Source: an uncultured bacterium
Lineage (GTDB): Bacteria > Patescibacteriota > Minisyncoccia > Moranbacterales > UBA2206
Direction of reading: 5' to 3'
Length of the DNA: 51,160 nt
NCBI GenBank assembly: GCA_903937035.1
Contig: CAIZXS010000003.1
Span: 1-51,160 of the forward strand
In this document: piece after piece, positions 1-51,160 of the stretch
Numbering within the stretch: the first letter of the stretch is position 1
Layout of the letters: every line of letters starts with the position of its first letter
Position numbers and translations under genes: made by a program
The notes under the pieces: model-generated
Told to the model about the DNA's origin: nothing
The model's database searches: none
What the model saw: only the letters and a program-made list of their open reading frames with translations

Positions 1-72
1 GCAAAAAAAGAAACGCCTCTCAATTTGTGTAAGAGGAACTTCGCAATAGAACACTTTTGGAGCAACAAATAT

Positions 73-528
73 TTAAAACAAGTTGCCTGAGTTTATTTTA
101 GAGAAGCTATCTAAAAACTTTGACGGCTCAACAACCCTGATATCTTCAAATTTCTTTACCTCGAGAACGGCTTTGTCGCCCGTTATGATTATTTTCGCCC
201 CGCATGATTTGGCTATCTTAAAATAGCAATCGTCATCGGGGTCTTTTTTTACCACATTCACATTCTCAAGAATCCCTTTCGTATCCATAATGTTAACAAT
301 CGCCTTGTAATCCAAAATTATTTTCTCTGGCGTAAATATCTGCTTCTTCCAATATTTTGAAAATTTTGGCATCATGACTTTTTCGCAAAACTCATCGTAA
401 GTTTCTTTGCTACCATACATAACAACCTTCTTCGCCAGTGCCAAGTTCAGTATTTGCCTCGTTCTTGATTGAGAATGACTCAACATTCCGGATAGCAATA
501 AGTTTGCGTCAGGTACGATTTTTATCAT
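73..528 (-). CDS. PIN-domain endoribonuclease (toxin-like)
   Basis: The 151-residue protein has the PIN fold signature: an N-terminal VPDANLLLSG with Asp7, a helix with Glu42, a DPDDD cluster at about 96-100 and an IITGD with Asp118. These acidic residues bind the metal of PIN ribonucleases, and length and pattern fit the stand-alone PIN toxins of toxin-antitoxin modules. It begins 5 bp after the stop of the 391-residue gene and is surely co-transcribed with it. That partner does not look like a normal small antitoxin, so calling this a TA toxin is inference; an RNA-processing or defence nuclease is equally possible. Confidence 0.8.
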   Translation of the reverse strand: MIKIVPDANLLLSGMLSHSQSRTRQILNLALAKKVVMYGSKETYDEFCEKVMMPKFSKYWKKQIFTPEKIILDYKAIVNIMDTKGILENVNVVKKDPDDDCYFKIAKSCGAKIIITGDKAVLEVKKFEDIRVVEPSKFLDSFSKINSGNLF

Positions 529-533
529 CGTCT

Positions 534-1709
534 TTATTTCTCTAAATCTTGAAGTAGCTTGTCCAATTCATCATCATCCTTTTCGTAGCTCCAGTTTTTC
601 GCTAATTGTAATACATTCAGCCAACGCTTGAGATGGATAGTTTTCAGGTCAATTGCAAACTTCCTATTATAAGTCTCAGCCAATTTAATCGCTTTTGTAA
701 GTTTTTCTTCCATCAGCGCTATTTTTTGCGCTCTATCAAGCTTACTGAGCGCATCCATAATTTCCATTTTACGGTGAACAAAATGCTGCTTTTTAGCTTG
801 CTCACCTACTGGAAACGAACCCTGACAAGCAGCACAGCTACATTTATAGTCTATCTTTTTTACGATTTCATCGTTAACCTTGTCGAAAACTTCTGGGATA
901 TATGTTTTTTTAACCTTGTTCGACCATCCCTGAGGGCTTTTCTCTAAATTTTTAACTACCAGCGATTCTCCATCTCCTAATCCACTGGAAAAACCAGTCA
1001 ATCCTATTGAACTAATAATTTCTCCAAAAGGCCCGATTCGCTGAATAATAACATCCTTTCCCTCAGAAAGCTGAAATGACATGTATGCCAGTCCGCCTAG
1101 CGTATCTTCTGTAGCATTCTTGCAGTCCAGTTCATCAAACGATATGAAATATCCTCCTATCTTGTCAGAAAAATCATCCCTGTAGCGGTCTACAATATAA
1201 TTCACTATGCTTGGCCTGCACAAAACATTATTCCCAATTTGTATTTTCACAAAAATGGGCTTCTCAATTCCCTTTTCTTCAACATATCTTATCGTTTCAG
1301 CAATCATGGAAATGTTAATCCCGAATTTAATGTCATCCGTATCCACCGCGAAAAAATACGGAGCTATTATAATATCAGCCCCCATTTTGATTTGATTATC
1401 CACCGCTGGAATGATTACATTTTCCCTCCTGAAATCAGAATCGCTGTATATTTTTTCAGGTTGGACATTAGTCGGATATGATAACTTCTTGAAATTTTCC
1501 TTTCCCTTTGCCTCATTAAACAGCATACAGTGAGTAGACGGGTCAACGATAAACACGCCTGCTGATTCTTTGACCTTTTTTGCAGCCTTTGGCCGCCACA
1601 CAACATGGGAGGCATCCATTAAAACTGCTGGAAAAACAAAACCAGCTTCAAAAATTTTCTGGTCTTGAAGTTTTGGAATGAATATTGGTTCTTTTTCAAA
1701 TATAGCCAT
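534..1709 (-). CDS. Unrecognised 391-aa protein with CxCxxC motif
   Basis: I do not recognise the family with certainty. The protein alternates beta-strand/helix segments typical of a TIM barrel (for example GADIIIAPYFFAVD near 110-123 and FVKIQIG near 153-159). It has a Cys cluster C290-x-C292-xx-C295 followed by His309 and His312, and a Lys/Glu-rich C-terminus. The CxCxxC...H order recalls the zinc site of tRNA-guanine transglycosylases, but the Cys-to-His spacing is shorter and no other TGT motif is clear. It is the first gene of a two-gene unit with the PIN nuclease. A -10-like TATAAT lies at 1727-1732, about 17 nt before the start; no Shine-Dalgarno is visible. Confidence 0.6.
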   Translation of the reverse strand: MAIFEKEPIFIPKLQDQKIFEAGFVFPAVLMDASHVVWRPKAAKKVKESAGVFIVDPSTHCMLFNEAKGKENFKKLSYPTNVQPEKIYSDSDFRRENVIIPAVDNQIKMGADIIIAPYFFAVDTDDIKFGINISMIAETIRYVEEKGIEKPIFVKIQIGNNVLCRPSIVNYIVDRYRDDFSDKIGGYFISFDELDCKNATEDTLGGLAYMSFQLSEGKDVIIQRIGPFGEIISSIGLTGFSSGLGDGESLVVKNLEKSPQGWSNKVKKTYIPEVFDKVNDEIVKKIDYKCSCAACQGSFPVGEQAKKQHFVHRKMEIMDALSKLDRAQKIALMEEKLTKAIKLAETYNRKFAIDLKTIHLKRWLNVLQLAKNWSYEKDDDELDKLLQDLEK

Positions 1710-1726
1710 TTTTTATTTGAGTTTCT

Positions 1727-1732
1727 ATTATA
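1727..1732 (-). promoter_or_regulatory. Candidate -10 box for the CxCxxC/PIN pair
   Basis: TATAAT on the minus strand, 17 nt upstream of the ATG. A TTGACT upstream is too close to be a good -35 partner, so the promoter is only moderately supported. Confidence 0.4.
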
Positions 1733-1812
1733 CGAAATAAAATAAGTCAACAATTATATTGAGTCTATCACCAATGGCAGTCGCTGTAAATGGAGAGCGG
1801 AGCGGAGTAATC

Positions 1813-1848
1813 CACGCAAAAAACGCCCTTGTGAGGCGTCTCTGCGTG
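1813..1848 (-). terminator. Rho-independent terminator after the 16S rRNA
   Basis: On the minus strand ACGCC-TCACAAG-GGCGT is followed by six T. An outer CACGCA/TGCGTG pairing extends the structure. It lies about 230 nt beyond the 16S 3' end, so the 16S transcript probably ends here, before the CxCxxC gene. Confidence 0.65.
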
Positions 1849-1881
1849 TGTTCAAGCAAAGTAAATATGTATCACAACCTA

Positions 1882-1894
1882 TTGCGATTAGTCC
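1882..1894 (-). other. 3' arm of the 16S precursor processing stem
   Basis: TTGCGATTAGTCC here is the exact reverse complement of GGACTAATCGCAA at 3788-3800. The two flank the whole 16S and can form a 13-bp stem of the kind cut by RNase III. The remaining 1849-2074 stretch shows no tRNA or gene. Confidence 0.6.
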
Positions 1895-2074
1895 TATAAG
1901 AGTTTACCGACGTGTGTACAAACACATCTACAGATTCTGTTAGCTCTGCTAGGCATTGCTGTTCTCTAATAAATTAGAGTCGACCAGCGGATGGTAACCA
2001 TATTCCACAACTCTTAATGATGACACTAAGAGTCTTCGCGTGTAATATTCTCGATTACCATCAAAATCTCCCTA

Positions 2075-3630
<1,556 letters not shown>

Positions 3631-3678
3631 TATCAGAAGTAAATCTGACTATATAAAAGAAACTAAATTCTTTTTTTA

Positions 3679-3765
3679 TCTACCGTAGCTCCGAAGAGCG
3701 CAGGCAGATATTTGAAATAGACTCGAATTCTTCATCTACCATAGCTCCGAAGAGCGACGGCAGAT
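3679..3765. repeat. Two copies of a 31-nt repeat in the 16S leader
   Basis: TCTACCGTAGCTCCGAAGAG at 3679 and TCTACCATAGCTCCGAAGAG at 3735 begin two 31-nt near-identical units, both ending in GGCAGAT and each preceded by an AATTC plus T-rich run. Their ends (CTACC...GCAGGCA) resemble the palindromic element inside grpE. Confidence 0.7.
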
Positions 3766-3787
3766 TTTGTCTCGATTGCTCGAGACC

Positions 3788-3800
3788 GGACTAATCGCAA
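3788..3800 (-). other. 5' arm of the 16S precursor processing stem
   Basis: GGACTAATCGCAA pairs with 1882-1894 across the whole 16S. It is followed by a second local hairpin at about 3820-3855 (GTTTCTCCAAATC / GATTTAGAGAAAC). Confidence 0.6.
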
Positions 3801-3863
3801 AAAATTGCGATTAATTTTTGTTTCTCCAAATCAAAAGGTTGGATTTAGAGAAACTATTCACTT

Positions 3864-3892
3864 GTTAAAGTTCACAATGTTTTTGGTATCAA
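3864..3892 (-). promoter_or_regulatory. Weak candidate 16S promoter
   Basis: TTGATA-17 nt-TTTAAC on the minus strand, just downstream of a strong bidirectional terminator. The -10 is poor, so the assignment is tentative, but a promoter is needed on this side of the terminator. Confidence 0.3.
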
Positions 3893-3927
3893 TGAGCACT
3901 TCGAAACGCTCAGAGTGAACAAAAAAC

Positions 3928-3972
3928 ACATCTCTGCGGACAAACACAATCATACGCAAAGATGTATTTTTT
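3928..3972. terminator. Bidirectional terminator between gene 4111-4422 and the 16S
   Basis: ACATCTCTGCG and CGCAAAGATGT form a stem flanked by A6 on the left (T-run on the minus strand) and T6 on the right. It isolates the rRNA unit from the upstream genes. Apart from this hairpin and a GTTCAC/GTGAAC hairpin at about 3870-3920, the 3973-4110 stretch shows nothing recognisable. Confidence 0.6.
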
Positions 3973-4110
3973 ACCTTCACTTCCCACCCCTTGTTTTAAA
4001 AGTCTTATTGGGTATTATTTAATGCTTTTTTGCTTTTAAATAATTATACCTGGAACTCAACTGTCTTTAGCCATTGTAGAGCGCTTTTAAAAACCTGTCA
4101 AGGGGCCAAT

Positions 4111-4422
4111 TTATGCCCTTGCCAAAACCGACTTTTCAAACCTATTTATCCTTTTTTCATGGTCATTAACCGCTTCCTTGTCCGCTTTTTTATCCAACGC
4201 CTCATCGGTCTCCTTGAACCTATTTTTTATCTCGACTATTTCTGATTTTACATAATCCATATCTTCCTTCAACATACCGACATCCTCTTTTAGTACAGCC
4301 ACATCCTCAGAAACACCCGCCAACTGTTCTCCAAAAATCTTAAAATCACTGCGAACATTTTCAAGCATAACATCGATATGCCTTTTTATATTTTCTTCTA
4401 GGATTTTATTTTCTTCATTCAT
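4111..4422 (-). CDS. Small coiled-coil protein, function unknown
   Basis: A 103-residue, strongly charged protein predicted to be one long helix. Repeated heptad-like stretches such as VLKEDVGMLKEDMDYVKSE sit in the middle third and there is no signal peptide or membrane segment. Short coiled-coil proteins of this kind are common in Patescibacteria genomes and have no assigned role. It starts 30 bp after the stop of the GH1 glycosidase on the same strand and may be the last gene of that unit, with the terminator at 3928-3972 behind it. The reading frame and composition look genuine, but the function cannot be stated. Confidence 0.6.
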   Translation of the reverse strand: MNEENKILEENIKRHIDVMLENVRSDFKIFGEQLAGVSEDVAVLKEDVGMLKEDMDYVKSEIVEIKNRFKETDEALDKKADKEAVNDHEKRINRFEKSVLARA

Positions 4423-4452
4423 ATGAGTATTTTAGCACTTCTAAAATTACAG

Positions 4453-5646
4453 TCAAACTTCGATTTCATTACTTTTGCAAATCTTGGCATATTCCCCAGA
4501 GCTCTTTCGTGGCGTTCTTTTCATTGTTTTTCTATCAACTTCAAAAAGGCCGAATTTCATTTGATATCCCTCATTCCATTCAAAATTATCCAAAAGCGAC
4601 CAATAGAAATATCCCCCCACATCAACACCTTTCTTGATGGTTTTGTGCAATGCTCGCAGATGCGCTTTGATATACTGGGCTCGGTATTTATCCTCGCTAT
4701 CAGCAATTCCATTTTCTAAAATATAAATCGGCTTTTTATACTTTTCCCAAGCGTCCATTACAACCTCAAACATTCCCTCAGGAGAAACGCCCCAGCCCAT
4801 ATCGGTCACTTTTTTTTCATATGTCGCGAGTTCATAGAAAGGATAGGTCAATTTCACTTTTGCGCCATAATAGTAGTTCACTCCGACAAAATCTTTTGCC
4901 TCGCCAATCTGATCAAAAAAATGCCAGTTATAAAAATTCTCAACTTTTTCCGTTAGCCAATTCTGCCAGCGACCTTTTCCGAAATAGTCAAAGTCATTGC
5001 AAAACTGCGTAATCCCAACTGGCAAATCCGGTCTGATTTTTTTTATTATCACATAAGCTTTCTTATGTGCTTCCACTAAATTTTTCCGCGCCAAAAGATA
5101 CAGAATTGGATTTTTCTTTCCTGGCGGGAAATTCCCAGTAGCATAACCTTTATTCAAAATGAGCCGTGGTTCATTAAAAGTGATACAAACATCAATTTCC
5201 TCACCCAACTCCTTGATCACTTTTTCTACAAATCTTTGAAAAATCAGTACCGATCCTTTCTTGTGCCAGCCATATTTTTGCGAAAACCACAAAGGCAACG
5301 TCCAATGGTTGAGTGTCACAAAGCGCCTTATTCCCTTAGCCTTCATATCTAATAGCCACTCACGATAATGCTCAATCGCTGATGCAGAAAATTCGCCTTC
5401 TTTCGGTTCAATTCGCGACCACTCCAAGGAAATCCGATATGCATTGCAACCCAAACTTTTCACCAAATCATTGTCTTCTCGAAAAAGATTCCACGAATCA
5501 CATGCAATTCCGGAAAATTCTTTTGTTTTTCCTTCTTGTTCCCAAGCATACCAATCATTATTATCATTTCCACCCTCAACCTGATGAGAAGATGTGCCCA
5601 CTCCCCACAAAAACCCTTCTGGAAATTTTAGTTTTTTGTTTTGCAT
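4453..5646 (-). CDS. Glycoside hydrolase family 1 (beta-glucosidase-like)
   Basis: The 397-residue protein starts with the GH1 N-terminal signature (FPEGFLWGVGTSSHQVEG). It carries the acid/base TFNEP (Glu159), the nucleophile ILENG (Glu311) and the WSLLDNFEW sugar-binding segment at about 349-357. All key GH1 residues are present, so it should be a retaining beta-glycosidase hydrolysing beta-glucosides or galactosides in the cytoplasm; there is no signal peptide. It is shorter than the usual 440-480 residues, mainly in loops. Substrate specificity cannot be read from sequence. The ferritin-like gene lies 47 bp upstream on the same strand. Confidence 0.93.
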   Translation of the reverse strand: MQNKKLKFPEGFLWGVGTSSHQVEGGNDNNDWYAWEQEGKTKEFSGIACDSWNLFREDNDLVKSLGCNAYRISLEWSRIEPKEGEFSASAIEHYREWLLDMKAKGIRRFVTLNHWTLPLWFSQKYGWHKKGSVLIFQRFVEKVIKELGEEIDVCITFNEPRLILNKGYATGNFPPGKKNPILYLLARKNLVEAHKKAYVIIKKIRPDLPVGITQFCNDFDYFGKGRWQNWLTEKVENFYNWHFFDQIGEAKDFVGVNYYYGAKVKLTYPFYELATYEKKVTDMGWGVSPEGMFEVVMDAWEKYKKPIYILENGIADSEDKYRAQYIKAHLRALHKTIKKGVDVGGYFYWSLLDNFEWNEGYQMKFGLFEVDRKTMKRTPRKSSGEYAKICKSNEIEV

Positions 5647-5692
5647 GTATTAACTTACTTATTACTATTCTTCCTCCGCCTATTCTACAACA

Positions 5693-6253
5693 CTACCAAG
5701 AACCACCATCGTTTTTGAAAACAGAAGCGGAATCCATTCCACCACTCCCAGTTAATTTTCTTTGCTCCCAGATTCGTCGCACTTTTCCGGCGTGTTCCTC
5801 AGTATTTATTCTCAGATTGTCCAGGGTATGCCTCACTTCAACTGAATCACTTTCAAATACTTCAAAAAAATTTCTTTCCAACATTCCCTGCTCAATATCA
5901 AGCGAGGTACTGAGCGCCTGAACAATATTCATCGTATTGTCTTTATCATCCATTTGACTGATGCAACTTTTAACATGATCCTGGAAAGACATTACCGCTT
6001 CTTTCTTGAAACGATCAATATCGACATAAATCCCTTTTTCCTCCATTTGCCGCTTCAGACTGCTTATCCATCCAAAATGAAGTTTCTCTTCAAAAGCTAA
6101 CTCTTTCCAAAAATCAGCTTGCTCCGGAAAACTCACTGCATATTTTTCATAAAGCACACTCAGCAATTTCTCATTATTTGCCATACAATCCAAGACAACG
6201 TCAGCATCTATTTTTCTACTAAGCTCCTCGTTTCTTTTGATATTTTCACTCAT
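5693..6253 (-). CDS. Ferritin-like/rubrerythrin-like diiron protein
   Basis: A 186-residue, all-helical soluble protein. Helix pairs carry carboxylate/His sites: Glu28 and Glu36, then EEKLH (Glu56-His59), and in the second half Glu121/Glu126 and EEH (153-154). This is the four-helix diiron pattern of ferritin-like and rubrerythrin-like proteins, which handle peroxide or iron. The C-terminal rubredoxin domain of true rubrerythrins is absent, and the tail (about 167-186) is Gly/Ser rich. It ends 47 bp before the GH1 start and follows serS by 16 bp, so it is probably in the serS transcript. Exact reaction unknown. Confidence 0.6.
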   Translation of the reverse strand: MSENIKRNEELSRKIDADVVLDCMANNEKLLSVLYEKYAVSFPEQADFWKELAFEEKLHFGWISSLKRQMEEKGIYVDIDRFKKEAVMSFQDHVKSCISQMDDKDNTMNIVQALSTSLDIEQGMLERNFFEVFESDSVEVRHTLDNLRINTEEHAGKVRRIWEQRKLTGSGGMDSASVFKNDGGSW

Positions 6254-6269
6254 TTATTTTTTGTTTAAA

Positions 6270-7595
6270 TTATTTTTGCTTAATAATAGAAATTTCTCCC
6301 GGCATCCATTTCCGCAAGACCTCCGGCACCGTCACTGAGCCATCTTCGTTTTGATAGTTTTCCAAAATGGCAATCAGCGGTCGCACTGATGGCAAAGCGG
6401 TATTATTCAAAAGATAGGCGAATTTTTTGTTTCCTTCCTTATCTTTGTATTTTACGTTAAGCCTTCTTGCTTGCCAATCAACAAAGTTTGAAGCTGATCC
6501 GGTTTCGCCCCAGCGATCAAGTCCTGGCATCCACGCTTCCAGATCGAAAGCACGATATTTTCCTGCTGCCATGTCTCCTGTGCAAATTTGCAGTTTGCGA
6601 TATGGCAGGCCAAGCTCACGATGCATTTCTTCAGAAATTGCCACCATCTCTTCTTGCATTTTTGTTGCCTCGCTAATGTCCGCTGTTGAAACAACGACTT
6701 GCTCGACTTTAAAAAATTCATGCACGCGATAGAGCCCCTTATTGTCCTTACCATAATCCCCAATCTCACTACGATAACACGGTGAAAATCCACAAACCCG
6801 GATTGGCAATTTCGCCTCATCTAACATTTCATCTGAGAAATAGGCCAGAAGCGATGGCTCAGCAGTACCGACCAAAAATTTCTTTTCCTTTGAATCAGCT
6901 CCATCCATCTCTTTGTCACGAGTGGCGATTTGATAGATATTATCAGAATCGCTATCATAGTCTGCGCCCTTGAAATAGCCACTACCAAACAGCGCAAAGC
7001 TCTTGATCAGCGTCGGTGGAATAATTGGCGCATAACCTTTTTCCACCATCTTATTAAGCGCATACATCATAAGCGCCATAACAAGCAATGAGCCTTCATT
7101 TTTCAAATAATATCCGCGATACCCAGAAACTTTCGCCCCTTTTTCAAAATCCACAATGTCCAAATTTTCCGCGAGCTCAATGTGTGTTTTAGGTTTGAAA
7201 TCAAACTTGCGAATTTCGCCCTTCTGATAGACTTCCACATTCCCACTCTCATCCTTGCCAATTGGCGTATCCTCCGAAGGAATGATTGGCACTTGCACCA
7301 TTAGCGTGTCAAATTGTTTTTTCAGCTCCGTGTATTCCGGTTCCGCCACTGCCATCTTTTCTTTCACTACCCTTCCCTGTTCAATCGCCACCTTTCGATC
7401 GTCATCAGTTTTGCTCAGTTGCATGAGCTCATTGAGCTTATTTTTCTCCGCACTCAAAAGCTCAATATATTGCAAAGACTCAACTCTTTTTTTATCGACT
7501 GCCAAAAGCTCATCGAGATTGAGACTAATGTTTTTATTTTTAATTGCCTCTTTTAGCTTGTCCGCATTCTCGCGGATGAATTTGATATCTAACAT
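6270..7595 (-). CDS. serS: Seryl-tRNA synthetase
   Basis: 441 residues, the normal length. The N-terminal third is the long antiparallel coiled coil that contacts the tRNA-Ser variable arm (about 30-105). The class II core follows, with motif 2 at CYRSEIG...GLYRVHEFFKVE and motif 3 at TGSASNFVDWQARRLN, plus the VGTAEPSL serine-site segment. It charges tRNA-Ser with serine in the cytoplasm. The start MLDIKFIRENADKL is the conserved SerS beginning. The 160 nt upstream (7596-7755) hold only AT-rich sequence, a degenerate repeated ATTGCTAAATTGTT-like motif and a small CCCC/GGGG hairpin; no T-box leader is seen. Confidence 0.97.
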   Translation of the reverse strand: MLDIKFIRENADKLKEAIKNKNISLNLDELLAVDKKRVESLQYIELLSAEKNKLNELMQLSKTDDDRKVAIEQGRVVKEKMAVAEPEYTELKKQFDTLMVQVPIIPSEDTPIGKDESGNVEVYQKGEIRKFDFKPKTHIELAENLDIVDFEKGAKVSGYRGYYLKNEGSLLVMALMMYALNKMVEKGYAPIIPPTLIKSFALFGSGYFKGADYDSDSDNIYQIATRDKEMDGADSKEKKFLVGTAEPSLLAYFSDEMLDEAKLPIRVCGFSPCYRSEIGDYGKDNKGLYRVHEFFKVEQVVVSTADISEATKMQEEMVAISEEMHRELGLPYRKLQICTGDMAAGKYRAFDLEAWMPGLDRWGETGSASNFVDWQARRLNVKYKDKEGNKKFAYLLNNTALPSVRPLIAILENYQNEDGSVTVPEVLRKWMPGEISIIKQK

Positions 7596-7755
7596 AAAAT
7601 TAAATTGCTAAATTGTTATATTGCCAAATTGTTTCTATAAATTTAAAATTATATCCCCAGAGGGGAGATAGAAAAAGATGCCAAAATTTGATAAAATCCC
7701 TTATTCATAGCTAAAACTACTATATCATGAGCTTTAAAAAATATAAAGTTAAGCT

Positions 7756-8868
7756 TTACCCTGCCCAGTAATTATTCACAAATAGCATGATGTCCAGAGC
7801 CAGAAAAAGAGTTGAGGTGAAAATCCAGGTCAGTCGAAACGTTTCATTTTTTATACTAGCCAATAGTATAAATAGTGGAAACATAACAAGACTATAACGA
7901 CCAACACTCATCAAAGTGCCCGATGAAAAAGCCGCAAATAAGGTAGCCGACATGAAAAGTGCGTATAACAGAGACAATTTTCGACCTACCATTATCGTAG
8001 CACCTATAATGAAAATGGTTAAAACAATATCAATCCCCATGTTGGCGATTGATGGGTTTGAAAAAAAGGAAAAATGCTCCCAATTAATCGAGAATGCTCT
8101 CCCCCAGTTACTCTGAATTTTGAAAAATAAAAGTGGATCACCAAACTTTAGATAGTCATAAGTGATAAAGGCAAAACTTCCGATTGGCGCAAAAAACACC
8201 GGGACCAATTTAACAATCACTTTTGGCGCGAACACATTTCTCCAACCACTAATGCGAACCACCTCCCACAAAATTGGCAACGCCAAAAAAACACCATTAC
8301 TATGCGCCAATGCTCCAAGAAAAGCGAAAAGACCTGCCAGATAAAATTTTCGCCCAAATGCATAATAGAAAGTCGCAATAGTCAGAAAAAGAAATAGCGA
8401 TTCGGTATAGATTACATTGAAGAAAAAAGCAGTCGGAAAAATTAACATGAGCATTATTGGCAACTTTGGATCAACCTTGGGATGAAACTCACGCAGTAGC
8501 TTCCAAAAATACACACAAGCCAAAAGAAGAAACACCATACTAAGCAACCATCCTGCCAAAATAAAATTTCCTCCCAGTACCGTTCCAAGAATTTTTATCA
8601 AAGCCGGATATAACGGAAAAAAAACAACATTCGACAAGGTATTGTCAGTTTTCAAGTAATAACCATTCTGCACAATATCCAGGTACCAATACGAATCCCA
8701 ACGATTATGCATATCCATTAAACCAGAACTCTTCGGAACTGGAAAATTTTCTGGAGCAATCCAGGCATAGGCCGTGTCTGGGCTCAAATTAAACCGATTT
8801 AACACAATAAAACCAAAAATATTAACGACAACAAGCCATAGCGATACAAGCAGTAAAATTTTCTTCAT
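7756..8868 (-). CDS. PIG-V/Gpi18-like mannosyltransferase membrane protein
   Basis: The 370-residue integral membrane protein has around nine hydrophobic segments. An N-terminal TM is followed by an extracytoplasmic loop with NRWDSYWYLDI, the RWD-type acidic motif of PIG-V/Gpi18-related (GT-C) glycosyltransferases. The FFPLYPALIK segment after it is also typical. Bacterial members transfer a hexose from a polyprenyl-phosphate donor outside the membrane, perhaps for surface glycans. Its ATG overlaps the TGA of the upstream cytidylyltransferase (ATGA), so the two are translationally coupled. Acceptor and donor are unknown. Confidence 0.75.
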   Translation of the reverse strand: MKKILLLVSLWLVVVNIFGFIVLNRFNLSPDTAYAWIAPENFPVPKSSGLMDMHNRWDSYWYLDIVQNGYYLKTDNTLSNVVFFPLYPALIKILGTVLGGNFILAGWLLSMVFLLLACVYFWKLLREFHPKVDPKLPIMLMLIFPTAFFFNVIYTESLFLFLTIATFYYAFGRKFYLAGLFAFLGALAHSNGVFLALPILWEVVRISGWRNVFAPKVIVKLVPVFFAPIGSFAFITYDYLKFGDPLLFFKIQSNWGRAFSINWEHFSFFSNPSIANMGIDIVLTIFIIGATIMVGRKLSLLYALFMSATLFAAFSSGTLMSVGRYSLVMFPLFILLASIKNETFRLTWIFTSTLFLALDIMLFVNNYWAG

Positions 8869-9266
8869 TTTCTTAATTTTGACGATTTAAATTTCTCAGG
8901 ATTATGCCCCTGCATTCTCACTATTTCTGCTTGAAGCTTAAGGTTTTTGAGCTTTTCTGTCAATTCAGACAAATCCACACTTTGGTCATATCCTAGAGCA
9001 ATCACATCGGGTCGGTATTTTTCTAGCACGACATATTTATCCTCTAAGCTTCCCAGAACAACCTCATCAGCCAACCCACTCTTTTCCACCACCTCCAGCC
9101 GTTCCTCCTCACTATTTTGTGTCCACTGACTTTTAATACGCAGTACAGTTTCATCCCTCGCAACTACCACAATCAAAAAATCCCCCATCTTTTTTGCCTG
9201 TTCTAAATAGCTCTTGTGCCCATCGTGAAATATATCAAATGTCCCAAATGCCATTACTTTTCTCAT
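8865..9266 (-). CDS. Cytidylyltransferase-family nucleotidyltransferase (FAD synthase-like)
   Basis: The protein opens with MRKVMAFGTFDIFHDGHKSY, which contains the HxGH nucleotide-binding motif of the cytidylyltransferase superfamily, and later has an SxxxR-like region around residue 85-95. Its 133 residues match small glycerol-3-phosphate cytidylyltransferase and archaeal-type FAD synthase proteins (TagD/RibL). An earlier in-frame ATG at 9284 would add six residues and overlap the HD gene by 11 nt; the MRKV start leaves a 7-bp gap and matches the family, so it is preferred. The substrate (FMN or an alcohol phosphate) is undetermined. It is in one unit with the HD genes and the mannosyltransferase. 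Confidence 0.8.
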   Translation of the reverse strand: MRKVMAFGTFDIFHDGHKSYLEQAKKMGDFLIVVVARDETVLRIKSQWTQNSEEERLEVVEKSGLADEVVLGSLEDKYVVLEKYRPDVIALGYDQSVDLSELTEKLKNLKLQAEIVRMQGHNPEKFKSSKLRK

Positions 9267-9273
9267 AAAATTT

Positions 9274-9930
9274 CTACAATACACCAGTTATTTCTTTTTC
9301 AAAGCGATTAAAAAATCCAACCATATAGTCATGCCGCTCCTTGGCAATTCTTTTTCCTTCTTTGGTTAATATTTTATTTTTAATTTTTTTCAACTTAATC
9401 TCATATTCCAAAATCGGGCTATCCTCTTTGGTAAAAGAATAATCCTTCCCGGATTTAGCCAGTTTTTTTTCATTGCCTGTGTAAAGCGCTTTCGCTCCAA
9501 ACTGTCGAGCAAAAACAAAGTCGCGTGCAACGCCAATTGCTCCGATAGAATCCAATTTATCAGCGTCATAGACAACCCTTGCTTCTAGCGTCCTAGGCGG
9601 AAGATTTTCCCTAAAACGATGCGCTTCAATCGCATGAATTACATTTTCAATGGTTTCTTTCTTGAAATCATATTTTTTCAAGATTTTTCGCGCTAAAATT
9701 CCACCTTGCACGGCGTGACAAAACAAGCCCTTATTAGCCATTTCGGACTTTCTTCCAATATCATGCAATAGCGTGGCCACCTCGACCACAAACAAATCGG
9801 CTTTTTCTTTTTTAGCAATTCGCAAAGCTAAGTTCCGCACTCGTTCAACGTGAGTCCAGTCGTGACAACCACTCGCCCCCACAAAAAACTTCCTGGCTTC
9901 AAGTTCAATTTTTTCAATGTCTTTTTTCAT
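9274..9930 (-). CDS. HD-domain phosphohydrolase
   Basis: 218 residues with a complete HD motif set: His23 and His27 in GCHDWTHVERV, His56-Asp57 in LLHDIGR, a later His in the AIEAHRF region and Asp in YDADKLDSIGAIG. This is the metal-dependent HD phosphohydrolase fold, close to YedJ/YpgQ-type proteins acting on nucleotides. It starts 3 bp after the next upstream HD gene ends and is clearly in the same transcript. No membrane segment. Its substrate is unknown. Confidence 0.85.
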   Translation of the reverse strand: MKKDIEKIELEARKFFVGASGCHDWTHVERVRNLALRIAKKEKADLFVVEVATLLHDIGRKSEMANKGLFCHAVQGGILARKILKKYDFKKETIENVIHAIEAHRFRENLPPRTLEARVVYDADKLDSIGAIGVARDFVFARQFGAKALYTGNEKKLAKSGKDYSFTKEDSPILEYEIKLKKIKNKILTKEGKRIAKERHDYMVGFFNRFEKEITGVL

Positions 9931-9933
9931 ATC

Positions 9934-10521
9934 TTAAAATCCCAGCTTACCACCTATTCCTTGCAACGCAAAAAGTCCAATTCCCAAAAATTCATCTAAC
10001 GGAATTCCTGCTTTTTCGCATTCTCGAATCAGATCTCGATTGCAACGCGCGGCAAAACCTTTGTTCTTGAATTTCTTTTTCAGAGATTGAAGAGTAAGAC
10101 TGGAAAGTTTTTTATTCGGTTGCATTAGCGTCGAAGCGATGATTAGTCCTGTCAAAGTTTCTGCCGCCACCAAGCAATGCTCTAGATTTGTTGAGCGCTC
10201 CTTGTCACTGAGCACTGGAATCGAATCCATCCCATAACCATGCGATTGAATCGTCTCAATCAAAAATTCACTCCCACCCGCCTCACGCAAAATTTCCTGA
10301 CATTTCACACAATGCTGCGCTGTATCATTTTTCGTCAAATCCCAATCAATATCATGCAACAGTCCAATAACGCCCCATGCCTCCTCATTTTCTCCAAACT
10401 TTTTTGCAAGCGCTCGCATAATCGCTTCCGACTCAAGCAGGTGCAACTTCGTGATTGGATCTTTAATATATTCATCCAACAATCTATCCGCCTGTTCTCT
10501 TGTAATTCCTAGATTTTCCAT
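9934..10521 (-). CDS. HDIG-type HD-domain protein
   Basis: 195 residues. The N-terminus is a helical segment (ITREQADRLLDEYIKD), then the HD core has LLHDIDWDLT (His56-Asp57) and further His residues at TAQHCVKC and QSHGYG, followed by a C-terminal helical region with conserved hydrophobics. It resembles the widespread HDIG-domain hydrolases of unknown substrate. Three bp separate it from the next HD gene, a pair that may act together or be an old duplication; sequence similarity beyond the motif is low. Ten bp upstream lies the Cys-rich mini-protein. Confidence 0.8.
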   Translation of the reverse strand: MENLGITREQADRLLDEYIKDPITKLHLLESEAIMRALAKKFGENEEAWGVIGLLHDIDWDLTKNDTAQHCVKCQEILREAGGSEFLIETIQSHGYGMDSIPVLSDKERSTNLEHCLVAAETLTGLIIASTLMQPNKKLSSLTLQSLKKKFKNKGFAARCNRDLIRECEKAGIPLDEFLGIGLFALQGIGGKLGF

Positions 10522-10530
10522 ACTTATTTT

Positions 10531-10716
10531 CTAATAGTTTTTGATAAAATTCTCCGCTGAACGGTCATAAGTTTTTTCAACTTCTTTTGAAAAATAACAA
10601 GCCGGCAGCTCACCTTTTTCCCGATGTTCTCTTATGCACTCACAACAAAAACCTTTGAGCTCACAATCATACGTGCAATTACAACTGACTTTATTTTTCT
10701 CTCTTTGGCATTCCAT
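10531..10716 (-). CDS. Cys-rich mini-protein (DUF6485-like)
   Basis: 61 residues starting [11 protein letters not shown] with eight cysteines (3, 12, 14, 18, 24, 25, 27, 40), a likely metal-binding knuckle protein of the DUF6485 type. A longer reading from 10728 would begin inside the dispersed repeat, so the start at 10716 is preferred. It precedes the HD genes by 10 bp. The repeat 10725-10863 ends just upstream, which means its promoter, if separate, lies in or beyond the repeat. Function unknown. Confidence 0.65.
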
Positions 10717-10724
10717 AATACTTA

Positions 10725-10863
10725 TCATTCCCGCGCAGGCGGGAATCTGGTGTAAAAACTAAATTAGCTAGATTAGCCTAATGCGCAGATTAGCTATTTA
10801 AACAAAATTATCCACTGGATCCCCGCCGGAGTTTATGCTCGTGAAACGGGTGCGGGGATGACA
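10725..10863. repeat. Dispersed repeat family R1, copy a
   Basis: Begins ATTCCCGCGCAGGCGGGAAT and ends GCGGGGATGACAC, so the ends are inverted (GTCATTCCCGC / GCGGGGATGAC). The interior (GTAAAAACTAAATTAGCTAG and onward) is nearly identical to copy b at 37803-37923. The right hairpin here carries a longer loop, replacing the simple CCGCCTCCGCGG of copy b. Confidence 0.85.
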
Positions 10864-10872
10864 CGGAAAAAA

Positions 10873-12333
10873 TCACTCCTTCGACTTCATCGGCGGAAAA
10901 ATAACTGTCTCGCGAATGGATTTGTTCATTAGAAATGAAAACAGTCTTTCACTCATGCCAAAGCCAAAAGCTGGTGGCATGCCATATTCCAGCGCCTCCA
11001 CAAAATCCTCATCCATCATCTGCGCCTCTTTGTCTCCGCCTTCGCGCGCGGCCATCTGAGATAAGAAACGATTTTTTTGGTCGATTGGGTCGTTCAGTTC
11101 GGAAAAAGCATTGCAAAGTTCACTACCTCCCGCCACAATCTGAAAACGCAATGTTCGCTTGGGGTTCTCCGGATCAATTTTCGCCAATGGCGAAACTTCC
11201 AAAGGATGCCCAACCAAAAAGCAAGGTTGAATCAGTTTTTTGCGAATCGTTTTTTTGTAGAGCAGGTCAACCATCCGGCCCTTGGAATAACCCGGTTCAT
11301 ATTTAATTTTCAGCTCGTCTGCCTTCGCGCAGAGCGCTTCGGCAGATAAATCCGCATTCAAATCTAAGCCGGTTTCTTTTTTGAATTCGGTGAAATAATC
11401 CACAACCGGAAATTTTTTACTCCAATCAATTTTGTTCCCCTCATATTCCGTAACGAGCCCTCCCACAACTTTCTCAACAACCTCTCGATACATCTTCTCG
11501 CAAAACTCCATTCCTTTTTGAAAATCCCAATAAGCGACATAAAATTCCATGTGATCAAATTCTTGCAAGTGATCACGATCCATGCCTTCATTGCGGAAAA
11601 CCCGCCCAATCTCAAAAACTCTCTCGTAGCCCCCCACAAGCAATCTTTTCAGGGGTAGCTCTAAGGAGATTCTTAGATAGAAGTCTTGATCCAGGGCATT
11701 GTAGCGCGTCACAAACGGTTCTGCGTCAGCTCCACCCGGTGTGTGCTCCAAAACCGGAGTTTGCACTTCTAGAAAACTTTCTGCCACCAAAAGTTGCCGC
11801 ACAGTTTGCCAAAAAACATTTTTCTTGGCGAACAGTTCGCGCGTTTCGGCGTTCATCATTAAATCGAGATAGCGTTTGCGCAGAAGCGCCTCCTCATCTT
11901 TCAACCCAAAATATTCCGTTGGAATCGGTCGAATGTTTTTCGAAAGCACTTTCCAATCATGCACTTCCAAGGTTTTTTCTTCTTGTTTAGTTAGAAATAA
12001 TTTTCCCGACACTTGCACAAAATCCCCAATCTCAATATTTTTTGCAAATAGTTTATATTTCGCTTCGTCCATATTTCGCTTATTCAAAAAGATCTGAATC
12101 TTCCCTGTGCCATCTTCGATGTGCGCGAAAGTCGATCCGCCCATCGGACGATTTGATTTTACCCGACCAAGTAAAGATACATCTAGCTGTCCCTCAGCAG
12201 ATAATTCCCCAAAGCGTTCCAGCGCTTCGCTATTCGTCATTGACCGCTCGCATTTCTCCGGATAGGCTTCCATCCCAAATTCCTGGATATTTTTCAGTTT
12301 TTCCAGTTTATTTTCCAAAATGTCTTCGCGCAT
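10873..12333 (-). CDS. lysS: Lysyl-tRNA synthetase, class II
   Basis: 486 residues. An N-terminal OB-fold anticodon-binding domain (about 50-150, with SLLGRVKSNRPMGGSTFAHI) is followed by the class II catalytic core with motif 2 FRNEGMDRDHLQEF, the QTPVLEHTPGGADAEPF segment and a C-terminal motif 3 (GMPPAFGFGMSERL). It attaches lysine to tRNA-Lys. Length and motifs are normal. No Shine-Dalgarno precedes the ATG. The only tRNA in the window, at 23529-23604, is its substrate tRNA-Lys(TTT). Confidence 0.97.
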   Translation of the reverse strand: MREDILENKLEKLKNIQEFGMEAYPEKCERSMTNSEALERFGELSAEGQLDVSLLGRVKSNRPMGGSTFAHIEDGTGKIQIFLNKRNMDEAKYKLFAKNIEIGDFVQVSGKLFLTKQEEKTLEVHDWKVLSKNIRPIPTEYFGLKDEEALLRKRYLDLMMNAETRELFAKKNVFWQTVRQLLVAESFLEVQTPVLEHTPGGADAEPFVTRYNALDQDFYLRISLELPLKRLLVGGYERVFEIGRVFRNEGMDRDHLQEFDHMEFYVAYWDFQKGMEFCEKMYREVVEKVVGGLVTEYEGNKIDWSKKFPVVDYFTEFKKETGLDLNADLSAEALCAKADELKIKYEPGYSKGRMVDLLYKKTIRKKLIQPCFLVGHPLEVSPLAKIDPENPKRTLRFQIVAGGSELCNAFSELNDPIDQKNRFLSQMAAREGGDKEAQMMDEDFVEALEYGMPPAFGFGMSERLFSFLMNKSIRETVIFPPMKSKE

Positions 12334-12424
12334 AAAATATGATATTTAGGTTTTTTAATGCTATCCACAATAGGTCTATATTACCGCATTTGTGACGAAT
12401 TGGCAATTTTAACCAAATACCAAA

Positions 12425-12449
12425 AGAGACGTCCCAACGGGGCGTCTCT
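12425..12449 (-). terminator. Rho-independent terminator of greA
   Basis: AGAGACG-x-CCC / GGG-x-CGTCTCT hairpin followed on the minus strand by TTTT. It lies 30 bp after the greA stop. The GAGACG...CGTCTC sequence is also of a type often dispersed as a repeat; compare the terminator at 1813-1848. Confidence 0.6.
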
Positions 12450-12478
12450 ACGAAAAATAAATTCATTTCAAGTCCAGC

Positions 12479-12934
12479 TTATTTCACATCCAAAATCGTA
12501 TATTTCACTTCTCCTCCAGGAGTAACCACGTCAACCTTATCACCTTTCTTCTTCCCCATGAAAGCTTTTCCCATCGGAGATTCATTGGAAATTTTGAGAT
12601 CACTTGGGCTCGCCTCATTTGATCCGACAATCTGAAATTCCATCTCCGATCCATTAAACTTCACGCCCACCTTGGAACCCAATTGAACAACACCCAAATC
12701 CTTATCATAGGTTGCCACTTTTGATTCCTTGAGCATAAACTCCAATTCTGCAATCTTTGATTCATTCTCTGCTTGCTGAGCTTTGGCAGCACTGTATTCA
12801 GCGTTCTCACTCAAATCGCCCTGCTCTTTCGCTTCTTTAATTGCGCCCGCTATTCCCTGTCGCAAAGTAGTCTTGCGATGCTCCAATTCATCCTTGATTT
12901 TTTTAAGTCCTTCTTCGGTAACAAATTTTGTCAT
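12479..12934 (-). CDS. greA: Transcription elongation factor GreA
   Basis: 151 residues with the two GreA parts. The N-terminal coiled coil (about 1-75) has the acidic tip LSENAEYSAAK that enters the RNA polymerase secondary channel. The C-terminal FKBP-like domain has SPMGKAFMGKKKGDKVDVVTPGG. It stimulates cleavage of backtracked RNA. A single-gene unit: terminators lie on both sides (12425-12449 and 12963-12984). No Shine-Dalgarno; the start is AT-rich. Confidence 0.96.
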   Translation of the reverse strand: MTKFVTEEGLKKIKDELEHRKTTLRQGIAGAIKEAKEQGDLSENAEYSAAKAQQAENESKIAELEFMLKESKVATYDKDLGVVQLGSKVGVKFNGSEMEFQIVGSNEASPSDLKISNESPMGKAFMGKKKGDKVDVVTPGGEVKYTILDVK

Positions 12935-12962
12935 AACATTTTTTTAGTTTTTTATAAAAAAT

Positions 12963-12984
12963 TGTCGTTCCTTTTTGGACGACA
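12963..12984 (-). terminator. Terminator at the end of the mre/mrdA operon
   Basis: TGTCGT-xCC and GG-ACGACA pair, and on the minus strand a run of T follows. It lies past the R2a repeat and shortly before greA, so it ends read-through from mrdA. Confidence 0.55.
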
Positions 12985-13030
12985 CTGGAAATTGTACCAG
13001 AAATAAATTTTGTGTCAAATTAAAAAATAT

Positions 13031-13231
13031 GTGTCATTCCCGCGACCGCGCGCCGCCTTAGCTTTAGCGGTGGCGCAAGGCGGGAATCCAGGTTCCGCTA
13101 GTCATAAACTCAGGAAAATCGAATTATAAATCTTCTTGCTTTATGATACAGTTAGTTTTTTTATTTAGTAACTTATTTTTCTACACAACAGACCCGATGT
13201 GCCTAGATCCCCGACTTCACGGGGATGACAC
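13031..13231. repeat. Dispersed repeat family R2, copy a, with nested palindrome
   Basis: Terminal inverted repeats GTGTCATTCCC and GGGGATGACAC. The interior shares AAAATCGAATTATAAATC with copy b (25786-25952). The left hairpin is enlarged by a palindromic insert at 13050-13076 (CGCCTTAGCTTTAGCGGTGG core) that matches the element found in the dnaK coding region. Confidence 0.8.
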
Positions 13232-13236
13232 AAGTG

Positions 13237-15123
13237 TTATTTATTATCTCTTTTGAAATACCAATCATACACTTCTTTTGTCACAGGAACAGCGCTAGAA
13301 TGTCCCTCACCGCCACCTTCCACCAAAACAACCATGGCAATTTTTGGATTATCATAGGGAGCAAAAGAGATGAACCATGCATGCGTCTTATCTTGCGTTC
13401 CATATTGCGCCGTCCCAGTCTTGCCCGCAGTTGCGACAGGAAGATCTTTGAGTGATTGAGCGGTGCCATCGGTAATTACTTGACGCATACCTTCTCTGAG
13501 AACTTGCATAATGTCCTTCGGAAGAAAATCCTTTCTAATCATTTCTGGTTGAATATAGAAATCCTCTCCACTAGCATTGCGAATACGATTAACAAGCTTG
13601 GGAGAATATAGCGTTCCGCCATTAGCAATCGCCGCTGTGTAGTTTGCTAATTGCAGTGGCGTCGCAAGCATAAAGCCCTGACCAATGGCGCAATGATAAC
13701 TATCTCCGATGTACCACTTCTCACCAATTTTATCCAACTTCCACTGCTCACTTGGAATCAGCCCCCTAGATTCTCCTTGAAGATCAATGCCCGTTTCCGT
13801 CCCAAAACCAAATAAATTTTCATATTTTTTCATCCGATCCATGCCGAGGCCTGCTATATTTCCATACCCCCCTCCAATGGTATAGAAAAATATGTCATTA
13901 CTCTCTGCAATAGCTGTTCGCACATCACTAGGACCATGCACTTTCCAGTCGCCAAATCGAAAACTACCAATATTCAGACTACCACCTAACCCATCAATTA
14001 TCGTTTTGGGCGTAATCGTCCCTTCCACAAGCGCTGCCGCAGCTACGGCGGGCTTGATAGTTGACCCTGGCGGATACTCCCCGCTGGTGACGCGATTAAG
14101 CAGCGGTATATCTTTATCGCTAATCAGTTTTTTATATTCCTCACTACTGATACCGCTAGCGAATAAGTTATTATCATAACTCGGCAAACTGACTAATGCT
14201 AAGATGCCACCCGTACTCGGATCAATCGCAACCGCCGCCGCAGTTCTTGTTTCAGTTTTTTCCAGTATTGCAGATAAACTATCATAGATCTTTTTTTGCA
14301 ATTCCTGATCGATATTCAAAACCAAATCAGCTCCCGCCTTAGGGTTGATTACACCCAAATTCTTTTTTATTTCACCACGAGAATCCACCTCGACTTGCTG
14401 TGCACCATATACACCCTTTAAATATGGCTCATAGCTTTTCTCCAAGCCCGTTTTCCCAATATAGTCAGTCATATAATAACCGCTATTCTTATCCAGTTCC
14501 TCTTTAGTTATCTTACCGTCATAACCGATAATGTGTGAAAAAATGGCGCTATTTTCATAATTCCGAATAGCTGTTTTTTCCAATGCTATTCCCGGCAATT
14601 CATTGATTTTCTCGGCCAAAATAAGCGTCTGATCTTGCGTAATATTTTCTTTAAGTAAAATTAAATCGGTCGATTTTTCATTCTGACTAAGCAAGACTAT
14701 TTCCACATTTCCCAAATTCATGTTGAGAACATTCGCTAGCTTTGCTGCTAGGTTTTTTTTATCCTCAACACTTTTTGGCAGATAACTTGGCACAACAACC
14801 ACATCGATACTGGGAGAATTCCGCGCTAAAATGTTGCCAAATTTATCCAAAATATTTCCACGAGGAGCCTTAATTACAATCTTCCTAATTCGATTTTCTG
14901 CCGAAACGAGCGCATAATACTCGCCGCTTACAATATCTAGATAGAAAACCCTGCCAAAAAGAAACAAAAGTACAACAGAAATAAGATACCAAACAATAGA
15001 AAGTCCCTTCCTTTTGAATGGTTTTTCAATAATGGCCTTCTCTTTTTGAGAAACATTCATAATTGCATCCTCAATCTCCACACCCCTGGCCATTCGCCTT
15101 GTTTTGAAATATCTTTCAAACAT
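13237..15123 (-). CDS. mrdA: Penicillin-binding protein 2 (elongasome transpeptidase)
   Basis: 628 residues. One N-terminal TM (about 42-60) is followed by a dimerisation domain and a transpeptidase domain with catalytic STIK (Ser354-Lys357), SND (408-410) and KTG (568-570). It cross-links peptidoglycan outside the membrane with the Mre elongation complex. It is the last gene of frr-rseP-mreB-mreC-mreD-mrdA, starting 6 bp after mreD. Family length is normal. The stop is directly followed by repeat R2a. Confidence 0.95.
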   Translation of the reverse strand: MFERYFKTRRMARGVEIEDAIMNVSQKEKAIIEKPFKRKGLSIVWYLISVVLLFLFGRVFYLDIVSGEYYALVSAENRIRKIVIKAPRGNILDKFGNILARNSPSIDVVVVPSYLPKSVEDKKNLAAKLANVLNMNLGNVEIVLLSQNEKSTDLILLKENITQDQTLILAEKINELPGIALEKTAIRNYENSAIFSHIIGYDGKITKEELDKNSGYYMTDYIGKTGLEKSYEPYLKGVYGAQQVEVDSRGEIKKNLGVINPKAGADLVLNIDQELQKKIYDSLSAILEKTETRTAAAVAIDPSTGGILALVSLPSYDNNLFASGISSEEYKKLISDKDIPLLNRVTSGEYPPGSTIKPAVAAAALVEGTITPKTIIDGLGGSLNIGSFRFGDWKVHGPSDVRTAIAESNDIFFYTIGGGYGNIAGLGMDRMKKYENLFGFGTETGIDLQGESRGLIPSEQWKLDKIGEKWYIGDSYHCAIGQGFMLATPLQLANYTAAIANGGTLYSPKLVNRIRNASGEDFYIQPEMIRKDFLPKDIMQVLREGMRQVITDGTAQSLKDLPVATAGKTGTAQYGTQDKTHAWFISFAPYDNPKIAMVVLVEGGGEGHSSAVPVTKEVYDWYFKRDNK

Positions 15124-15129
15124 AGATTC

Positions 15130-15666
15130 TTAAAATATCTTATTACGCACTTGCAAAAAATTCGAGCGTCCAATTCTTTTTAGCAAGAAATAAATAAGCG
15201 GAAAAAATAGAATATTAAGCACGACTTCTTTCGCCAAAATCAAACTAAACAAGGAAACTGGCGCATTGCCAATAGACGCTCTGCCAAAATAATTTTCTAA
15301 AGCAAACAATCCATTGAGAAATATATTATTCGCTAGCGTACCAAAAATAATTGTCATGGTCAAAATAAATATTCGCCAGTTGCGTGCAACCACAAGAAAT
15401 CTCTTAGAAATAAATCCAACAAAAAAAGCAACAAGTGTTAACGAAACGATATGCACTCCAATCGGACAAAAAAGTATCAAATCATAAACAAATCCAGTGA
15501 AAATATTTTTTGAAAAGGCGCTTTCAAAACCTTCTTGCGTGGTCCAGAAAATCACCAAAAGCAAAAAAATGTTGGGACCCAGGCCCCAAAAAAAGACATT
15601 GGAAAAAACCGCTAATTGTAAAATAGCGGACATAATAACGATTAGAAAGATTGTTAATTTTTGCAT
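15130..15666 (-). CDS. mreD: Rod shape-determining protein MreD
   Basis: A 178-residue membrane protein with about five TM helices and the small polar loops typical of MreD. The family is weakly conserved; position between mreC and mrdA makes the call firm. It is thought to link MreC and PBP2 in the elongasome. A 158-bp spacer with a 22-bp inverted repeat separates it from mreC, which is unusual for this operon. Confidence 0.85.
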   Translation of the reverse strand: MQKLTIFLIVIMSAILQLAVFSNVFFWGLGPNIFLLLVIFWTTQEGFESAFSKNIFTGFVYDLILFCPIGVHIVSLTLVAFFVGFISKRFLVVARNWRIFILTMTIIFGTLANNIFLNGLFALENYFGRASIGNAPVSLFSLILAKEVVLNILFFPLIYFLLKRIGRSNFLQVRNKIF

Positions 15667-15675
15667 TATTCTTAT

Positions 15676-15818
15676 GACTTATGCGTTTACCAAAAACGAT
15701 CTTTAAAGCGCAAAGCTTCTTGCAGTTTGTTTTTGTTTATTTTAACCCTCAGAATAATTAAAGTTTCTCGGATCAACCTTGGCTATAAAAAAGCTTGTTT
15801 TTGGCAAACACATAAGTC
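15676..15818. repeat. Inverted-repeat element between mreC and mreD
   Basis: GACTTATGCGTTTACCAAAA (starting at 15676) and its near-perfect complement ending at 15818 (22 bp, 2 mismatches) bound 143 bp that contain no gene. The arrangement is MITE-like. It sits inside the mre operon. Confidence 0.55.
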
Positions 15819-15824
15819 CTGATT

Positions 15825-16628
15825 CTATTTGATCACAAACACAACATCCAGTTTGGAATATTTTAAGCGTGACGTAACCACGGCTTTTTGAAAAAGCCGA
15901 TCCTGAGAAGCTTTTATCTCCTTTATTTTTCCCACCAAGAGTCCTCGTGGAATATTACCACCTAAGCCTGATGTAATGATTGTATCCCCTTCATTCAGAA
16001 CATCCGCCTGGGTTACCATATCCAAAACCAACCCTAGGCCATATTCCCCCCGCAAAATGCCCTTTGCGCCCGTTTCCGTATCAGAAACATTCACAGAGCT
16101 ACTTGAGCTTGCTAGGAGATTAATCTTTGAGCTCGTAGGATAAACTTCATCAATTTTTCCAACAAGAATCCCATTTGCGACAATCACCGCCATTCCAGGC
16201 ACCACACCATCCCTTTCGCCCTTATCAAAAATAACCCAGCTTTCCGAACCCTGAGGATCTTGCCCGATAATAAAACCGCCAAGCAGTGAAAATTTATCTC
16301 GAGGAGCAAGCTCTAATTGTTCCCGCAATGTCGCATTTTCACCTTCTGCTTGCTTGAGCCTAGCGATTTCTGAGGCCAAAAAATTATTCTCCCGAGACAG
16401 CTCAGCATTATCCGTCCTTATTTCCGAAATAGAAGTCAAGAAAAAAACAGTCTCACCTATTCTCTGACTGGCCCCATAGAAAATTTTTTGAAAAGGAGCA
16501 ATAATGCGCAAAAAAACTCCCCGCACAGGAGCAAAAAAACCCTTAGGATTAATGAAAATAAGAAAAGCGCAAACAATCATCACGAGGACCAGCTTGGTTA
16601 TTTTCGATGTAAAATATTTTTTAGGCAT
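15825..16628 (-). CDS. mreC: Rod shape-determining protein MreC
   Basis: 267 residues. An N-terminal TM (about 10-27) is followed by a coiled coil (about 70-103, with ELSRENNFLASEIARLKQAE) and then two beta-barrel domains with LLGGFIIGQDPQGSESW and ITSGLGGNIPRGLLVGKI, both hallmark MreC segments. It scaffolds the elongasome on the outer face of the membrane and activates PBP2. It follows mreB by 64 bp. Confidence 0.93.
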   Translation of the reverse strand: MPKKYFTSKITKLVLVMIVCAFLIFINPKGFFAPVRGVFLRIIAPFQKIFYGASQRIGETVFFLTSISEIRTDNAELSRENNFLASEIARLKQAEGENATLREQLELAPRDKFSLLGGFIIGQDPQGSESWVIFDKGERDGVVPGMAVIVANGILVGKIDEVYPTSSKINLLASSSSSVNVSDTETGAKGILRGEYGLGLVLDMVTQADVLNEGDTIITSGLGGNIPRGLLVGKIKEIKASQDRLFQKAVVTSRLKYSKLDVVFVIK

Positions 16629-16692
16629 AACTTGTTATAAGAGGTTCACACGCTCATCTTTTTACACCAAAGACTAATACATAAGTCCAAAG

Positions 16693-17778
16693 TTAATCAA
16701 ATGACTTCTCATGTTGATTCTCCACAAGCACGTCGCGCAGAGCATCGATATCCTCAAGCACAATTCCCGTTCCTCGCACAACCGCTGTGAGTGGATCCTC
16801 CATCATCCGCACTGGAATTTCCGTATGATTAGCAATTAACCGGTCGATCCCTCGAATAAGACCACCGCCACCGGCCAAAATTATTCCCTTTTGCATAATA
16901 TCCGAAAGCAGTTCCGGCGGTGTTTCTTCAACGGCTGTCTTGATGTTATTTATAATTATTCGAATCGAACGTGACAACGCTTCGCGAGCCTGATCATCAG
17001 TAATCGTCACCTCTTTTGGAAGACCAGTTACCAAGTCCCGCCCACGCACTTGCATCTGTCTTTTTTCTTTTTGAACACAAGCGCTACCAATAGAAATCTT
17101 GACCTCTTCCGCCGTTTTTTCTCCGATCAATAGATTGAATTCATCGCGACAATAACGCACAATGTCCTCATTCATTTCATCGCCAGCAATGCGCAAATTG
17201 CGCGAAACCACAATTCCTCCGAGGGAGATTACCGCAATATCCGTCGTTCCCCCGCCAATATCCACCACCATATTGCCAGATGCATCTTGAACTGGCAAAC
17301 GCGCACCGATGGCCGCCGCCATCGGCTCATCAATCAGATAGGCTTCGCGAGCACCAGCATTAATTGTGGCATCAATCACGGCTCTTTTTTCCACCTCAGT
17401 CACATCAGAAGGAATACCAACGATCACGCGTGGACGAGGAAAAAGCGTAAAACCACCGCGATGCACCTTATCAATAAAATATTTAAGCATTTGCTGAGTG
17501 ATTTCAAAATCACTCACCACGCCATCAACAAGTGGTCGAATTGCCACGATATGACCTGGCGTCTTTCCAACCATTTTTTTTGCTTCCTTGCCAATTGCCA
17601 AAATTTGTCCCGTCTTTTTGTTAATTGCCACCACAGATGGTTCATTAATAACAATCCCTCTGCCCTTTACATAGACAAGTGTATTGGCGGTCCCCAAATC
17701 AATACCGATATCCTTTGAAAATCCTCCAAAGAGATTGCCCGATACTTTCCGAGAAAGATTTCTGATTTTCTTCAACAT
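16693..17778 (-). CDS. mreB: Rod shape-determining actin homologue MreB
   Basis: 361 residues. The actin/Hsp70-like ATPase motifs are all present: phosphate 1 IGIDLGTANTLVYVKGRGIV, connect 1, phosphate 2 MVVDIGGGTTDIAVISLGG and the adenosine motif IILAGGGGLIRG. The N-terminus has about 20 extra residues before the core (MLKKIRNLSRKVSG), perhaps the amphipathic membrane-binding helix. It organises lateral cell-wall growth in the cytoplasm. The rseP stop lies 23 bp upstream. No Shine-Dalgarno. Confidence 0.97.
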   Translation of the reverse strand: MLKKIRNLSRKVSGNLFGGFSKDIGIDLGTANTLVYVKGRGIVINEPSVVAINKKTGQILAIGKEAKKMVGKTPGHIVAIRPLVDGVVSDFEITQQMLKYFIDKVHRGGFTLFPRPRVIVGIPSDVTEVEKRAVIDATINAGAREAYLIDEPMAAAIGARLPVQDASGNMVVDIGGGTTDIAVISLGGIVVSRNLRIAGDEMNEDIVRYCRDEFNLLIGEKTAEEVKISIGSACVQKEKRQMQVRGRDLVTGLPKEVTITDDQAREALSRSIRIIINNIKTAVEETPPELLSDIMQKGIILAGGGGLIRGIDRLIANHTEIPVRMMEDPLTAVVRGTGIVLEDIDALRDVLVENQHEKSFD

Positions 17779-17801
17779 AAGATTAAACTAGTCTAGTCTG
17801 A

Positions 17802-19016
17802 TTAAAAAAGCTTGGCAATATCCTTATACGTCACTGCCACCATCAAAAGCATAAGTAGAGCAAAAAAGATAGTATGGAACGTTTGCTCCACTTTCTGATT
17901 GACTGGTGAGCCTTTGATTTTTTCAATCAGAATAAACAAAATCCTACCCCCATCCAAAGCCGGAATTGGCAAAATATTTATTATTCCCAAGTTGATACTG
18001 AGAATTGCGGCAAGTTGAATTATATAAACCAAACCAAGATGTGCCACTTCTTTAACAATAAGAGCAATGCCTACTGGCCCCGAAACATCTGCCGATCCGC
18101 CATGTCCCGCGATAAGCATCTTAATGAGACCAAAAAGACCCACAAAAATCATTACTGTCATATCGCGCACAGCTAGAAGACCTTTCCAGATTGCGCTGTA
18201 CCATGGATATTTCACCAGCATCGTTTCGGAAAGCGCAACCCCCAAGGCTCCCTGTCCCTGTGGAACATCAACCCTCGGAGTACCTTTCAATTCCACTCTT
18301 TCCTTGCCACGTAATACATCAAAAGTAATTTCCTTTCCTCTATTTGCGTTAATGTAGTCTTGAACTTCTTTTACATTTTTCAACGCAATCACCTCGCCGG
18401 AAAGACCTTTTTGCTTTTTCGCAATTTCGTCTCCAATCTTAAGTCCCATAATGCTTGCTGGAGAATCAACGGCAATTTCTGAGATTTGAATCTTCGACTT
18501 AGTATCATCAGAATTCGAGCTGGAATCAATCTGCTCTGGCGCGCCAATCATGAAGGCAATTGAAAGTAAAAACCAAGCAAACACAAAATTCATCACAACG
18601 CCAGCCGCCAAAATCTTAATCCGCTTCCAGGCACTCTTGCTAGCGAAACTATCTGTATCGTCTTTATTTCCGCCATCCTCACCCTTAATTCTTACGAAGC
18701 CACCCAAAGGAAACCAATTTAAAGAATAAACTGTCCCCCCGTGCATTCTTTTCTCGTGCGCTTCAGTTAAATCCTTTATTTCTGTTTCATCGTCGCCATC
18801 CTTATTACCCCAAATAATGCGCCATTTGGAAAATAATTTTTTCTTCTTTCCTGGAGCAGGAACTTCTCGCAGAAACTGAAAACCAACAATCCGCGGCGGA
18901 AAACCAAAGCCAAATTCAGGAGCTTTGACATCATTTCGCCGTGCCACGACAAAATGTCCCAATTCATGGACAAAAACTAGTGCACCGATAATCAAAATCA
19001 AAATCACTACGAACAT
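17802..19016 (-). CDS. rseP: RIP metalloprotease RseP (site-2 protease)
   Basis: 404 residues with the zinc site HELGH (17-21) in the first TM, a PDZ domain (about 190-250), and the C-terminal TM pair with NILPIPALDGGR, which supplies the third zinc ligand. It cuts transmembrane substrates such as anti-sigma factors or signal peptide remnants. The cytoplasmic/peri-membrane loop at about 50-115 is charged and longer than in short S2P members. The order frr-rseP-mreB is compact, with 42 and 23 bp gaps. Confidence 0.93.
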   Translation of the reverse strand: MFVVILILIIGALVFVHELGHFVVARRNDVKAPEFGFGFPPRIVGFQFLREVPAPGKKKKLFSKWRIIWGNKDGDDETEIKDLTEAHEKRMHGGTVYSLNWFPLGGFVRIKGEDGGNKDDTDSFASKSAWKRIKILAAGVVMNFVFAWFLLSIAFMIGAPEQIDSSSNSDDTKSKIQISEIAVDSPASIMGLKIGDEIAKKQKGLSGEVIALKNVKEVQDYINANRGKEITFDVLRGKERVELKGTPRVDVPQGQGALGVALSETMLVKYPWYSAIWKGLLAVRDMTVMIFVGLFGLIKMLIAGHGGSADVSGPVGIALIVKEVAHLGLVYIIQLAAILSINLGIINILPIPALDGGRILFILIEKIKGSPVNQKVEQTFHTIFFALLMLLMVAVTYKDIAKLF

Positions 19017-19058
19017 AGTAGATTATTTTAGTTAATTATTTTTTTGTTTTTTATCAAA

Positions 19059-19604
19059 TCAAACCTGCATAATCTCCGCTTCTTTTTTCTTTCTGACCTC
19101 TTCAATCATCGCGTTGTATTCCTCTACCATTTTTTGCAATTTCTCCTTGCCCTGAAATTTATCATCTTCACCAATAGTGAGCGCTTGAATTTCATCCCAA
19201 ACATCCTCTCTCAATTTTCGAACTGCCACGCGTGCCCCTTCCGCTTCTTGATTCAAAACTTTCACAAATTCTTTTCTCCGCTCCTCAGTCAGCGCCGGAA
19301 TGTTGATGCGAATAATTTGTCCATCATTCATTGGGTTCAAGCCCAAATCAGACTCTTTAATAGCTTTTTCGATTATAGCAAGAGTGCTTTTATCCCAGGG
19401 AGAGATGACAATCATGCGCGGCTCCGGAACAGAAACGCTCGCCACTTGCTTTAGAGGTGATCTTGAGCCATAGTAATCAACCATCAAATCATCCACCATG
19501 GCAGTTGAAGCTCGTCCAGTCCGAACTTTTCCCAAGTTTTCCTTGAAATGAGTTACGGATTTTTCAAAATTAACCTTGCTTTTTTCAATGATTTCTTTAT
19601 ACAT
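19059..19604 (-). CDS. frr: Ribosome recycling factor
   Basis: 181 residues with the RRF signatures LGKVRTGRASTAMVDDLMVDYYG near the N-terminus and INIPALTEERRKEFVK near the middle, followed by the long helix bundle. It splits post-termination ribosomes together with EF-G. It follows the propeller lipoprotein by 25 bp and begins the compact run into rseP and the mre genes. Confidence 0.96.
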   Translation of the reverse strand: MYKEIIEKSKVNFEKSVTHFKENLGKVRTGRASTAMVDDLMVDYYGSRSPLKQVASVSVPEPRMIVISPWDKSTLAIIEKAIKESDLGLNPMNDGQIIRINIPALTEERRKEFVKVLNQEAEGARVAVRKLREDVWDEIQALTIGEDDKFQGKEKLQKMVEEYNAMIEEVRKKKEAEIMQV

Positions 19605-19629
19605 AGCTCAAGCAATAAAAAATTATTTT

Positions 19630-20706
19630 TTATTTCCCGCGAAATCCAGCGTAAACAATACTAGGATTTAATGGGTTATATTCCAAAATATTAACCGTCT
19701 TAGGTAAGTCAAACTGCGAGGTAGACCATGTCCTTCCATCATCAATCGATTTATAGGTCGCTTGCGATGCACCATAGATAATTTCTCTGGAATTTTGCGG
19801 ATTAATTGCTAGTGCGCCTACTGGTGAATTTTTTGGATTGTTCAATGTAACCAACAATTCCCAATTCGCTCCCACATCCTTACTACGGATTATCCCAATA
19901 TTTCCTGCTAAATATACCCAATTTGTATTGGAAGGATCAGACTCTACGACACTAAAACCAGAGCCAGTTTGACCAGTTGCGGCTATTTTCACCGAGACGC
20001 TCTTGAATTCATCTCCACCATTTGAACTGGAAAAAACATCACCATTTTTTGTGAGCAAATAAATCAAGTTGCTATTTTTTGCATCAAGAGCAATCTTTGT
20101 CACTGGCGATTTCGGCTGAAAAATACTCCGCCAAGATTCTCCGCCATCAACAGTTTTCACCACCTGATTATCACTAGTTGAGACATAAAGCGTATTAGCA
20201 TTTCTCTTATCGATAGCCAGATAAATCACCAAAGGTCCATTCGACGCCGCAGTGTAAATTTCCTTCCAAGAGTCTGCCGCTCCCGAAGCAGCGTTTTTAA
20301 ATATTTTCCCTCTACCCTTAACAACGGTACTAGCATAAACTATTTTCGAATCAGTTGGGTCAATTGCCAGCCCATAAATCCTTTCTGTATTGAGAGCTAA
20401 AAACTCCCAAGATTCTCCACCGGTACTTGTTTTCATGATTCCTCCAGAAAGCAATCCCACATAGGCAATATTTTCATTCCCCGGATCAAAAACCAAACTG
20501 AGCGGATTTATATCAGAAACACGAGGCTTATTACTTGCGGTGACAGAGTCCACCCAAGTTTTACCACCATCTTTTGAAATCGAGATACTCTTAGAAAAAA
20601 CGTACTTCTTGGCCGTGCCCGGCGCTGAAGCTCCAGACGACAAAGAACACCCGGCTAAAACCAGAACGAATAAAGAACAAATGAGTCTAATTGCACCTTT
20701 TTTCAT
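19630..20706 (-). CDS. BNR/Ycf48-like beta-propeller lipoprotein
   Basis: 358 residues from the ATG at 20706. A signal peptide ends in the lipobox LAGC (Cys20), so it is predicted to be lipid-anchored outside the membrane. The rest is repeated units of about 45 residues with SxDGGxxW (for example SKDGGKTWVD, STGGESWEFL, TVDGGESWRS, SIDDGRTWST), the BNR/sortilin-like propeller. Such domains bind proteins or glycans; no catalytic residues are seen. An upstream in-frame ATG at 20742 lies before the -10 box and is rejected. A TATAAT lies 6 nt before the chosen ATG, so the mRNA may be leaderless. Confidence 0.8.
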   Translation of the reverse strand: MKKGAIRLICSLFVLVLAGCSLSSGASAPGTAKKYVFSKSISISKDGGKTWVDSVTASNKPRVSDINPLSLVFDPGNENIAYVGLLSGGIMKTSTGGESWEFLALNTERIYGLAIDPTDSKIVYASTVVKGRGKIFKNAASGAADSWKEIYTAASNGPLVIYLAIDKRNANTLYVSTSDNQVVKTVDGGESWRSIFQPKSPVTKIALDAKNSNLIYLLTKNGDVFSSSNGGDEFKSVSVKIAATGQTGSGFSVVESDPSNTNWVYLAGNIGIIRSKDVGANWELLVTLNNPKNSPVGALAINPQNSREIIYGASQATYKSIDDGRTWSTSQFDLPKTVNILEYNPLNPSIVYAGFRGK

Positions 20707-20712
20707 TTTTCT

Positions 20713-20718
20713 ATTATA
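20713..20718 (-). promoter_or_regulatory. -10 box giving a possibly leaderless mRNA
   Basis: TATAAT on the minus strand with exactly 6 nt to the ATG at 20706, placing +1 on the A of ATG. The -35 region is poor (GGGATT). It follows directly after the terminator 20730-20757. Confidence 0.5.
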
Positions 20719-20729
20719 TAACACAAAAC

Positions 20730-20757
20730 AAAAAAAATCCACAAGGGGATTTTTTTT
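20730..20757. terminator. Bidirectional terminator after the RDD gene
   Basis: A8-TCC-loop-GGA-T8 hairpin, symmetrical, functional in either direction. It separates the RDD/DUF1189/PH group from the lipoprotein-frr-mre unit. The 20758-20889 stretch is AT-rich with nothing else recognisable. Confidence 0.7.
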
Positions 20758-20889
20758 GCTTATTGACTGATTTTAAAGGATTGTTCCGCGATTTTCCAAA
20801 AATTGAGCATTCTAGCTGTAATACTACACGATTAGTGTTATTTAATAGTCATTAAACAATCGCAAAAATAACAAATACCAAGTAAGCGC

Positions 20890-21417
20890 CTATTTATTAG
20901 AGTCTTTATAGACAACAACTGTGCCAGCAATCATGTCATGCAAGGCCTGCTTTTTTTCTGTGAATCCAGCCATAATATATCCAATCGCAATTGTTAGCGC
21001 TGAAACTATTTTCCCCACTGTTTCACGCAAAAGAACCTGATTTAATGTTAAACGCTCTGGTTTGCTGGAAATCACCATGATGCCAACTGCTTTTTTTCCA
21101 AGAGTTGCTTGGTAATTATTCGTCATAAAAACATAATAGGCCCAGGTAATCAAAAAACTTAAAACATTTGAAGCGATTACATACATCGTTCCGAAATTCG
21201 CTACCGTCACAAAAACTCTGACTATCGCCTGTGGAATCGACAAAATTAGCCCATCAATAAAGGCCGCCACAAATCTAATCCAAAAACCAGCATACCGCAC
21301 CTGCATCTGAGGAGCAACGGGTGCCATGCCCGCCACAACAGACTGCGCCACAGGCTGACTCTCCATTGCCACTGCATTCATTTGATTTGGATCTTGAGAT
21401 CCATTTTGATTTTCCAT
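20890..21417 (-). CDS. RDD family membrane protein
   Basis: 175 residues. A Gln/Asn/Ala-rich cytoplasmic N-terminus (1-40) is followed by RYAGFWIRFVAAFIDGLIL, the RDD signature with Arg and Asp at the first TM. Two more TM helices follow, with the TLGKKAVGIMV segment. RDD proteins are small membrane proteins; some act in ion transport, most are uncharacterised. It follows the DUF1189-like gene by 32 bp, and the bidirectional terminator lies 130 bp after the stop. Confidence 0.85.
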   Translation of the reverse strand: MENQNGSQDPNQMNAVAMESQPVAQSVVAGMAPVAPQMQVRYAGFWIRFVAAFIDGLILSIPQAIVRVFVTVANFGTMYVIASNVLSFLITWAYYVFMTNNYQATLGKKAVGIMVISSKPERLTLNQVLLRETVGKIVSALTIAIGYIMAGFTEKKQALHDMIAGTVVVYKDSNK

Positions 21418-21449
21418 TTTTTTACTCCCCTTTTTAAATTATTAGTAAA

Positions 21450-22334
21450 TTAAACTTGCCCCTCAGCACTACCAGGCTGATTTTCAGCCCCTTGCACCAA
21501 ATTAGCTTGCACTACAATCAACTCTTCCTTCTTTCGAATATTAATAAACGCCAAAATTATCAAAAGCAGTGTAAAGGCGAATGGAAAGTTAATGAAAGAA
21601 AAGGGAGATATGATGAGAAGCGGTAAAGTCATTAAATGCAGCCCCAGCTGATAGGATTTTCCATAGCTCATTTCCACTTTCTTAATGTGCGCAATAAGCC
21701 AGATGAGCAGTGCTGCTAAAAATAGATAACAAAACTGAAATGCAACAAAAAAGATAATAAATATAAAAAGTCCAATAGCCATCAAAGGCAGCAACAATTT
21801 CAGGTAGGGGGAATACTTATCAACAAACTGAATCAGGAATGCCTTGTCAATAACAACATCAGAAACTTTTTCTAAGGATTGAGTAACGATTTGCCCATTA
21901 CTTTTTTGATAAACAATATAGTTTTTTGTGATCAAAAGGGATGTGTCATATTTCATCAAACTATCCGCGCTAGCTTCGCTTTTTGTGTCGATTGTGACCA
22001 AATTCTCATGATCGTTCAGATCAACATCATTTTCATCAACCAAAACAGCAGTCTTGATATGAAACGGTTCTGAAACATTAGTTGAAACATTTCCGCTCTT
22101 GACTGTCACCGCCAATTCTTGAGGATAATTATTTGCTGCTTTGCGCACAGCATCATTAAGTGTTTTGTTTATTTTAGGAAAAGAAAATAGTGAAAAACCC
22201 ACAACAAGAAGTACTCCAAAAATAAAAGCAAACGTAAGGAAATACTTTATCGAATAAGATAATGGCTGGTCAAGTAGCTCTTGATAGTACTTCGGACTAT
22301 ACACACTTCTTTTAATTTTTTTTAAAAAATCCAT
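21450..22334 (-). CDS. DUF1189-like membrane protein
   Basis: 294 residues. A short N-terminus (FLKKIKRSVYSPKYYQEL) is followed by a TM at about 29-53, an extracytoplasmic domain of about 120 residues and four C-terminal TM helices. The layout and the SVYSPKYYxEL start match the DUF1189 family, whose role is unknown (some members affect maltose or envelope regulation). It lies between the PH-domain and RDD genes on one strand with 31-32 bp gaps, so all three are probably co-transcribed membrane proteins. Confidence 0.7.
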   Translation of the reverse strand: MDFLKKIKRSVYSPKYYQELLDQPLSYSIKYFLTFAFIFGVLLVVGFSLFSFPKINKTLNDAVRKAANNYPQELAVTVKSGNVSTNVSEPFHIKTAVLVDENDVDLNDHENLVTIDTKSEASADSLMKYDTSLLITKNYIVYQKSNGQIVTQSLEKVSDVVIDKAFLIQFVDKYSPYLKLLLPLMAIGLFIFIIFFVAFQFCYLFLAALLIWLIAHIKKVEMSYGKSYQLGLHLMTLPLLIISPFSFINFPFAFTLLLIILAFINIRKKEELIVVQANLVQGAENQPGSAEGQV

Positions 22335-22365
22335 AAATTTTTTATTAAATATGGTTATGTATAAA

Positions 22366-23430
22366 TTAAACTGAGTGATATTTTCTTGATTTTTCCAAAA
22401 GGAAGTTTTTCAGCATTTCCGCTCCATCCCTCCTAAGCCCGACGATTTTTATAGAATTAAGCTTTGAGCCCTCAGCAGCAGTTTCTATTTGCAATTCATT
22501 GAGCCCAAGCAATCTAGCTATGACTCCCTGCGAAACGTCAATATTTTGGATACGGTTATAATATAAATATGTATTTTTCACCGCAAGCACTTTTTCAGTA
22601 ATCAATCCTCCATTTACATCAAATTTAAAATAAAAATTCTTATACCACACTCTAGCATAAATATAACTACCGATTATTGCCAGAACTGTCACTGAGCCAA
22701 TAATTACCGTTACAAAAAATTTTAATTCCTCATTCTCAAGATCTCCATCAGCCAAAAGCCTAAAAGAAAAAAAGATAAGCAACCCAACAACAGTCAGTAC
22801 AGTAGAAAAGACGTCCACCCAGACAATTTTGCTGTCAATCGGAACGTTTTCACGAGTAAACACTCTTTGGTCATTATCCACTGTTTCTTTAACATCTTCG
22901 GCTTGTTTTTTTTGCTCACCATTAGAATCGCCACGCCCCTTATTTAAAACTTTTTCATTCAAAAATTCAACCAACTTATCAGAATTTTCTTTGTTCAAAC
23001 CATCCACATGAGAATAAAATCCAGAACTTTCTCCGGCTGTTTCATAATGAACATCATACAGACCGAGAATACGATCCATCACATCTTGATCTACGAAAAT
23101 GTTTTGAATTCTATTGTACTGCACATGCCCTGTTGCAATAGCCACTACGCCTTTTTTTATTTCTGCCTTATCATCCTCAAAATTATAATAGTAATATTTA
23201 TAATACAAATACTGATAAGTCACGATGGAGCCAATCGTAACTACATTAAAAACTACAAAAGCCAAAATAGCATAGAATGCATTCCTATTAATGTCCTGAC
23301 TCATTGAATACAAAACTATAAAAGCTAACCCAGCCACGATTAAAGAAAGAGCAAAAAATGCCAAACTCGAACCGAATGATTTCTTGAAAACTTTTTTTGG
23401 ACTTAACGGAAGATTTTGTGAATTATACAT
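22366..23430 (-). CDS. Bacterial PH-domain membrane protein (YdbT-like)
   Basis: 354 residues built as a tandem. Two TM pairs (about 20-75 and 205-260) are each followed by a bPH2 domain with the repeated YNRIQNI (YYKYYYYNFEDDKAEIKKG...VQYNRIQNIFV and YYNRIQNIDV). The middle linker is Lys/Glu/Asp rich. Proteins of the YdbS/YdbT type are unassigned but often linked to envelope stress. A possible extended -10 TGGTATATT lies about 45 nt upstream. First gene of the PH-DUF1189-RDD set. Confidence 0.85.
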   Translation of the reverse strand: MYNSQNLPLSPKKVFKKSFGSSLAFFALSLIVAGLAFIVLYSMSQDINRNAFYAILAFVVFNVVTIGSIVTYQYLYYKYYYYNFEDDKAEIKKGVVAIATGHVQYNRIQNIFVDQDVMDRILGLYDVHYETAGESSGFYSHVDGLNKENSDKLVEFLNEKVLNKGRGDSNGEQKKQAEDVKETVDNDQRVFTRENVPIDSKIVWVDVFSTVLTVVGLLIFFSFRLLADGDLENEELKFFVTVIIGSVTVLAIIGSYIYARVWYKNFYFKFDVNGGLITEKVLAVKNTYLYYNRIQNIDVSQGVIARLLGLNELQIETAAEGSKLNSIKIVGLRRDGAEMLKNFLLEKSRKYHSV

Positions 23431-23503
23431 AGATTTTTTAGTTATTTTTTTGTGATTAGTAGTGTCTAAAATATACCATATTTTTCCTTTTTTGAAAAAA
23501 CAA

Positions 23504-23525
23504 AAAAATCCATTACTGGATTTTT
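23504..23525 (-). terminator. Terminator of the tRNA-Lys unit
   Basis: AAAAATCCA-TTAC-TGGATTTTT hairpin beginning 3 nt after the tRNA CCA end on the minus strand, followed by T-rich sequence. Confidence 0.7.
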
Positions 23526-23528
23526 ACT

Positions 23529-23604
23529 TGGTGCGCCCACCAAGACTCGAACTTGGGACCGTTTGCTTAAAAGGCAACTGCTCTACCGACTGAGCTATAG
23601 GCGC
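23529..23604 (-). tRNA. tRNA-Lys (anticodon TTT), CCA encoded
   Basis: 76 nt on the minus strand. Acceptor GCGCCTA pairs with TGGGCGC (one T-G). D arm GCTC-AGTCGGTA-GAGC, anticodon stem with loop CTTTTAA (anticodon TTT at positions 34-36), T arm CCAAG-TTCGAGT-CTTGG, discriminator A and an encoded CCA. The first pair of the anticodon stem is a G-A mismatch. It reads AAA/AAG lysine codons. Confidence 0.96.
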
Positions 23605-23622
23605 ATAATTTTAAATTTAAAA

Positions 23623-23678
23623 GATCGTTTGCTTAAAAGTCCGCCGGCTGGCGGATCTACCGACTGAGCTATGAGCGC
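23623..23678 (-). pseudogene. Broken tRNA-Lys copy carrying a palindrome
   Basis: This minus-strand sequence repeats the 5' half of the intact tRNA (GCGCTCATAGCTCAGTCGGT and then CTTTTAAGCAAACG). Eight nt of the D/anticodon stems are replaced by the 16-nt palindrome TCCGCCAGCCGGCGGA (23640-23655), and the T arm and 3' acceptor are missing. It lies 5' of the real tRNA in the same transcript and cannot fold as a tRNA. Confidence 0.8.
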
Positions 23679-23705
23679 ATAATTTAATTTTCTAGCAACC
23701 TTGCT

Positions 23706-23733
23706 AGTATAGCACTAAAAAACTTTCCGTCAA
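23706..23733 (-). promoter_or_regulatory. tRNA-Lys promoter
   Basis: TTGACG-16 nt-TATACT with an extended TGC before the -10. It precedes the broken copy, so the transcript would contain the broken copy, then the intact tRNA, then the terminator at 23504-23525. Confidence 0.75.
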
Positions 23734-23795
23734 GGAAAAATACAAATCTCCCCCAGGCGAATCGGGACAAAACAATGCGAACGAATGGGCCAGCT

Positions 23796-24296
23796 CTATC
23801 TGAGAATCTTCTTGTGAATCATAAACATAAAAACCAGGGGCAAGAGCATCCAGAGAAGGGCAAAGTTTTCCGATACAAGATAGGTGTAAGAATCGGGAGA
23901 AACATATCCCATGGCTATTTTCTTTGGCACGAGAGAGAGTGTCACGCTCACTATGAGCATTACCTCTAGAAAACTCATCGCAAATACGCGCCAAAGGAAG
24001 CCTGCTCCTGAGCCAGAAAGAGGTATTTCAAATATCTTTTTTCCGAGTACTGTGAGAATAACAATAACACCAAGAAATAAAATCAAGCTATAAGTGTAAT
24101 CAGGAAGAATTGTTTTGGGAAAAACACTCAAAATGGCCACAGCTACATAGATATTGATTAGCACGGTAATCAGCTTGAAGCGCCCGATCGACATCCCAAA
24201 AACAAAACTAACTAGCGCCACAACAATGAAAAGCATTACATCCTGAGCTGTTTTTGCAGAGAGCCCCATTTGAGAAAAAATCAAACTAAGATTCAT
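23796..24296 (-). CDS. Unknown small membrane protein
   Basis: 166 residues with four or five hydrophobic helices, starting MNLSLIFSQMGLSAK. The N-terminal half (VMLFIVVALVSFVFGMSIGRF) resembles the layout of CvpA-like or other small CPR membrane proteins, but I see no diagnostic motif. Short charged loops (GKK, RFK) separate the helices. It stands alone between the tRNA promoter (60 bp after the stop) and the MITE at 24307-24428 (10 bp before the start), so its own promoter would lie inside the MITE. Confidence 0.55.
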   Translation of the reverse strand: MNLSLIFSQMGLSAKTAQDVMLFIVVALVSFVFGMSIGRFKLITVLINIYVAVAILSVFPKTILPDYTYSLILFLGVIVILTVLGKKIFEIPLSGSGAGFLWRVFAMSFLEVMLIVSVTLSLVPKKIAMGYVSPDSYTYLVSENFALLWMLLPLVFMFMIHKKILR

Positions 24297-24306
24297 ATTT
24301 ATTTTT

Positions 24307-24428
24307 ATCCCTCACCACTTTTTCGCTCGCGTTCGCGACGCTGGCGGGAAATGTTTTTTTTATTAAACTGACAAAAAATAATTCTGCGACCAAGACAAGT
24401 TTTTCAAAGCGAAAAAGTGGTGAGGGAT
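24307..24428. mobile_element. MITE-like element with perfect 21-bp inverted ends
   Basis: ATCCCTCACCACTTTTTCGC at 24307 begins a 21-bp arm whose exact complement ends at 24428. The 122-bp element has no ORF. A small palindrome-rich stretch (CGCGTTCGCGACGCTGGCGG) follows the left arm. No target-site duplication could be identified by eye. Confidence 0.7.
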
Positions 24429-24487
24429 GAACTATTTATAATTCTATTTTACTCTCTTTTCATTTTTTTGTCACTGATAATAAATTT

Positions 24488-24628
24488 TTGTCATCCTGAG
24501 CGAAGTCCGTACCCGGACGAAGTTGAAGGATCTGCTAGCTGATACATAGAGCTTTAGAGATGAAAACTAAGCTCCGAGTGGCGTAAGGCAGATTCTTCAA
24601 CTCCGCTGCGCTACGCTCAGAATGACAA
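24488..24628. repeat. Dispersed repeat family R3, copy a
   Basis: 141 bp with inverted ends TTGTCATCCTGAGCG and CGCTCAGAATGACAA. Internal GAAGGATCTGC and GGCAGATTCTTC also form an inner inverted pair. The ends and length match copy b (40690-40830); the centre differs. It lies just downstream of dnaJ. Confidence 0.85.
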
Positions 24629-24653
24629 AGAGTAGTATTAAGATAAACAATAA

Positions 24654-25772
24654 TTATTCCCCCAACCTCCCCAATTCCTCCAAGAGCCTCTTTTGATCCC
24701 GAGAAAGTCTCTTGGGAATCCGCACAATCACCTTCACAAGTTGATTGCCACGAGCACCAGAATGCAAATTAGGCACGCCCTTATCTCGGATACGAAATTG
24801 CTCGCCTGATTGTGTGCCAGCAGGAATTTTCAAAGTTAAACGCCCATCAATCGTTTCTATAATTGTTTCCCCGCCAAGCGCCGCCGTGGAAAAAGGAATC
24901 TCAACGGAACTCAAAATGTCTTGCCCATTCCTTTTAAAATCTTTATGCGCTTTGACATGCACATTAATATAGAGATCACCAGACACTCCGCCGACGCCAC
25001 CAGCTTCTCCCGCGCCACTCATAGAAAGCGTCTGCCCATCATCGATCCCTGCGGGAATTGCAATTTCTAATTGATTCTCAGCCATTACGCGTCCATCACC
25101 ACCACATTTTGAACACTTTTTCTCCACCCTCTTTCCCACGCCATGACAATCAGGACACTCTGCTACCTGAGAAAAATTTCCAAAAAAACTACGACTGACT
25201 TTCTGCACCCTCCCTGCTCCACCGCAAGTTGAACAAGTTTTCAGCTCGCTATTCTTTTCGCCACCCGTTCCCAAACAAGCTTCGCAAACCGCACTTTTGC
25301 GCAAATTAATTTGCCGCGTGGTTCCACGAACCATCTCGGAAAAATCTATTTCCACATCCACCTGAATATCCTTGCCCCTCTTTCTGCGCGTTGTTCCCCC
25401 GCCTCGGCCACCGCTGAAAATAGAAGAAAAAATATCTTCAAAATCCCCACCACCAAATTCGAAATCTCCCCCAAAGCCTTGTCCGCCACCTTGAGATGAG
25501 AAACCAGAAAAGTCGAAACCGCCAAAGCCCTGTCCGCCACCCGCTCCCGATCGGCCCGCCTGATCAAAAGTCTGACCAAACTGGTCATATTGCGACCGTT
25601 TCGTCTTATCTGAGAGCACCTGGTAGGCCTCGTTAATTTCTTTGAATTTCGCCTCATTACCGCCCGCTTTGTCCGGATGATGTTTGTGTGCCAGTTTGCG
25701 ATAAGCCTTTTTAATCTCATCGTCACTTGCACCCTTGGAAACGCCTAAAAGTTGATAATAATCATTAGCCAT
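24654..25772 (-). CDS. dnaJ: Chaperone protein DnaJ
   Basis: 372 residues from [10 protein letters not shown]. The J domain has HPD in [10 protein letters not shown], followed by a Gly/Phe-rich linker (about 75-130), four zinc motifs ([32 protein letters not shown]) and the C-terminal substrate-binding domains. It delivers substrates to DnaK. An in-frame ATG at 25790 would begin inside repeat R2b, so the start at 25772 is preferred. It is separate from the hrcA-grpE-dnaK operon but has its own CIRCE promoter 200 bp upstream, with the repeat in between. Confidence 0.97.
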
Positions 25773-25785
25773 AAAAATCTTGCCT

Positions 25786-25952
25786 GGCATTCCCGTGAAG
25801 ACGGGAATCCAAGCTCTACTAGTTTTAAATTTTAGAAAATCGAATTATAAATCCGCTAACTTTTTATTATAGCAAGTTTATTTCAAAACAATTTACTTTC
25901 TCGGTATTTTTAGCCTGAGGTACCTGGATCCCCGCCTCCGCGGGGATGACAC
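25786..25952. repeat. Dispersed repeat family R2, copy b, in the dnaJ leader
   Basis: Ends in the ATTCCCG...CGGGAAT and CCCCGCCTCCGCGGGG hairpins with the trailing ATGACAC. The interior AAAATCGAATTATAAATC matches copy a at 13031-13231. It fills the space between the CIRCE promoter and the dnaJ start. Confidence 0.8.
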
Positions 25953-25974
25953 TCGAGAAAAATTCACACTTGAA

Positions 25975-26003
25975 ATATTAACACAAAATAAAAAAATTAG
26001 CAA
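25975..26003 (-). promoter_or_regulatory. dnaJ heat-shock promoter
   Basis: TTGCTA-17 nt-TAATAT on the minus strand, with TGT before the -10. The -35 overlaps the downstream arm of the CIRCE, so bound HrcA would block RNA polymerase. Confidence 0.7.
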
Positions 26004-26023
26004 TCCATCATGGTGAGTGCTAA
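25997..26023 (-). promoter_or_regulatory. CIRCE operator (one mismatch) upstream of dnaJ
   Basis: TTAGCAATC-N9-GAGTGCTAA on the plus strand, differing from the CIRCE consensus in one base of one arm. It is the HrcA-binding operator of heat-shock genes, 225 bp before the dnaJ start. Confidence 0.8.
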
Positions 26024-26052
26024 TTTTCTTAATTTCTTCTTACAAACTATGA

Positions 26053-27768
26053 CTAATCTACTGTTTCTGTAAATCTCATCCAATTCGCACCATCATACAT
26101 CCGCAAGCCAGGAGTGCTGTCTGTTTGATACACCATCGTACCAGCTACTGGGGATACTATCGCATCGCGTTGGACCTTTGTCATTCGCGGAATCACAACA
26201 CCTTTTGTGGTTGAGGTAATATCTAGGGCGCCACCTGGGCTCGTCGTTCCGATGCCGACATTGCCACTAGGAGTCACTGCCAGCTTCGCATTTCCGTCTG
26301 CTGAGTCCGTACCGATTTGCAAATTATCATCAGCTCCTTTGTTATAAATTACCCATTTCGAAGCACCTGCTTCTCTGAAATGTAACGCAGAATACATACC
26401 GTCAGCAGCATCTACAGTAAAATTTGCATCATCAGCACTCGACTTTACGGAAGCAATCATGTGACCAGCACCCAAGACGCTAAACGCAGAATCAGCACCA
26501 TTATATTGAACTGGGGTTGTTGTTCCGATCATTACGTTGCCTGAAGCCGCAACATTACCATCACTCATTCCAGGATCAACAGCATAATATGTAGATCCAA
26601 AAGTTGCACCACCCGAAACAGAAAGCCGACTTGATGCGACAGGTCCGCCAATAATACCGCCAACACCAAGATTCCCCATTGACGCAATCCAAGCTCCACT
26701 CGTACCTCCACCTATTTCATATATGGGAAGCGTTCTGAGCCCATTCAGGTAATAACCAGCGCCAGAGCCGGAAGTAGTATCAACATTCATTGACCCAAGC
26801 ACCTCCAAGGGATATGTTGTTGATGCAAGCTTCCCAATTCCAACCTTTCCCGCCTCATAACTAATACTTGATAGGGTACCATCAACCCATTGAGATGTGC
26901 CTGAAGACGTAGCATCAGTGTTGCAAACCAATCCATCTGCCGTAGTAAATTTGCAAAACTTATCATCCGCCATAGTGCCCTGCTTCACCGAAAACACTGT
27001 TCCAGTCAACTGGAGAAGGTTATTCGCAGCTGCAGTATAGGCTGTGCCAGCAGAACCAGATGCTTGCCATGTGCCTACACCAGTAGCATCTGTCGTCAGA
27101 ACGAATCCGCCAGTAGTACTAGTGCCCAGTTTAAACCCAGTTGTCTGAACTGTTCCGGTGGTTGTAACGTTCTGACTTCCAAAATCAGGAGAAATCTTTG
27201 TACCAGCAATTGCTGCGCTGCTGCTGACATCCGCATTGACAATCGTGAGATCGGTAATATTAGTTGAAGATATGCTTGTTCCTAAATTCAATTTTGAATA
27301 AGCGATAGCTGCGCTGCTGCTGACATCCGCATCCACTATTGTTCCATCAATAATTTCGTTTGAATCAATTGAAGCACCAAAAATACTATCGCCACCAGCA
27401 CTATCCACCGCGCAAGCCCATTTTGTGCCATTGAATTTTAAAATTTGACCATTAGAGCAGCCATTAGAATTCAATTTTTCTGCTGTTACGGCCCCATTTT
27501 TGATTTTGCTTGTGGAAATAGATTTGCTACTAAGACTGCTTTCGGAGATGATATTTTTCCATTCTCCATTCCCACTTTCAAGTCGTTCACGAATAAGCTC
27601 GGTAGTAAATTTATTAATTAGTCTTTTTTTATCGTAGGAAAAATAGGTTTTCCAGGTAGTTTTTTTTACCTTAGTACTAGTCGTAGCTGCAGACACATCC
27701 ATACCAAGTGCGGTAAGAAAAAATAATGCAAGCAATGCAACTGCGAGAATTCTCTTTTTTTTGTTCAT
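26053..27768 (-). CDS. Secreted tail-fibre-like surface protein
   Basis: 571 residues. Signal peptide 1-27 (LALLALFFLTALGMDVSAA) and a coiled N-terminal segment are followed by repeated units IIDGTIVDADVSSSAAIA and LTIVNADVSSSAAIAGTKI (about 140-195). Then come Gly/Ser/Thr-rich beta-structured repeats with NVMIGTTTP and GNVGIGTTSP near the C-terminus, and a closing RMYDGANWMRF. This composition is typical of phage tail fibres and large surface proteins of Patescibacteria, suggesting an extended trimeric fibre on the cell surface. No phage genes are near. Binding partner unknown. Promoter TTGCAA-16-TATAAT lies at 27842-27869. Confidence 0.7.
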   Translation of the reverse strand: MNKKKRILAVALLALFFLTALGMDVSAATTSTKVKKTTWKTYFSYDKKRLINKFTTELIRERLESGNGEWKNIISESSLSSKSISTSKIKNGAVTAEKLNSNGCSNGQILKFNGTKWACAVDSAGGDSIFGASIDSNEIIDGTIVDADVSSSAAIAYSKLNLGTSISSTNITDLTIVNADVSSSAAIAGTKISPDFGSQNVTTTGTVQTTGFKLGTSTTGGFVLTTDATGVGTWQASGSAGTAYTAAANNLLQLTGTVFSVKQGTMADDKFCKFTTADGLVCNTDATSSGTSQWVDGTLSSISYEAGKVGIGKLASTTYPLEVLGSMNVDTTSGSGAGYYLNGLRTLPIYEIGGGTSGAWIASMGNLGVGGIIGGPVASSRLSVSGGATFGSTYYAVDPGMSDGNVAASGNVMIGTTTPVQYNGADSAFSVLGAGHMIASVKSSADDANFTVDAADGMYSALHFREAGASKWVIYNKGADDNLQIGTDSADGNAKLAVTPSGNVGIGTTSPGGALDITSTTKGVVIPRMTKVQRDAIVSPVAGTMVYQTDSTPGLRMYDGANWMRFTETVD

Positions 27769-27841
27769 TTTTTTTATGCATCAAATCATCACCAAGGATA
27801 ATTCAATAATATGCAATTTTAATTTATTATTCTTTAAACTT

Positions 27842-27869
27842 ATTATACTACAAAACTAAAAAATTGCAA
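27842..27869 (-). promoter_or_regulatory. Promoter of the surface-protein gene
   Basis: TTGCAA-16 nt-TATAAT on the minus strand, about 70 nt before the ATG. Confidence 0.6.
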
Positions 27870-27936
27870 CAACGTAAAAATAAAAAAACTGTGAATAACT
27901 TTCTCAAAAGCAATATACAAACAAAAAAGCCCGCTC

Positions 27937-28608
27937 TTAAAACATAAACGATTTTATTATATTTTCCATAATACTCGCCGCCTTTTCATCACCATTAATA
28001 AAAGCGGTCGTGAAAACATAAAATAACTTATCTTTTTTAAATATCACAGTGATCTTCAAATCATTCTCAGTCAATCCGACAGAGATAAATTGAGAACCGA
28101 CTAAACTTTTCTCTGTCTTAAAATCAACTTTGGTCGAGTTTTCAAATACGCCAATTTTCTTTGCGAAATCATCACCAATCTCATCGCCACCTTGATAGAC
28201 CACAAGCCCCAAAAGACGGAAATCATCAGGTTTATCCTCTGGCCCATAATCATCAATATTGGCATAATTTGACCAAAAAACCTGCCCACCAAGCGGATAC
28301 TCAATCCCACTTTCCGCATCTGGCGCCACAAGGTCACTTTCTGCGTCATCAGCAACAACATGCCAATCATTTGGATATTTTGTCGCATATCCATATTTCT
28401 TGTTTACATACTCTGGGAAAACAATCTTTTTCTCCTCGATTACATTCGCACTCGTATCGCTTTTTTTCTGAACATAGCTAAACTTACTCCTTTTCATTGA
28501 TGAAATATAGTAGACCACGCCACCAATCACCAAAACAACAAACCACGCCACCAGAAAAAATACCACGACCTTTTTTTTATTCACCCCGATTGATTTCATC
28601 ATATACAT
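27937..28608 (-). CDS. PsbP-like membrane-anchored protein
   Basis: 223 residues. A TM segment at about 13-33 (VVVFFLVAWFVVLVIGGVVYY) is followed by a Lys/Ser linker and an extracytoplasmic domain starting YVNKKYGYATKYPNDWHVV, the characteristic opening of PsbP-like domains. Those domains occur in many secreted bacterial proteins with no enzymatic role. The start could be any of three Met codons (1, 3 or 4). It follows the unknown membrane gene by 34 bp, so the two form a unit. Function unknown. Confidence 0.6.
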   Translation of the reverse strand: MYMMKSIGVNKKKVVVFFLVAWFVVLVIGGVVYYISSMKRSKFSYVQKKSDTSANVIEEKKIVFPEYVNKKYGYATKYPNDWHVVADDAESDLVAPDAESGIEYPLGGQVFWSNYANIDDYGPEDKPDDFRLLGLVVYQGGDEIGDDFAKKIGVFENSTKVDFKTEKSLVGSQFISVGLTENDLKITVIFKKDKLFYVFTTAFINGDEKAASIMENIIKSFMF

Positions 28609-28642
28609 ATATGCATTGCTTAATCACAGATCAACTAAAACC

Positions 28643-29644
28643 TCATTCAATCACTTCCATTTCCACTGGAACCATTTTTATTTTCACCACATTCGTAGAA
28701 GTTAAAATCCAAAAAATCAAACTGCTAATTTGCGCCAAGATTCTTATTATAAATGCGCCAAGCGAAAGGACTGTGAGAAATAGGATAAACGCCATGCCAA
28801 TGGGAACTGCCGGAAATTTTTCGTTGGCATAATCAGTCACAACCAAACTTTGGATTTTCTGATTCATAATCTCCGTCATAACCTCAGAAACCTTCTCCGA
28901 TCCAGTCAGTTTTCGATTAGCCATTTTCCCTAATTGTTCCCGTCCGGCTTCCAGCACTTTCTGGTCTCGCAGCTGTTCAATTTTTTGCATATTTGCGGGA
29001 GAGATGACTTGGCTGCCCTGTGCCAAATCAATCAAATCTGATTCCCCACTGCCCACCTGACTTTCCCGATAGTTATCTAAAATCATTTGATCGACTGTGA
29101 GATTTTTGTCCTCCAATTTTTGCAAAGCAGGGTTGAGTTTATAAAGAACTTCCTTTGCCCATTTATTCTCCAAAATCACACTAGCATCAAAAACTGGCAA
29201 CTTCAGAAGTCCCATTGATGCCGCTTGAAAATAGTATTGACTAGAAATAACAATCGCTAGAGCCAACACAAAATAAGTTTTTCCCATTCGTAAAGTCTTT
29301 GGCAAACACACTTTCACATTCAAACCCAAGTCGGTTTTAATTTGTTGATAAGACATGTACATGATTATTGATGCAAAAAGCACGACCACGAAATGCCAAA
29401 AAGTATGCACAAAGATAAAACTCAAAAACATTCCGAGCACAATGGAAAGAATGGACCAAACTTTTCTCGGAACTAGCACGAATTCTAAGGAATAGACAAT
29501 ATAAAACAAAGAAAACCAAATCATCGGCACTAGCCATACGCTAGAATCAGGAACGGTAACAGCATTATTGAGCGAAAGCCAAGAAAAAAAAGCCGCGATC
29601 AGTGAAAAAAAGAAAAGCGCAAACTTGAGAATATTTTTTTGCAT
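28643..29644 (-). CDS. Unknown polytopic membrane protein
   Basis: 333 residues with about five N-terminal TM helices (to about residue 140), a soluble charged domain of some 130 residues rich in Gln/Leu (VSPANMQKIEQLRDQKVLEAG region), and two C-terminal TM helices. I do not recognise the family. It is upstream of the PsbP-like gene on the same strand and is probably co-transcribed with it. It ends the minus-strand block; the next genes are on the plus strand. Confidence 0.5.
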   Translation of the reverse strand: MQKNILKFALFFFSLIAAFFSWLSLNNAVTVPDSSVWLVPMIWFSLFYIVYSLEFVLVPRKVWSILSIVLGMFLSFIFVHTFWHFVVVLFASIIMYMSYQQIKTDLGLNVKVCLPKTLRMGKTYFVLALAIVISSQYYFQAASMGLLKLPVFDASVILENKWAKEVLYKLNPALQKLEDKNLTVDQMILDNYRESQVGSGESDLIDLAQGSQVISPANMQKIEQLRDQKVLEAGREQLGKMANRKLTGSEKVSEVMTEIMNQKIQSLVVTDYANEKFPAVPIGMAFILFLTVLSLGAFIIRILAQISSLIFWILTSTNVVKIKMVPVEMEVIE

Positions 29645-29704
29645 TTTTGATTCTTGAATATTATAAGCCTATTTTATCAGATTTTTCACAGATTCACAAA
29701 GACC

Positions 29705-29733
29705 TTGCCAGAGAAAGCCGTTCGTGCTAAAAA
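29705..29733 (+). promoter_or_regulatory. Promoter of gene 29795-30094
   Basis: TTGCCA-17 nt-TAAAAA with TGC directly before the -10. A sequence very like the following 30 nt recurs before 30694 (both contain TAAAAAATGAACC). Confidence 0.55.
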
Positions 29734-29779
29734 TAGTGCATATAAAAAATGAACCGATTTTTTATTAACACGCAGACAC

Positions 29780-29786
29780 AAGGAGG
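29780..29786 (+). promoter_or_regulatory. Shine-Dalgarno deciding a TTG start
   Basis: AAGGAGG, 8 nt before TTG at 29795. No ATG or GTG lies in register with it, so TTG is the likely start. Confidence 0.8.
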
Positions 29787-29794
29787 GCATACCA

Positions 29795-30094
29795 TTGTCA
29801 GAACCGAAAAAGAAAAATACAAAAGCCTGGACTGAGTGGTCATTGAGACATAATTATTATTACAATGTCACGCTACTTGCCAGTTCCATTGCAAGAGGTT
29901 TGGACCTTGTAGTCCTCAGGCAATATCTGGACTGCTTGGAAAAAGGTGAGTCAGGAGAAGAACCGTCAGCATTACTGATGGAAAAACATCATTTCAATAC
30001 GATGTCCATCTGGGCAGCTTTCAAAAACAAATTGGGCCTGAATGATCTGCGAAAATATCTCGACTATATGGAAGAGGAGATGCGCAGCAGATAG
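29795..30094 (+). CDS. Small soluble protein with two LRxYLD repeats, TTG start
   Basis: 99 residues, unrecognised. It is helical and charged. Two similar segments, LVVLRQYLDCLEKG (about 38-51) and LNDLRKYLDYMEEE (about 82-95), suggest an internal duplication of a short helical repeat. There is no signal peptide. The start is a TTG supported by a perfect Shine-Dalgarno. It is a single-gene unit with its own promoter and the terminator at 30119-30153. It opens the 30-35 kb island whose signals differ from the core genes. Function unknown. Confidence 0.65.
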   Translation: MSEPKKKNTKAWTEWSLRHNYYYNVTLLASSIARGLDLVVLRQYLDCLEKGESGEEPSALLMEKHHFNTMSIWAAFKNKLGLNDLRKYLDYMEEEMRSR

Positions 30095-30118
30095 ATTACA
30101 AAGCAAGATAAAGCACCC

Positions 30119-30153
30119 AACCGGGAAAGCAGCCAACTGCCTTCCCGGTTTTT
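30119..30153 (+). terminator. Terminator of gene 29795-30094
   Basis: AACCGGGAA...TTCCCGGTT stem with an inner GCAG/CTGC pairing, followed by TTT. Confidence 0.8.
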
Positions 30154-30198
30154 ACATTTCGGTTACTATTGCTTCCAAAAATCCAGCATTTTTCCGAC

Positions 30199-30227
30199 TT
30201 GACAAAAGCCAGAATAAAGCGTATAAT
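30199..30227 (+). promoter_or_regulatory. Consensus sigma70 promoter of the lipoprotein gene
   Basis: TTGACA-17 nt-TATAAT, a perfect consensus, about 60 nt before the start codon. The leader contains a CCCCAAAAATGGGG hairpin (30265-30278) just before the Shine-Dalgarno AGGAGG at 30282-30287. Confidence 0.85.
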
Positions 30228-30291
30228 ATAAGGTCGATGTAATATTAACAATTCAAAAAAGTATCCCCAAAAATGGGGAATAGGAGGTAGT

Positions 30292-30492
30292 ATGGACAAA
30301 AAAGGGCGCACCGCTCTTCTGGCAATGATTCTGCTCGCAACCCTGTTTATAAGCGGTTGTCTACCGATGTACATCTATCCACCCATTGAGCTCTATTGGG
30401 TGCCGCCAACACCGACTTGCTATGAATATGGCAAGTGGTACCACAACAAGTGGTACCCGTATGAGCAACCGGTGCCAATCAATTGTCAATAA
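30292..30492 (+). CDS. Small lipoprotein
   Basis: 66 residues. The signal peptide MDKKGRTALLAMILLATLF ends in the lipobox ISGC (Cys24), so the mature 43-residue chain should be lipid-anchored. It is rich in Pro, Tyr and Trp (PPIELYWVPPTP, GKWYHNKWYPYEQP) with one further Cys pair. Strong promoter, AGGAGG 4 nt before the ATG and a good terminator make a well-expressed stand-alone unit. I do not recognise a family; composition suggests a small envelope or surface peptide. Confidence 0.75.
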   Translation: MDKKGRTALLAMILLATLFISGCLPMYIYPPIELYWVPPTPTCYEYGKWYHNKWYPYEQPVPINCQ

Positions 30493-30500
30493 CCCATCAC

Positions 30501-30545
30501 CCACGGTGAACTCGAAAATCAATTCGAGTTCCCGTGGTTTTTTTT
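30501..30545 (+). terminator. Terminator of the lipoprotein gene
   Basis: CCACGG-x-GAACTCGAA / TTCGAGTTC-CCGTGG followed by T8. The stem shares GAACTCGAA...TTCGNGTTC with the terminator at 31027, suggesting a duplicated unit. Confidence 0.9.
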
Positions 30546-30605
30546 ATTGAAAAACCCTCTCAATCCCCCACTCTAACATAGCAAGGATAAGCATAGCTTA
30601 AACAC

Positions 30606-30634
30606 TTGCTAAAAATAGCTGCTTATGCTAATAC
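30606..30634 (+). promoter_or_regulatory. Promoter of gene 30694-31017
   Basis: TTGCTA-17 nt-TAATAC with extended TGC. The Shine-Dalgarno AGGAGG at 30684-30689 is followed by TAGT and the ATG, the same GGAGGTAGTATG seen at 30283-30294. Confidence 0.65.
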
Positions 30635-30693
30635 TAATGCAAGTAAAAAATGAACCTATTTTTTAACGACCCTTAACATCACGAGGAGGTAGT

Positions 30694-31017
30694 ATGAGAA
30701 AAAGCATCGTCATTATGATTATTCTGGCGATAACATTTACATTTGGGATGGCTCCGCCGGCCAATGCTGGTGGTGGGAATATTTTAACCGGAATCGCCAT
30801 CGGAGTAGGAGCGACTATCCTCTATGGCGCAATTGTCCCGCGACAATGCTACTCACGACCAGTCTATGGATATCCGCCACCGGTAGCATACTATCCACAG
30901 CCAGTAGCATATTCATCCCCACGATATTATCAGACAGAAGGTTACCGCGAGTATCGAAGGGAATCTCGCCACCATCGGCATCATTGCCACGAACATAGAA
31001 GATGCTGTTGCCGATAA
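30694..31017 (+). CDS. Secreted Tyr/Pro/His/Arg-rich protein
   Basis: 107 residues. Signal peptide 1-25 (MRKSIVIMIILAITFTFGMA, then PPANA). After a Gly-rich hydrophobic stretch (GNILTGIAIGVGATILYGAI) comes a Tyr/Pro-rich segment (VYGYPPPVAYYPQPVAYSS) and a basic, His/Cys-rich tail (RHHRHHCHEHRRCCCR) that could bind metal. Unrecognised family; the hydrophobic stretch recalls glycine-zipper secreted proteins. A single-gene unit with its own promoter and terminator, and it shares start-site sequence with the lipoprotein gene upstream. Confidence 0.7.
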   Translation: MRKSIVIMIILAITFTFGMAPPANAGGGNILTGIAIGVGATILYGAIVPRQCYSRPVYGYPPPVAYYPQPVAYSSPRYYQTEGYREYRRESRHHRHHCHEHRRCCCR

Positions 31018-31026
31018 CATGCACAT

Positions 31027-31070
31027 CCACTGTGAACTCGAAAAACAATTCGGGTTCACGGTGGTTTTTT
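31027..31070 (+). terminator. Terminator of gene 30694-31017
   Basis: CCAC-TGTGAACTCGAA / TTCGGGTTCACGGTGG followed by T7. Confidence 0.85.
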
Positions 31071-31084
31071 TATTGGAAAATAAA

Positions 31085-31115
31085 ATGACCCAGAACGCTT
31101 TGCGCTCTGGGTCAT
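31085..31115 (-). terminator. Terminator of gene 31156-32268
   Basis: ATGACCCAGA...TCTGGGTCAT stem read on the minus strand, followed by TTTATTTT. Convergent with the preceding plus-strand terminator. Confidence 0.8.
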
Positions 31116-31155
31116 CCGTCAAAACATTAACCTCCATTAATGTTTTGGAAAAAAA

Positions 31156-32268
31156 TTATTTCACTTTTGCATAGTAGTAATTACCACGGCCTTGTCCATC
31201 ATCCCCATAGACAATCATGCCATCTCCCACAAAAAAACACATGGAAGCGTAAAAGGGCATTTCGACGATGAAATTCACAACTTCGAATTCCAAGCTGAGA
31301 AAGAAAAAATCGGGACCAACAGCACCAGCAAGCCAGCCATTAGGAAATATGCCGACAGCTTCTCTGCCCTCGATATATCCTGGCCCTCTCGTGCAAACAG
31401 CAAAAGTTTGAAGCTTACGAGATGCCAAGTCATAGATGAATGGCAGGCCATCATGCTGACCAAAGAGATTATTCCCGATCATATTGCCAAATTCAACCAC
31501 AGGCAGACTGTGACCATCCCAGCCGAAGATATATCCCTCGATTTGAGAAGGCTTCTCCAGTTCCATTTCAAAAATCACCAGAAACTTAAGGTATGAAGTG
31601 CCCATCTGAAAAGAAGTCGGGACAACGGCATAAATGATCCCTGCCTGCTGATCGACGTGGAGTCCACTGCCGTAGTTGACTCGGTAGGAGGAAGTTAATC
31701 CATTCACGATAACTGTCTCAGATTTAACTCCTTGCGGAGAAATAATCCACAGCTTTAATTGTCCAGAAACACTTCCCAGGACATAGACCAATCCTTCTGC
31801 GTCACTATCAGCGGCAAGGAGCCTGAGCTGGTTATCGCAAATGGGAACGTTCACCCTATTCGTATTGTTTTCCGGAGTGAACATAATTGAGATCATTGGA
31901 CAAGCCGCCGAATCTTCAATCCAATTGCCGACCAATGCCCCGGACGGAGTCATGAATTTTGGAGAAAAATAATCCCCCATATATTCACACGAAGCAAGCA
32001 GTTTTTTTCCTTCCTTTTCGCTCCACAGGAACAGTTGAGTCTCAAAACTCCAGTCATAGCTGACCTCAACCCACGCAATCCGACCAGCATTGCTGCTTCC
32101 ATTGGCCATTGTAGCTGAGGCATCCTCACTACGCACACCGGAAATACCTGTAATTGCAAACAAGTCCAATCCAGAATACGTCTGGCAACTTTCGTCGCCA
32201 AAAACTATTCCGGAAAATACCATCGCCATCGCCAAAAAGAATCCCAAGATCAATCCACTTTTTTTCAT
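31156..32268 (-). CDS. Secreted protein, paralogue 1 (unknown family)
   Basis: 370 residues with an N-terminal signal peptide (MKKSGLILGFFLAMAMVFSG). The mature part looks like all-beta repeats with recurring aromatic strands, perhaps a propeller: IFEMELEKPSQIEGYIFGWD and LFGQHDGLPFIYDLASRKLQ. It aligns along its length with the neighbouring 354-residue protein, for example FxxxxGxNLxGQxDGxxFIYDL and AxGIxxxxWLxGxxG. Both have a signal peptide, own promoter and terminator. I cannot name a function; a secreted substrate-binding or sensor protein is possible. Leader GGGGGGTGA is the Shine-Dalgarno. Confidence 0.7.
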   Translation of the reverse strand: MKKSGLILGFFLAMAMVFSGIVFGDESCQTYSGLDLFAITGISGVRSEDASATMANGSSNAGRIAWVEVSYDWSFETQLFLWSEKEGKKLLASCEYMGDYFSPKFMTPSGALVGNWIEDSAACPMISIMFTPENNTNRVNVPICDNQLRLLAADSDAEGLVYVLGSVSGQLKLWIISPQGVKSETVIVNGLTSSYRVNYGSGLHVDQQAGIIYAVVPTSFQMGTSYLKFLVIFEMELEKPSQIEGYIFGWDGHSLPVVEFGNMIGNNLFGQHDGLPFIYDLASRKLQTFAVCTRGPGYIEGREAVGIFPNGWLAGAVGPDFFFLSLEFEVVNFIVEMPFYASMCFFVGDGMIVYGDDGQGRGNYYYAKVK

Positions 32269-32347
32269 AAGTCACCCCCCACATTCCCTATTACATTCAG
32301 TTTTTAAGACTACTATTGAACTTTAGCTCCAAGCTAAAGAACATGTA

Positions 32348-32376
32348 AATTTAGCACGTTTCTTAGTTTTCGTCAA
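32348..32376 (-). promoter_or_regulatory. Promoter of paralogue 1
   Basis: TTGACG-17 nt-TAAATT with TGC before the -10. The first 11 nt of the spacer (AAAACTAGAAA or AAAACTAAGAA) and the whole early leader (CTTTAGCTTGGAGCTA) are shared with the promoter at 33622-33650. Confidence 0.8.
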
Positions 32377-32388
32377 CAAAAACAAAAA

Positions 32389-32421
32389 CGACCTGATGTG
32401 TGATAATAACACATCAGGTCG
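32389..32421 (-). terminator. Terminator of paralogue 2
   Basis: Perfect 13-bp stem CGACCTGATGTGT / ACACATCAGGTCG, then TTTTTGTTTTTG on the minus strand. The T-tail runs into the -35 of the paralogue 1 promoter. Confidence 0.9.
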
Positions 32422-32483
32422 CTCTTCAGAACACTATCCTCCTTAATAGCGACTGACATCTTAATTGGTAATGAATTTGCCGG

Positions 32484-33548
32484 TTAATGTCTGACGGTGC
32501 TTTTGAGGGTGAGGACGTAAAACTCACTGTCTCCAGCTTGAACAACGATTTTGCCACCTTTGACCGTCATAATAGTCATGTAGTCAAAGGGGAAATCAAC
32601 CACGAGTTTTGCATCAGCTTCCGTGTGCTGAAAAAACAGCGAAGCCGATCCGAGCTCGCCAGTCAGCCAGCTTTCGGAATAAATTCCCTTAGCTTGGACG
32701 TACGAGTCCGAATCCTGGCCAACGAAATAAACCTGCAAATCGCCAGTGTTCAGGTCGTAGATAAATGCCTGGCCGTCATACTGACCAACCAGATTCGTTC
32801 CATCGACACCACCAAAGTTTACAGTGGCCAGGTACTGAGCTTCCTCATCCCAGCCAAAGATATAGTTGTTGTTGACTGCAAGGCTTGTCAGGTCCATCTC
32901 GAAGATCGAGAGGAAACTAAAGTAGGCATCACCAAATGAAAACGAGGTTGGGGCAATCAAGCAGATCACGCCCGTCTCTTCATTGATGGAAATTCCACCT
33001 TCGCCATAATAAGCGTAGTAGGATCTTTCTGCCACAATGACTTCCGGTTCGACGCCAGCGACAGTGGCAACAAACAATACGAGCTCGTCGTTTCTATTGA
33101 CAAGAACGTACACCTTGCCAACCGCGTCACTTTTAGCAGCAATAACCCGACCATACTCTGTGAGTTTTATGGTCTTTTCCTGACCATCACTCACAAACAT
33201 TACTGACGGGAAGGAATCCCATCCCTCCTTCTGATCACCAACGATGGCGCCAGAATTCGTCATGATAAGAGGGTTAAAAAAACTTTCCACGCCGTAATCG
33301 GCGATGGCAACCATCTTCTTTTCTGTCCCAACAAGCAATTGAGCCTTGTCCGGAAACAAGAAGCTTAGCATTGTCATCTTTCCGTCGTCACTAATACCCT
33401 TGGCCAAAGCCATGGGCAGCCCCTTGGGGGCAGTGATCTGTGTGATATCGAAAAACTTTTCCCCTGGTAATCCCTGGCAAAGCGCCACATTTGAAAGACC
33501 GGAAAAAATAACCATAGCCGACAGAACTACTAACAAACTCTTTTTCAT
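32484..33548 (-). CDS. Secreted protein, paralogue 2 (unknown family)
   Basis: 354 residues with a signal peptide (MKKSLLVVLSAMVIFSGLSN, cleavage near ALC-Q). The mature region has repeated strand motifs (YFSFLSIFEMDL, YIFGWDEEAQYLATVNFGG, NLVGQYDGQAFIYDLNTG) and aligns with paralogue 1. It lacks most of the cysteines of paralogue 1, which has several in the mature part. Leader AGGGAAAGGGG provides the Shine-Dalgarno. Upstream it has the same promoter as paralogue 1, so the pair arose by duplication including regulation. Function unknown. Confidence 0.7.
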   Translation of the reverse strand: MKKSLLVVLSAMVIFSGLSNVALCQGLPGEKFFDITQITAPKGLPMALAKGISDDGKMTMLSFLFPDKAQLLVGTEKKMVAIADYGVESFFNPLIMTNSGAIVGDQKEGWDSFPSVMFVSDGQEKTIKLTEYGRVIAAKSDAVGKVYVLVNRNDELVLFVATVAGVEPEVIVAERSYYAYYGEGGISINEETGVICLIAPTSFSFGDAYFSFLSIFEMDLTSLAVNNNYIFGWDEEAQYLATVNFGGVDGTNLVGQYDGQAFIYDLNTGDLQVYFVGQDSDSYVQAKGIYSESWLTGELGSASLFFQHTEADAKLVVDFPFDYMTIMTVKGGKIVVQAGDSEFYVLTLKSTVRH

Positions 33549-33621
33549 AACTATCCCCTTTCCCTAAAACTATTCACTTTTCAAGATTACTGAACTCTAG
33601 CTCCAAGCTAAAGAACTAATA

Positions 33622-33650
33622 AATTTAGCATACTTTCTAGTTTTTGTCAA
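33622..33650 (-). promoter_or_regulatory. Promoter of paralogue 2
   Basis: TTGACA-17 nt-TAAATT with TGC before the -10, nearly identical to the paralogue 1 promoter at 32348-32376. Confidence 0.85.
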
Positions 33651-33708
33651 TACACACAGGGAATATCCCCCTAATCAAAGCCTTTTTTCGGTCAAAAACC
33701 TGAATCTC

Positions 33709-33737
33709 TGGACAAACTGGCGATAATGTCTTATGCT
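33709..33737 (+). promoter_or_regulatory. Promoter of the PHP gene
   Basis: TGGACA-17 nt-TATGCT. It overlaps an upstream in-frame ATG at 33726, which therefore cannot be the start. Confidence 0.55.
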
Positions 33738-33782
33738 GGGATATCGTACATTAACATAAGCCAAGAAAGGATATACCTATTC

Positions 33783-34676
33783 ATGTCGACGATAGCTATA
33801 CATCTACACACGAACTATTCAGATGGAGAAAAGGATACGGCAGGTCTCATTCAGACATTAGTTGAGGCCAAAGTCGAAGGCGCATGCCTTTGTAACCATG
33901 ACACGAGCGAGGGAACAGAAGAATTTCAAGCCGCTACTAGAGATACTGGGATTGAATCAATATCCGGCATTGAAGTTTCAACTTGTCTTAATGAGACATT
34001 TTGCATCCACGTCTTGGCAATCGGATTTGACCCCAAGAAAATAACTCAAATCGAAAAAGGACTGCAAAGAAACTGCACTGCCTATAATCGGTACTTCGAA
34101 GAAGTTTTGGTCGATGTTAACAAAACTTTTCACATCGAACTTACCACAGAAAAAATCAGGCAAATCACAAACAGAAAAGGACGAGCCAATTTCACGCTGC
34201 CATTGACTAATCATCTAATTAACACATTGAACTTTCCTTTTCCCGCCGTTCGTCAAGCAATTTTTGGGCATCATTCTCCCGTATGGCGCTTGCTTTCCAG
34301 AGGAGAGCTAATGACGCTTGAGGAAGGAATGAATTTCATCAGTGAGATTGGGGCTACTCCCATTTTTGCTCATCCGGGTTTTTTTTCGAGATACAGCATG
34401 GAGGGAAAGGCCACTATAAAACAACTGCAAGCTGCCTTTGAACTCATGATTGACCTTGGCCTCAAGGGAGCGGAATATCATTACCCCTACCCCGAGGATG
34501 ATCCTAAGGTTACCTATTTCGCCAATGAGGCAAAGCGACTGATTGAAAAATACAATCTGCGCAGAATTTCCAGTTCGGATTATCATGGAAATTATGCGCC
34601 AAAAGCTCGTGGTGTTTCGATGCCAGGAATGACTTTCGGAGAATTCCTAAAGCTCAAACATCTCTGCGAAAGATAA
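33783..34676 (+). CDS. PHP-domain phosphoesterase
   Basis: 297 residues from MSTIAIHLHTNYSDGE. The polymerase/histidinol-phosphatase motifs are present in order: HLHTNYSDG (7-15), CNHD (37-40), SGIEVS, IHVLAIG, IFAHPG in the second half and SSSDYHG near the C-terminus. These bind a trinuclear metal centre; the family hydrolyses phosphoesters, often small nucleotides or polymer ends. Weak Shine-Dalgarno AAGGA 11 nt before the ATG. It is a single-gene unit divergent from paralogue 2 and ends with the terminator at 34725. Substrate unknown. Confidence 0.85.
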   Translation: MSTIAIHLHTNYSDGEKDTAGLIQTLVEAKVEGACLCNHDTSEGTEEFQAATRDTGIESISGIEVSTCLNETFCIHVLAIGFDPKKITQIEKGLQRNCTAYNRYFEEVLVDVNKTFHIELTTEKIRQITNRKGRANFTLPLTNHLINTLNFPFPAVRQAIFGHHSPVWRLLSRGELMTLEEGMNFISEIGATPIFAHPGFFSRYSMEGKATIKQLQAAFELMIDLGLKGAEYHYPYPEDDPKVTYFANEAKRLIEKYNLRRISSSDYHGNYAPKARGVSMPGMTFGEFLKLKHLCER

Positions 34677-34724
34677 TACGCAGGTAAACATTGTCTATCC
34701 GATCAAAATGACATAATAAACACC

Positions 34725-34766
34725 AACGGCGCGCTCGAAATTCAATCAAGCCCGCCGTTTTTTTAT
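34725..34766 (+). terminator. Terminator of the PHP gene
   Basis: AACGGCG-x-GCT / AGC-x-CGCCGTT stem followed by T7. The last boundary of the island-like region. Confidence 0.8.
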
Positions 34767-34788
34767 TTAAGCACAAAAAATTATTTCA

Positions 34789-35361
34789 CTAGATTTCCTC
34801 CAGATGCTTTATACAATTTTCTAAAACTATTTTTCCTTTCAAGTTTTCTTCCAATTCATAGATATAGACTGAAGTATTTTTGGGTTTTTCTACTTCGCGA
34901 AATCTCTCAGTTGGAATTCCGAGCATTATCATATGTAACACACGGCTAAATCCTCCATGGGAAACAATGAGCACATTTGAGTGAGGATGATTTCTAAATA
35001 TTTCATCAACCGCATCATGAACTCGCACGCGCATCGCATCAGTCGTTTCCACACCGAGCGGAAGATTAACCGCATCAACCTCATCCACACTTCTCCCCTG
35101 ATAAATTCCCATATATCTTTCTCGTAGATTCTCCTTGAAAAATATCGGGGCCTTGTGATGAACCACGATTTTTTTCGTTGTATCCACCACTCTCTTGAGA
35201 TCACTACTATAGATGAAATCGAATTTAACACCTTCTAGTCTCATTGCCACTTTTTCCGCCTGACGCAAACCTTTCCCAGAAAGCTTTCCAGGAAGATGCC
35301 CCTGCAATATCCGCCGAGCATTATCCGCTGTCTCCCCATGACGAACAACATATAGATTCAT
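34789..35361 (-). CDS. Histidine phosphatase family protein
   Basis: 190 residues starting MNLYVVRHGETADNARR. RHG (7-9) supplies the phosphorylated His, a second His is in LIVSHGGFSRVLH, and YSSDLKRV is the conserved inner motif. It is a phosphoglycerate mutase-like phosphatase (GpmB/CobC type) with broad or unknown substrate. Its ATG overlaps the GNAT gene stop by 4 bp (35358-35361), so the two are coupled. Confidence 0.88.
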   Translation of the reverse strand: MNLYVVRHGETADNARRILQGHLPGKLSGKGLRQAEKVAMRLEGVKFDFIYSSDLKRVVDTTKKIVVHHKAPIFFKENLRERYMGIYQGRSVDEVDAVNLPLGVETTDAMRVRVHDAVDEIFRNHPHSNVLIVSHGGFSRVLHMIMLGIPTERFREVEKPKNTSVYIYELEENLKGKIVLENCIKHLEEI

Positions 35362-35804
35362 AGTTTCTTAAGCATAAATTGATAGCCTTCTTGTTTGAAG
35401 CCTAATTTTTGATACAATTTTTTGGCTTTCTTATTTTTCAGTCCCACTTCCAAAGAAATTGCCACGGAAGTCTTTTTGGCGTTTTTTTCCAAATATTCAA
35501 TAAAAGTAGTGGCGATGCCTTTTCCACGCCAAGCCACATCCACAAAAATTTCATCCACAGCGGAAAAGTTTCCGCCGGCATTAATGCTCCAATAGTTCAC
35601 AGAAATAGCATAACCGATTATTTCCCTGTCTGCAATAAAAACATAAATCGTACCTTTTTCCGAAAAGCGAGAAAATTCTCGAATAGTCCTTTCGATATTT
35701 TTTCTTGGAATGTCCCGCCCACTCTCCCCTCGAGAAAAAAGCTGGATCAATTCCTCCAGACGCTTGCGATCTTCACTTTGGTATTTTCGAAAAATTGTTT
35801 TCAT
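35358..35804 (-). CDS. GNAT-family N-acetyltransferase
   Basis: 148 residues with the GNAT acetyl-CoA site DVAWRGKGIATTFIEYLEKNA (the pattern Q/RxxGxG/A is RGKGIA) and the C-terminal NKKAKKLYQKLGFKQEGYQ that closes the fold. It transfers an acetyl group to an amine of an unknown acceptor. It overlaps the stop of the upstream spermidine-synthase fusion by one base (TAATG) and the next gene by 4 bp, a tightly coupled trio. Confidence 0.88.
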   Translation of the reverse strand: MKTIFRKYQSEDRKRLEELIQLFSRGESGRDIPRKNIERTIREFSRFSEKGTIYVFIADREIIGYAISVNYWSINAGGNFSAVDEIFVDVAWRGKGIATTFIEYLEKNAKKTSVAISLEVGLKNKKAKKLYQKLGFKQEGYQFMLKKL

Positions 35805-37294
35805 TAAATCATTTTACCAATATAATAATCAACCGGCGCATAATCATCAGTAAGAACTGGCAAATCAGCTGGCAATTCATTTTGCCACAAATGCCTCAGG
35901 TACGCATTCATTGTTTGGTCAGTAGAATTGAAATCGGGCTTTTTTTCTGATTTCAGCGCAACAAGAATTATATTTTGAACCGGCTTACCATTGTTTTGCA
36001 CATTCACCAAGAACAAATAGACCTGCGGGAAAATACTCTTATATGTAACGTATTCCGCCCTGAGAAATTCTCCCTTTTCTCCATCGACAGCAGAAATTAT
36101 ATTCAAGATAACAACACCATCATCATTCAATATTTTATATTTTTTCTGCACCGCTTCTCTGGTCGTCAATTGATAGGGCAAGGAATATTGAGAGCTAAAA
36201 GCATCGCCAAAAATAGCATCGTATTTTTTCTTAGTTTCATTAAGATAAACCCGGCCATCTTGGTGATAGATTGCTAAATTAGGATTTTCCTTCAACTTGA
36301 AATATTTTTTAGCCAACTCTGTTATCCCAGGATCAATTTCAACAACATCAATTGATGCATTGGGATATTTAAGCAAGAAATCTTTCGGATAGGAGTAGCC
36401 TGCGCCTCCAAACATTAAGGTGGTTTTAAAATTAGGATTAAAGTGTTTCACTAGGTGATAATACTTCGTGTACTCATTAGCCAACTCATCACTATCCAGA
36501 AACATCAAAGAATGCGCTTCGTTATTGATGCCCATTATTTTTGCCGTTTTATCAGTTTCCGGATCTTTGATGTCATAAATCCAAATACGGTTGTAGCCAG
36601 TATCAACATCGATTACACCCTTTTTGGCAACCAATGTGTTGAACCAGCCTGTTACCGGCCAACTAATAATTATTACAAGCAAAATTAAAGCCTTACCTTT
36701 CAAATCTTTTTTTACCAAGAGCAAAAGATGAACCAATAAAAGCACGCTTAGCAAAATCACAAGCAACTTATTCGTGCCAAAATGTGGAATGAGATAAAAA
36801 CCAGAAAGAAAAGTTCCGAAAATACTGCCTGCCGTTGAGATTGCATAGAGATTCCCAATTGTCGTTCCAGAATTTCCCAAGCTATTTAATTTTAGCTTCG
36901 CGGCATAGGGAGAAACCATTCCCAAAAGAATACTGGCCGGAGAAAATAGGACCAAAGAAGCAAAGGCAGAAGAAAATCGAATATCAGAAATATTTCCTTC
37001 CAAAAATACTAGCACATTATCTTTTATCAAAATCACCAGAAAAATGGAAATTGCCGCAAAAAGCACAACTAACGATAAACCGTCTTGATCAGCTTTTTTG
37101 TCAGCCACTTTTCCTCCGACATAATAGCCCAGACTTAGACTGCCAAGAATGATTCCAATCAGGCTGGTCCAAACAAAAAGTGACGTCCCAAAATATGGTC
37201 CAAGCACTCGCGAACCAACCAGCTCAAAAACCATAACGACTGCGCCACAAATGAACACTGTAATTTCTAAGATATAATCTTTGATTTTCATCAA
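35804..37294 (-). CDS. Membrane-fused spermidine synthase-like protein
   Basis: 496 residues. The N-terminal half has six to seven TM helices (about 7-225, starting with ITVFICGAVVMVFELVGSRV). The C-terminal half is a Rossmann methyltransferase-like aminopropyltransferase domain with MFGGAGYSYPKDFL, VDVVEIDPGI and GDAFSSQYSLPYQLTTREA. This is the fused MFS/spermidine synthase family, thought to make or move polyamine-like compounds; substrate use in CPR is untested. First gene of the trio with GNAT and phosphatase. Confidence 0.88.
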   Translation of the reverse strand: MMKIKDYILEITVFICGAVVMVFELVGSRVLGPYFGTSLFVWTSLIGIILGSLSLGYYVGGKVADKKADQDGLSLVVLFAAISIFLVILIKDNVLVFLEGNISDIRFSSAFASLVLFSPASILLGMVSPYAAKLKLNSLGNSGTTIGNLYAISTAGSIFGTFLSGFYLIPHFGTNKLLVILLSVLLLVHLLLLVKKDLKGKALILLVIIISWPVTGWFNTLVAKKGVIDVDTGYNRIWIYDIKDPETDKTAKIMGINNEAHSLMFLDSDELANEYTKYYHLVKHFNPNFKTTLMFGGAGYSYPKDFLLKYPNASIDVVEIDPGITELAKKYFKLKENPNLAIYHQDGRVYLNETKKKYDAIFGDAFSSQYSLPYQLTTREAVQKKYKILNDDGVVILNIISAVDGEKGEFLRAEYVTYKSIFPQVYLFLVNVQNNGKPVQNIILVALKSEKKPDFNSTDQTMNAYLRHLWQNELPADLPVLTDDYAPVDYYIGKMI

Positions 37295-37405
37295 TTTTTC
37301 TAAAAAATTATTCTTTTTGTCCCCTATCCTTACTAAGGAGATTTTGCCCTCAACAACTTTAAGGTAAAGGGGTGAGGTGGATTTCTGATTTCGGATTCTA
37401 AATTT

Positions 37406-37771
37406 TTAATCCACCCTCTCCAACATCAAAATCCTTTTCCGAAATCCGCCTCTCTTCTCCGCTTTTTCTTTTTGCACTTTTTTGACTGTTTCCCAATCCA
37501 GTCCGCTAAATTCCAAGATAGTATCAAGCAGTTCGGTCACATCACTCATCTCTTCAATCAAATGCTCTTTGTCTGTGGTATTGGCCAGTTCATTAGCTTC
37601 TTCCTCGACCTTATGCAACAGATATTGCAAATATTCCTTGTCGTCTTCCAAAATTCTCGTTTTCACTCTCTTGCCTTTTAATTTTTCGACAATCTCAGGA
37701 ATATTATCCCGCACAAGCTTGGGATATTCATTTTCTATTTTCAAGTCTGTTTCGAAGTGTTTGAAATTCAT
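37406..37771 (-). CDS. All-alpha NTP pyrophosphohydrolase (MazG-like)
   Basis: 121 residues. The helical core has YPKLVRDNIPEIVEK at the N-terminus and KVEEEANELANTTDKEHLIEEMSDVTELLDTIL, giving the ExxE...ExxD metal site of MazG/dCTPase-type enzymes. The LVRDxIPE start is typical of the COG4997-type house-cleaning phosphoribosyl-ATP pyrophosphohydrolase-like proteins. It removes non-canonical NTPs. A short AT-rich spacer with a GGTGAGGTGG stretch (37340-37390) separates it from the fusion gene; repeat R1b lies upstream. Confidence 0.8.
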   Translation of the reverse strand: MNFKHFETDLKIENEYPKLVRDNIPEIVEKLKGKRVKTRILEDDKEYLQYLLHKVEEEANELANTTDKEHLIEEMSDVTELLDTILEFSGLDWETVKKVQKEKAEKRGGFRKRILMLERVD

Positions 37772-37802
37772 AAGTTTTTTATTAAAAAATATTTCCTATC
37801 CT

Positions 37803-37923
37803 TGTCATTCCCGCGCAGGCGGGAATCTAGTGTAAAAACTAAATTAGCTAGATTAGCCTAATGCTTAGATTAGTTATTTTAACAAAGCCTTTCCACTGGA
37901 TCCCCGCCTCCGCGGGGATGACA
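37803..37923. repeat. Dispersed repeat family R1, copy b
   Basis: TGTCATTCCCGCGCAGGCGG at the left end and GCGGGGATGACA at the right, with an interior nearly identical to copy a (10725-10863). It has the simple CCGCCTCCGCGG right hairpin and is probably the less altered copy. Confidence 0.88.
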
Positions 37924-37994
37924 TATGAATAGACAATTCCACTGCTCGAAGGGTGAGGTGGGTTTAGATTCTAAAGTGTTCAAAAAAAAGCAAT

Positions 37995-38522
37995 TTAATT
38001 GATAAATTTTTTATAAACAAGCAAAAAGGGCAAACAAATCAAAATCGGCAAAAACACGACTAATCCCAATCCTCCTCCAAATAATACCAAGAATCCCGTA
38101 GACACTACTGATAAAACTACCGCACCCCAAAGACCCCGTTTTCTTAAGTTATATAAGTCATTAAAAATAGGTACCGTAGCTATCAAGAAAATAGGCAACC
38201 ACCAAGGTGCTCTAAAAAAAACAATGAACGGCAACAATATTACAAAACATACTGCACCCCAATAAACCCATCTTTTTGATTTATCCGAGCCATTAGCAAC
38301 AAACTTTTTTGAGTTATATAGTCCATTAGCAATAAGAATTATTAATACCCCAAATATAAGCACCAAGACGCTGGCAACCCAAGCCCCCGGTCCTGCACCA
38401 AGCACCAAGAGTGCAGGTAGCACCATTGACGCCCCAACAAACCACATAATCGGTCTCATTATTTGAGCAAAAAAAGATTTCCTCTCCCTCGCCAACCCGT
38501 CTGAAACATTATTAGTCCCCAT
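37995..38522 (-). CDS. Unknown membrane protein with four to five TM helices
   Basis: 175 residues. A charged N-terminus (1-22) is followed by hydrophobic helices at about 24-43, 45-65, 82-100, 105-120 and 132-165, with short basic loops (NSKKF, SDKSKRW, LRKRGLWG). No signature motif is visible. Orthologous-looking small membrane proteins are frequent in Patescibacteria. It lies between repeat R1b and the dnaK terminator and appears to be a single-gene unit. Confidence 0.5.
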   Translation of the reverse strand: MGTNNVSDGLARERKSFFAQIMRPIMWFVGASMVLPALLVLGAGPGAWVASVLVLIFGVLIILIANGLYNSKKFVANGSDKSKRWVYWGAVCFVILLPFIVFFRAPWWLPIFLIATVPIFNDLYNLRKRGLWGAVVLSVVSTGFLVLFGGGLGLVVFLPILICLPFLLVYKKFIN

Positions 38523-38603
38523 CTTTTTTTATTAGTATTTTATAATCTAAATTAATATTACCTGCATAGCCTATTATAACTCAAGAAGATATTTCATACA
38601 AAA

Positions 38604-38630
38604 AGAGCCCCGCTCAAGCGGGACTCTTTT
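38604..38630. terminator. Terminator after dnaK
   Basis: AGAG-x-CCCGCTCAAGCGGG-x-CTCT hairpin with A-run before and T-run after; works in both directions. Ends the hrcA-grpE-dnaK transcript. Confidence 0.85.
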
Positions 38631-38640
38631 TTAAAGTCTA

Positions 38641-40590
38641 TTATTCTTTTTTACCTTCGTCCGTCGTAGCCTTGGCGGAATCGGAGCTGTCCTTCGTCTC
38701 CGCATCTTTCACATCGCCCGCCGAGCTTCCTTCGCCCGCCGTAGCTTCAGCGGAGGCGGGAGCTTCCTTTGCTTGTGCATCGGCAGCCTGTGCTGCTTTA
38801 TACAATTTCTCCCCAATCTTCTGTGCCTCCTGCGAAAGCTCTTCGGTGGCTTTCTTGATTGCCTCAGAGTCATCACCGTCTTTCACTTTTTTCAACGCTT
38901 CGATTTTTTCTTCGACTGGTTTTTTCTCATCAGCCGTGATTTTGTCACCAGCGTCTCGCAGAGCCTTTTCGGTTGTGTAAACAAGTGTGTCGGCCATATT
39001 TTTCGCTTCAATCGCTTCTTTCTTTTTCTTGTCTTCTTCCGCGTGAACTTCCGCGTCTTTTTTCATCTTTTCGATTTCTTCTTTGGAAAGTCCTGTCGAA
39101 GCTTCGATGCGGATGGATTGTTCTTTGTTCGTGGCTTTGTCTTTGGCTTTGACATTTAGGATTCCGTTAGCATCGATGTCAAAAGTTACTTCGACTTGTG
39201 GGATGCCACGTGGTGAAGGTGGAATTCCATCGAGGATAAACCGTCCGAGCGTTTTGTTGTCCGCGGCCATTTCTCTTTCGCCTTGAAGAACATGGATTTC
39301 CACGGATGGTTGATTGTCAGCGGCGGTTGAGAAGACTTGGGATTTTGAAGTTGGAATGGTTGTGTTTCGGTCGATGAGCGGTGTGCGCACGCCTCCCATT
39401 GTTTCAATTCCGAAAGTCAGTGGCGTCACGTCAAGGAGAAGCACATCCTTCACATCTCCTTGCAAAACTCCACCTTGAATAGCGGCGCCAAGGGCAACCA
39501 CTTCATCTGGGTTCACTGTGATATTTGGTTTTTTGCCAAAGAATTTCTCAACTGTAGCAAGCACAAGTGGCATTCTGGTCATTCCTCCAACCAAGACTAC
39601 TTCATTGATGTCAGAGACAGAAAGTTTTGCATCAGCCAAAGCTTTTTTGGTTGGCTCAAGTGTTTTTTGCACAAGGTCACCGACCAATTCTTCCAATTTA
39701 GAGCGAGTCAATTTCATCACGAGATGTTTTGGACCATTAGCGTCTGTGGTGATGAAAGGTTGATTGATTTCTGATTCCATCGCAGTGGAAAGTTCGATCT
39801 TCGCTTTTTCAGCTGCTTCTTTGATTCTCTGCAAGGCTAGTGAATCTTTGGAAAGATCAATCGCTTCTTGTTTTTTGAACTCGTCAATAATCCAGCTGAT
39901 GATGATTTGATCAAAGTCGTCTCCTCCCAGATGCGTGTCACCATTAGTGGACTTCACTTCGACTGTGTCTTCAGATACTTCCAAAATGGAGATATCGAAA
40001 GTTCCACCACCCAGGTCATAGACGGCAATTTTCTCGTCTTTCTTTTTATTGAATCCGTAAGCAAGAGCGGCCGCTGTTGGTTCGTTGATAATTCGGCGCA
40101 CATTGAGGCCAGCAATTTCACCGGCTTCTTTAGTCGCTTTTCTTTGCGCATCGTCAAAATAGGCCGGGACAGTGATGACGGCTTCTGTGATTTTTTCACC
40201 CAATTTTTCTTCGGCGTCCGCTTTCATTTTGGAAAGAATCATAGCGGAGATTTCTTGCGGAGTATATTCCTTGCCACCCATCTCGACTTTCACTCCACCA
40301 CCGGATTTCACAATTTTGTAGGGCAACAGTTTCAAATCGCGTTGCACTTCCTCGTCTTCAAACTTTCGTCCGATGAGACGCTTGATGGAATAGAGCGTGT
40401 TGTTGGGGTTGGTCACTGATTGACGCTTGGCCAAAAGCCCCACTAGCCGTTCATTAGACTTGGAAATCGCCACCATAGATGGTGTTGTGCGATTGCCCTC
40501 CTTGTTTTCCACAATACTGGGTGATCCACCTTCCACAATTGCCATTGCAGAATTGGTCGTCCCCAAATCGATGCCTAATATCTTTGCCAT
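38641..40590 (-). CDS. dnaK: Chaperone protein DnaK (Hsp70)
   Basis: 649 residues. The ATPase motifs are complete ([50 protein letters not shown]) and the substrate-binding domain starts with [14 protein letters not shown]. The normal protein would end near [17 protein letters not shown]. Its tail carries two copies of an inserted repeat ([10 protein letters not shown] and [11 protein letters not shown]). It refolds and protects proteins with DnaJ and GrpE. It follows grpE after 247 bp that contain repeat R3b. Confidence 0.98.
38654..38761 (-). repeat. Two palindromic repeat copies inside the dnaK 3' end
   Basis: Copy 1 at 38654-38685 and copy 2 at 38729-38761, both containing CG(T/C)AGC(C/T)T(T/C)(G/A)GCGG. 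They are read in the same frame as S-A-E/K-A-T. The same core occurs outside genes at 13050-13076. Confidence 0.75.
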
Positions 40591-40689
40591 ACTATTTTTT
40601 ATTCAGTGATCAGTGACTAAAAATCAGTGATCAAGAAATGAAATTATTATTAACTTATTAACTTACTTTTTTTAACTGATCTATAAATA

Positions 40690-40830
40690 TTGTCATCCTG
40701 AGCGAAGTCCGTACTCGGACGCAGTCGAAGGATCTGCCATCATATATCGCTGGCTTTGAAAATAATGGCCAGGCTTTGAGTTACGAGAGGCAGATTCTTC
40801 GACTCCGCTACGCTTCGCTCAGAATGACAA
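40690..40830. repeat. Dispersed repeat family R3, copy b
   Basis: 141 bp with ends TTGTCATCCTGAGCG and CGCTCAGAATGACAA; same length as copy a at 24488-24628. It lies in the grpE-dnaK spacer, inside the heat-shock operon. Confidence 0.87.
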
Positions 40831-40837
40831 CTTAGTT

Positions 40838-41458
40838 TTATCCCACAATCACCCGCGCCGCCCGAATCACTTTTTCGTTTAATTTATATCCTTTCAACAC
40901 AACTCTCGTAATTTTATTGGCATTCTCTGCTTCTTGCTTCTTACTTTCTACTTCCTGCTTGCCTGCCGAAGCCTCGGCGTAGGTAGGGTTACTGGCAATA
41001 GCTTCATGCAAATTAGGGTCAAACTCATCCCCCACTTTCACATCCATTTCGACAACGCCATTTTCTTTGAGAACATCCTCGAGTTGCTTTTGGATATACA
41101 TGACTCCTACTACCCAGGGAACATTTTTTTGTCCCTCCGGAATGTGCTCAGTGGCGCTGTGAAAATTATCAATCACTGGGATGATCTGCAAGGCCGAATC
41201 TTCCTTCAAATATTCACCGATGTTTTTCTGACTTTCCTGTTGCCGTTTTTTATAGTTTTCAAAATCCGCCATGCACCGTCGCCAACCAAGCAGGTACTCT
41301 TCCTCCTTGCTCTCTTTCTTTTCAGCTTTTTTAAAAAATTTCTTGATATCTTTTTTCACATCTACTTTCTTTTCAATTTCATCGACATTATCTGTCAGCT
41401 CTTTTTCTTCAACTTCATTATTTTCTTTTTTTTCTTCAATATTTTTTTCCTCGGTCAT
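40838..41458 (-). CDS. grpE: Nucleotide exchange factor GrpE
   Basis: 206 residues. A highly charged N-terminus (1-50) is followed by the dimerising helix (about 50-95, with GWRRCMADFENYKKRQQE) and the beta domain with VGDEFDPNLHEAI and GYKLNEKVIRAARVIVG. Between these last two segments is a 20-residue-longer loop containing NPTYAEASAGKQ from a palindromic repeat. It releases ADP from DnaK. The hrcA stop lies 4 bp upstream, and dnaK follows after repeat R3b. Confidence 0.95.
   Translation of the reverse strand: MTEEKNIEEKKENNEVEEKELTDNVDEIEKKVDVKKDIKKFFKKAEKKESKEEEYLLGWRRCMADFENYKKRQQESQKNIGEYLKEDSALQIIPVIDNFHSATEHIPEGQKNVPWVVGVMYIQKQLEDVLKENGVVEMDVKVGDEFDPNLHEAIASNPTYAEASAGKQEVESKKQEAENANKITRVVLKGYKLNEKVIRAARVIVG
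40961..40987 (-). repeat. Palindromic repeat copy inside grpE
   Basis: GCCTGCCGAAGCCTCGGCGT at its start, read on the minus strand as YAEASAG, in the loop of the GrpE beta domain. Related in sequence and frame to the dnaK copies. Confidence 0.75.
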
Positions 41459-41462
41459 GTTT

Positions 41463-42200
41463 TTAGATATAATTTATAACAATTAAAATTACCGCGCTCG
41501 AACTTAGAAATTTCTTCATATATTCCATCAGGGATTTGTTCTTGGCATATTTCATCCGTTTTGGTCCGATGATCGCCAGGAGTCCCTTTTCTCCTTCTTG
41601 CGTTTCATAGGGCGAAACAATCATGGAACAATTGGAAATGCCTTTGATCGGATTTTCTTTGCCAATAAAAATCTTCGTTTCTCCCAGTTTAATTTTTTTG
41701 AGAATCGCCTCCACGTTTTCATCAATGTAATCCAGTGCTTCCGCCACCTTGCAAAACTCATCAATTTCTTGAAATTCCGGATTTTCTAAAAGTTCCTTTA
41801 TGCCAAAATCATAGAATTCCTTTTCAAAACCAGTCACCGCGAGACTGCCACTCAAAGATGAAAGCAATTTGGCTGTTGCGCGGGAAAGTCGATTGTTTTG
41901 CGCTTTCATCTTCAGAAGCTCCACTTGCATCTTTTTCTGTTCCGAGAGACTCAATTCTTGCTCAGCCATAATCTCTTCGACAAAGTAGCGATAACCCTTG
42001 TCAGTCGGGATTCGCCCAGCGCTGGTGTGAGGTTGATAGAGAAAACCATCTTTTTCGAGCTCCGCCATATCATTTCTGATTGTTGCCGAACTCAAGCCAT
42101 GCACATATTTATCCGCCAAAATTTTCGAACCGACCGCCACTGCCGTCGCTGTATATTCCTCCACGACTGCCGCCAAAATTTTTTGTTGTCTTTCTTCCAT
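41463..42200 (-). CDS. hrcA: Heat-inducible transcription repressor HrcA
   Basis: 245 residues. An N-terminal winged helix (about 1-75, with [20 protein letters not shown] and [30 protein letters not shown]) is followed by a GAF-like domain that ends near [22 protein letters not shown]. It is about 100 residues shorter than usual (340), lacking much of the inserted dimerisation domain; short HrcA are known in CPR. It represses its own operon and dnaJ through CIRCE. The promoter leaves no leader, so translation may start on the first base. Confidence 0.93.
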
Positions 42201-42206
42201 AGCTCT

Positions 42207-42235
42207 ATTTTAGATTATTAGCACTCGCGTGTCAA
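42207..42235 (-). promoter_or_regulatory. hrcA operon promoter
   Basis: TTGACA-17 nt-TAAAAT on the minus strand, overlapping the CIRCE. Six nt lie between the -10 and the ATG, so +1 coincides with the A of the start codon. Confidence 0.8.
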
Positions 42236-42244
42236 GAGTGCTAA
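42218..42244 (-). promoter_or_regulatory. Perfect CIRCE operator
   Basis: TTAGCACTC-GCGTGTCAA-GAGTGCTAA, the consensus HrcA operator with a 9-nt spacer. Bound HrcA would cover the -35 to -10 region of the hrcA-grpE-dnaK promoter. Confidence 0.97.
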
Positions 42245-42333
42245 TTTAATTTTACCCATAATCAATCTTCTGTCAATAGCCAAAACAAAAAGCTTCAAGC
42301 AATTCTACTATAAAGCCCAATCAAGGCAAAAAA

Positions 42334-42354
42334 AGATGCCCTGATTGAGCATCT
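42334..42354 (-). terminator. Terminator of the VWA gene
   Basis: AGATGC / GCATCT stem followed on the minus strand by T8, about 30 bp past the stop codon. Confidence 0.75.
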
Positions 42355-42383
42355 CTTTATTTTTCCTAATATTTCTTAGAGAC

Positions 42384-43580
42384 CTATGGCTTGACAGCTT
42401 TACTCGCATTTACACTACTCTCAAAATCATTTTTTTCACCATCAAAAACATTTCTCAAATTACCCCTCACTTCGTCATATCTTTTGAAATATTTTTCTTC
42501 GGCCACCGCCTTGCAGCTTGGGGAGACTTTCTCTTCCACATTAAGCATAAAACTCGCCTCTTCAATGTTTAGCATCATCAGGCATTGATTATATTTCAAA
42601 ACTGCTGCTGATACATCGTAAAGCTGCTCTACGCCACTTTTCACCGCAAAGTCCATCTTATTCAGCATATTTTCTTGTTGTTGAAAAATGGCTTCAAAAT
42701 CTTTTTCATTTTTAACCGAGGAATATTGCCCATCTCCCGCTTCAGCGATTTTTCTCAATTGATCTTCCGTAGCGCCTCCCACATCAAAACCAATCACATT
42801 AACTTTAATATTTAAACCGGCGCTTTTTATTCCTTTAGTAACAGCAATTGGATCACCATTGCAAGTTTCTTCGCCATCACTCACCAATATAATGATATTT
42901 TTATCTTCTTTTGATGCTTTTTTTAGTAAAATGTCCTTGGCCGCTTCCAGAGATTTAGCGATTGGTGTCCAGCCCGTTGCGCTCAAGCTATTGAATTTTG
43001 ATTTAACAATATCCGGACTAATTATTCCAAACCAATAAACTTCTTCAATTCCCGCGCAAGAAACTGCCTTATCACCAGGACTATTGCTTCCTTTGTGTCC
43101 ATAAACCAAAACGCTAAGATTTGATTCGGTATTCTTTATGTTTTCAATAAATTTATTGGTCGCATTTTTGGCAATATCAATTTTGGATTTTCCGTCTATT
43201 TTAGCCGCCATACTTCCCGACGAATCAAAAATCATCACGATATTGGTTTTGGTTTTTTTCACTTCCGCATCTTTGAATTGTCCGCTTCTAAAATTTCCTT
43301 GCGCGCAGAGACTTTCGTCCAATTTATTAGCAGAAAGAAGTTTTTCATATTCGGAATCGCAAGAAGAAATCATTTTCTCAAGCGAGCCAGGGAGAAGACT
43401 TTTTTGACTATCTTTGCCAACTCCGCCCCTCATAAGTGCTACATAAAAAAATATGGAAGTGGCGGCCAAAATCAAGATGATAGCGGAAATCAGCACGACG
43501 CGTTTCTTCTTACTCTCTCTGGTAAAAGAAGCATCTGAACTGAGATTATCTTCAGGTACTTTTTGAAAGTTATTTTCCAT
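42384..43580 (-). CDS. Membrane-anchored VWA-domain protein
   Basis: 398 residues. A single TM (about 28-49) follows a cytoplasmic N-terminus. The extracytoplasmic part has a von Willebrand A domain with a full MIDAS: DSSGS in VMIFDSSGSMAAKI, TP in SATGWTPIAKSLEAA and a later Asp in ILVSDGEETCNGDP. It likely binds a metal-dependent protein or surface ligand. The C-terminal 120 residues are helical. It follows the GQ-repeat gene by 4 bp and ends with the terminator at 42334; part of the envelope cluster with the alpha-2-macroglobulin. Confidence 0.8.
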   Translation of the reverse strand: MENNFQKVPEDNLSSDASFTRESKKKRVVLISAIILILAATSIFFYVALMRGGVGKDSQKSLLPGSLEKMISSCDSEYEKLLSANKLDESLCAQGNFRSGQFKDAEVKKTKTNIVMIFDSSGSMAAKIDGKSKIDIAKNATNKFIENIKNTESNLSVLVYGHKGSNSPGDKAVSCAGIEEVYWFGIISPDIVKSKFNSLSATGWTPIAKSLEAAKDILLKKASKEDKNIIILVSDGEETCNGDPIAVTKGIKSAGLNIKVNVIGFDVGGATEDQLRKIAEAGDGQYSSVKNEKDFEAIFQQQENMLNKMDFAVKSGVEQLYDVSAAVLKYNQCLMMLNIEEASFMLNVEEKVSPSCKAVAEEKYFKRYDEVRGNLRNVFDGEKNDFESSVNASKAVKP

Positions 43581-43584
43581 TTTT

Positions 43585-44232
43585 TTATTTATCTTTATTT
43601 ATTAGATCGGTCGCGTCCCATTTAACGCCGTCTGCGCCCTGATAATCGACCACTTGTCCACCATTATCGCTGGTCCATTTTTCCGATCCATCGGTATAAT
43701 CCAATATCTGACCATTATTGGTGCTTTCCCATTTCCCCTGAGTACCTTCATATTTCAATATCTGTCCGAGATTATCGCTCTTCCAGATATTCCCTCTTCC
43801 ATCATCATATTTGAGGACTTGGCCACTGTTATCACTGTTCCATTTTTCTAATCTGCCAGCATAAGTCAATAGCTGTCCACTATTAGTACTTTCCCATTTA
43901 TGACCTTTCTCATCGGTGCAGGTTATCATCTGTCCATAATTATCGATGGTCCAGTTGCCCTGCTTGCCATCATATTCCAACGTCTGTCCGCCATTAATAC
44001 TCTTCCAGCAACCACCAGTATTGCAATATTCTCTAGACTCACCGATAAGTTTTACTGCGCTTTCGATTTTGCCTTGCATCTTATCTATCAATACTATGAA
44101 AGAATTATTTTCCGTTTTCGTCTTTCCTCCTTCCCAATTTTTTTCATCTTGAGCAAAAACAGAATACGAAAAACCACTAGCTAGAAAAACTACGCCAAAA
44201 AAAATGCTGACAATTATTTTTATTTTCTTCAT
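43585..44232 (-). CDS. Secreted GQ-repeat protein
   Basis: 215 residues. Signal peptide 1-27 (IIVSIFFGVVFLASGFSYSV), then from about residue 70 at least seven tandem units of 19-23 residues with W-x-S/I-x-N-x-GQ-x-L-x-Y (for example WKSINGGQTLEYDGKQG, WESTNSGQLLTYAG, WKSDNLGQILKYEGTQG, WESTNNGQILDYTDG). The spacing suggests a beta-solenoid or small propeller. Unrecognised family; it may bind a glycan or protein partner. Precedes the VWA gene by 4 bp, so the two surely work together. Confidence 0.65.
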   Translation of the reverse strand: MKKIKIIVSIFFGVVFLASGFSYSVFAQDEKNWEGGKTKTENNSFIVLIDKMQGKIESAVKLIGESREYCNTGGCWKSINGGQTLEYDGKQGNWTIDNYGQMITCTDEKGHKWESTNSGQLLTYAGRLEKWNSDNSGQVLKYDDGRGNIWKSDNLGQILKYEGTQGKWESTNNGQILDYTDGSEKWTSDNGGQVVDYQGADGVKWDATDLINKDK

Positions 44233-44328
44233 TTTATTACGCCTAACTTTTAATTATTATAAAGAATTTTTTAATGAATGTATTTTACCACAAAACTAAA
44301 ATAAAATCTATTTCATTTTCTCAGATTA

Positions 44329-44773
44329 CTATTCTCTTCCAATACAATTCTTCATTCCCCTTAGTTTTGTGCAGCCATTGAAGCAGTAGACGTCTTGGCA
44401 AGTGTGCCTGGCACAGTCCGAGTCATCGGATTTGCAAGTTTCTATGGTTCCAATTGTGATTTTGGCAGTAGAATTTTTGCTGCAACTTGATCCTTTGACT
44501 TACAGGATGGGAAGATGGGTGTCATCCTTGGTGTAGATGCAGATGAAGGAATCATTGACAGTATTTGATTGGAAATAGTTCCTCCTTGTCCGCAGCCGAG
44601 GTTATTGTATTTAATTGGTCCAAAAGCAGCGCCGACAGTTGCTTTAGGATTGGTGGTGAGTGGAGCCTTAGCTGCGCTGGCCGACTGCTTTTGCACAGCT
44701 TATTTTTACCTGTCAAAAGACAACACAAAAAAGCTCCTAAGATAGAATCCTGAAAAACTCGTAAATATTTCAT
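44329..44773 (-). pseudogene. Frameshifted Cys-rich secreted protein
   Basis: Pieces of one protein lie in three frames. Frame 1 begins at 44773 with a signal-like start (MKYLRVFQDSILGAFLCCLL). A second frame gives QSASAAKAPLTTNPKATVGA and runs on to a stop at 44442. A third gives ETCKSDDSDCARHTCQDVYC and then FNGCTKLRGMKNCIG, ending at 44329. The last part matches the Cys-rich C-terminus of the gene at the right edge of the window. At least two frameshifts are needed, so the gene is broken or the assembly is wrong. It starts 11 bp after the MEMO gene. Confidence 0.6.
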
Positions 44774-44784
44774 AAACAGTCAGT

Positions 44785-45690
44785 TCACTCCTCTGGAAAA
44801 AAACCCAACTCAAAATGACTCGTTCCCGGCGCACTTTCCTTTCCCTGCATTAAGCCAGAATTAGTGTGGCGAATCATTTCCAGCGCATTCTTTCCTCCAG
44901 TTCTTTCTTCCACAAAACTCAAAACGGCAATGAGCGCATCAGGAGAATCAAGATGATCATTTCCATATGACTCCAACAAGCGATAGTCTTTTTTTCCGAT
45001 AGCTTCCAATGTCTCTTGGTCTTTTTGATTTGATCTCTCAGTGGAAAGGTAATGTGAAAAATCAATTGAGCCAACCACGATCGTCCTTTCTCCGGCTAAC
45101 TGAGCAATTTTTTTGCCCAATGCCTTCGCATCATTCAGTGTCAGATTGGCACTCAAGGCCAAGGGCACAATCTTAGTTTTAGGCAAAAAATACTTGGAAA
45201 ACGTTGTGAGAGAATACACCGCATGTTCATTTTCAAGCGATTCTTCATCAAGCACCGCCACACCATTTTTCACTAGTGTGTCCACCAGTTCCACGTCTGT
45301 TTCCAAATTGCCAAATGGAGTGCCCCATGCATATTTTCCTGTGATAACTCGACCCTTTCCTGTTTCCGCATGATTTGGACCAATAATAATGATCGTTGCT
45401 GGTGGATTTTTTGAGTTTGAAAGGGCCGAAAAAAATTCCGCCAAGGATGCTGCTGCAAGCAAGTGATGAGGAACAACCCCGCCCACAACTTGCTTTTCGA
45501 CAAAGATTTTGGTCTTTTCATCTGAAGGAAAAACCTGCACCAGCTCCGGTTGAATCACGCGATCAGCGTGAACACCAAGCACTGACCGATCATTTTCTTT
45601 TTGAATGGCGTGTCGCCCTGAGAAAGAAAATGTCCAGAAAAAACCAATGGCAAATAAGGCCAAGAGCAGAGCTAATGATACCCTTTTCAT
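44785..45690 (-). CDS. MEMO-family protein (AmmeMemoRadiSam system B type)
   Basis: 301 residues. An N-terminal TM/signal (about 5-24) is followed by the MEMO domain. Candidate metal ligands lie in VVPHHLLAA, IIGPNHAETG and SIDFSHYLS; ENEHAVYSL is another conserved stretch. The C-terminal motif of Memo that supplies a Cys is here HTNSGLMQG. Memo proteins are metal-dependent redox or dioxygenase-like proteins; the bacterial role is unknown. The TM makes this one extracytoplasmic. Its ATG overlaps the alpha-2-macroglobulin stop by 4 bp, so the two are coupled. Confidence 0.8.
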   Translation of the reverse strand: MKRVSLALLLALFAIGFFWTFSFSGRHAIQKENDRSVLGVHADRVIQPELVQVFPSDEKTKIFVEKQVVGGVVPHHLLAAASLAEFFSALSNSKNPPATIIIIGPNHAETGKGRVITGKYAWGTPFGNLETDVELVDTLVKNGVAVLDEESLENEHAVYSLTTFSKYFLPKTKIVPLALSANLTLNDAKALGKKIAQLAGERTIVVGSIDFSHYLSTERSNQKDQETLEAIGKKDYRLLESYGNDHLDSPDALIAVLSFVEERTGGKNALEMIRHTNSGLMQGKESAPGTSHFELGFFPEE

Positions 45691-48600
45691 ACTTGGGTCT
45701 TTTTTTCAATTTCTGCTTTTTCCACGCCAGAAGAAGAGTCCACTTGGCTTTTCACACCCTGATTCCCGAGACTCTTTTGTTTGCGATTATAATACATCCA
45801 CCCGCTAATTCCGCCACCAATCAAAAGTGAGAGGAAGATTAGAAGAATGAAAAATACTACCTTGTCGCCGATAACTTTTTTAAAAGATGTCCCAACGATT
45901 GATTTATTACTTTTAACATCTATTTTCAATTGGCCCGTTTCTGAAATGCCATACACTTCGGGAGAATACATTAAAGCTGCCTGAGCTGGCGGAATAAAAA
46001 ATGATCCAGCCGACACCACTCTCGCCGAATACTCATAGACACTTTGATTGCTACCATAGGCCGCAAACGTAACATCGGCCTTCCCAATCTCCATTCCATA
46101 AGGAACATTCATGCCAAACATACCAGCAACGCCCTGGGTATTTTTGAACTCGCGATTAACCGGGACTAACCCCGCTGGAAGCTCATCCCTTACAACCAGA
46201 TAATCATTTATCTTGGATTGATTTTCAATCTTAATGCGCACAGTAACGGTGTCACCAATTCCAATATTACTCTTGCCTTTTTCTGGAATATATTCGCGCG
46301 TAATTTTTATCCCCTTATACTCCGCTGCGGCATTTTTCTTTGTCCTAAATTCATCCAGCACTGCCACTAAATAGGCCTCCCCACTACCAGACAACTTGAT
46401 GGAAAGTGCACCCTTTTTGACTGGCAAATCCTTCAGTGGTATTGAAATTTCCTTTCGATCACGAAAATCATTCACTAAGTCTTTTGCAATCATTTTTTCT
46501 CCCGCAAAAAGCTGATAAGAATAATTCGGATTCGCTCCACCGTTCTTTTGTGTGAATGCAGTGATCGCTTCAATCACCTGCGCAGTGGCAAAAGTATTGG
46601 ACCAATAATTCTTCTGACGATTATTCGCCAAAAAGCGAGCCGCTTTTTCTGCCGCACCACTATTGTCTCCCGCGGTAATTAATGCCTGAAGCGCAAAGGC
46701 AGTTGAGGCATCATTGCTTCCGAAGCGACTCCGCGGACCAGCCTCCCAATAAACTCCACCGGAAGAATCGACTTTTTGAAGTGCGAGAAGTTGACTGAGT
46801 CCATTTTGCGCCGGGTTTACAAAACCATTTTTGACGTTATGCGAGACCGCTATCGCTAATAATTCCGGACGAACGCCAGCTAAGTCAAAAATAGCTGATT
46901 GATCATTTCCAATATATCCCAATCCGGAAGTACGTAAAATCTGACGCTCTTTCACAAGCACAGCTTTTTCCTGCTCATTTTTTCCTACAAAAGCCTGCTC
47001 AGACCAGCGGAAATCGCCACCCTCCAAATAGCCACTTAATTTATTAGCCACCTCATTGGCTAAGTTCCTATCCTCCTGCTTCAAATCTGGCACGCTCCAG
47101 ATCCCTTCCAAATATCTCGCCACATACCAGGAAATAAATGGATCACTTCCATCTTTCCACCACCAAGAGAAGCCACCATTTTCCAATTGATGCTCCCTCA
47201 GACGCAAAAGCCCCTTATGTATAAGCTCGGGCATGTCCTTATTCTCCAAAGCTTTCTGATACAAGTCCTTATTCTTTTGTGCCACAACCACAGGCACTAA
47301 GCGACTCATTGTCTGTTCGATGCAACCATAGGGATAGCTAACCAAATATTCCATCGCGTCTGGAATCGTGCCAAGGAGATTAGGCGCCAGAGAAACTTTC
47401 AAGGTTGATTTTTCCGGATCAGCGTCATCTGAAAATTCATAATTTGCGGCGACCTTATCGCTTCCCACAAAGGAACGCGATACGCGATACCCAGCCGAAT
47501 AGACTGGCGCGGCTAAAGTAACCTTGTCCGAATTGCGCTCGTCCCTACCTGTGGCTGAAAAAATTAACTCAGCCGCTTCTAACTCCTTTTCCGGTGCAAC
47601 TGTGAAATAGATTTCTTTTGATTCTCCGCTATTCAATTCAATTTTCTGATTCGTTCCTTTCACTACCTTGCCACCAGAAAATTGCAGATTAGCCAAATAG
47701 GAACCCTTCTCGCCTGAGAAGTTCTGCAATAACGCCGAGAGAATCACTTCATCCCCTATCCGGAAAATATTTGGTAAAATTGGGCGCAAAATTACACTTT
47801 TTGTAACCTTAACCTCTTTGGTTGCCTGACCAACTTTACTATCCTTTGTTTCGGCATAACTCGCTAGAACCCAAGTAGTTAAATTATCCGGCAGACGAAA
47901 AGTTACCCGAGCCTTTCCATCAGTGCCAGTGCGAATAGCTGGATTCCAATATGCCGTATCGCGAAAAACCGAACGTCCTCCACCACCCTTATCGTTATGC
48001 ACCCAAACACCACCGGCGAAAAAAGTATGCTGATCTTTAATGGTCAGATTATAGACATTCGTTTTTTGCCTCAACCACTCAATCGAATCCACTCGCTCCT
48101 GCGTGCCATCAGATTTGACCAATTGATCACCAACTTGAATGTTTCCAGCTTCCTGCCATTTATCATTCACAAACATCCGATGAGTTGGAGTCACTCGCAA
48201 ATCACCATTGATAATCAAAATGCCATTTACACTCAAGGCGTGCGTGCTAACGACTGAGGCTGGCACCAATTCTGCATCAGTTTCACTTTTTCTTGTTAGC
48301 ACCAGATCCCCTTCTTGGATATCTTCAATCGATTTTTGCTCACCATCGGGAAGCAATACTGGCGTTCCAGCTGCAAAACAGCCACCACGCTCCGCGCCAT
48401 ATGCAACAATGCCCTTTAATGAATGAGATTCTTGGGTATCATTGTAACGTTCCCGATAAAAATCCTCGAAAATATTACCAGTCTGACTGTCCGATAATTC
48501 ATAGATTGCCTTATCAACCCCAAAAAGCGCCACATCCGCTTCAAGCGGAGCACCTTTCTGATCTCTCGCTTCAACCTCAATTGAAATATCATCTCCAGGT

Positions 48601-50882
48601 CCATAAGTCTCGCGATCAGGCTTAATTTTCAAATCAATTCGCTTTTTTTCCGCTGATACCAGAATTTTTTCTTCACTATGATAATATTTCCCATTGGCAA
48701 AAGTTGTTGCAGAAATGAATCGATTTGGCATGTCCACATCTGACAGATCAAACTCGATTGTTTTAGAACGACCACTCAAGTTAATAATTTGATAGCGATC
48801 CATCCGACCTCTTTCAACGGACACAAATACATCGCGATTGGGCACATTAGAAGAAATTGTTACTCGCGCTTTCTCGCCAGGTTCATAGCTTTTCTTATCG
48901 GCTTTAATAATAATTCCCTGGTCAGTTCCTTCATTGTCATCCGAGAAGGAATAGAAAAAGCCGTTCTCCTCTGGAACCCAAAGCCACACCTCACGATACA
49001 CCGAGTTGCCTCGCGCATCCACCGCTTTCACATTGTATTGATATGATCCTGGCTTGTCAGGCACAAAAGCCAATAGCACATTCCCATCCTTATCAGAAGT
49101 AGCCTTTATTTCTGGCAACGAACTACTATTTCTCTTGTAGCTAAGAGGCGTGTCTTCTGTTTCACGAACCTCATCCCAATACTCTCGCTCTCCGGTGGCG
49201 CTAACTGCAATATTTTTTACAGATGTATTTTGGGCATATGGAATAATCGTCAGAGGAATCTGGGCTTTTTCTCCAATTTTTGCCGCATAGCTCCAATCAT
49301 TGCTCTTGCGGTAAATGCCAAAATCACCAGCATACATGAGCACGTTCTTGCGATCAAAAACCGGTTCACCCCCACCTTTTTCAAAGTTAACCTCGAAAGA
49401 AACAACTTGATTTCCAACTGCCCCATCAGGAACTTGCGCCACAACAACAATCTCTGCCTCGCCATTTTGATCAAGCACCACTTCTGCATCTGAAACTAAC
49501 CGCCCAGCATACCCTCCATAATATTGATATTTGCTGTTGAGCGCATTTTCCTTGCTATCCAGATAATCATACTCGTAAAAATTATTTGACTTTACCATAT
49601 AAGTCACCTTTTCTCCACTCAAAGCTTCTCCAGAAAAATATTCTCCCTTGATGGTAAAATGCATCTCGTCTCCAACAATATAGACATCCTTTTCCGGCTT
49701 AATGTCCAAACTATATTCTGGTTTGCGAAATTCTTGTACACTAAAATTTGCCTGAGTATATCCGTCATTTTCATCGGAACTACCCTCGCGCTTAATGGCT
49801 AAATAATATTCACCCACTTCCACATCCGGTGGAAGACTGAAAGTATCATCAATCGTCCCATACTCCGAAAGTGTTAACGTCTTTTCATAGACCATTTTTT
49901 TGTCCTCTCCCCAGCCAGAAAAAACACTAACTCGCGCCTTGCCTGAAACAATCGAGTAGGCGACATCGTCATCATTACGCAAAATTGATTTGAAATGCAC
50001 AATGTCTCCTGGACGATAAAGTGGACGATCAGTGAAGGTGAAATATTTTGGATCGACCACTTTTTCTTTAAATACTGACCAACGATAATCAAGAGAAGTT
50101 AAATTGAGAGGTATAAGAGCCAAATCTGAACCATTCCTCAGAATGGCCACATCGGCCTTTTCATCAATTTTCGTCTCAGCGATTCCCATTGAGTTAGTTT
50201 TCAATTCGTCTAGCTTGTCCACTTTTTCTCGTAGATTAAAAGTAGTCAATGAAACGTCCGAGAGACTTTTTCCGCTAGAACGATTCTGAGCCCAAAAAAC
50301 TAATTTTCCATCTCCCTCTTTCACTAAGGCGGAAAAATCTGAAACCAAAAGAAGCGCCTCAGTCTGCACATCACCTTGTTTTATTTGCACGATCCAAGCC
50401 CCAGTTTCCGCAATCGGCAAAATAACTTTACGACGTTCTTTGCTGACAATATTTTCCGAAAAATTTGCAACGGACGCATAGCCATCGAGATTAGAAAAAT
50501 CATTTTTTTTCTCAAAACCACTATCCTTATCCTTATATATCAAAAAGTTTTTAAGCGCGTCTTCATCGCCGCGATAGACAGAGACATTGACTTCCCCACT
50601 CACATTATCGCTTTGAAGCCAAATCGAAGGCTCCGCACCTTTGGCCAGCGAAAAAAGACCGTTTGATCCTTGATTTTGATCATCACGAAAAATATAGAGT
50701 CTTTTGATTATTTTCTCCTTTCCCAATACCTCCCCAGAATCAGCCGAGACGATTGGTTGGCTATTTTTTTGCATAATCACCCAACCAGTCATAGACAAAA
50801 AAAATGCCACCAAGGCAAAATAAATAAACTTTTTTTTGTTAGCTTGCTTTTTTTGTTCACCCTCAACTAATTCTTTTTTCAT
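45687..50882 (-). CDS. Alpha-2-macroglobulin with embedded Hint (intein-like) domain
   Basis: 1731 residues. An N-terminal TM/signal anchor (about 17-37) is followed by macroglobulin domains with YRPGDIVHFKSI and PGEKARVTISS. A Hint domain occupies 835-963, then FRDTAYWNPAIRTGTDGKAR and LPDNLTTWVLASY. A thioester motif GCIEQ has Cys1187 and Gln1190, followed by the helical thioester domain and a C-terminal TM (about 1674-1697). Bacterial A2M traps proteases through the thioester. Most homologues have no Hint domain. They are often paired with PBP1C; here the partner is a MEMO protein. No Shine-Dalgarno. Confidence 0.92.
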   Translation of the reverse strand: MKKELVEGEQKKQANKKKFIYFALVAFFLSMTGWVIMQKNSQPIVSADSGEVLGKEKIIKRLYIFRDDQNQGSNGLFSLAKGAEPSIWLQSDNVSGEVNVSVYRGDEDALKNFLIYKDKDSGFEKKNDFSNLDGYASVANFSENIVSKERRKVILPIAETGAWIVQIKQGDVQTEALLLVSDFSALVKEGDGKLVFWAQNRSSGKSLSDVSLTTFNLREKVDKLDELKTNSMGIAETKIDEKADVAILRNGSDLALIPLNLTSLDYRWSVFKEKVVDPKYFTFTDRPLYRPGDIVHFKSILRNDDDVAYSIVSGKARVSVFSGWGEDKKMVYEKTLTLSEYGTIDDTFSLPPDVEVGEYYLAIKREGSSDENDGYTQANFSVQEFRKPEYSLDIKPEKDVYIVGDEMHFTIKGEYFSGEALSGEKVTYMVKSNNFYEYDYLDSKENALNSKYQYYGGYAGRLVSDAEVVLDQNGEAEIVVVAQVPDGAVGNQVVSFEVNFEKGGGEPVFDRKNVLMYAGDFGIYRKSNDWSYAAKIGEKAQIPLTIIPYAQNTSVKNIAVSATGEREYWDEVRETEDTPLSYKRNSSSLPEIKATSDKDGNVLLAFVPDKPGSYQYNVKAVDARGNSVYREVWLWVPEENGFFYSFSDDNEGTDQGIIIKADKKSYEPGEKARVTISSNVPNRDVFVSVERGRMDRYQIINLSGRSKTIEFDLSDVDMPNRFISATTFANGKYYHSEEKILVSAEKKRIDLKIKPDRETYGPGDDISIEVEARDQKGAPLEADVALFGVDKAIYELSDSQTGNIFEDFYRERYNDTQESHSLKGIVAYGAERGGCFAAGTPVLLPDGEQKSIEDIQEGDLVLTRKSETDAELVPASVVSTHALSVNGILIINGDLRVTPTHRMFVNDKWQEAGNIQVGDQLVKSDGTQERVDSIEWLRQKTNVYNLTIKDQHTFFAGGVWVHNDKGGGGRSVFRDTAYWNPAIRTGTDGKARVTFRLPDNLTTWVLASYAETKDSKVGQATKEVKVTKSVILRPILPNIFRIGDEVILSALLQNFSGEKGSYLANLQFSGGKVVKGTNQKIELNSGESKEIYFTVAPEKELEAAELIFSATGRDERNSDKVTLAAPVYSAGYRVSRSFVGSDKVAANYEFSDDADPEKSTLKVSLAPNLLGTIPDAMEYLVSYPYGCIEQTMSRLVPVVVAQKNKDLYQKALENKDMPELIHKGLLRLREHQLENGGFSWWWKDGSDPFISWYVARYLEGIWSVPDLKQEDRNLANEVANKLSGYLEGGDFRWSEQAFVGKNEQEKAVLVKERQILRTSGLGYIGNDQSAIFDLAGVRPELLAIAVSHNVKNGFVNPAQNGLSQLLALQKVDSSGGVYWEAGPRSRFGSNDASTAFALQALITAGDNSGAAEKAARFLANNRQKNYWSNTFATAQVIEAITAFTQKNGGANPNYSYQLFAGEKMIAKDLVNDFRDRKEISIPLKDLPVKKGALSIKLSGSGEAYLVAVLDEFRTKKNAAAEYKGIKITREYIPEKGKSNIGIGDTVTVRIKIENQSKINDYLVVRDELPAGLVPVNREFKNTQGVAGMFGMNVPYGMEIGKADVTFAAYGSNQSVYEYSARVVSAGSFFIPPAQAALMYSPEVYGISETGQLKIDVKSNKSIVGTSFKKVIGDKVVFFILLIFLSLLIGGGISGWMYYNRKQKSLGNQGVKSQVDSSSGVEKAEIEKKTQV
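47994..48380 (-). other. Hint/bacterial intein-like domain within the alpha-2-macroglobulin
   Basis: 129 residues. It starts at Cys835 (CFAAGTPVLLPDGEQ, block A) and has a TPTHRMFV block B near residue 900. It ends with HTFFAGGVWVHN (residues 952-963) followed by Asp964. The His-Asn end followed by a residue other than Cys/Ser/Thr fits bacterial intein-like (BIL) type A domains, which cleave or splice without a nucleophile at +1. No endonuclease is present. Gly-rich linkers (GAERGG and DKGGGG) flank it. It sits between the end of the first macroglobulin block and the A2M domain. Confidence 0.88.
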
Positions 50883-50917
50883 TTTATTTGATTATTTAAT
50901 TATTTTCCAAAATCTCA

Positions 50918-50945
50918 TGCACTCCGTGGCTTACCATGGAGTGCA
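50918..50945 (-). terminator. Hairpin between the Cys-rich gene and the alpha-2-macroglobulin
   Basis: TGCACTCCGTGG and CCATGGAGTGCA pair with one mismatch. There is no clear T-run, so it may be an attenuator or RNA-stability hairpin rather than a terminator. Confidence 0.4.
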
Positions 50946-51019
50946 AAAATTAAAATTACGAAACATGCCTACAACAGCTTTGCCGCGCCACATAATTAAA
51001 GAAGTGGCTACTTACAATT

Positions 51020-51160
51020 CTACGGACAATTCTTCGTCCCCTGCTTTTTCACACAGCCATCAAAACAAACAATGTTTTTGCAGGTATGTGCAGCGCAATC
51101 TGGATCATCAGGTTCACAGACAGCTTCTGTTCTTTGGGGAGCTTCTGGATCTATTGTTGC
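51020..51160 (-). CDS. Cys-rich secreted-type protein, C-terminal part only
   Basis: The last 46 residues of a protein entering from the right edge, ending at the TAG at 51020-51022. The sequence ends CEPDDPDCAAHTCKNIVCF, then DGCVKKQGTKNCP, with six cysteines (pattern C-x6-C-x4-C-x4-C-x3-C-x8-C). It matches the C-terminus of the broken gene at 44329-44773. It lies 137 bp upstream of the alpha-2-macroglobulin on the same strand. The N-terminus is outside the window. Function unknown; a disulfide- or metal-stabilised small extracytoplasmic domain is likely. Confidence 0.65.
   Translation of the reverse strand, partial: ATIDPEAPQRTEAVCEPDDPDCAAHTCKNIVCFDGCVKKQGTKNCP

What the first reader, a model, noticed from the sequence alone, without database searches (positions are those of the whole stretch)
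44329..51160. Cys-rich paralogues flank an A2M-MEMO pair
Seen: the unit order is Cys-rich gene (right edge), A2M with Hint, MEMO-family protein (overlap of 4 bp), then a second Cys-rich gene broken by at least two frameshifts. The two Cys-rich C-termini align (DPDCAAHTC/DSDCARHTC, then CFDGC/CFNGC and KNC). The following GQ-repeat and VWA genes (4 bp apart) are also extracytoplasmic. Inference: a multi-protein surface system that has not been described as a unit, with a Cys-rich partner that may interact with the A2M or its Hint domain.
Basis: partly seen in the sequence, partly recalled or inferred. Interest (0 to 1): 0.7.

Follow-up and report, generated by a model that had tools for sequence, protein, structure and literature searches.

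The report
Macroglobulin with intein-like bait, MEMO partner

Summary
The gene order described is real, but the unit is different. A2M (with Hint) plus MEMO is the conserved core. In a sample of 383 genomes of the class, 12 of 12 Hint-bearing A2M genes have a membrane-anchored MEMO gene beside them; 0 of 16 Hint-less A2M genes do. In a wider, non-random set, 34 of 50 assessable Hint-A2Ms have MEMO adjacent. It occurs in same-genus genomes without this A2M, and gave no convincing match in 11 other Hint-A2M genomes.

The Hint domain sits at the protease bait site. It has the residues of type A bacterial intein-like domains: Cys1, TxxH and His-Asn in 56 of 56 readable copies, with no Cys/Ser/Thr after it in 55. 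So it probably cuts its own chain where a protease would trigger the trap (inference). The MEMO partners replace MEMO1's metal-ligand Cys244 by Asp, giving a predicted two-His-one-carboxylate site.

No paper in the held library has both 'hint domain' and 'macroglobulin'. Verdict: reader partly right; an undescribed, widespread variant of bacterial macroglobulin.

The parts
45687..50882 (-). Alpha-macroglobulin with inserted Hint domain, 1731 aa; N-terminal hydrophobic segment and C-terminal transmembrane segment
   Evidence: ORF; Pfam domains; full-length homologues; tails
48495..48908 (-). A2M_BRD (PF07703) segment, residues 659-796, just before the Hint
47994..48380 (-). Hint (type A BIL-like) domain, residues 835-963: Cys1, TPTH, ...VHN followed by D
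   Evidence: best PDB match 2LWY bacterial intein-like domain E 7e-9
47709..47957 (-). A2M (PF00207) segment directly after the Hint
47313..47324 (-). CIEQ thioester motif of the TED (residues 1187-1190)
44785..45690 (-). Membrane-anchored MEMO-family protein, 301 aa, overlapping the A2M gene by 4 bp; predicted metal site His75/His107/Asp248
44329..44770 (-). Decayed Cys-rich gene (relic), not part of the unit
51023..51160 (-). C-terminus of a Cys-rich gene cut by the contig end, not part of the unit
43585..44232 (-). GQ-repeat protein, bystander
42384..43580 (-). VWA-domain protein, bystander; hrcA, grpE-like and dnaK genes follow

Best explanation
A two-gene, membrane-anchored macroglobulin system. 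(1) Shown: an alpha-macroglobulin carries a Hint domain inserted at its protease bait loop, with the residues needed for intein-type chemistry but normally without the nucleophile needed for canonical splicing. (2) Inferred: the Hint makes the bait self-processing. Either it cuts the chain at Cys1 (via a thioester) and/or after the terminal Asn, springing the macroglobulin without an outside protease and exposing the GCxEQ thioester where there is one; or it keeps the loop armed until a conformational or chemical cue arrives. (3) Shown: the usual downstream partner gene overlaps or abuts the A2M gene and encodes a MEMO-fold protein with an N-terminal hydrophobic helix, of a separate clade, with Asp in place of MEMO1's metal-binding Cys, so a predicted two-His-one-carboxylate metal site. 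(4) Inferred: it is an extracytoplasmic metal enzyme that acts on the macroglobulin's reactive groups or on what the macroglobulin captures. Protease defence or capture at the cell surface is the likely purpose.
For: Pair: 12 of 12 Hint-A2Ms versus 0 of 16 Hint-less A2Ms in the class sample (about 3e-8 by counting, ignoring relatedness); 34 of 50 assessable in the wider set. Gene order A2M then MEMO with overlaps or short gaps, except one 162-bp gap. Bait site: in the alignment with E. coli YfhM, Hint Cys1 falls beside residues about 938-940, inside the 923-942 stretch that is disordered in the protease-cleaved structure (PMC4498604 passages); Hint-less relatives have a short Gly-rich loop there. 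Chemistry: Cys1/TxxH/HN in 56 of 56 readable copies, +1 not C/S/T in 55 of 56; best PDB match to this region is a bacterial intein-like domain; type A BIL definition in PMC4031507 passages. MEMO: AlphaFold model pLDDT 88.5, MEMO1 Z 27.8 over 256 residues; C244 aligns with D248; D in 67 of 68 rows versus C in 4 of 4 canonical MEMOs. Clade separation 100/100.
Against: Self-cleavage, protease capture and MEMO activity are untested. 16 of 50 assessable Hint-A2Ms have no MEMO beside them. Related membrane-anchored MEMOs pair with other large proteins (DUF3160, 'EWGG' family), so MEMO is not specific for Hint or A2M. Many Hint-A2Ms lack the GCxEQ thioester (0 of 7 in clade B). Hint and flanks were modelled only at mean pLDDT 69.7.
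Confidence: 0.5

Rival explanations
1. Signalling reading: the Hint-A2M is a transmembrane sensor. Cutting of the bait, by self-processing or an outside protease, is relayed inward through its N-terminal cytoplasmic tail to an ECF sigma factor encoded just upstream.
For: ECF sigma genes directly upstream of the Hint-A2M in 12 of 58 non-redundant loci, 11 more being undecidable at contig edges; 9 examined by Pfam all carry sigma-70 regions 2 and 4. The A2Ms next to sigma genes have N-terminal tails of tens of residues before the membrane segment.
Against: The window A2M has only a short N-terminal tail and its upstream neighbour is the Cys-rich gene. 35 of 58 loci have no sigma gene there. No anti-sigma domain was searched for.
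Confidence: 0.2
2. The Hint is a type A BIL that excises itself and rejoins the chain, giving an ordinary macroglobulin, or is an inert passenger; it has no trigger role.
For: Type A BILs can splice without a +1 nucleophile (PMC4031507 passages); Hint-less relatives show that the loop does without it.
Against: The review says cleavage products dominate for type A BILs. The same insertion point and all catalytic residues are kept across many lineages, and Hint status tracks the MEMO partner in the class sample, which a passenger would not explain.
Confidence: 0.2
3. One reading: Cys-rich, A2M-Hint, MEMO, GQ and VWA together form one multi-protein surface system.
For: Local gene order and shared strand in this genome; hydrophobic N-termini in the GQ, VWA, MEMO and A2M proteins (by inspection).
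Against: Cys-rich proteins occur in same-genus genomes without this A2M and are not convincingly detected in other Hint-A2M genomes; a Cys-rich C-terminus directly before hrcA in G005, and an mltG-like gene before hrcA in G004 and G001; GQ and VWA neighbours do not recur.
Confidence: 0.05
4. MEMO(-CapA) is a general surface module for the envelope or capsule that teams up with several unrelated large proteins; its link to Hint-A2M is only one of several and says nothing about Hint chemistry.
For: Membrane-anchored MEMOs, often fused to PGA_cap (CapA), sit beside DUF3160 and EWGG-family proteins; one MEMO-less Hint-A2M has a stand-alone PGA_cap gene next to it.
Against: A2M-Hint-linked MEMOs cluster on the tree (4 label changes versus 18.5 in shuffles), and Hint-less A2Ms of the same class never have the partner.
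Confidence: 0.3

Closest known systems
Type I bacterial alpha-2-macroglobulin (E. coli YfhM/ECAM, Salmonella A2M) with PbpC
   Same: MG domains, BRD, A2M and TED domains, GCxEQ thioester in the window's clade, one adjacent partner gene
   Different: Hint domain in the bait loop; C-terminal transmembrane segment; partner is MEMO, not PbpC
Type II bacterial A2M (Pseudomonas MagD, mag operon; PMC5764988 passages)
   Same: clade B Hint-A2Ms also lack CxEQ (0 of 7)
   Different: Hint in the bait loop and a MEMO partner; Mag proteins were not searched for
Type A bacterial intein-like (BIL) domains; PT-HINT of polymorphic toxins
   Same: Cys1, TxxH, C-terminal His-Asn, no +1 nucleophile
   Different: Placed inside a macroglobulin bait loop, in the middle of the chain; placement of PT-HINT before a toxin tip is recalled
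MEMO1 / AmmeMemoRadiSam system protein B
   Same: MEMO fold (Z 27.8), H75, H107, D210, H213 conserved; NCBIfam TIGR04336 match
   Different: N-terminal hydrophobic anchor, Asp instead of the metal-binding Cys, separate clade, operonic with A2M-Hint rather than radical SAM
Complement C3/C4/C5
   Same: Same superfamily; the TED region matches C4 chains. That the stretch between the BRD and PF00207 domains carries the activation cut in complement is recalled
   Different: Here that stretch carries a Hint domain instead of an anaphylatoxin domain (the C3 comparison is recalled)

Membership tests
Bacterial alpha-2-macroglobulin, type I | MG2, BRD, A2M, TED and bMG10 domains | tested here: met
   Pfam above cut-off for all five
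Bacterial alpha-2-macroglobulin, type I | CxEQ thioester motif | tested here: met
   GCIEQ in the window, 5 of 5 in clade A; 0 of 7 in clade B
Bacterial alpha-2-macroglobulin, type I | Bait region cleaved by proteases, protease trapped | not testable with these tools
   bait site is occupied by a Hint domain; needs biochemistry
Type A bacterial intein-like (BIL) domain | N-terminal Cys, block B TxxH, C-terminal His-Asn | tested here: met
   12 of 12 in alignment A3; 56 of 56 readable copies
Type A bacterial intein-like (BIL) domain | No nucleophile at +1 | tested here: met
   Asp in the window; non-C/S/T in 55 of 56, Ser in L198
Type A bacterial intein-like (BIL) domain | Self-cleavage or splicing activity | not testable with these tools
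   needs expression of the protein
MEMO family (PF01875) | Family profile and fold | tested here: met
   91 bits, cut-off 27; MEMO1 Z 27.8, rmsd 2.6, 256 aligned
MEMO family (PF01875) | His-His-Cys metal ligands of human MEMO1 | tested here: not met
   Cys244 position is Asp248; D in 67 of 68 rows (MEMO1 ligands from PMC11081632 passages)
AmmeMemoRadiSam system | AMMECR1 and radical SAM neighbours | tested here: not met
   adjacent genes are A2M, GQ and VWA; not searched elsewhere in the genome
Type II A2M / mag operon | six-gene mag operon | not tested
   Mag proteins not searched for

The most novel reading that the evidence does not exclude
A self-springing macroglobulin: the Hint domain replaces the outside protease as trigger. 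It cuts the bait loop by intein chemistry, and in the forms that have lost the classical GCxEQ thioester, its own Cys1 thioester may supply the covalent bond to the captured target, much as Hedgehog's Hint hands its cargo to cholesterol (recalled). The anchored, dioxygenase-like MEMO would gate or quench that reactive site, and where an ECF sigma factor is encoded upstream the event would be reported inward.
Probability: 0.25. Interest if true: 0.88.

Novelty: new variant of a known kind. Interest (0 to 1): 0.66.

Why it matters
Macroglobulins, including complement, are known as traps sprung by a protease cutting the bait loop. A widespread branch with an intein-like domain in exactly that loop would be a different way to arm or fire such a trap. 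It makes the function of extracytoplasmic MEMO proteins, so far unexplained, testable through a defined partner. It also gives a concrete, expressible surface system for Patescibacteria, whose cell-cell interactions are poorly understood. The Hint/MEMO/ECF-sigma associations yield clear predictions.

Tried and rejected
Cys-rich partner hypothesis: rejected. Completing the right-hand Cys-rich gene: impossible, the contig ends there. First genome-contig scan with the single A2M protein found no relatives; the alignment A3 did. phmmer of MEMO alone against PDB gave nothing; the 26-row profile gave MEMO1. Canonical intein splicing of the Hint: disfavoured because +1 is not C/S/T in 55 of 56. A first automatic reading of the +1 residue was wrong (the pattern stopped at an inner VYN) and a second parsed only 48 of 58 and mis-set some starts; one search replaces both. 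The GCxEQ count of 12 of 58 is a lower bound, since some ORFs are partial or split. Composition does not single out the A2M-MEMO stretch. A PDB fold search with the Hint-junction model was not run because its confidence was modest. My first assumption that MEMO1 Cys244 matched a variable C-terminal column was wrong; the residue count in the alignment puts it at Asp248. One row with Cys in the 68 was not traced, and those rows are not de-duplicated.

Literature: searches. Papers seen only as passages: PMC4498604, PMC11081632, PMC4031507, PMC5764988, PMC8080830, PMC4158269, PMC13059738; PMC3482391 was term-searched with no occurrence of macroglobulin, MEMO or 'HINT domain'. The rest were seen in listings only.
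Full report
1. What is there. The window is the entire contig C3 of a 1.22-Mb genome in 26 contigs. On the minus strand, reading from the right: the last 46 codons of a Cys-rich gene, A2M (1731 aa), MEMO (301 aa, 4-bp overlap), a decayed Cys-rich gene, a GQ-repeat gene and a VWA gene (4 bp apart), then hrcA, a grpE-like gene and dnaK (grpE and dnaK are named from recall, only HrcA was scanned). Pfam confirms MG2, BRD, Hint, A2M, TED and bMG10 in the A2M, Memo in its neighbour and VWA; the GQ gene has no match.

2. The Cys-rich genes. The two C-termini match at 53% over 34 aa, E 1.8e-10, and are the only two strong copies in this genome. A two-row profile finds the family at E below 1e-5 in G002, G003, G004 and G005 of the same genus, and many copies, several per protein, in G433. 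None of the six other same-genus genomes has a relative of this A2M. In the 11 other Hint-A2M genomes of the class sample the best match is E 0.017 over 15 residues. Full-length relatives are secreted-looking proteins such as one in L172, 839 aa with 46 Cys. The relic matches such proteins in two frames, with an in-frame stop. In G005 a Cys-rich C-terminus lies directly before hrcA, while in G004 and G001 hrcA is preceded by a gene that looks like mltG (mltG named from recall). The A2M-MEMO pair therefore looks like a local acquisition beside a genus-typical Cys-rich gene, and the flanking by two Cys-rich copies looks accidental.

3. The conserved unit. Only 3 of 34 family genomes, the window's included, match the A2M at all; the other two are distant. 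In 383 genomes of the class, 44 match the A2M; four besides the window are full length at 33-38% identity: G256, G356, G341 and G150. All four carry the Hint at the same place, the thioester, and a MEMO gene directly downstream. Seven further Hint-A2Ms (clade B, about 1830 aa where complete, no GCxEQ) also have a MEMO gene directly downstream, in five fused to a CapA-like (PGA_cap) domain (Pfam was run on one of these five, L047). PF00207 is over the cut-off in 28 of the 383 genomes: 12 with Hint, of which 12 have MEMO adjacent; 16 without, of which 0 have a Memo match on the same contig. Absence of the Hint was checked by profile in 7 of the 16 and is inferred for 9 from the split match around the Hint.

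4. Wider set. An alignment of the junction (A3) found 80 loci in named genomes. The 41 best carry the Hint (Moranbacteria, Daviesbacteria, Microgenomates, Peregrinibacteria, WOR-1 and others). The other 39 are Hint-less (38) or gave no A2M ORF (1), and none has MEMO. A phylum sample of 379 genomes gave 54 with matches, of which I fetched 20. Merging all by 95% identity gives 58 Hint-A2Ms: MEMO adjacent in 34 (one of them upstream), absent in 16, undecidable at a contig edge in 8. This set was chosen by similarity and is not a random sample. A stand-alone PGA_cap gene follows the A2M in one MEMO-less case, L210.

5. The Hint sits in the bait. Aligned with E. coli YfhM, Hint Cys1 falls next to residues about 938-940. 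In the protease-cleaved E. coli structure Arg923-Leu942 is disordered bait and Phe947-Asn963 rebinds after cleavage (PMC4498604 passages). Hint-less relatives have a short Gly-rich loop there. Every readable Hint (56 of 56; L237 masked and L326 truncated were left out) has Cys1, TxxH and His-Asn; the next residue is Ser in one and not C/S/T in 55. The best PDB match to this region is 2LWY, a bacterial intein-like domain, E 7e-9. By the review's definition these are type A BIL features: such domains make an N-terminal thioester and cut after Asn, can ligate, but cleavage dominates (PMC4031507 passages). That the domain cuts here is inference.

6. The MEMO partner. It has an N-terminal hydrophobic helix. 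The AlphaFold model (pLDDT 88.5) matches MEMO1 at Z 27.8 over 256 residues, and extradiol dioxygenases and relatives at Z 15 to 20. MEMO1 binds iron through H49, H81 and C244 (PMC11081632 passages). In the profile alignment H81 falls on H107, D189/H192 on D210/H213 and C244 on D248, counted by me from the printed chain positions; H49 falls just outside that alignment and is matched to H75 by the shared PH motif, an inference. In 68 non-de-duplicated rows D248 is Asp in 67, while four canonical MEMOs have Cys in 4 of 4. This predicts a two-His-one-carboxylate site like that of non-heme dioxygenases. On a tree of 58 MEMOs the anchored ones separate from the canonical ones at 100/100, and the A2M-Hint-linked ones cluster (4 label changes against 18.5 in shuffles) without forming one clade; the window's nearest rows are from WOR-1 and Microgenomates, which fits horizontal spread.

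7. Other partners of the same MEMO clade. Of 20 loci where an anchored MEMO is not beside an A2M, 11 sit beside a protein ending in an EWGG motif (no Pfam match in the three of these that were scanned), 5 beside DUF3160 proteins (4 confirmed by Pfam, the fifth judged by eye) and 4 beside others. Three more loci with the MEMO near a contig end (L115, L118, L134) were left out of this count. DUF3160 is mentioned in one held paper as a secreted enzyme (PMC4158269 passage). So MEMO is a reusable surface module, which weakens any claim that it serves the Hint alone.

8. ECF sigma link. In 12 of 58 Hint-A2M loci (11 undecidable) an ECF-type sigma factor gene lies directly upstream; nine sigma genes were confirmed by Pfam, and the profile used for the count was built from those nine. 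These A2Ms carry longer N-terminal tails before the membrane segment. This suggests that some Hint-A2Ms report to the cytoplasm.

9. Literature. No held paper contains both 'hint domain' and 'macroglobulin'. The one paper with 'alpha-2-macroglobulin' and 'Candidate Phyla Radiation' (Vampirococcus, PMC8080830 passage) mentions A2M domains as possible protection against host proteases. The first listed paper for macroglobulin/MEMO/Patescibacteria only cites an A2M structure in its references. Subscription papers are not held, so an earlier description cannot be excluded.

10. Judgement. The pairing and the placement of the Hint are well supported. The self-processing bait is the most likely mechanism (0.5). 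The roles of MEMO and of the sigma link are inference.

Noticed in passing
L219:6551-7105, L223:4615-5139, L228:6499-7053, L309:4691-5221, L313:1291-1902, L317:11115-11690, L318:11182-11841, L325:1273-1887, L213:6351-7121: ECF sigma factor genes lie directly upstream of Hint-A2M genes, whose N-terminal tails before the membrane segment are longer; a possible transmembrane signalling arrangement.
   Followed up: partly
L114:5389-7950, L123:7846-10257, L131:8035-10512, L133:8476-11049: DUF3160 proteins of 800-860 aa are operonic with membrane-anchored MEMO proteins in Patescibacteria.
   Followed up: partly
L117:9199-11040, L121:2684-4498, L128:7486-9135 and eight more loci: An unannotated large secreted-looking family ending in a GFTVVEWGG-like motif is the commonest partner of anchored MEMO outside A2M loci.
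   Followed up: partly
L047:7417-9189, L122:6414-8258: MEMO fused to a PGA_cap (CapA) domain, a recurrent two-domain architecture.
   Followed up: partly
L179:215-3850 (G433): The Cys-rich C-terminal module occurs many times, 24 matches in this genome; this ORF has 114 Cys.
   Followed up: no
L204: A record titled Micavibrio sp. carries a Patescibacteria-type A2M-Hint-MEMO locus, apparently the same contig as G341:C7; the title looks like a mislabel.
   Followed up: no
L199:3498-8772: In a Daviesbacteria genome the Hint-A2M is split into two overlapping frames before its MEMO gene.
   Followed up: no

What the first reader, a model, noticed from the sequence alone, without database searches (positions are those of the whole stretch)
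47994..48380. Hint (intein-like) domain inside a bacterial alpha-2-macroglobulin
Seen: an uninterrupted frame in which a 129-residue Hint domain with Cys1 (C835), a TPTH block and a His-Asn end (H962-N963) followed by Asp splits a canonical thioester A2M just before its A2M domain. Established: BIL type A domains of this shape splice or cleave without a Cys/Ser/Thr at +1. Inference: the domain may cut or splice the protein after export, close to the region where A2M is normally cleaved by proteases, giving an autoproteolytic switch.
Basis: partly seen in the sequence, partly recalled or inferred. Interest (0 to 1): 0.88.

Follow-up and report, generated by a model that had tools for sequence, protein, structure and literature searches.

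The report
Self-cutting domain in alpha-2-macroglobulin's bait
Many tiny Patescibacteria carry, inside the exact loop of an alpha-2-macroglobulin whose cutting normally springs this protease trap, an intein-like domain with all its self-cutting residues intact, so the trap may set itself off without any outside protease.

Summary
Window 47994-48380 (-) encodes a 129-aa Hint domain (C835 to N963) inside a 1731-aa thioester alpha-2-macroglobulin (A2M). It is not a one-off. Of about 50 A2M genes in 380 sampled Patescibacteria genomes, 21 carry a Hint at the same spot. In 29 such Hints, Cys1 and the block-B Thr/His are invariant, the terminal His-Asn is invariant wherever the end is present, and position +1 is never Cys/Ser/Thr. 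That is the signature of a type A bacterial intein-like (BIL) domain. AlphaFold plus Foldseek return BIL domains as best matches. A control of 247 Bacteroidota genomes gave about 80 A2M matches and no Hint in the bait.

The site is the bait region itself. It lies 3-9 residues before the conserved R..F that aligns with human A2M R732/F735 and E. coli Arg956, the segment whose release triggers the A2M conformational change, and where complement C3/C4/C5 carry their anaphylatoxin domain. Trees need repeated gains or losses and suggest at least two separate acquisitions.

Best reading: an in-cis bait cutter, with cleavage favoured over splicing. The domain's identity is near certain. Its activity, timing and regulation are untested. 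I found no paper linking Hint, BIL or intein domains with A2M.

The parts
45687..50882 (-). A2M gene, 1731 aa, with membrane anchors predicted at both ends
50772..50828 (-). N-terminal hydrophobic segment (about aa 19-37), signal anchor
   Evidence: hydropathy
48495..48908 (-). A2M_BRD (bait region domain) aa 659-796
   Evidence: Pfam PF07703 E 1.4e-19
48381..48401 (-). N-side junction loop YGAERGG (aa 828-834), -1 residue Gly
47994..48380 (-). Hint domain, BIL type A shape, aa 835-963
48378..48380 (-). Cys1 (C835); one of only two cysteines in the protein, invariant in 29/29 A2M-Hints
48180..48191 (-). Block B TPTH (aa 898-901); Thr and His invariant 29/29
47994..47999 (-). Terminal His-Asn (H962-N963), invariant in all 28 complete copies
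47976..47993 (-). C-side junction loop DKGGGG (aa 964-969), +1 = Asp
47964..47975 (-). alpha'NT motif R-S-V-F (R970, F973), aligned to human R732/F735 and E. coli Arg956
47709..47957 (-). A2M domain PF00207 aa 976-1058
47313..47330 (-). Thioester motif YGCIEQ (aa 1185-1190, C1187 the second cysteine)
45804..45860 (-). C-terminal hydrophobic segment (about aa 1675-1693)
   Evidence: hydropathy

Best explanation
The insert is a BIL type A Hint domain kept by selection in the bait region of Patescibacteria A2Ms, at the place where complement C3/C4/C5 carry their anaphylatoxin domain. Most likely it cuts its own host protein there. Cys835 attacks the Gly834 carbonyl to make a thioester that is hydrolysed, and Asn963 cyclises and frees Asp964. 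The second cut releases the alpha'NT segment (R970..F973) with a six-residue tail, which is the event that springs other A2M-family proteins, so bait cutting would need no foreign protease. The N-side cut alone would leave the folded Hint tethered to alpha'NT and should only prime the protein, as furin processing does in complement. Shown: the domain, its site, conserved chemistry residues, recurrence, purifying selection. Inferred: that it cuts, that cutting outweighs splicing, that cutting is timed or triggered, and that it activates the A2M.
For: Exact Hint with BIL best matches by sequence and fold. Across 29 A2M-Hints that share only about 41% mean identity, Cys1, block-B Thr/His and His-Asn never vary, no dead copy was found, -1 is Gly in 26/29 and +1 is D/E/G/A/K/N, never C/S/T. 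Each of the 29 Hints has exactly one cysteine, at position 1; in the window protein and four near relatives (L045, L047, L050, L109) the only cysteines are Hint C1 and the thioester Cys. Low dN relative to dS in the Hint, like its flanks, in pairs where dS is readable (L045/L047: 0.083/0.40 vs 0.10/0.43). The site aligns to the E. coli A2M bait between disordered 923-942 and Arg956, and the R..F after the Hint aligns ungapped with human R732/F735; release of that segment triggers the change and the trigger runs C-terminally. BIL-A domains yield mostly cleaved products. 20 of the 23 Patescibacteria genomes with a PT-HINT match over the Pfam cut-off have it in an A2M.
Against: No experiment. The same residues serve splicing, which would restore an uncut Gly-rich bait. 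Unregulated cutting would spring the A2M at once, and no regulator was identified. Hint presence does not track the thioester (12 with, 16 without). More than half of Patescibacteria A2Ms have no Hint, and the Hint is patchily gained or lost, so it is dispensable.
Confidence: 0.46

Rival explanations
1. Clean protein splicing: the Hint removes itself and joins AERGG to DKGGGG, leaving an intact Gly-rich bait. The insert is a small intein-like element tolerated in a permissive loop.
For: Both junction residues are conserved, which a cleavage-only domain would not need; type A BILs can splice without a +1 nucleophile. Gly at -1 and Gly-rich flanks suit ligation (inference). Precise absence in a near relative (L105 AEMGGGG vs L109 SEGGG|Hint|GKGGGG). 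A2M with a Gly/Ser bait still forms native protein.
Against: Cleavage dominates in characterised BILs. No +1 nucleophile in any of 28 complete copies. 20 of 23 Patescibacteria genomes with an over-cut-off PT-HINT have it in A2M, which is odd for a free-roaming element, and there is no endonuclease.
Confidence: 0.3
2. Neutral or selfish insertion with no role for the A2M, persisting because the loop tolerates it.
For: Patchy distribution (5 to 8 changes on the A2M tree); Hint identity hardly falls between deep A2M clades (0.44 to 0.40) while flanks fall (0.34 to 0.21), suggesting sideways spread.
Against: 29 of 29 copies keep catalytic residues; dN/dS like the host in readable pairs; a second Hint lineage in f52 at the same site.
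Confidence: 0.12
3. The N-terminal thioester is passed to an outside amine, so that the N-terminal half of the A2M is conjugated to a surface, as Hedgehog passes its thioester to cholesterol.
For: Fold best match is BIL2 of the Tetrahymena BUBL1 locus; Gly at -1.
Against: Conserved terminal His-Asn is not needed for this; no acceptor-binding domain follows the Hint.
Confidence: 0.07
4. Inert folded plug: the Hint only fills the anaphylatoxin place and does no chemistry.
For: Folded domain at the anaphylatoxin position.
Against: Absolute conservation of chemistry residues.
Confidence: 0.05

Closest known systems
Bacterial intein-like (BIL) domains, type A (C. thermocellum BIL 2lwy; also Tetrahymena BUBL1 BIL2 6tmm/6y75)
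   Same: Fold (TM about 0.8), Cys1, TxxH, terminal His-Asn, no +1 nucleophile.
   Different: Host is a thioester A2M; always at one functional site; mostly one dedicated lineage in Patescibacteria.
E. coli / Salmonella A2M (YfhM, ECAM, SaA2M)
   Same: MG domains, bait region domain, thioester TED, bMG10, membrane anchoring; Arg956 equivalent conserved.
   Different: Their bait is an unfolded stretch cut by foreign proteases; no Hint. The window protein has two hydrophobic end segments.
Complement C3/C4/C5 anaphylatoxin (ANA) domain
   Same: A folded domain between the bait position and alpha'NT; cutting on its C side triggers activation (PMC9352918).
   Different: ANA is cut by other proteases (convertases, furin); the Hint carries its own cutting residues. 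Unrelated folds: works like at most, not a member.
Polymorphic-toxin PT-HINT domains
   Same: Same Pfam family PF07591.
   Different: There the Hint precedes a C-terminal toxin; here it is internal to an A2M and no toxin domain follows.

Membership tests
BIL type A | Hint fold | tested here: met
BIL type A | N-terminal Cys nucleophile | tested here: met
   C835; 29/29 homologues
BIL type A | C-terminal His-Asn | tested here: met
   H962-N963; 28/28 complete homologues
BIL type A | No Cys/Ser/Thr at +1 | tested here: met
   Asp964; D/E/G/A/K/N in homologues
BIL type A | Self-cleavage and/or splicing in vitro | not testable with these tools
   Needs expression and mass spectrometry
Canonical (class 1) intein | +1 Cys/Ser/Thr | tested here: not met
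   +1 is Asp
Bacterial A2M with thioester (type I) | MG2, bait domain, A2M, TED with C.EQ, bMG10 | tested here: met
   thioester GCIEQ at C1187
Bacterial A2M with thioester (type I) | Unfolded, protease-sensitive bait | tested here: inconclusive
   The bait is interrupted by a folded Hint; protease sensitivity itself cannot be tested here
Complement C3-like protein | Anaphylatoxin domain between bait position and alpha'NT | tested here: not met
   Hint, not ANA, at that position
PT-HINT polymorphic toxin | C-terminal toxin domain after the Hint | tested here: not met
   A2M domains follow

The most novel reading that the evidence does not exclude
A self-firing alpha-2-macroglobulin: the first member of the A2M/complement superfamily whose triggering cut is made in cis by its own inserted domain. 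Where a thioester is present, it could attach the epibiont covalently to a host or protease without an outside protease.
Probability: 0.3. Interest if true: 0.9.

Novelty: new variant of a known kind. Interest (0 to 1): 0.76.

Why it matters
Every characterised A2M or complement protein that I know of waits for a foreign or partner protease to cut its bait or anaphylatoxin junction. A domain with intact self-cutting chemistry at that exact point, in roughly 40% of sampled Patescibacteria A2Ms, would separate the A2M conformational change from outside proteolysis. It also gives a natural system to test the plug-in-channel trigger model, and may explain how epibiotic bacteria with tiny genomes use these large surface proteins. 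It is directly testable with one gene and two point mutants.

Tried and rejected
Viral origin: a viral-contig scan found no relative. Presence outside Patescibacteria: 247 Bacteroidota genomes gave about 80 A2M matches and no bait Hint; three odd-looking A2M matches were checked and have no Hint, and one Hint lies in a non-A2M ORF. Thioester coupling: no association between Hint and thioester. Recent foreign DNA: GC and GC3 of the Hint resemble the rest of the gene. Single origin of all A2M-Hints: not rejected with five reference Hints (p 0.17), rejected at p 0.029 with eight, so two origins are likely but not firm. Hint remnants in Hint-less A2Ms: none. Literature for Hint/BIL/intein with A2M or macroglobulin: no relevant paper. 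A first attempt to read loci and a first alignment print failed for technical reasons.

Full report
**What is there.** The frame 45687-50882 (-) is open for 1731 codons. It reads as a complete bacterial A2M: MG2, A2M_BRD, A2M, TED_complement and bMG10 all pass their Pfam cut-offs, and the thioester reads YGCIEQ. Between A2M_BRD and A2M lies a 129-residue Hint, C835 to N963, at 47994-48380. Sequence and predicted fold both place it with BIL domains, closest in fold to Tetrahymena BIL2 and close to C. thermocellum 2lwy.

**It is a recurrent architecture.** A profile of three Hint-A2Ms, followed by a PF00207 search of the same 380 Patescibacteria genomes, found 48 genomes and about 50 solid A2M genes; 21 of those carry the Hint at this position (in G130 the gene is split over two contigs). 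A genome-contig scan added further Patescibacteria copies. Conversely, 23 of the 380 genomes have a PT-HINT match over the Pfam cut-off, and in 20 of them it lies in an A2M. In 247 Bacteroidota genomes the same profile matched about 80 A2Ms; the extent of the matches showed no bait Hint, and the three odd-looking ones were checked directly.

**Catalytic residues.** In 29 aligned A2M-Hints, Cys1, the block-B Thr and His and, where the end is present, His-Asn are invariant. -1 is Gly in 26; +1 is D, E, G, A, K or N (one +1 Gly count comes from a copy cut by a contig end). Each Hint has exactly one cysteine, at position 1. In the window protein and in L045, L047, L050 and L109 the only cysteines are Hint Cys1 and the thioester Cys, so no disulfide is expected to hold the halves together. 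Pairwise dN and dS show the Hint constrained about as strongly as its flanks, with dS near or at saturation in most pairs.

**The site.** Hint-less relatives carry a Gly-rich loop (GAEMGGGG, SKGGGG) where the Hint sits: GG|C...HN|xKGG. A profile of seven Hint-less Patescibacteria A2Ms aligns with E. coli YfhM so that this loop falls at about residues 947-952 and the next conserved Arg on Arg956; the chain-to-protein offset of 39 is confirmed by Arg956, Gly958 and Asn963 as named in PMC4498604. The same profile aligns to human A2M at a constant offset, placing the conserved R and F on R732 and F735. PMC9352918 describes these as the alpha'NT region, threaded through a channel and released on bait cutting; the bait itself is P690-T728 and can be replaced by GGS triplets; complement proteins have a folded anaphylatoxin domain there; the trigger runs C-terminally; and no thioester is needed. 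In the Hint-A2Ms the gap from the N963 equivalent to the conserved R is 3 to 9 residues. The Hint's C-terminal junction is therefore placed to be the trigger cut.

**Evolution.** On an A2M tree built without the Hint, presence changes at least 5 times by supported branches and 8 times on the best tree. At shallow depth the Hint and A2M trees agree; at depth, Hint identity hardly falls while flank identity does, which suggests exchange between A2M lineages, or saturation. Family f52 carries a different Hint that groups with 2lwy and a Bacteroidota Hint; one clade for all A2M-Hints is rejected at p 0.029 with eight reference Hints but not with five. Two independent arrivals at one site are likely, not proven.

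**Mechanism.** Established for BIL-A domains in general: N-S shift at Cys1, Asn cyclisation, mostly cleavage, some splicing (PMC4031507, PMC7664689). Inference for this protein: the N-side cut primes, because a folded Hint still tethered to alpha'NT should not pass the channel; the C-side cut fires. Splicing would instead restore an uncut, Gly-rich bait that many proteases would find hard to cut. I favour cleavage (0.46) over splicing (0.30). What prevents premature firing is unknown and is the weak point. The window protein and its near relatives have hydrophobic segments at both ends, so both halves would stay on the membrane.

**Context.** Published accounts of Patescibacteria A2Ms propose protection of epibionts from host proteases and do not mention this domain in the passages read (PMC8080830, PMC9793634). 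A Memo-like gene overlaps the end of the A2M gene, and homologues lie near A2M in many of the loci.

Noticed in passing
44785-45690 (-): Memo-like gene (PF01875) overlapping the A2M stop; Memo homologues lie near A2M in about 20 of the Patescibacteria loci fetched, with or without the Hint.
   Followed up: partly
45687-50882 (-): Only two cysteines in 1731 residues: Hint Cys1 and the thioester Cys.
   Followed up: yes
43585-44232 (-): 215-aa secreted-looking protein of repeated W-S-N-GQ-L-Y units, no Pfam match, beside a VWA protein (42384-43580).
   Followed up: no
L106 (G016:C15), last 70 bases: A different A2M in the window's own family also enters a Hint at the same spot (NGAERGG|CFLGGT) and is cut by the contig end.
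   Followed up: partly
L092, L093, L095 junctions: Flanks look duplicated: GAE(K/G)GG before the Hint and AEKGG after it, like a target duplication.
   Followed up: no
L099 (G430), L138 (G431): Other Patescibacteria Hints: one in a 4363-aa frame that begins with Ser, and several Hint-like domains in one 2287-aa frame.
   Followed up: no
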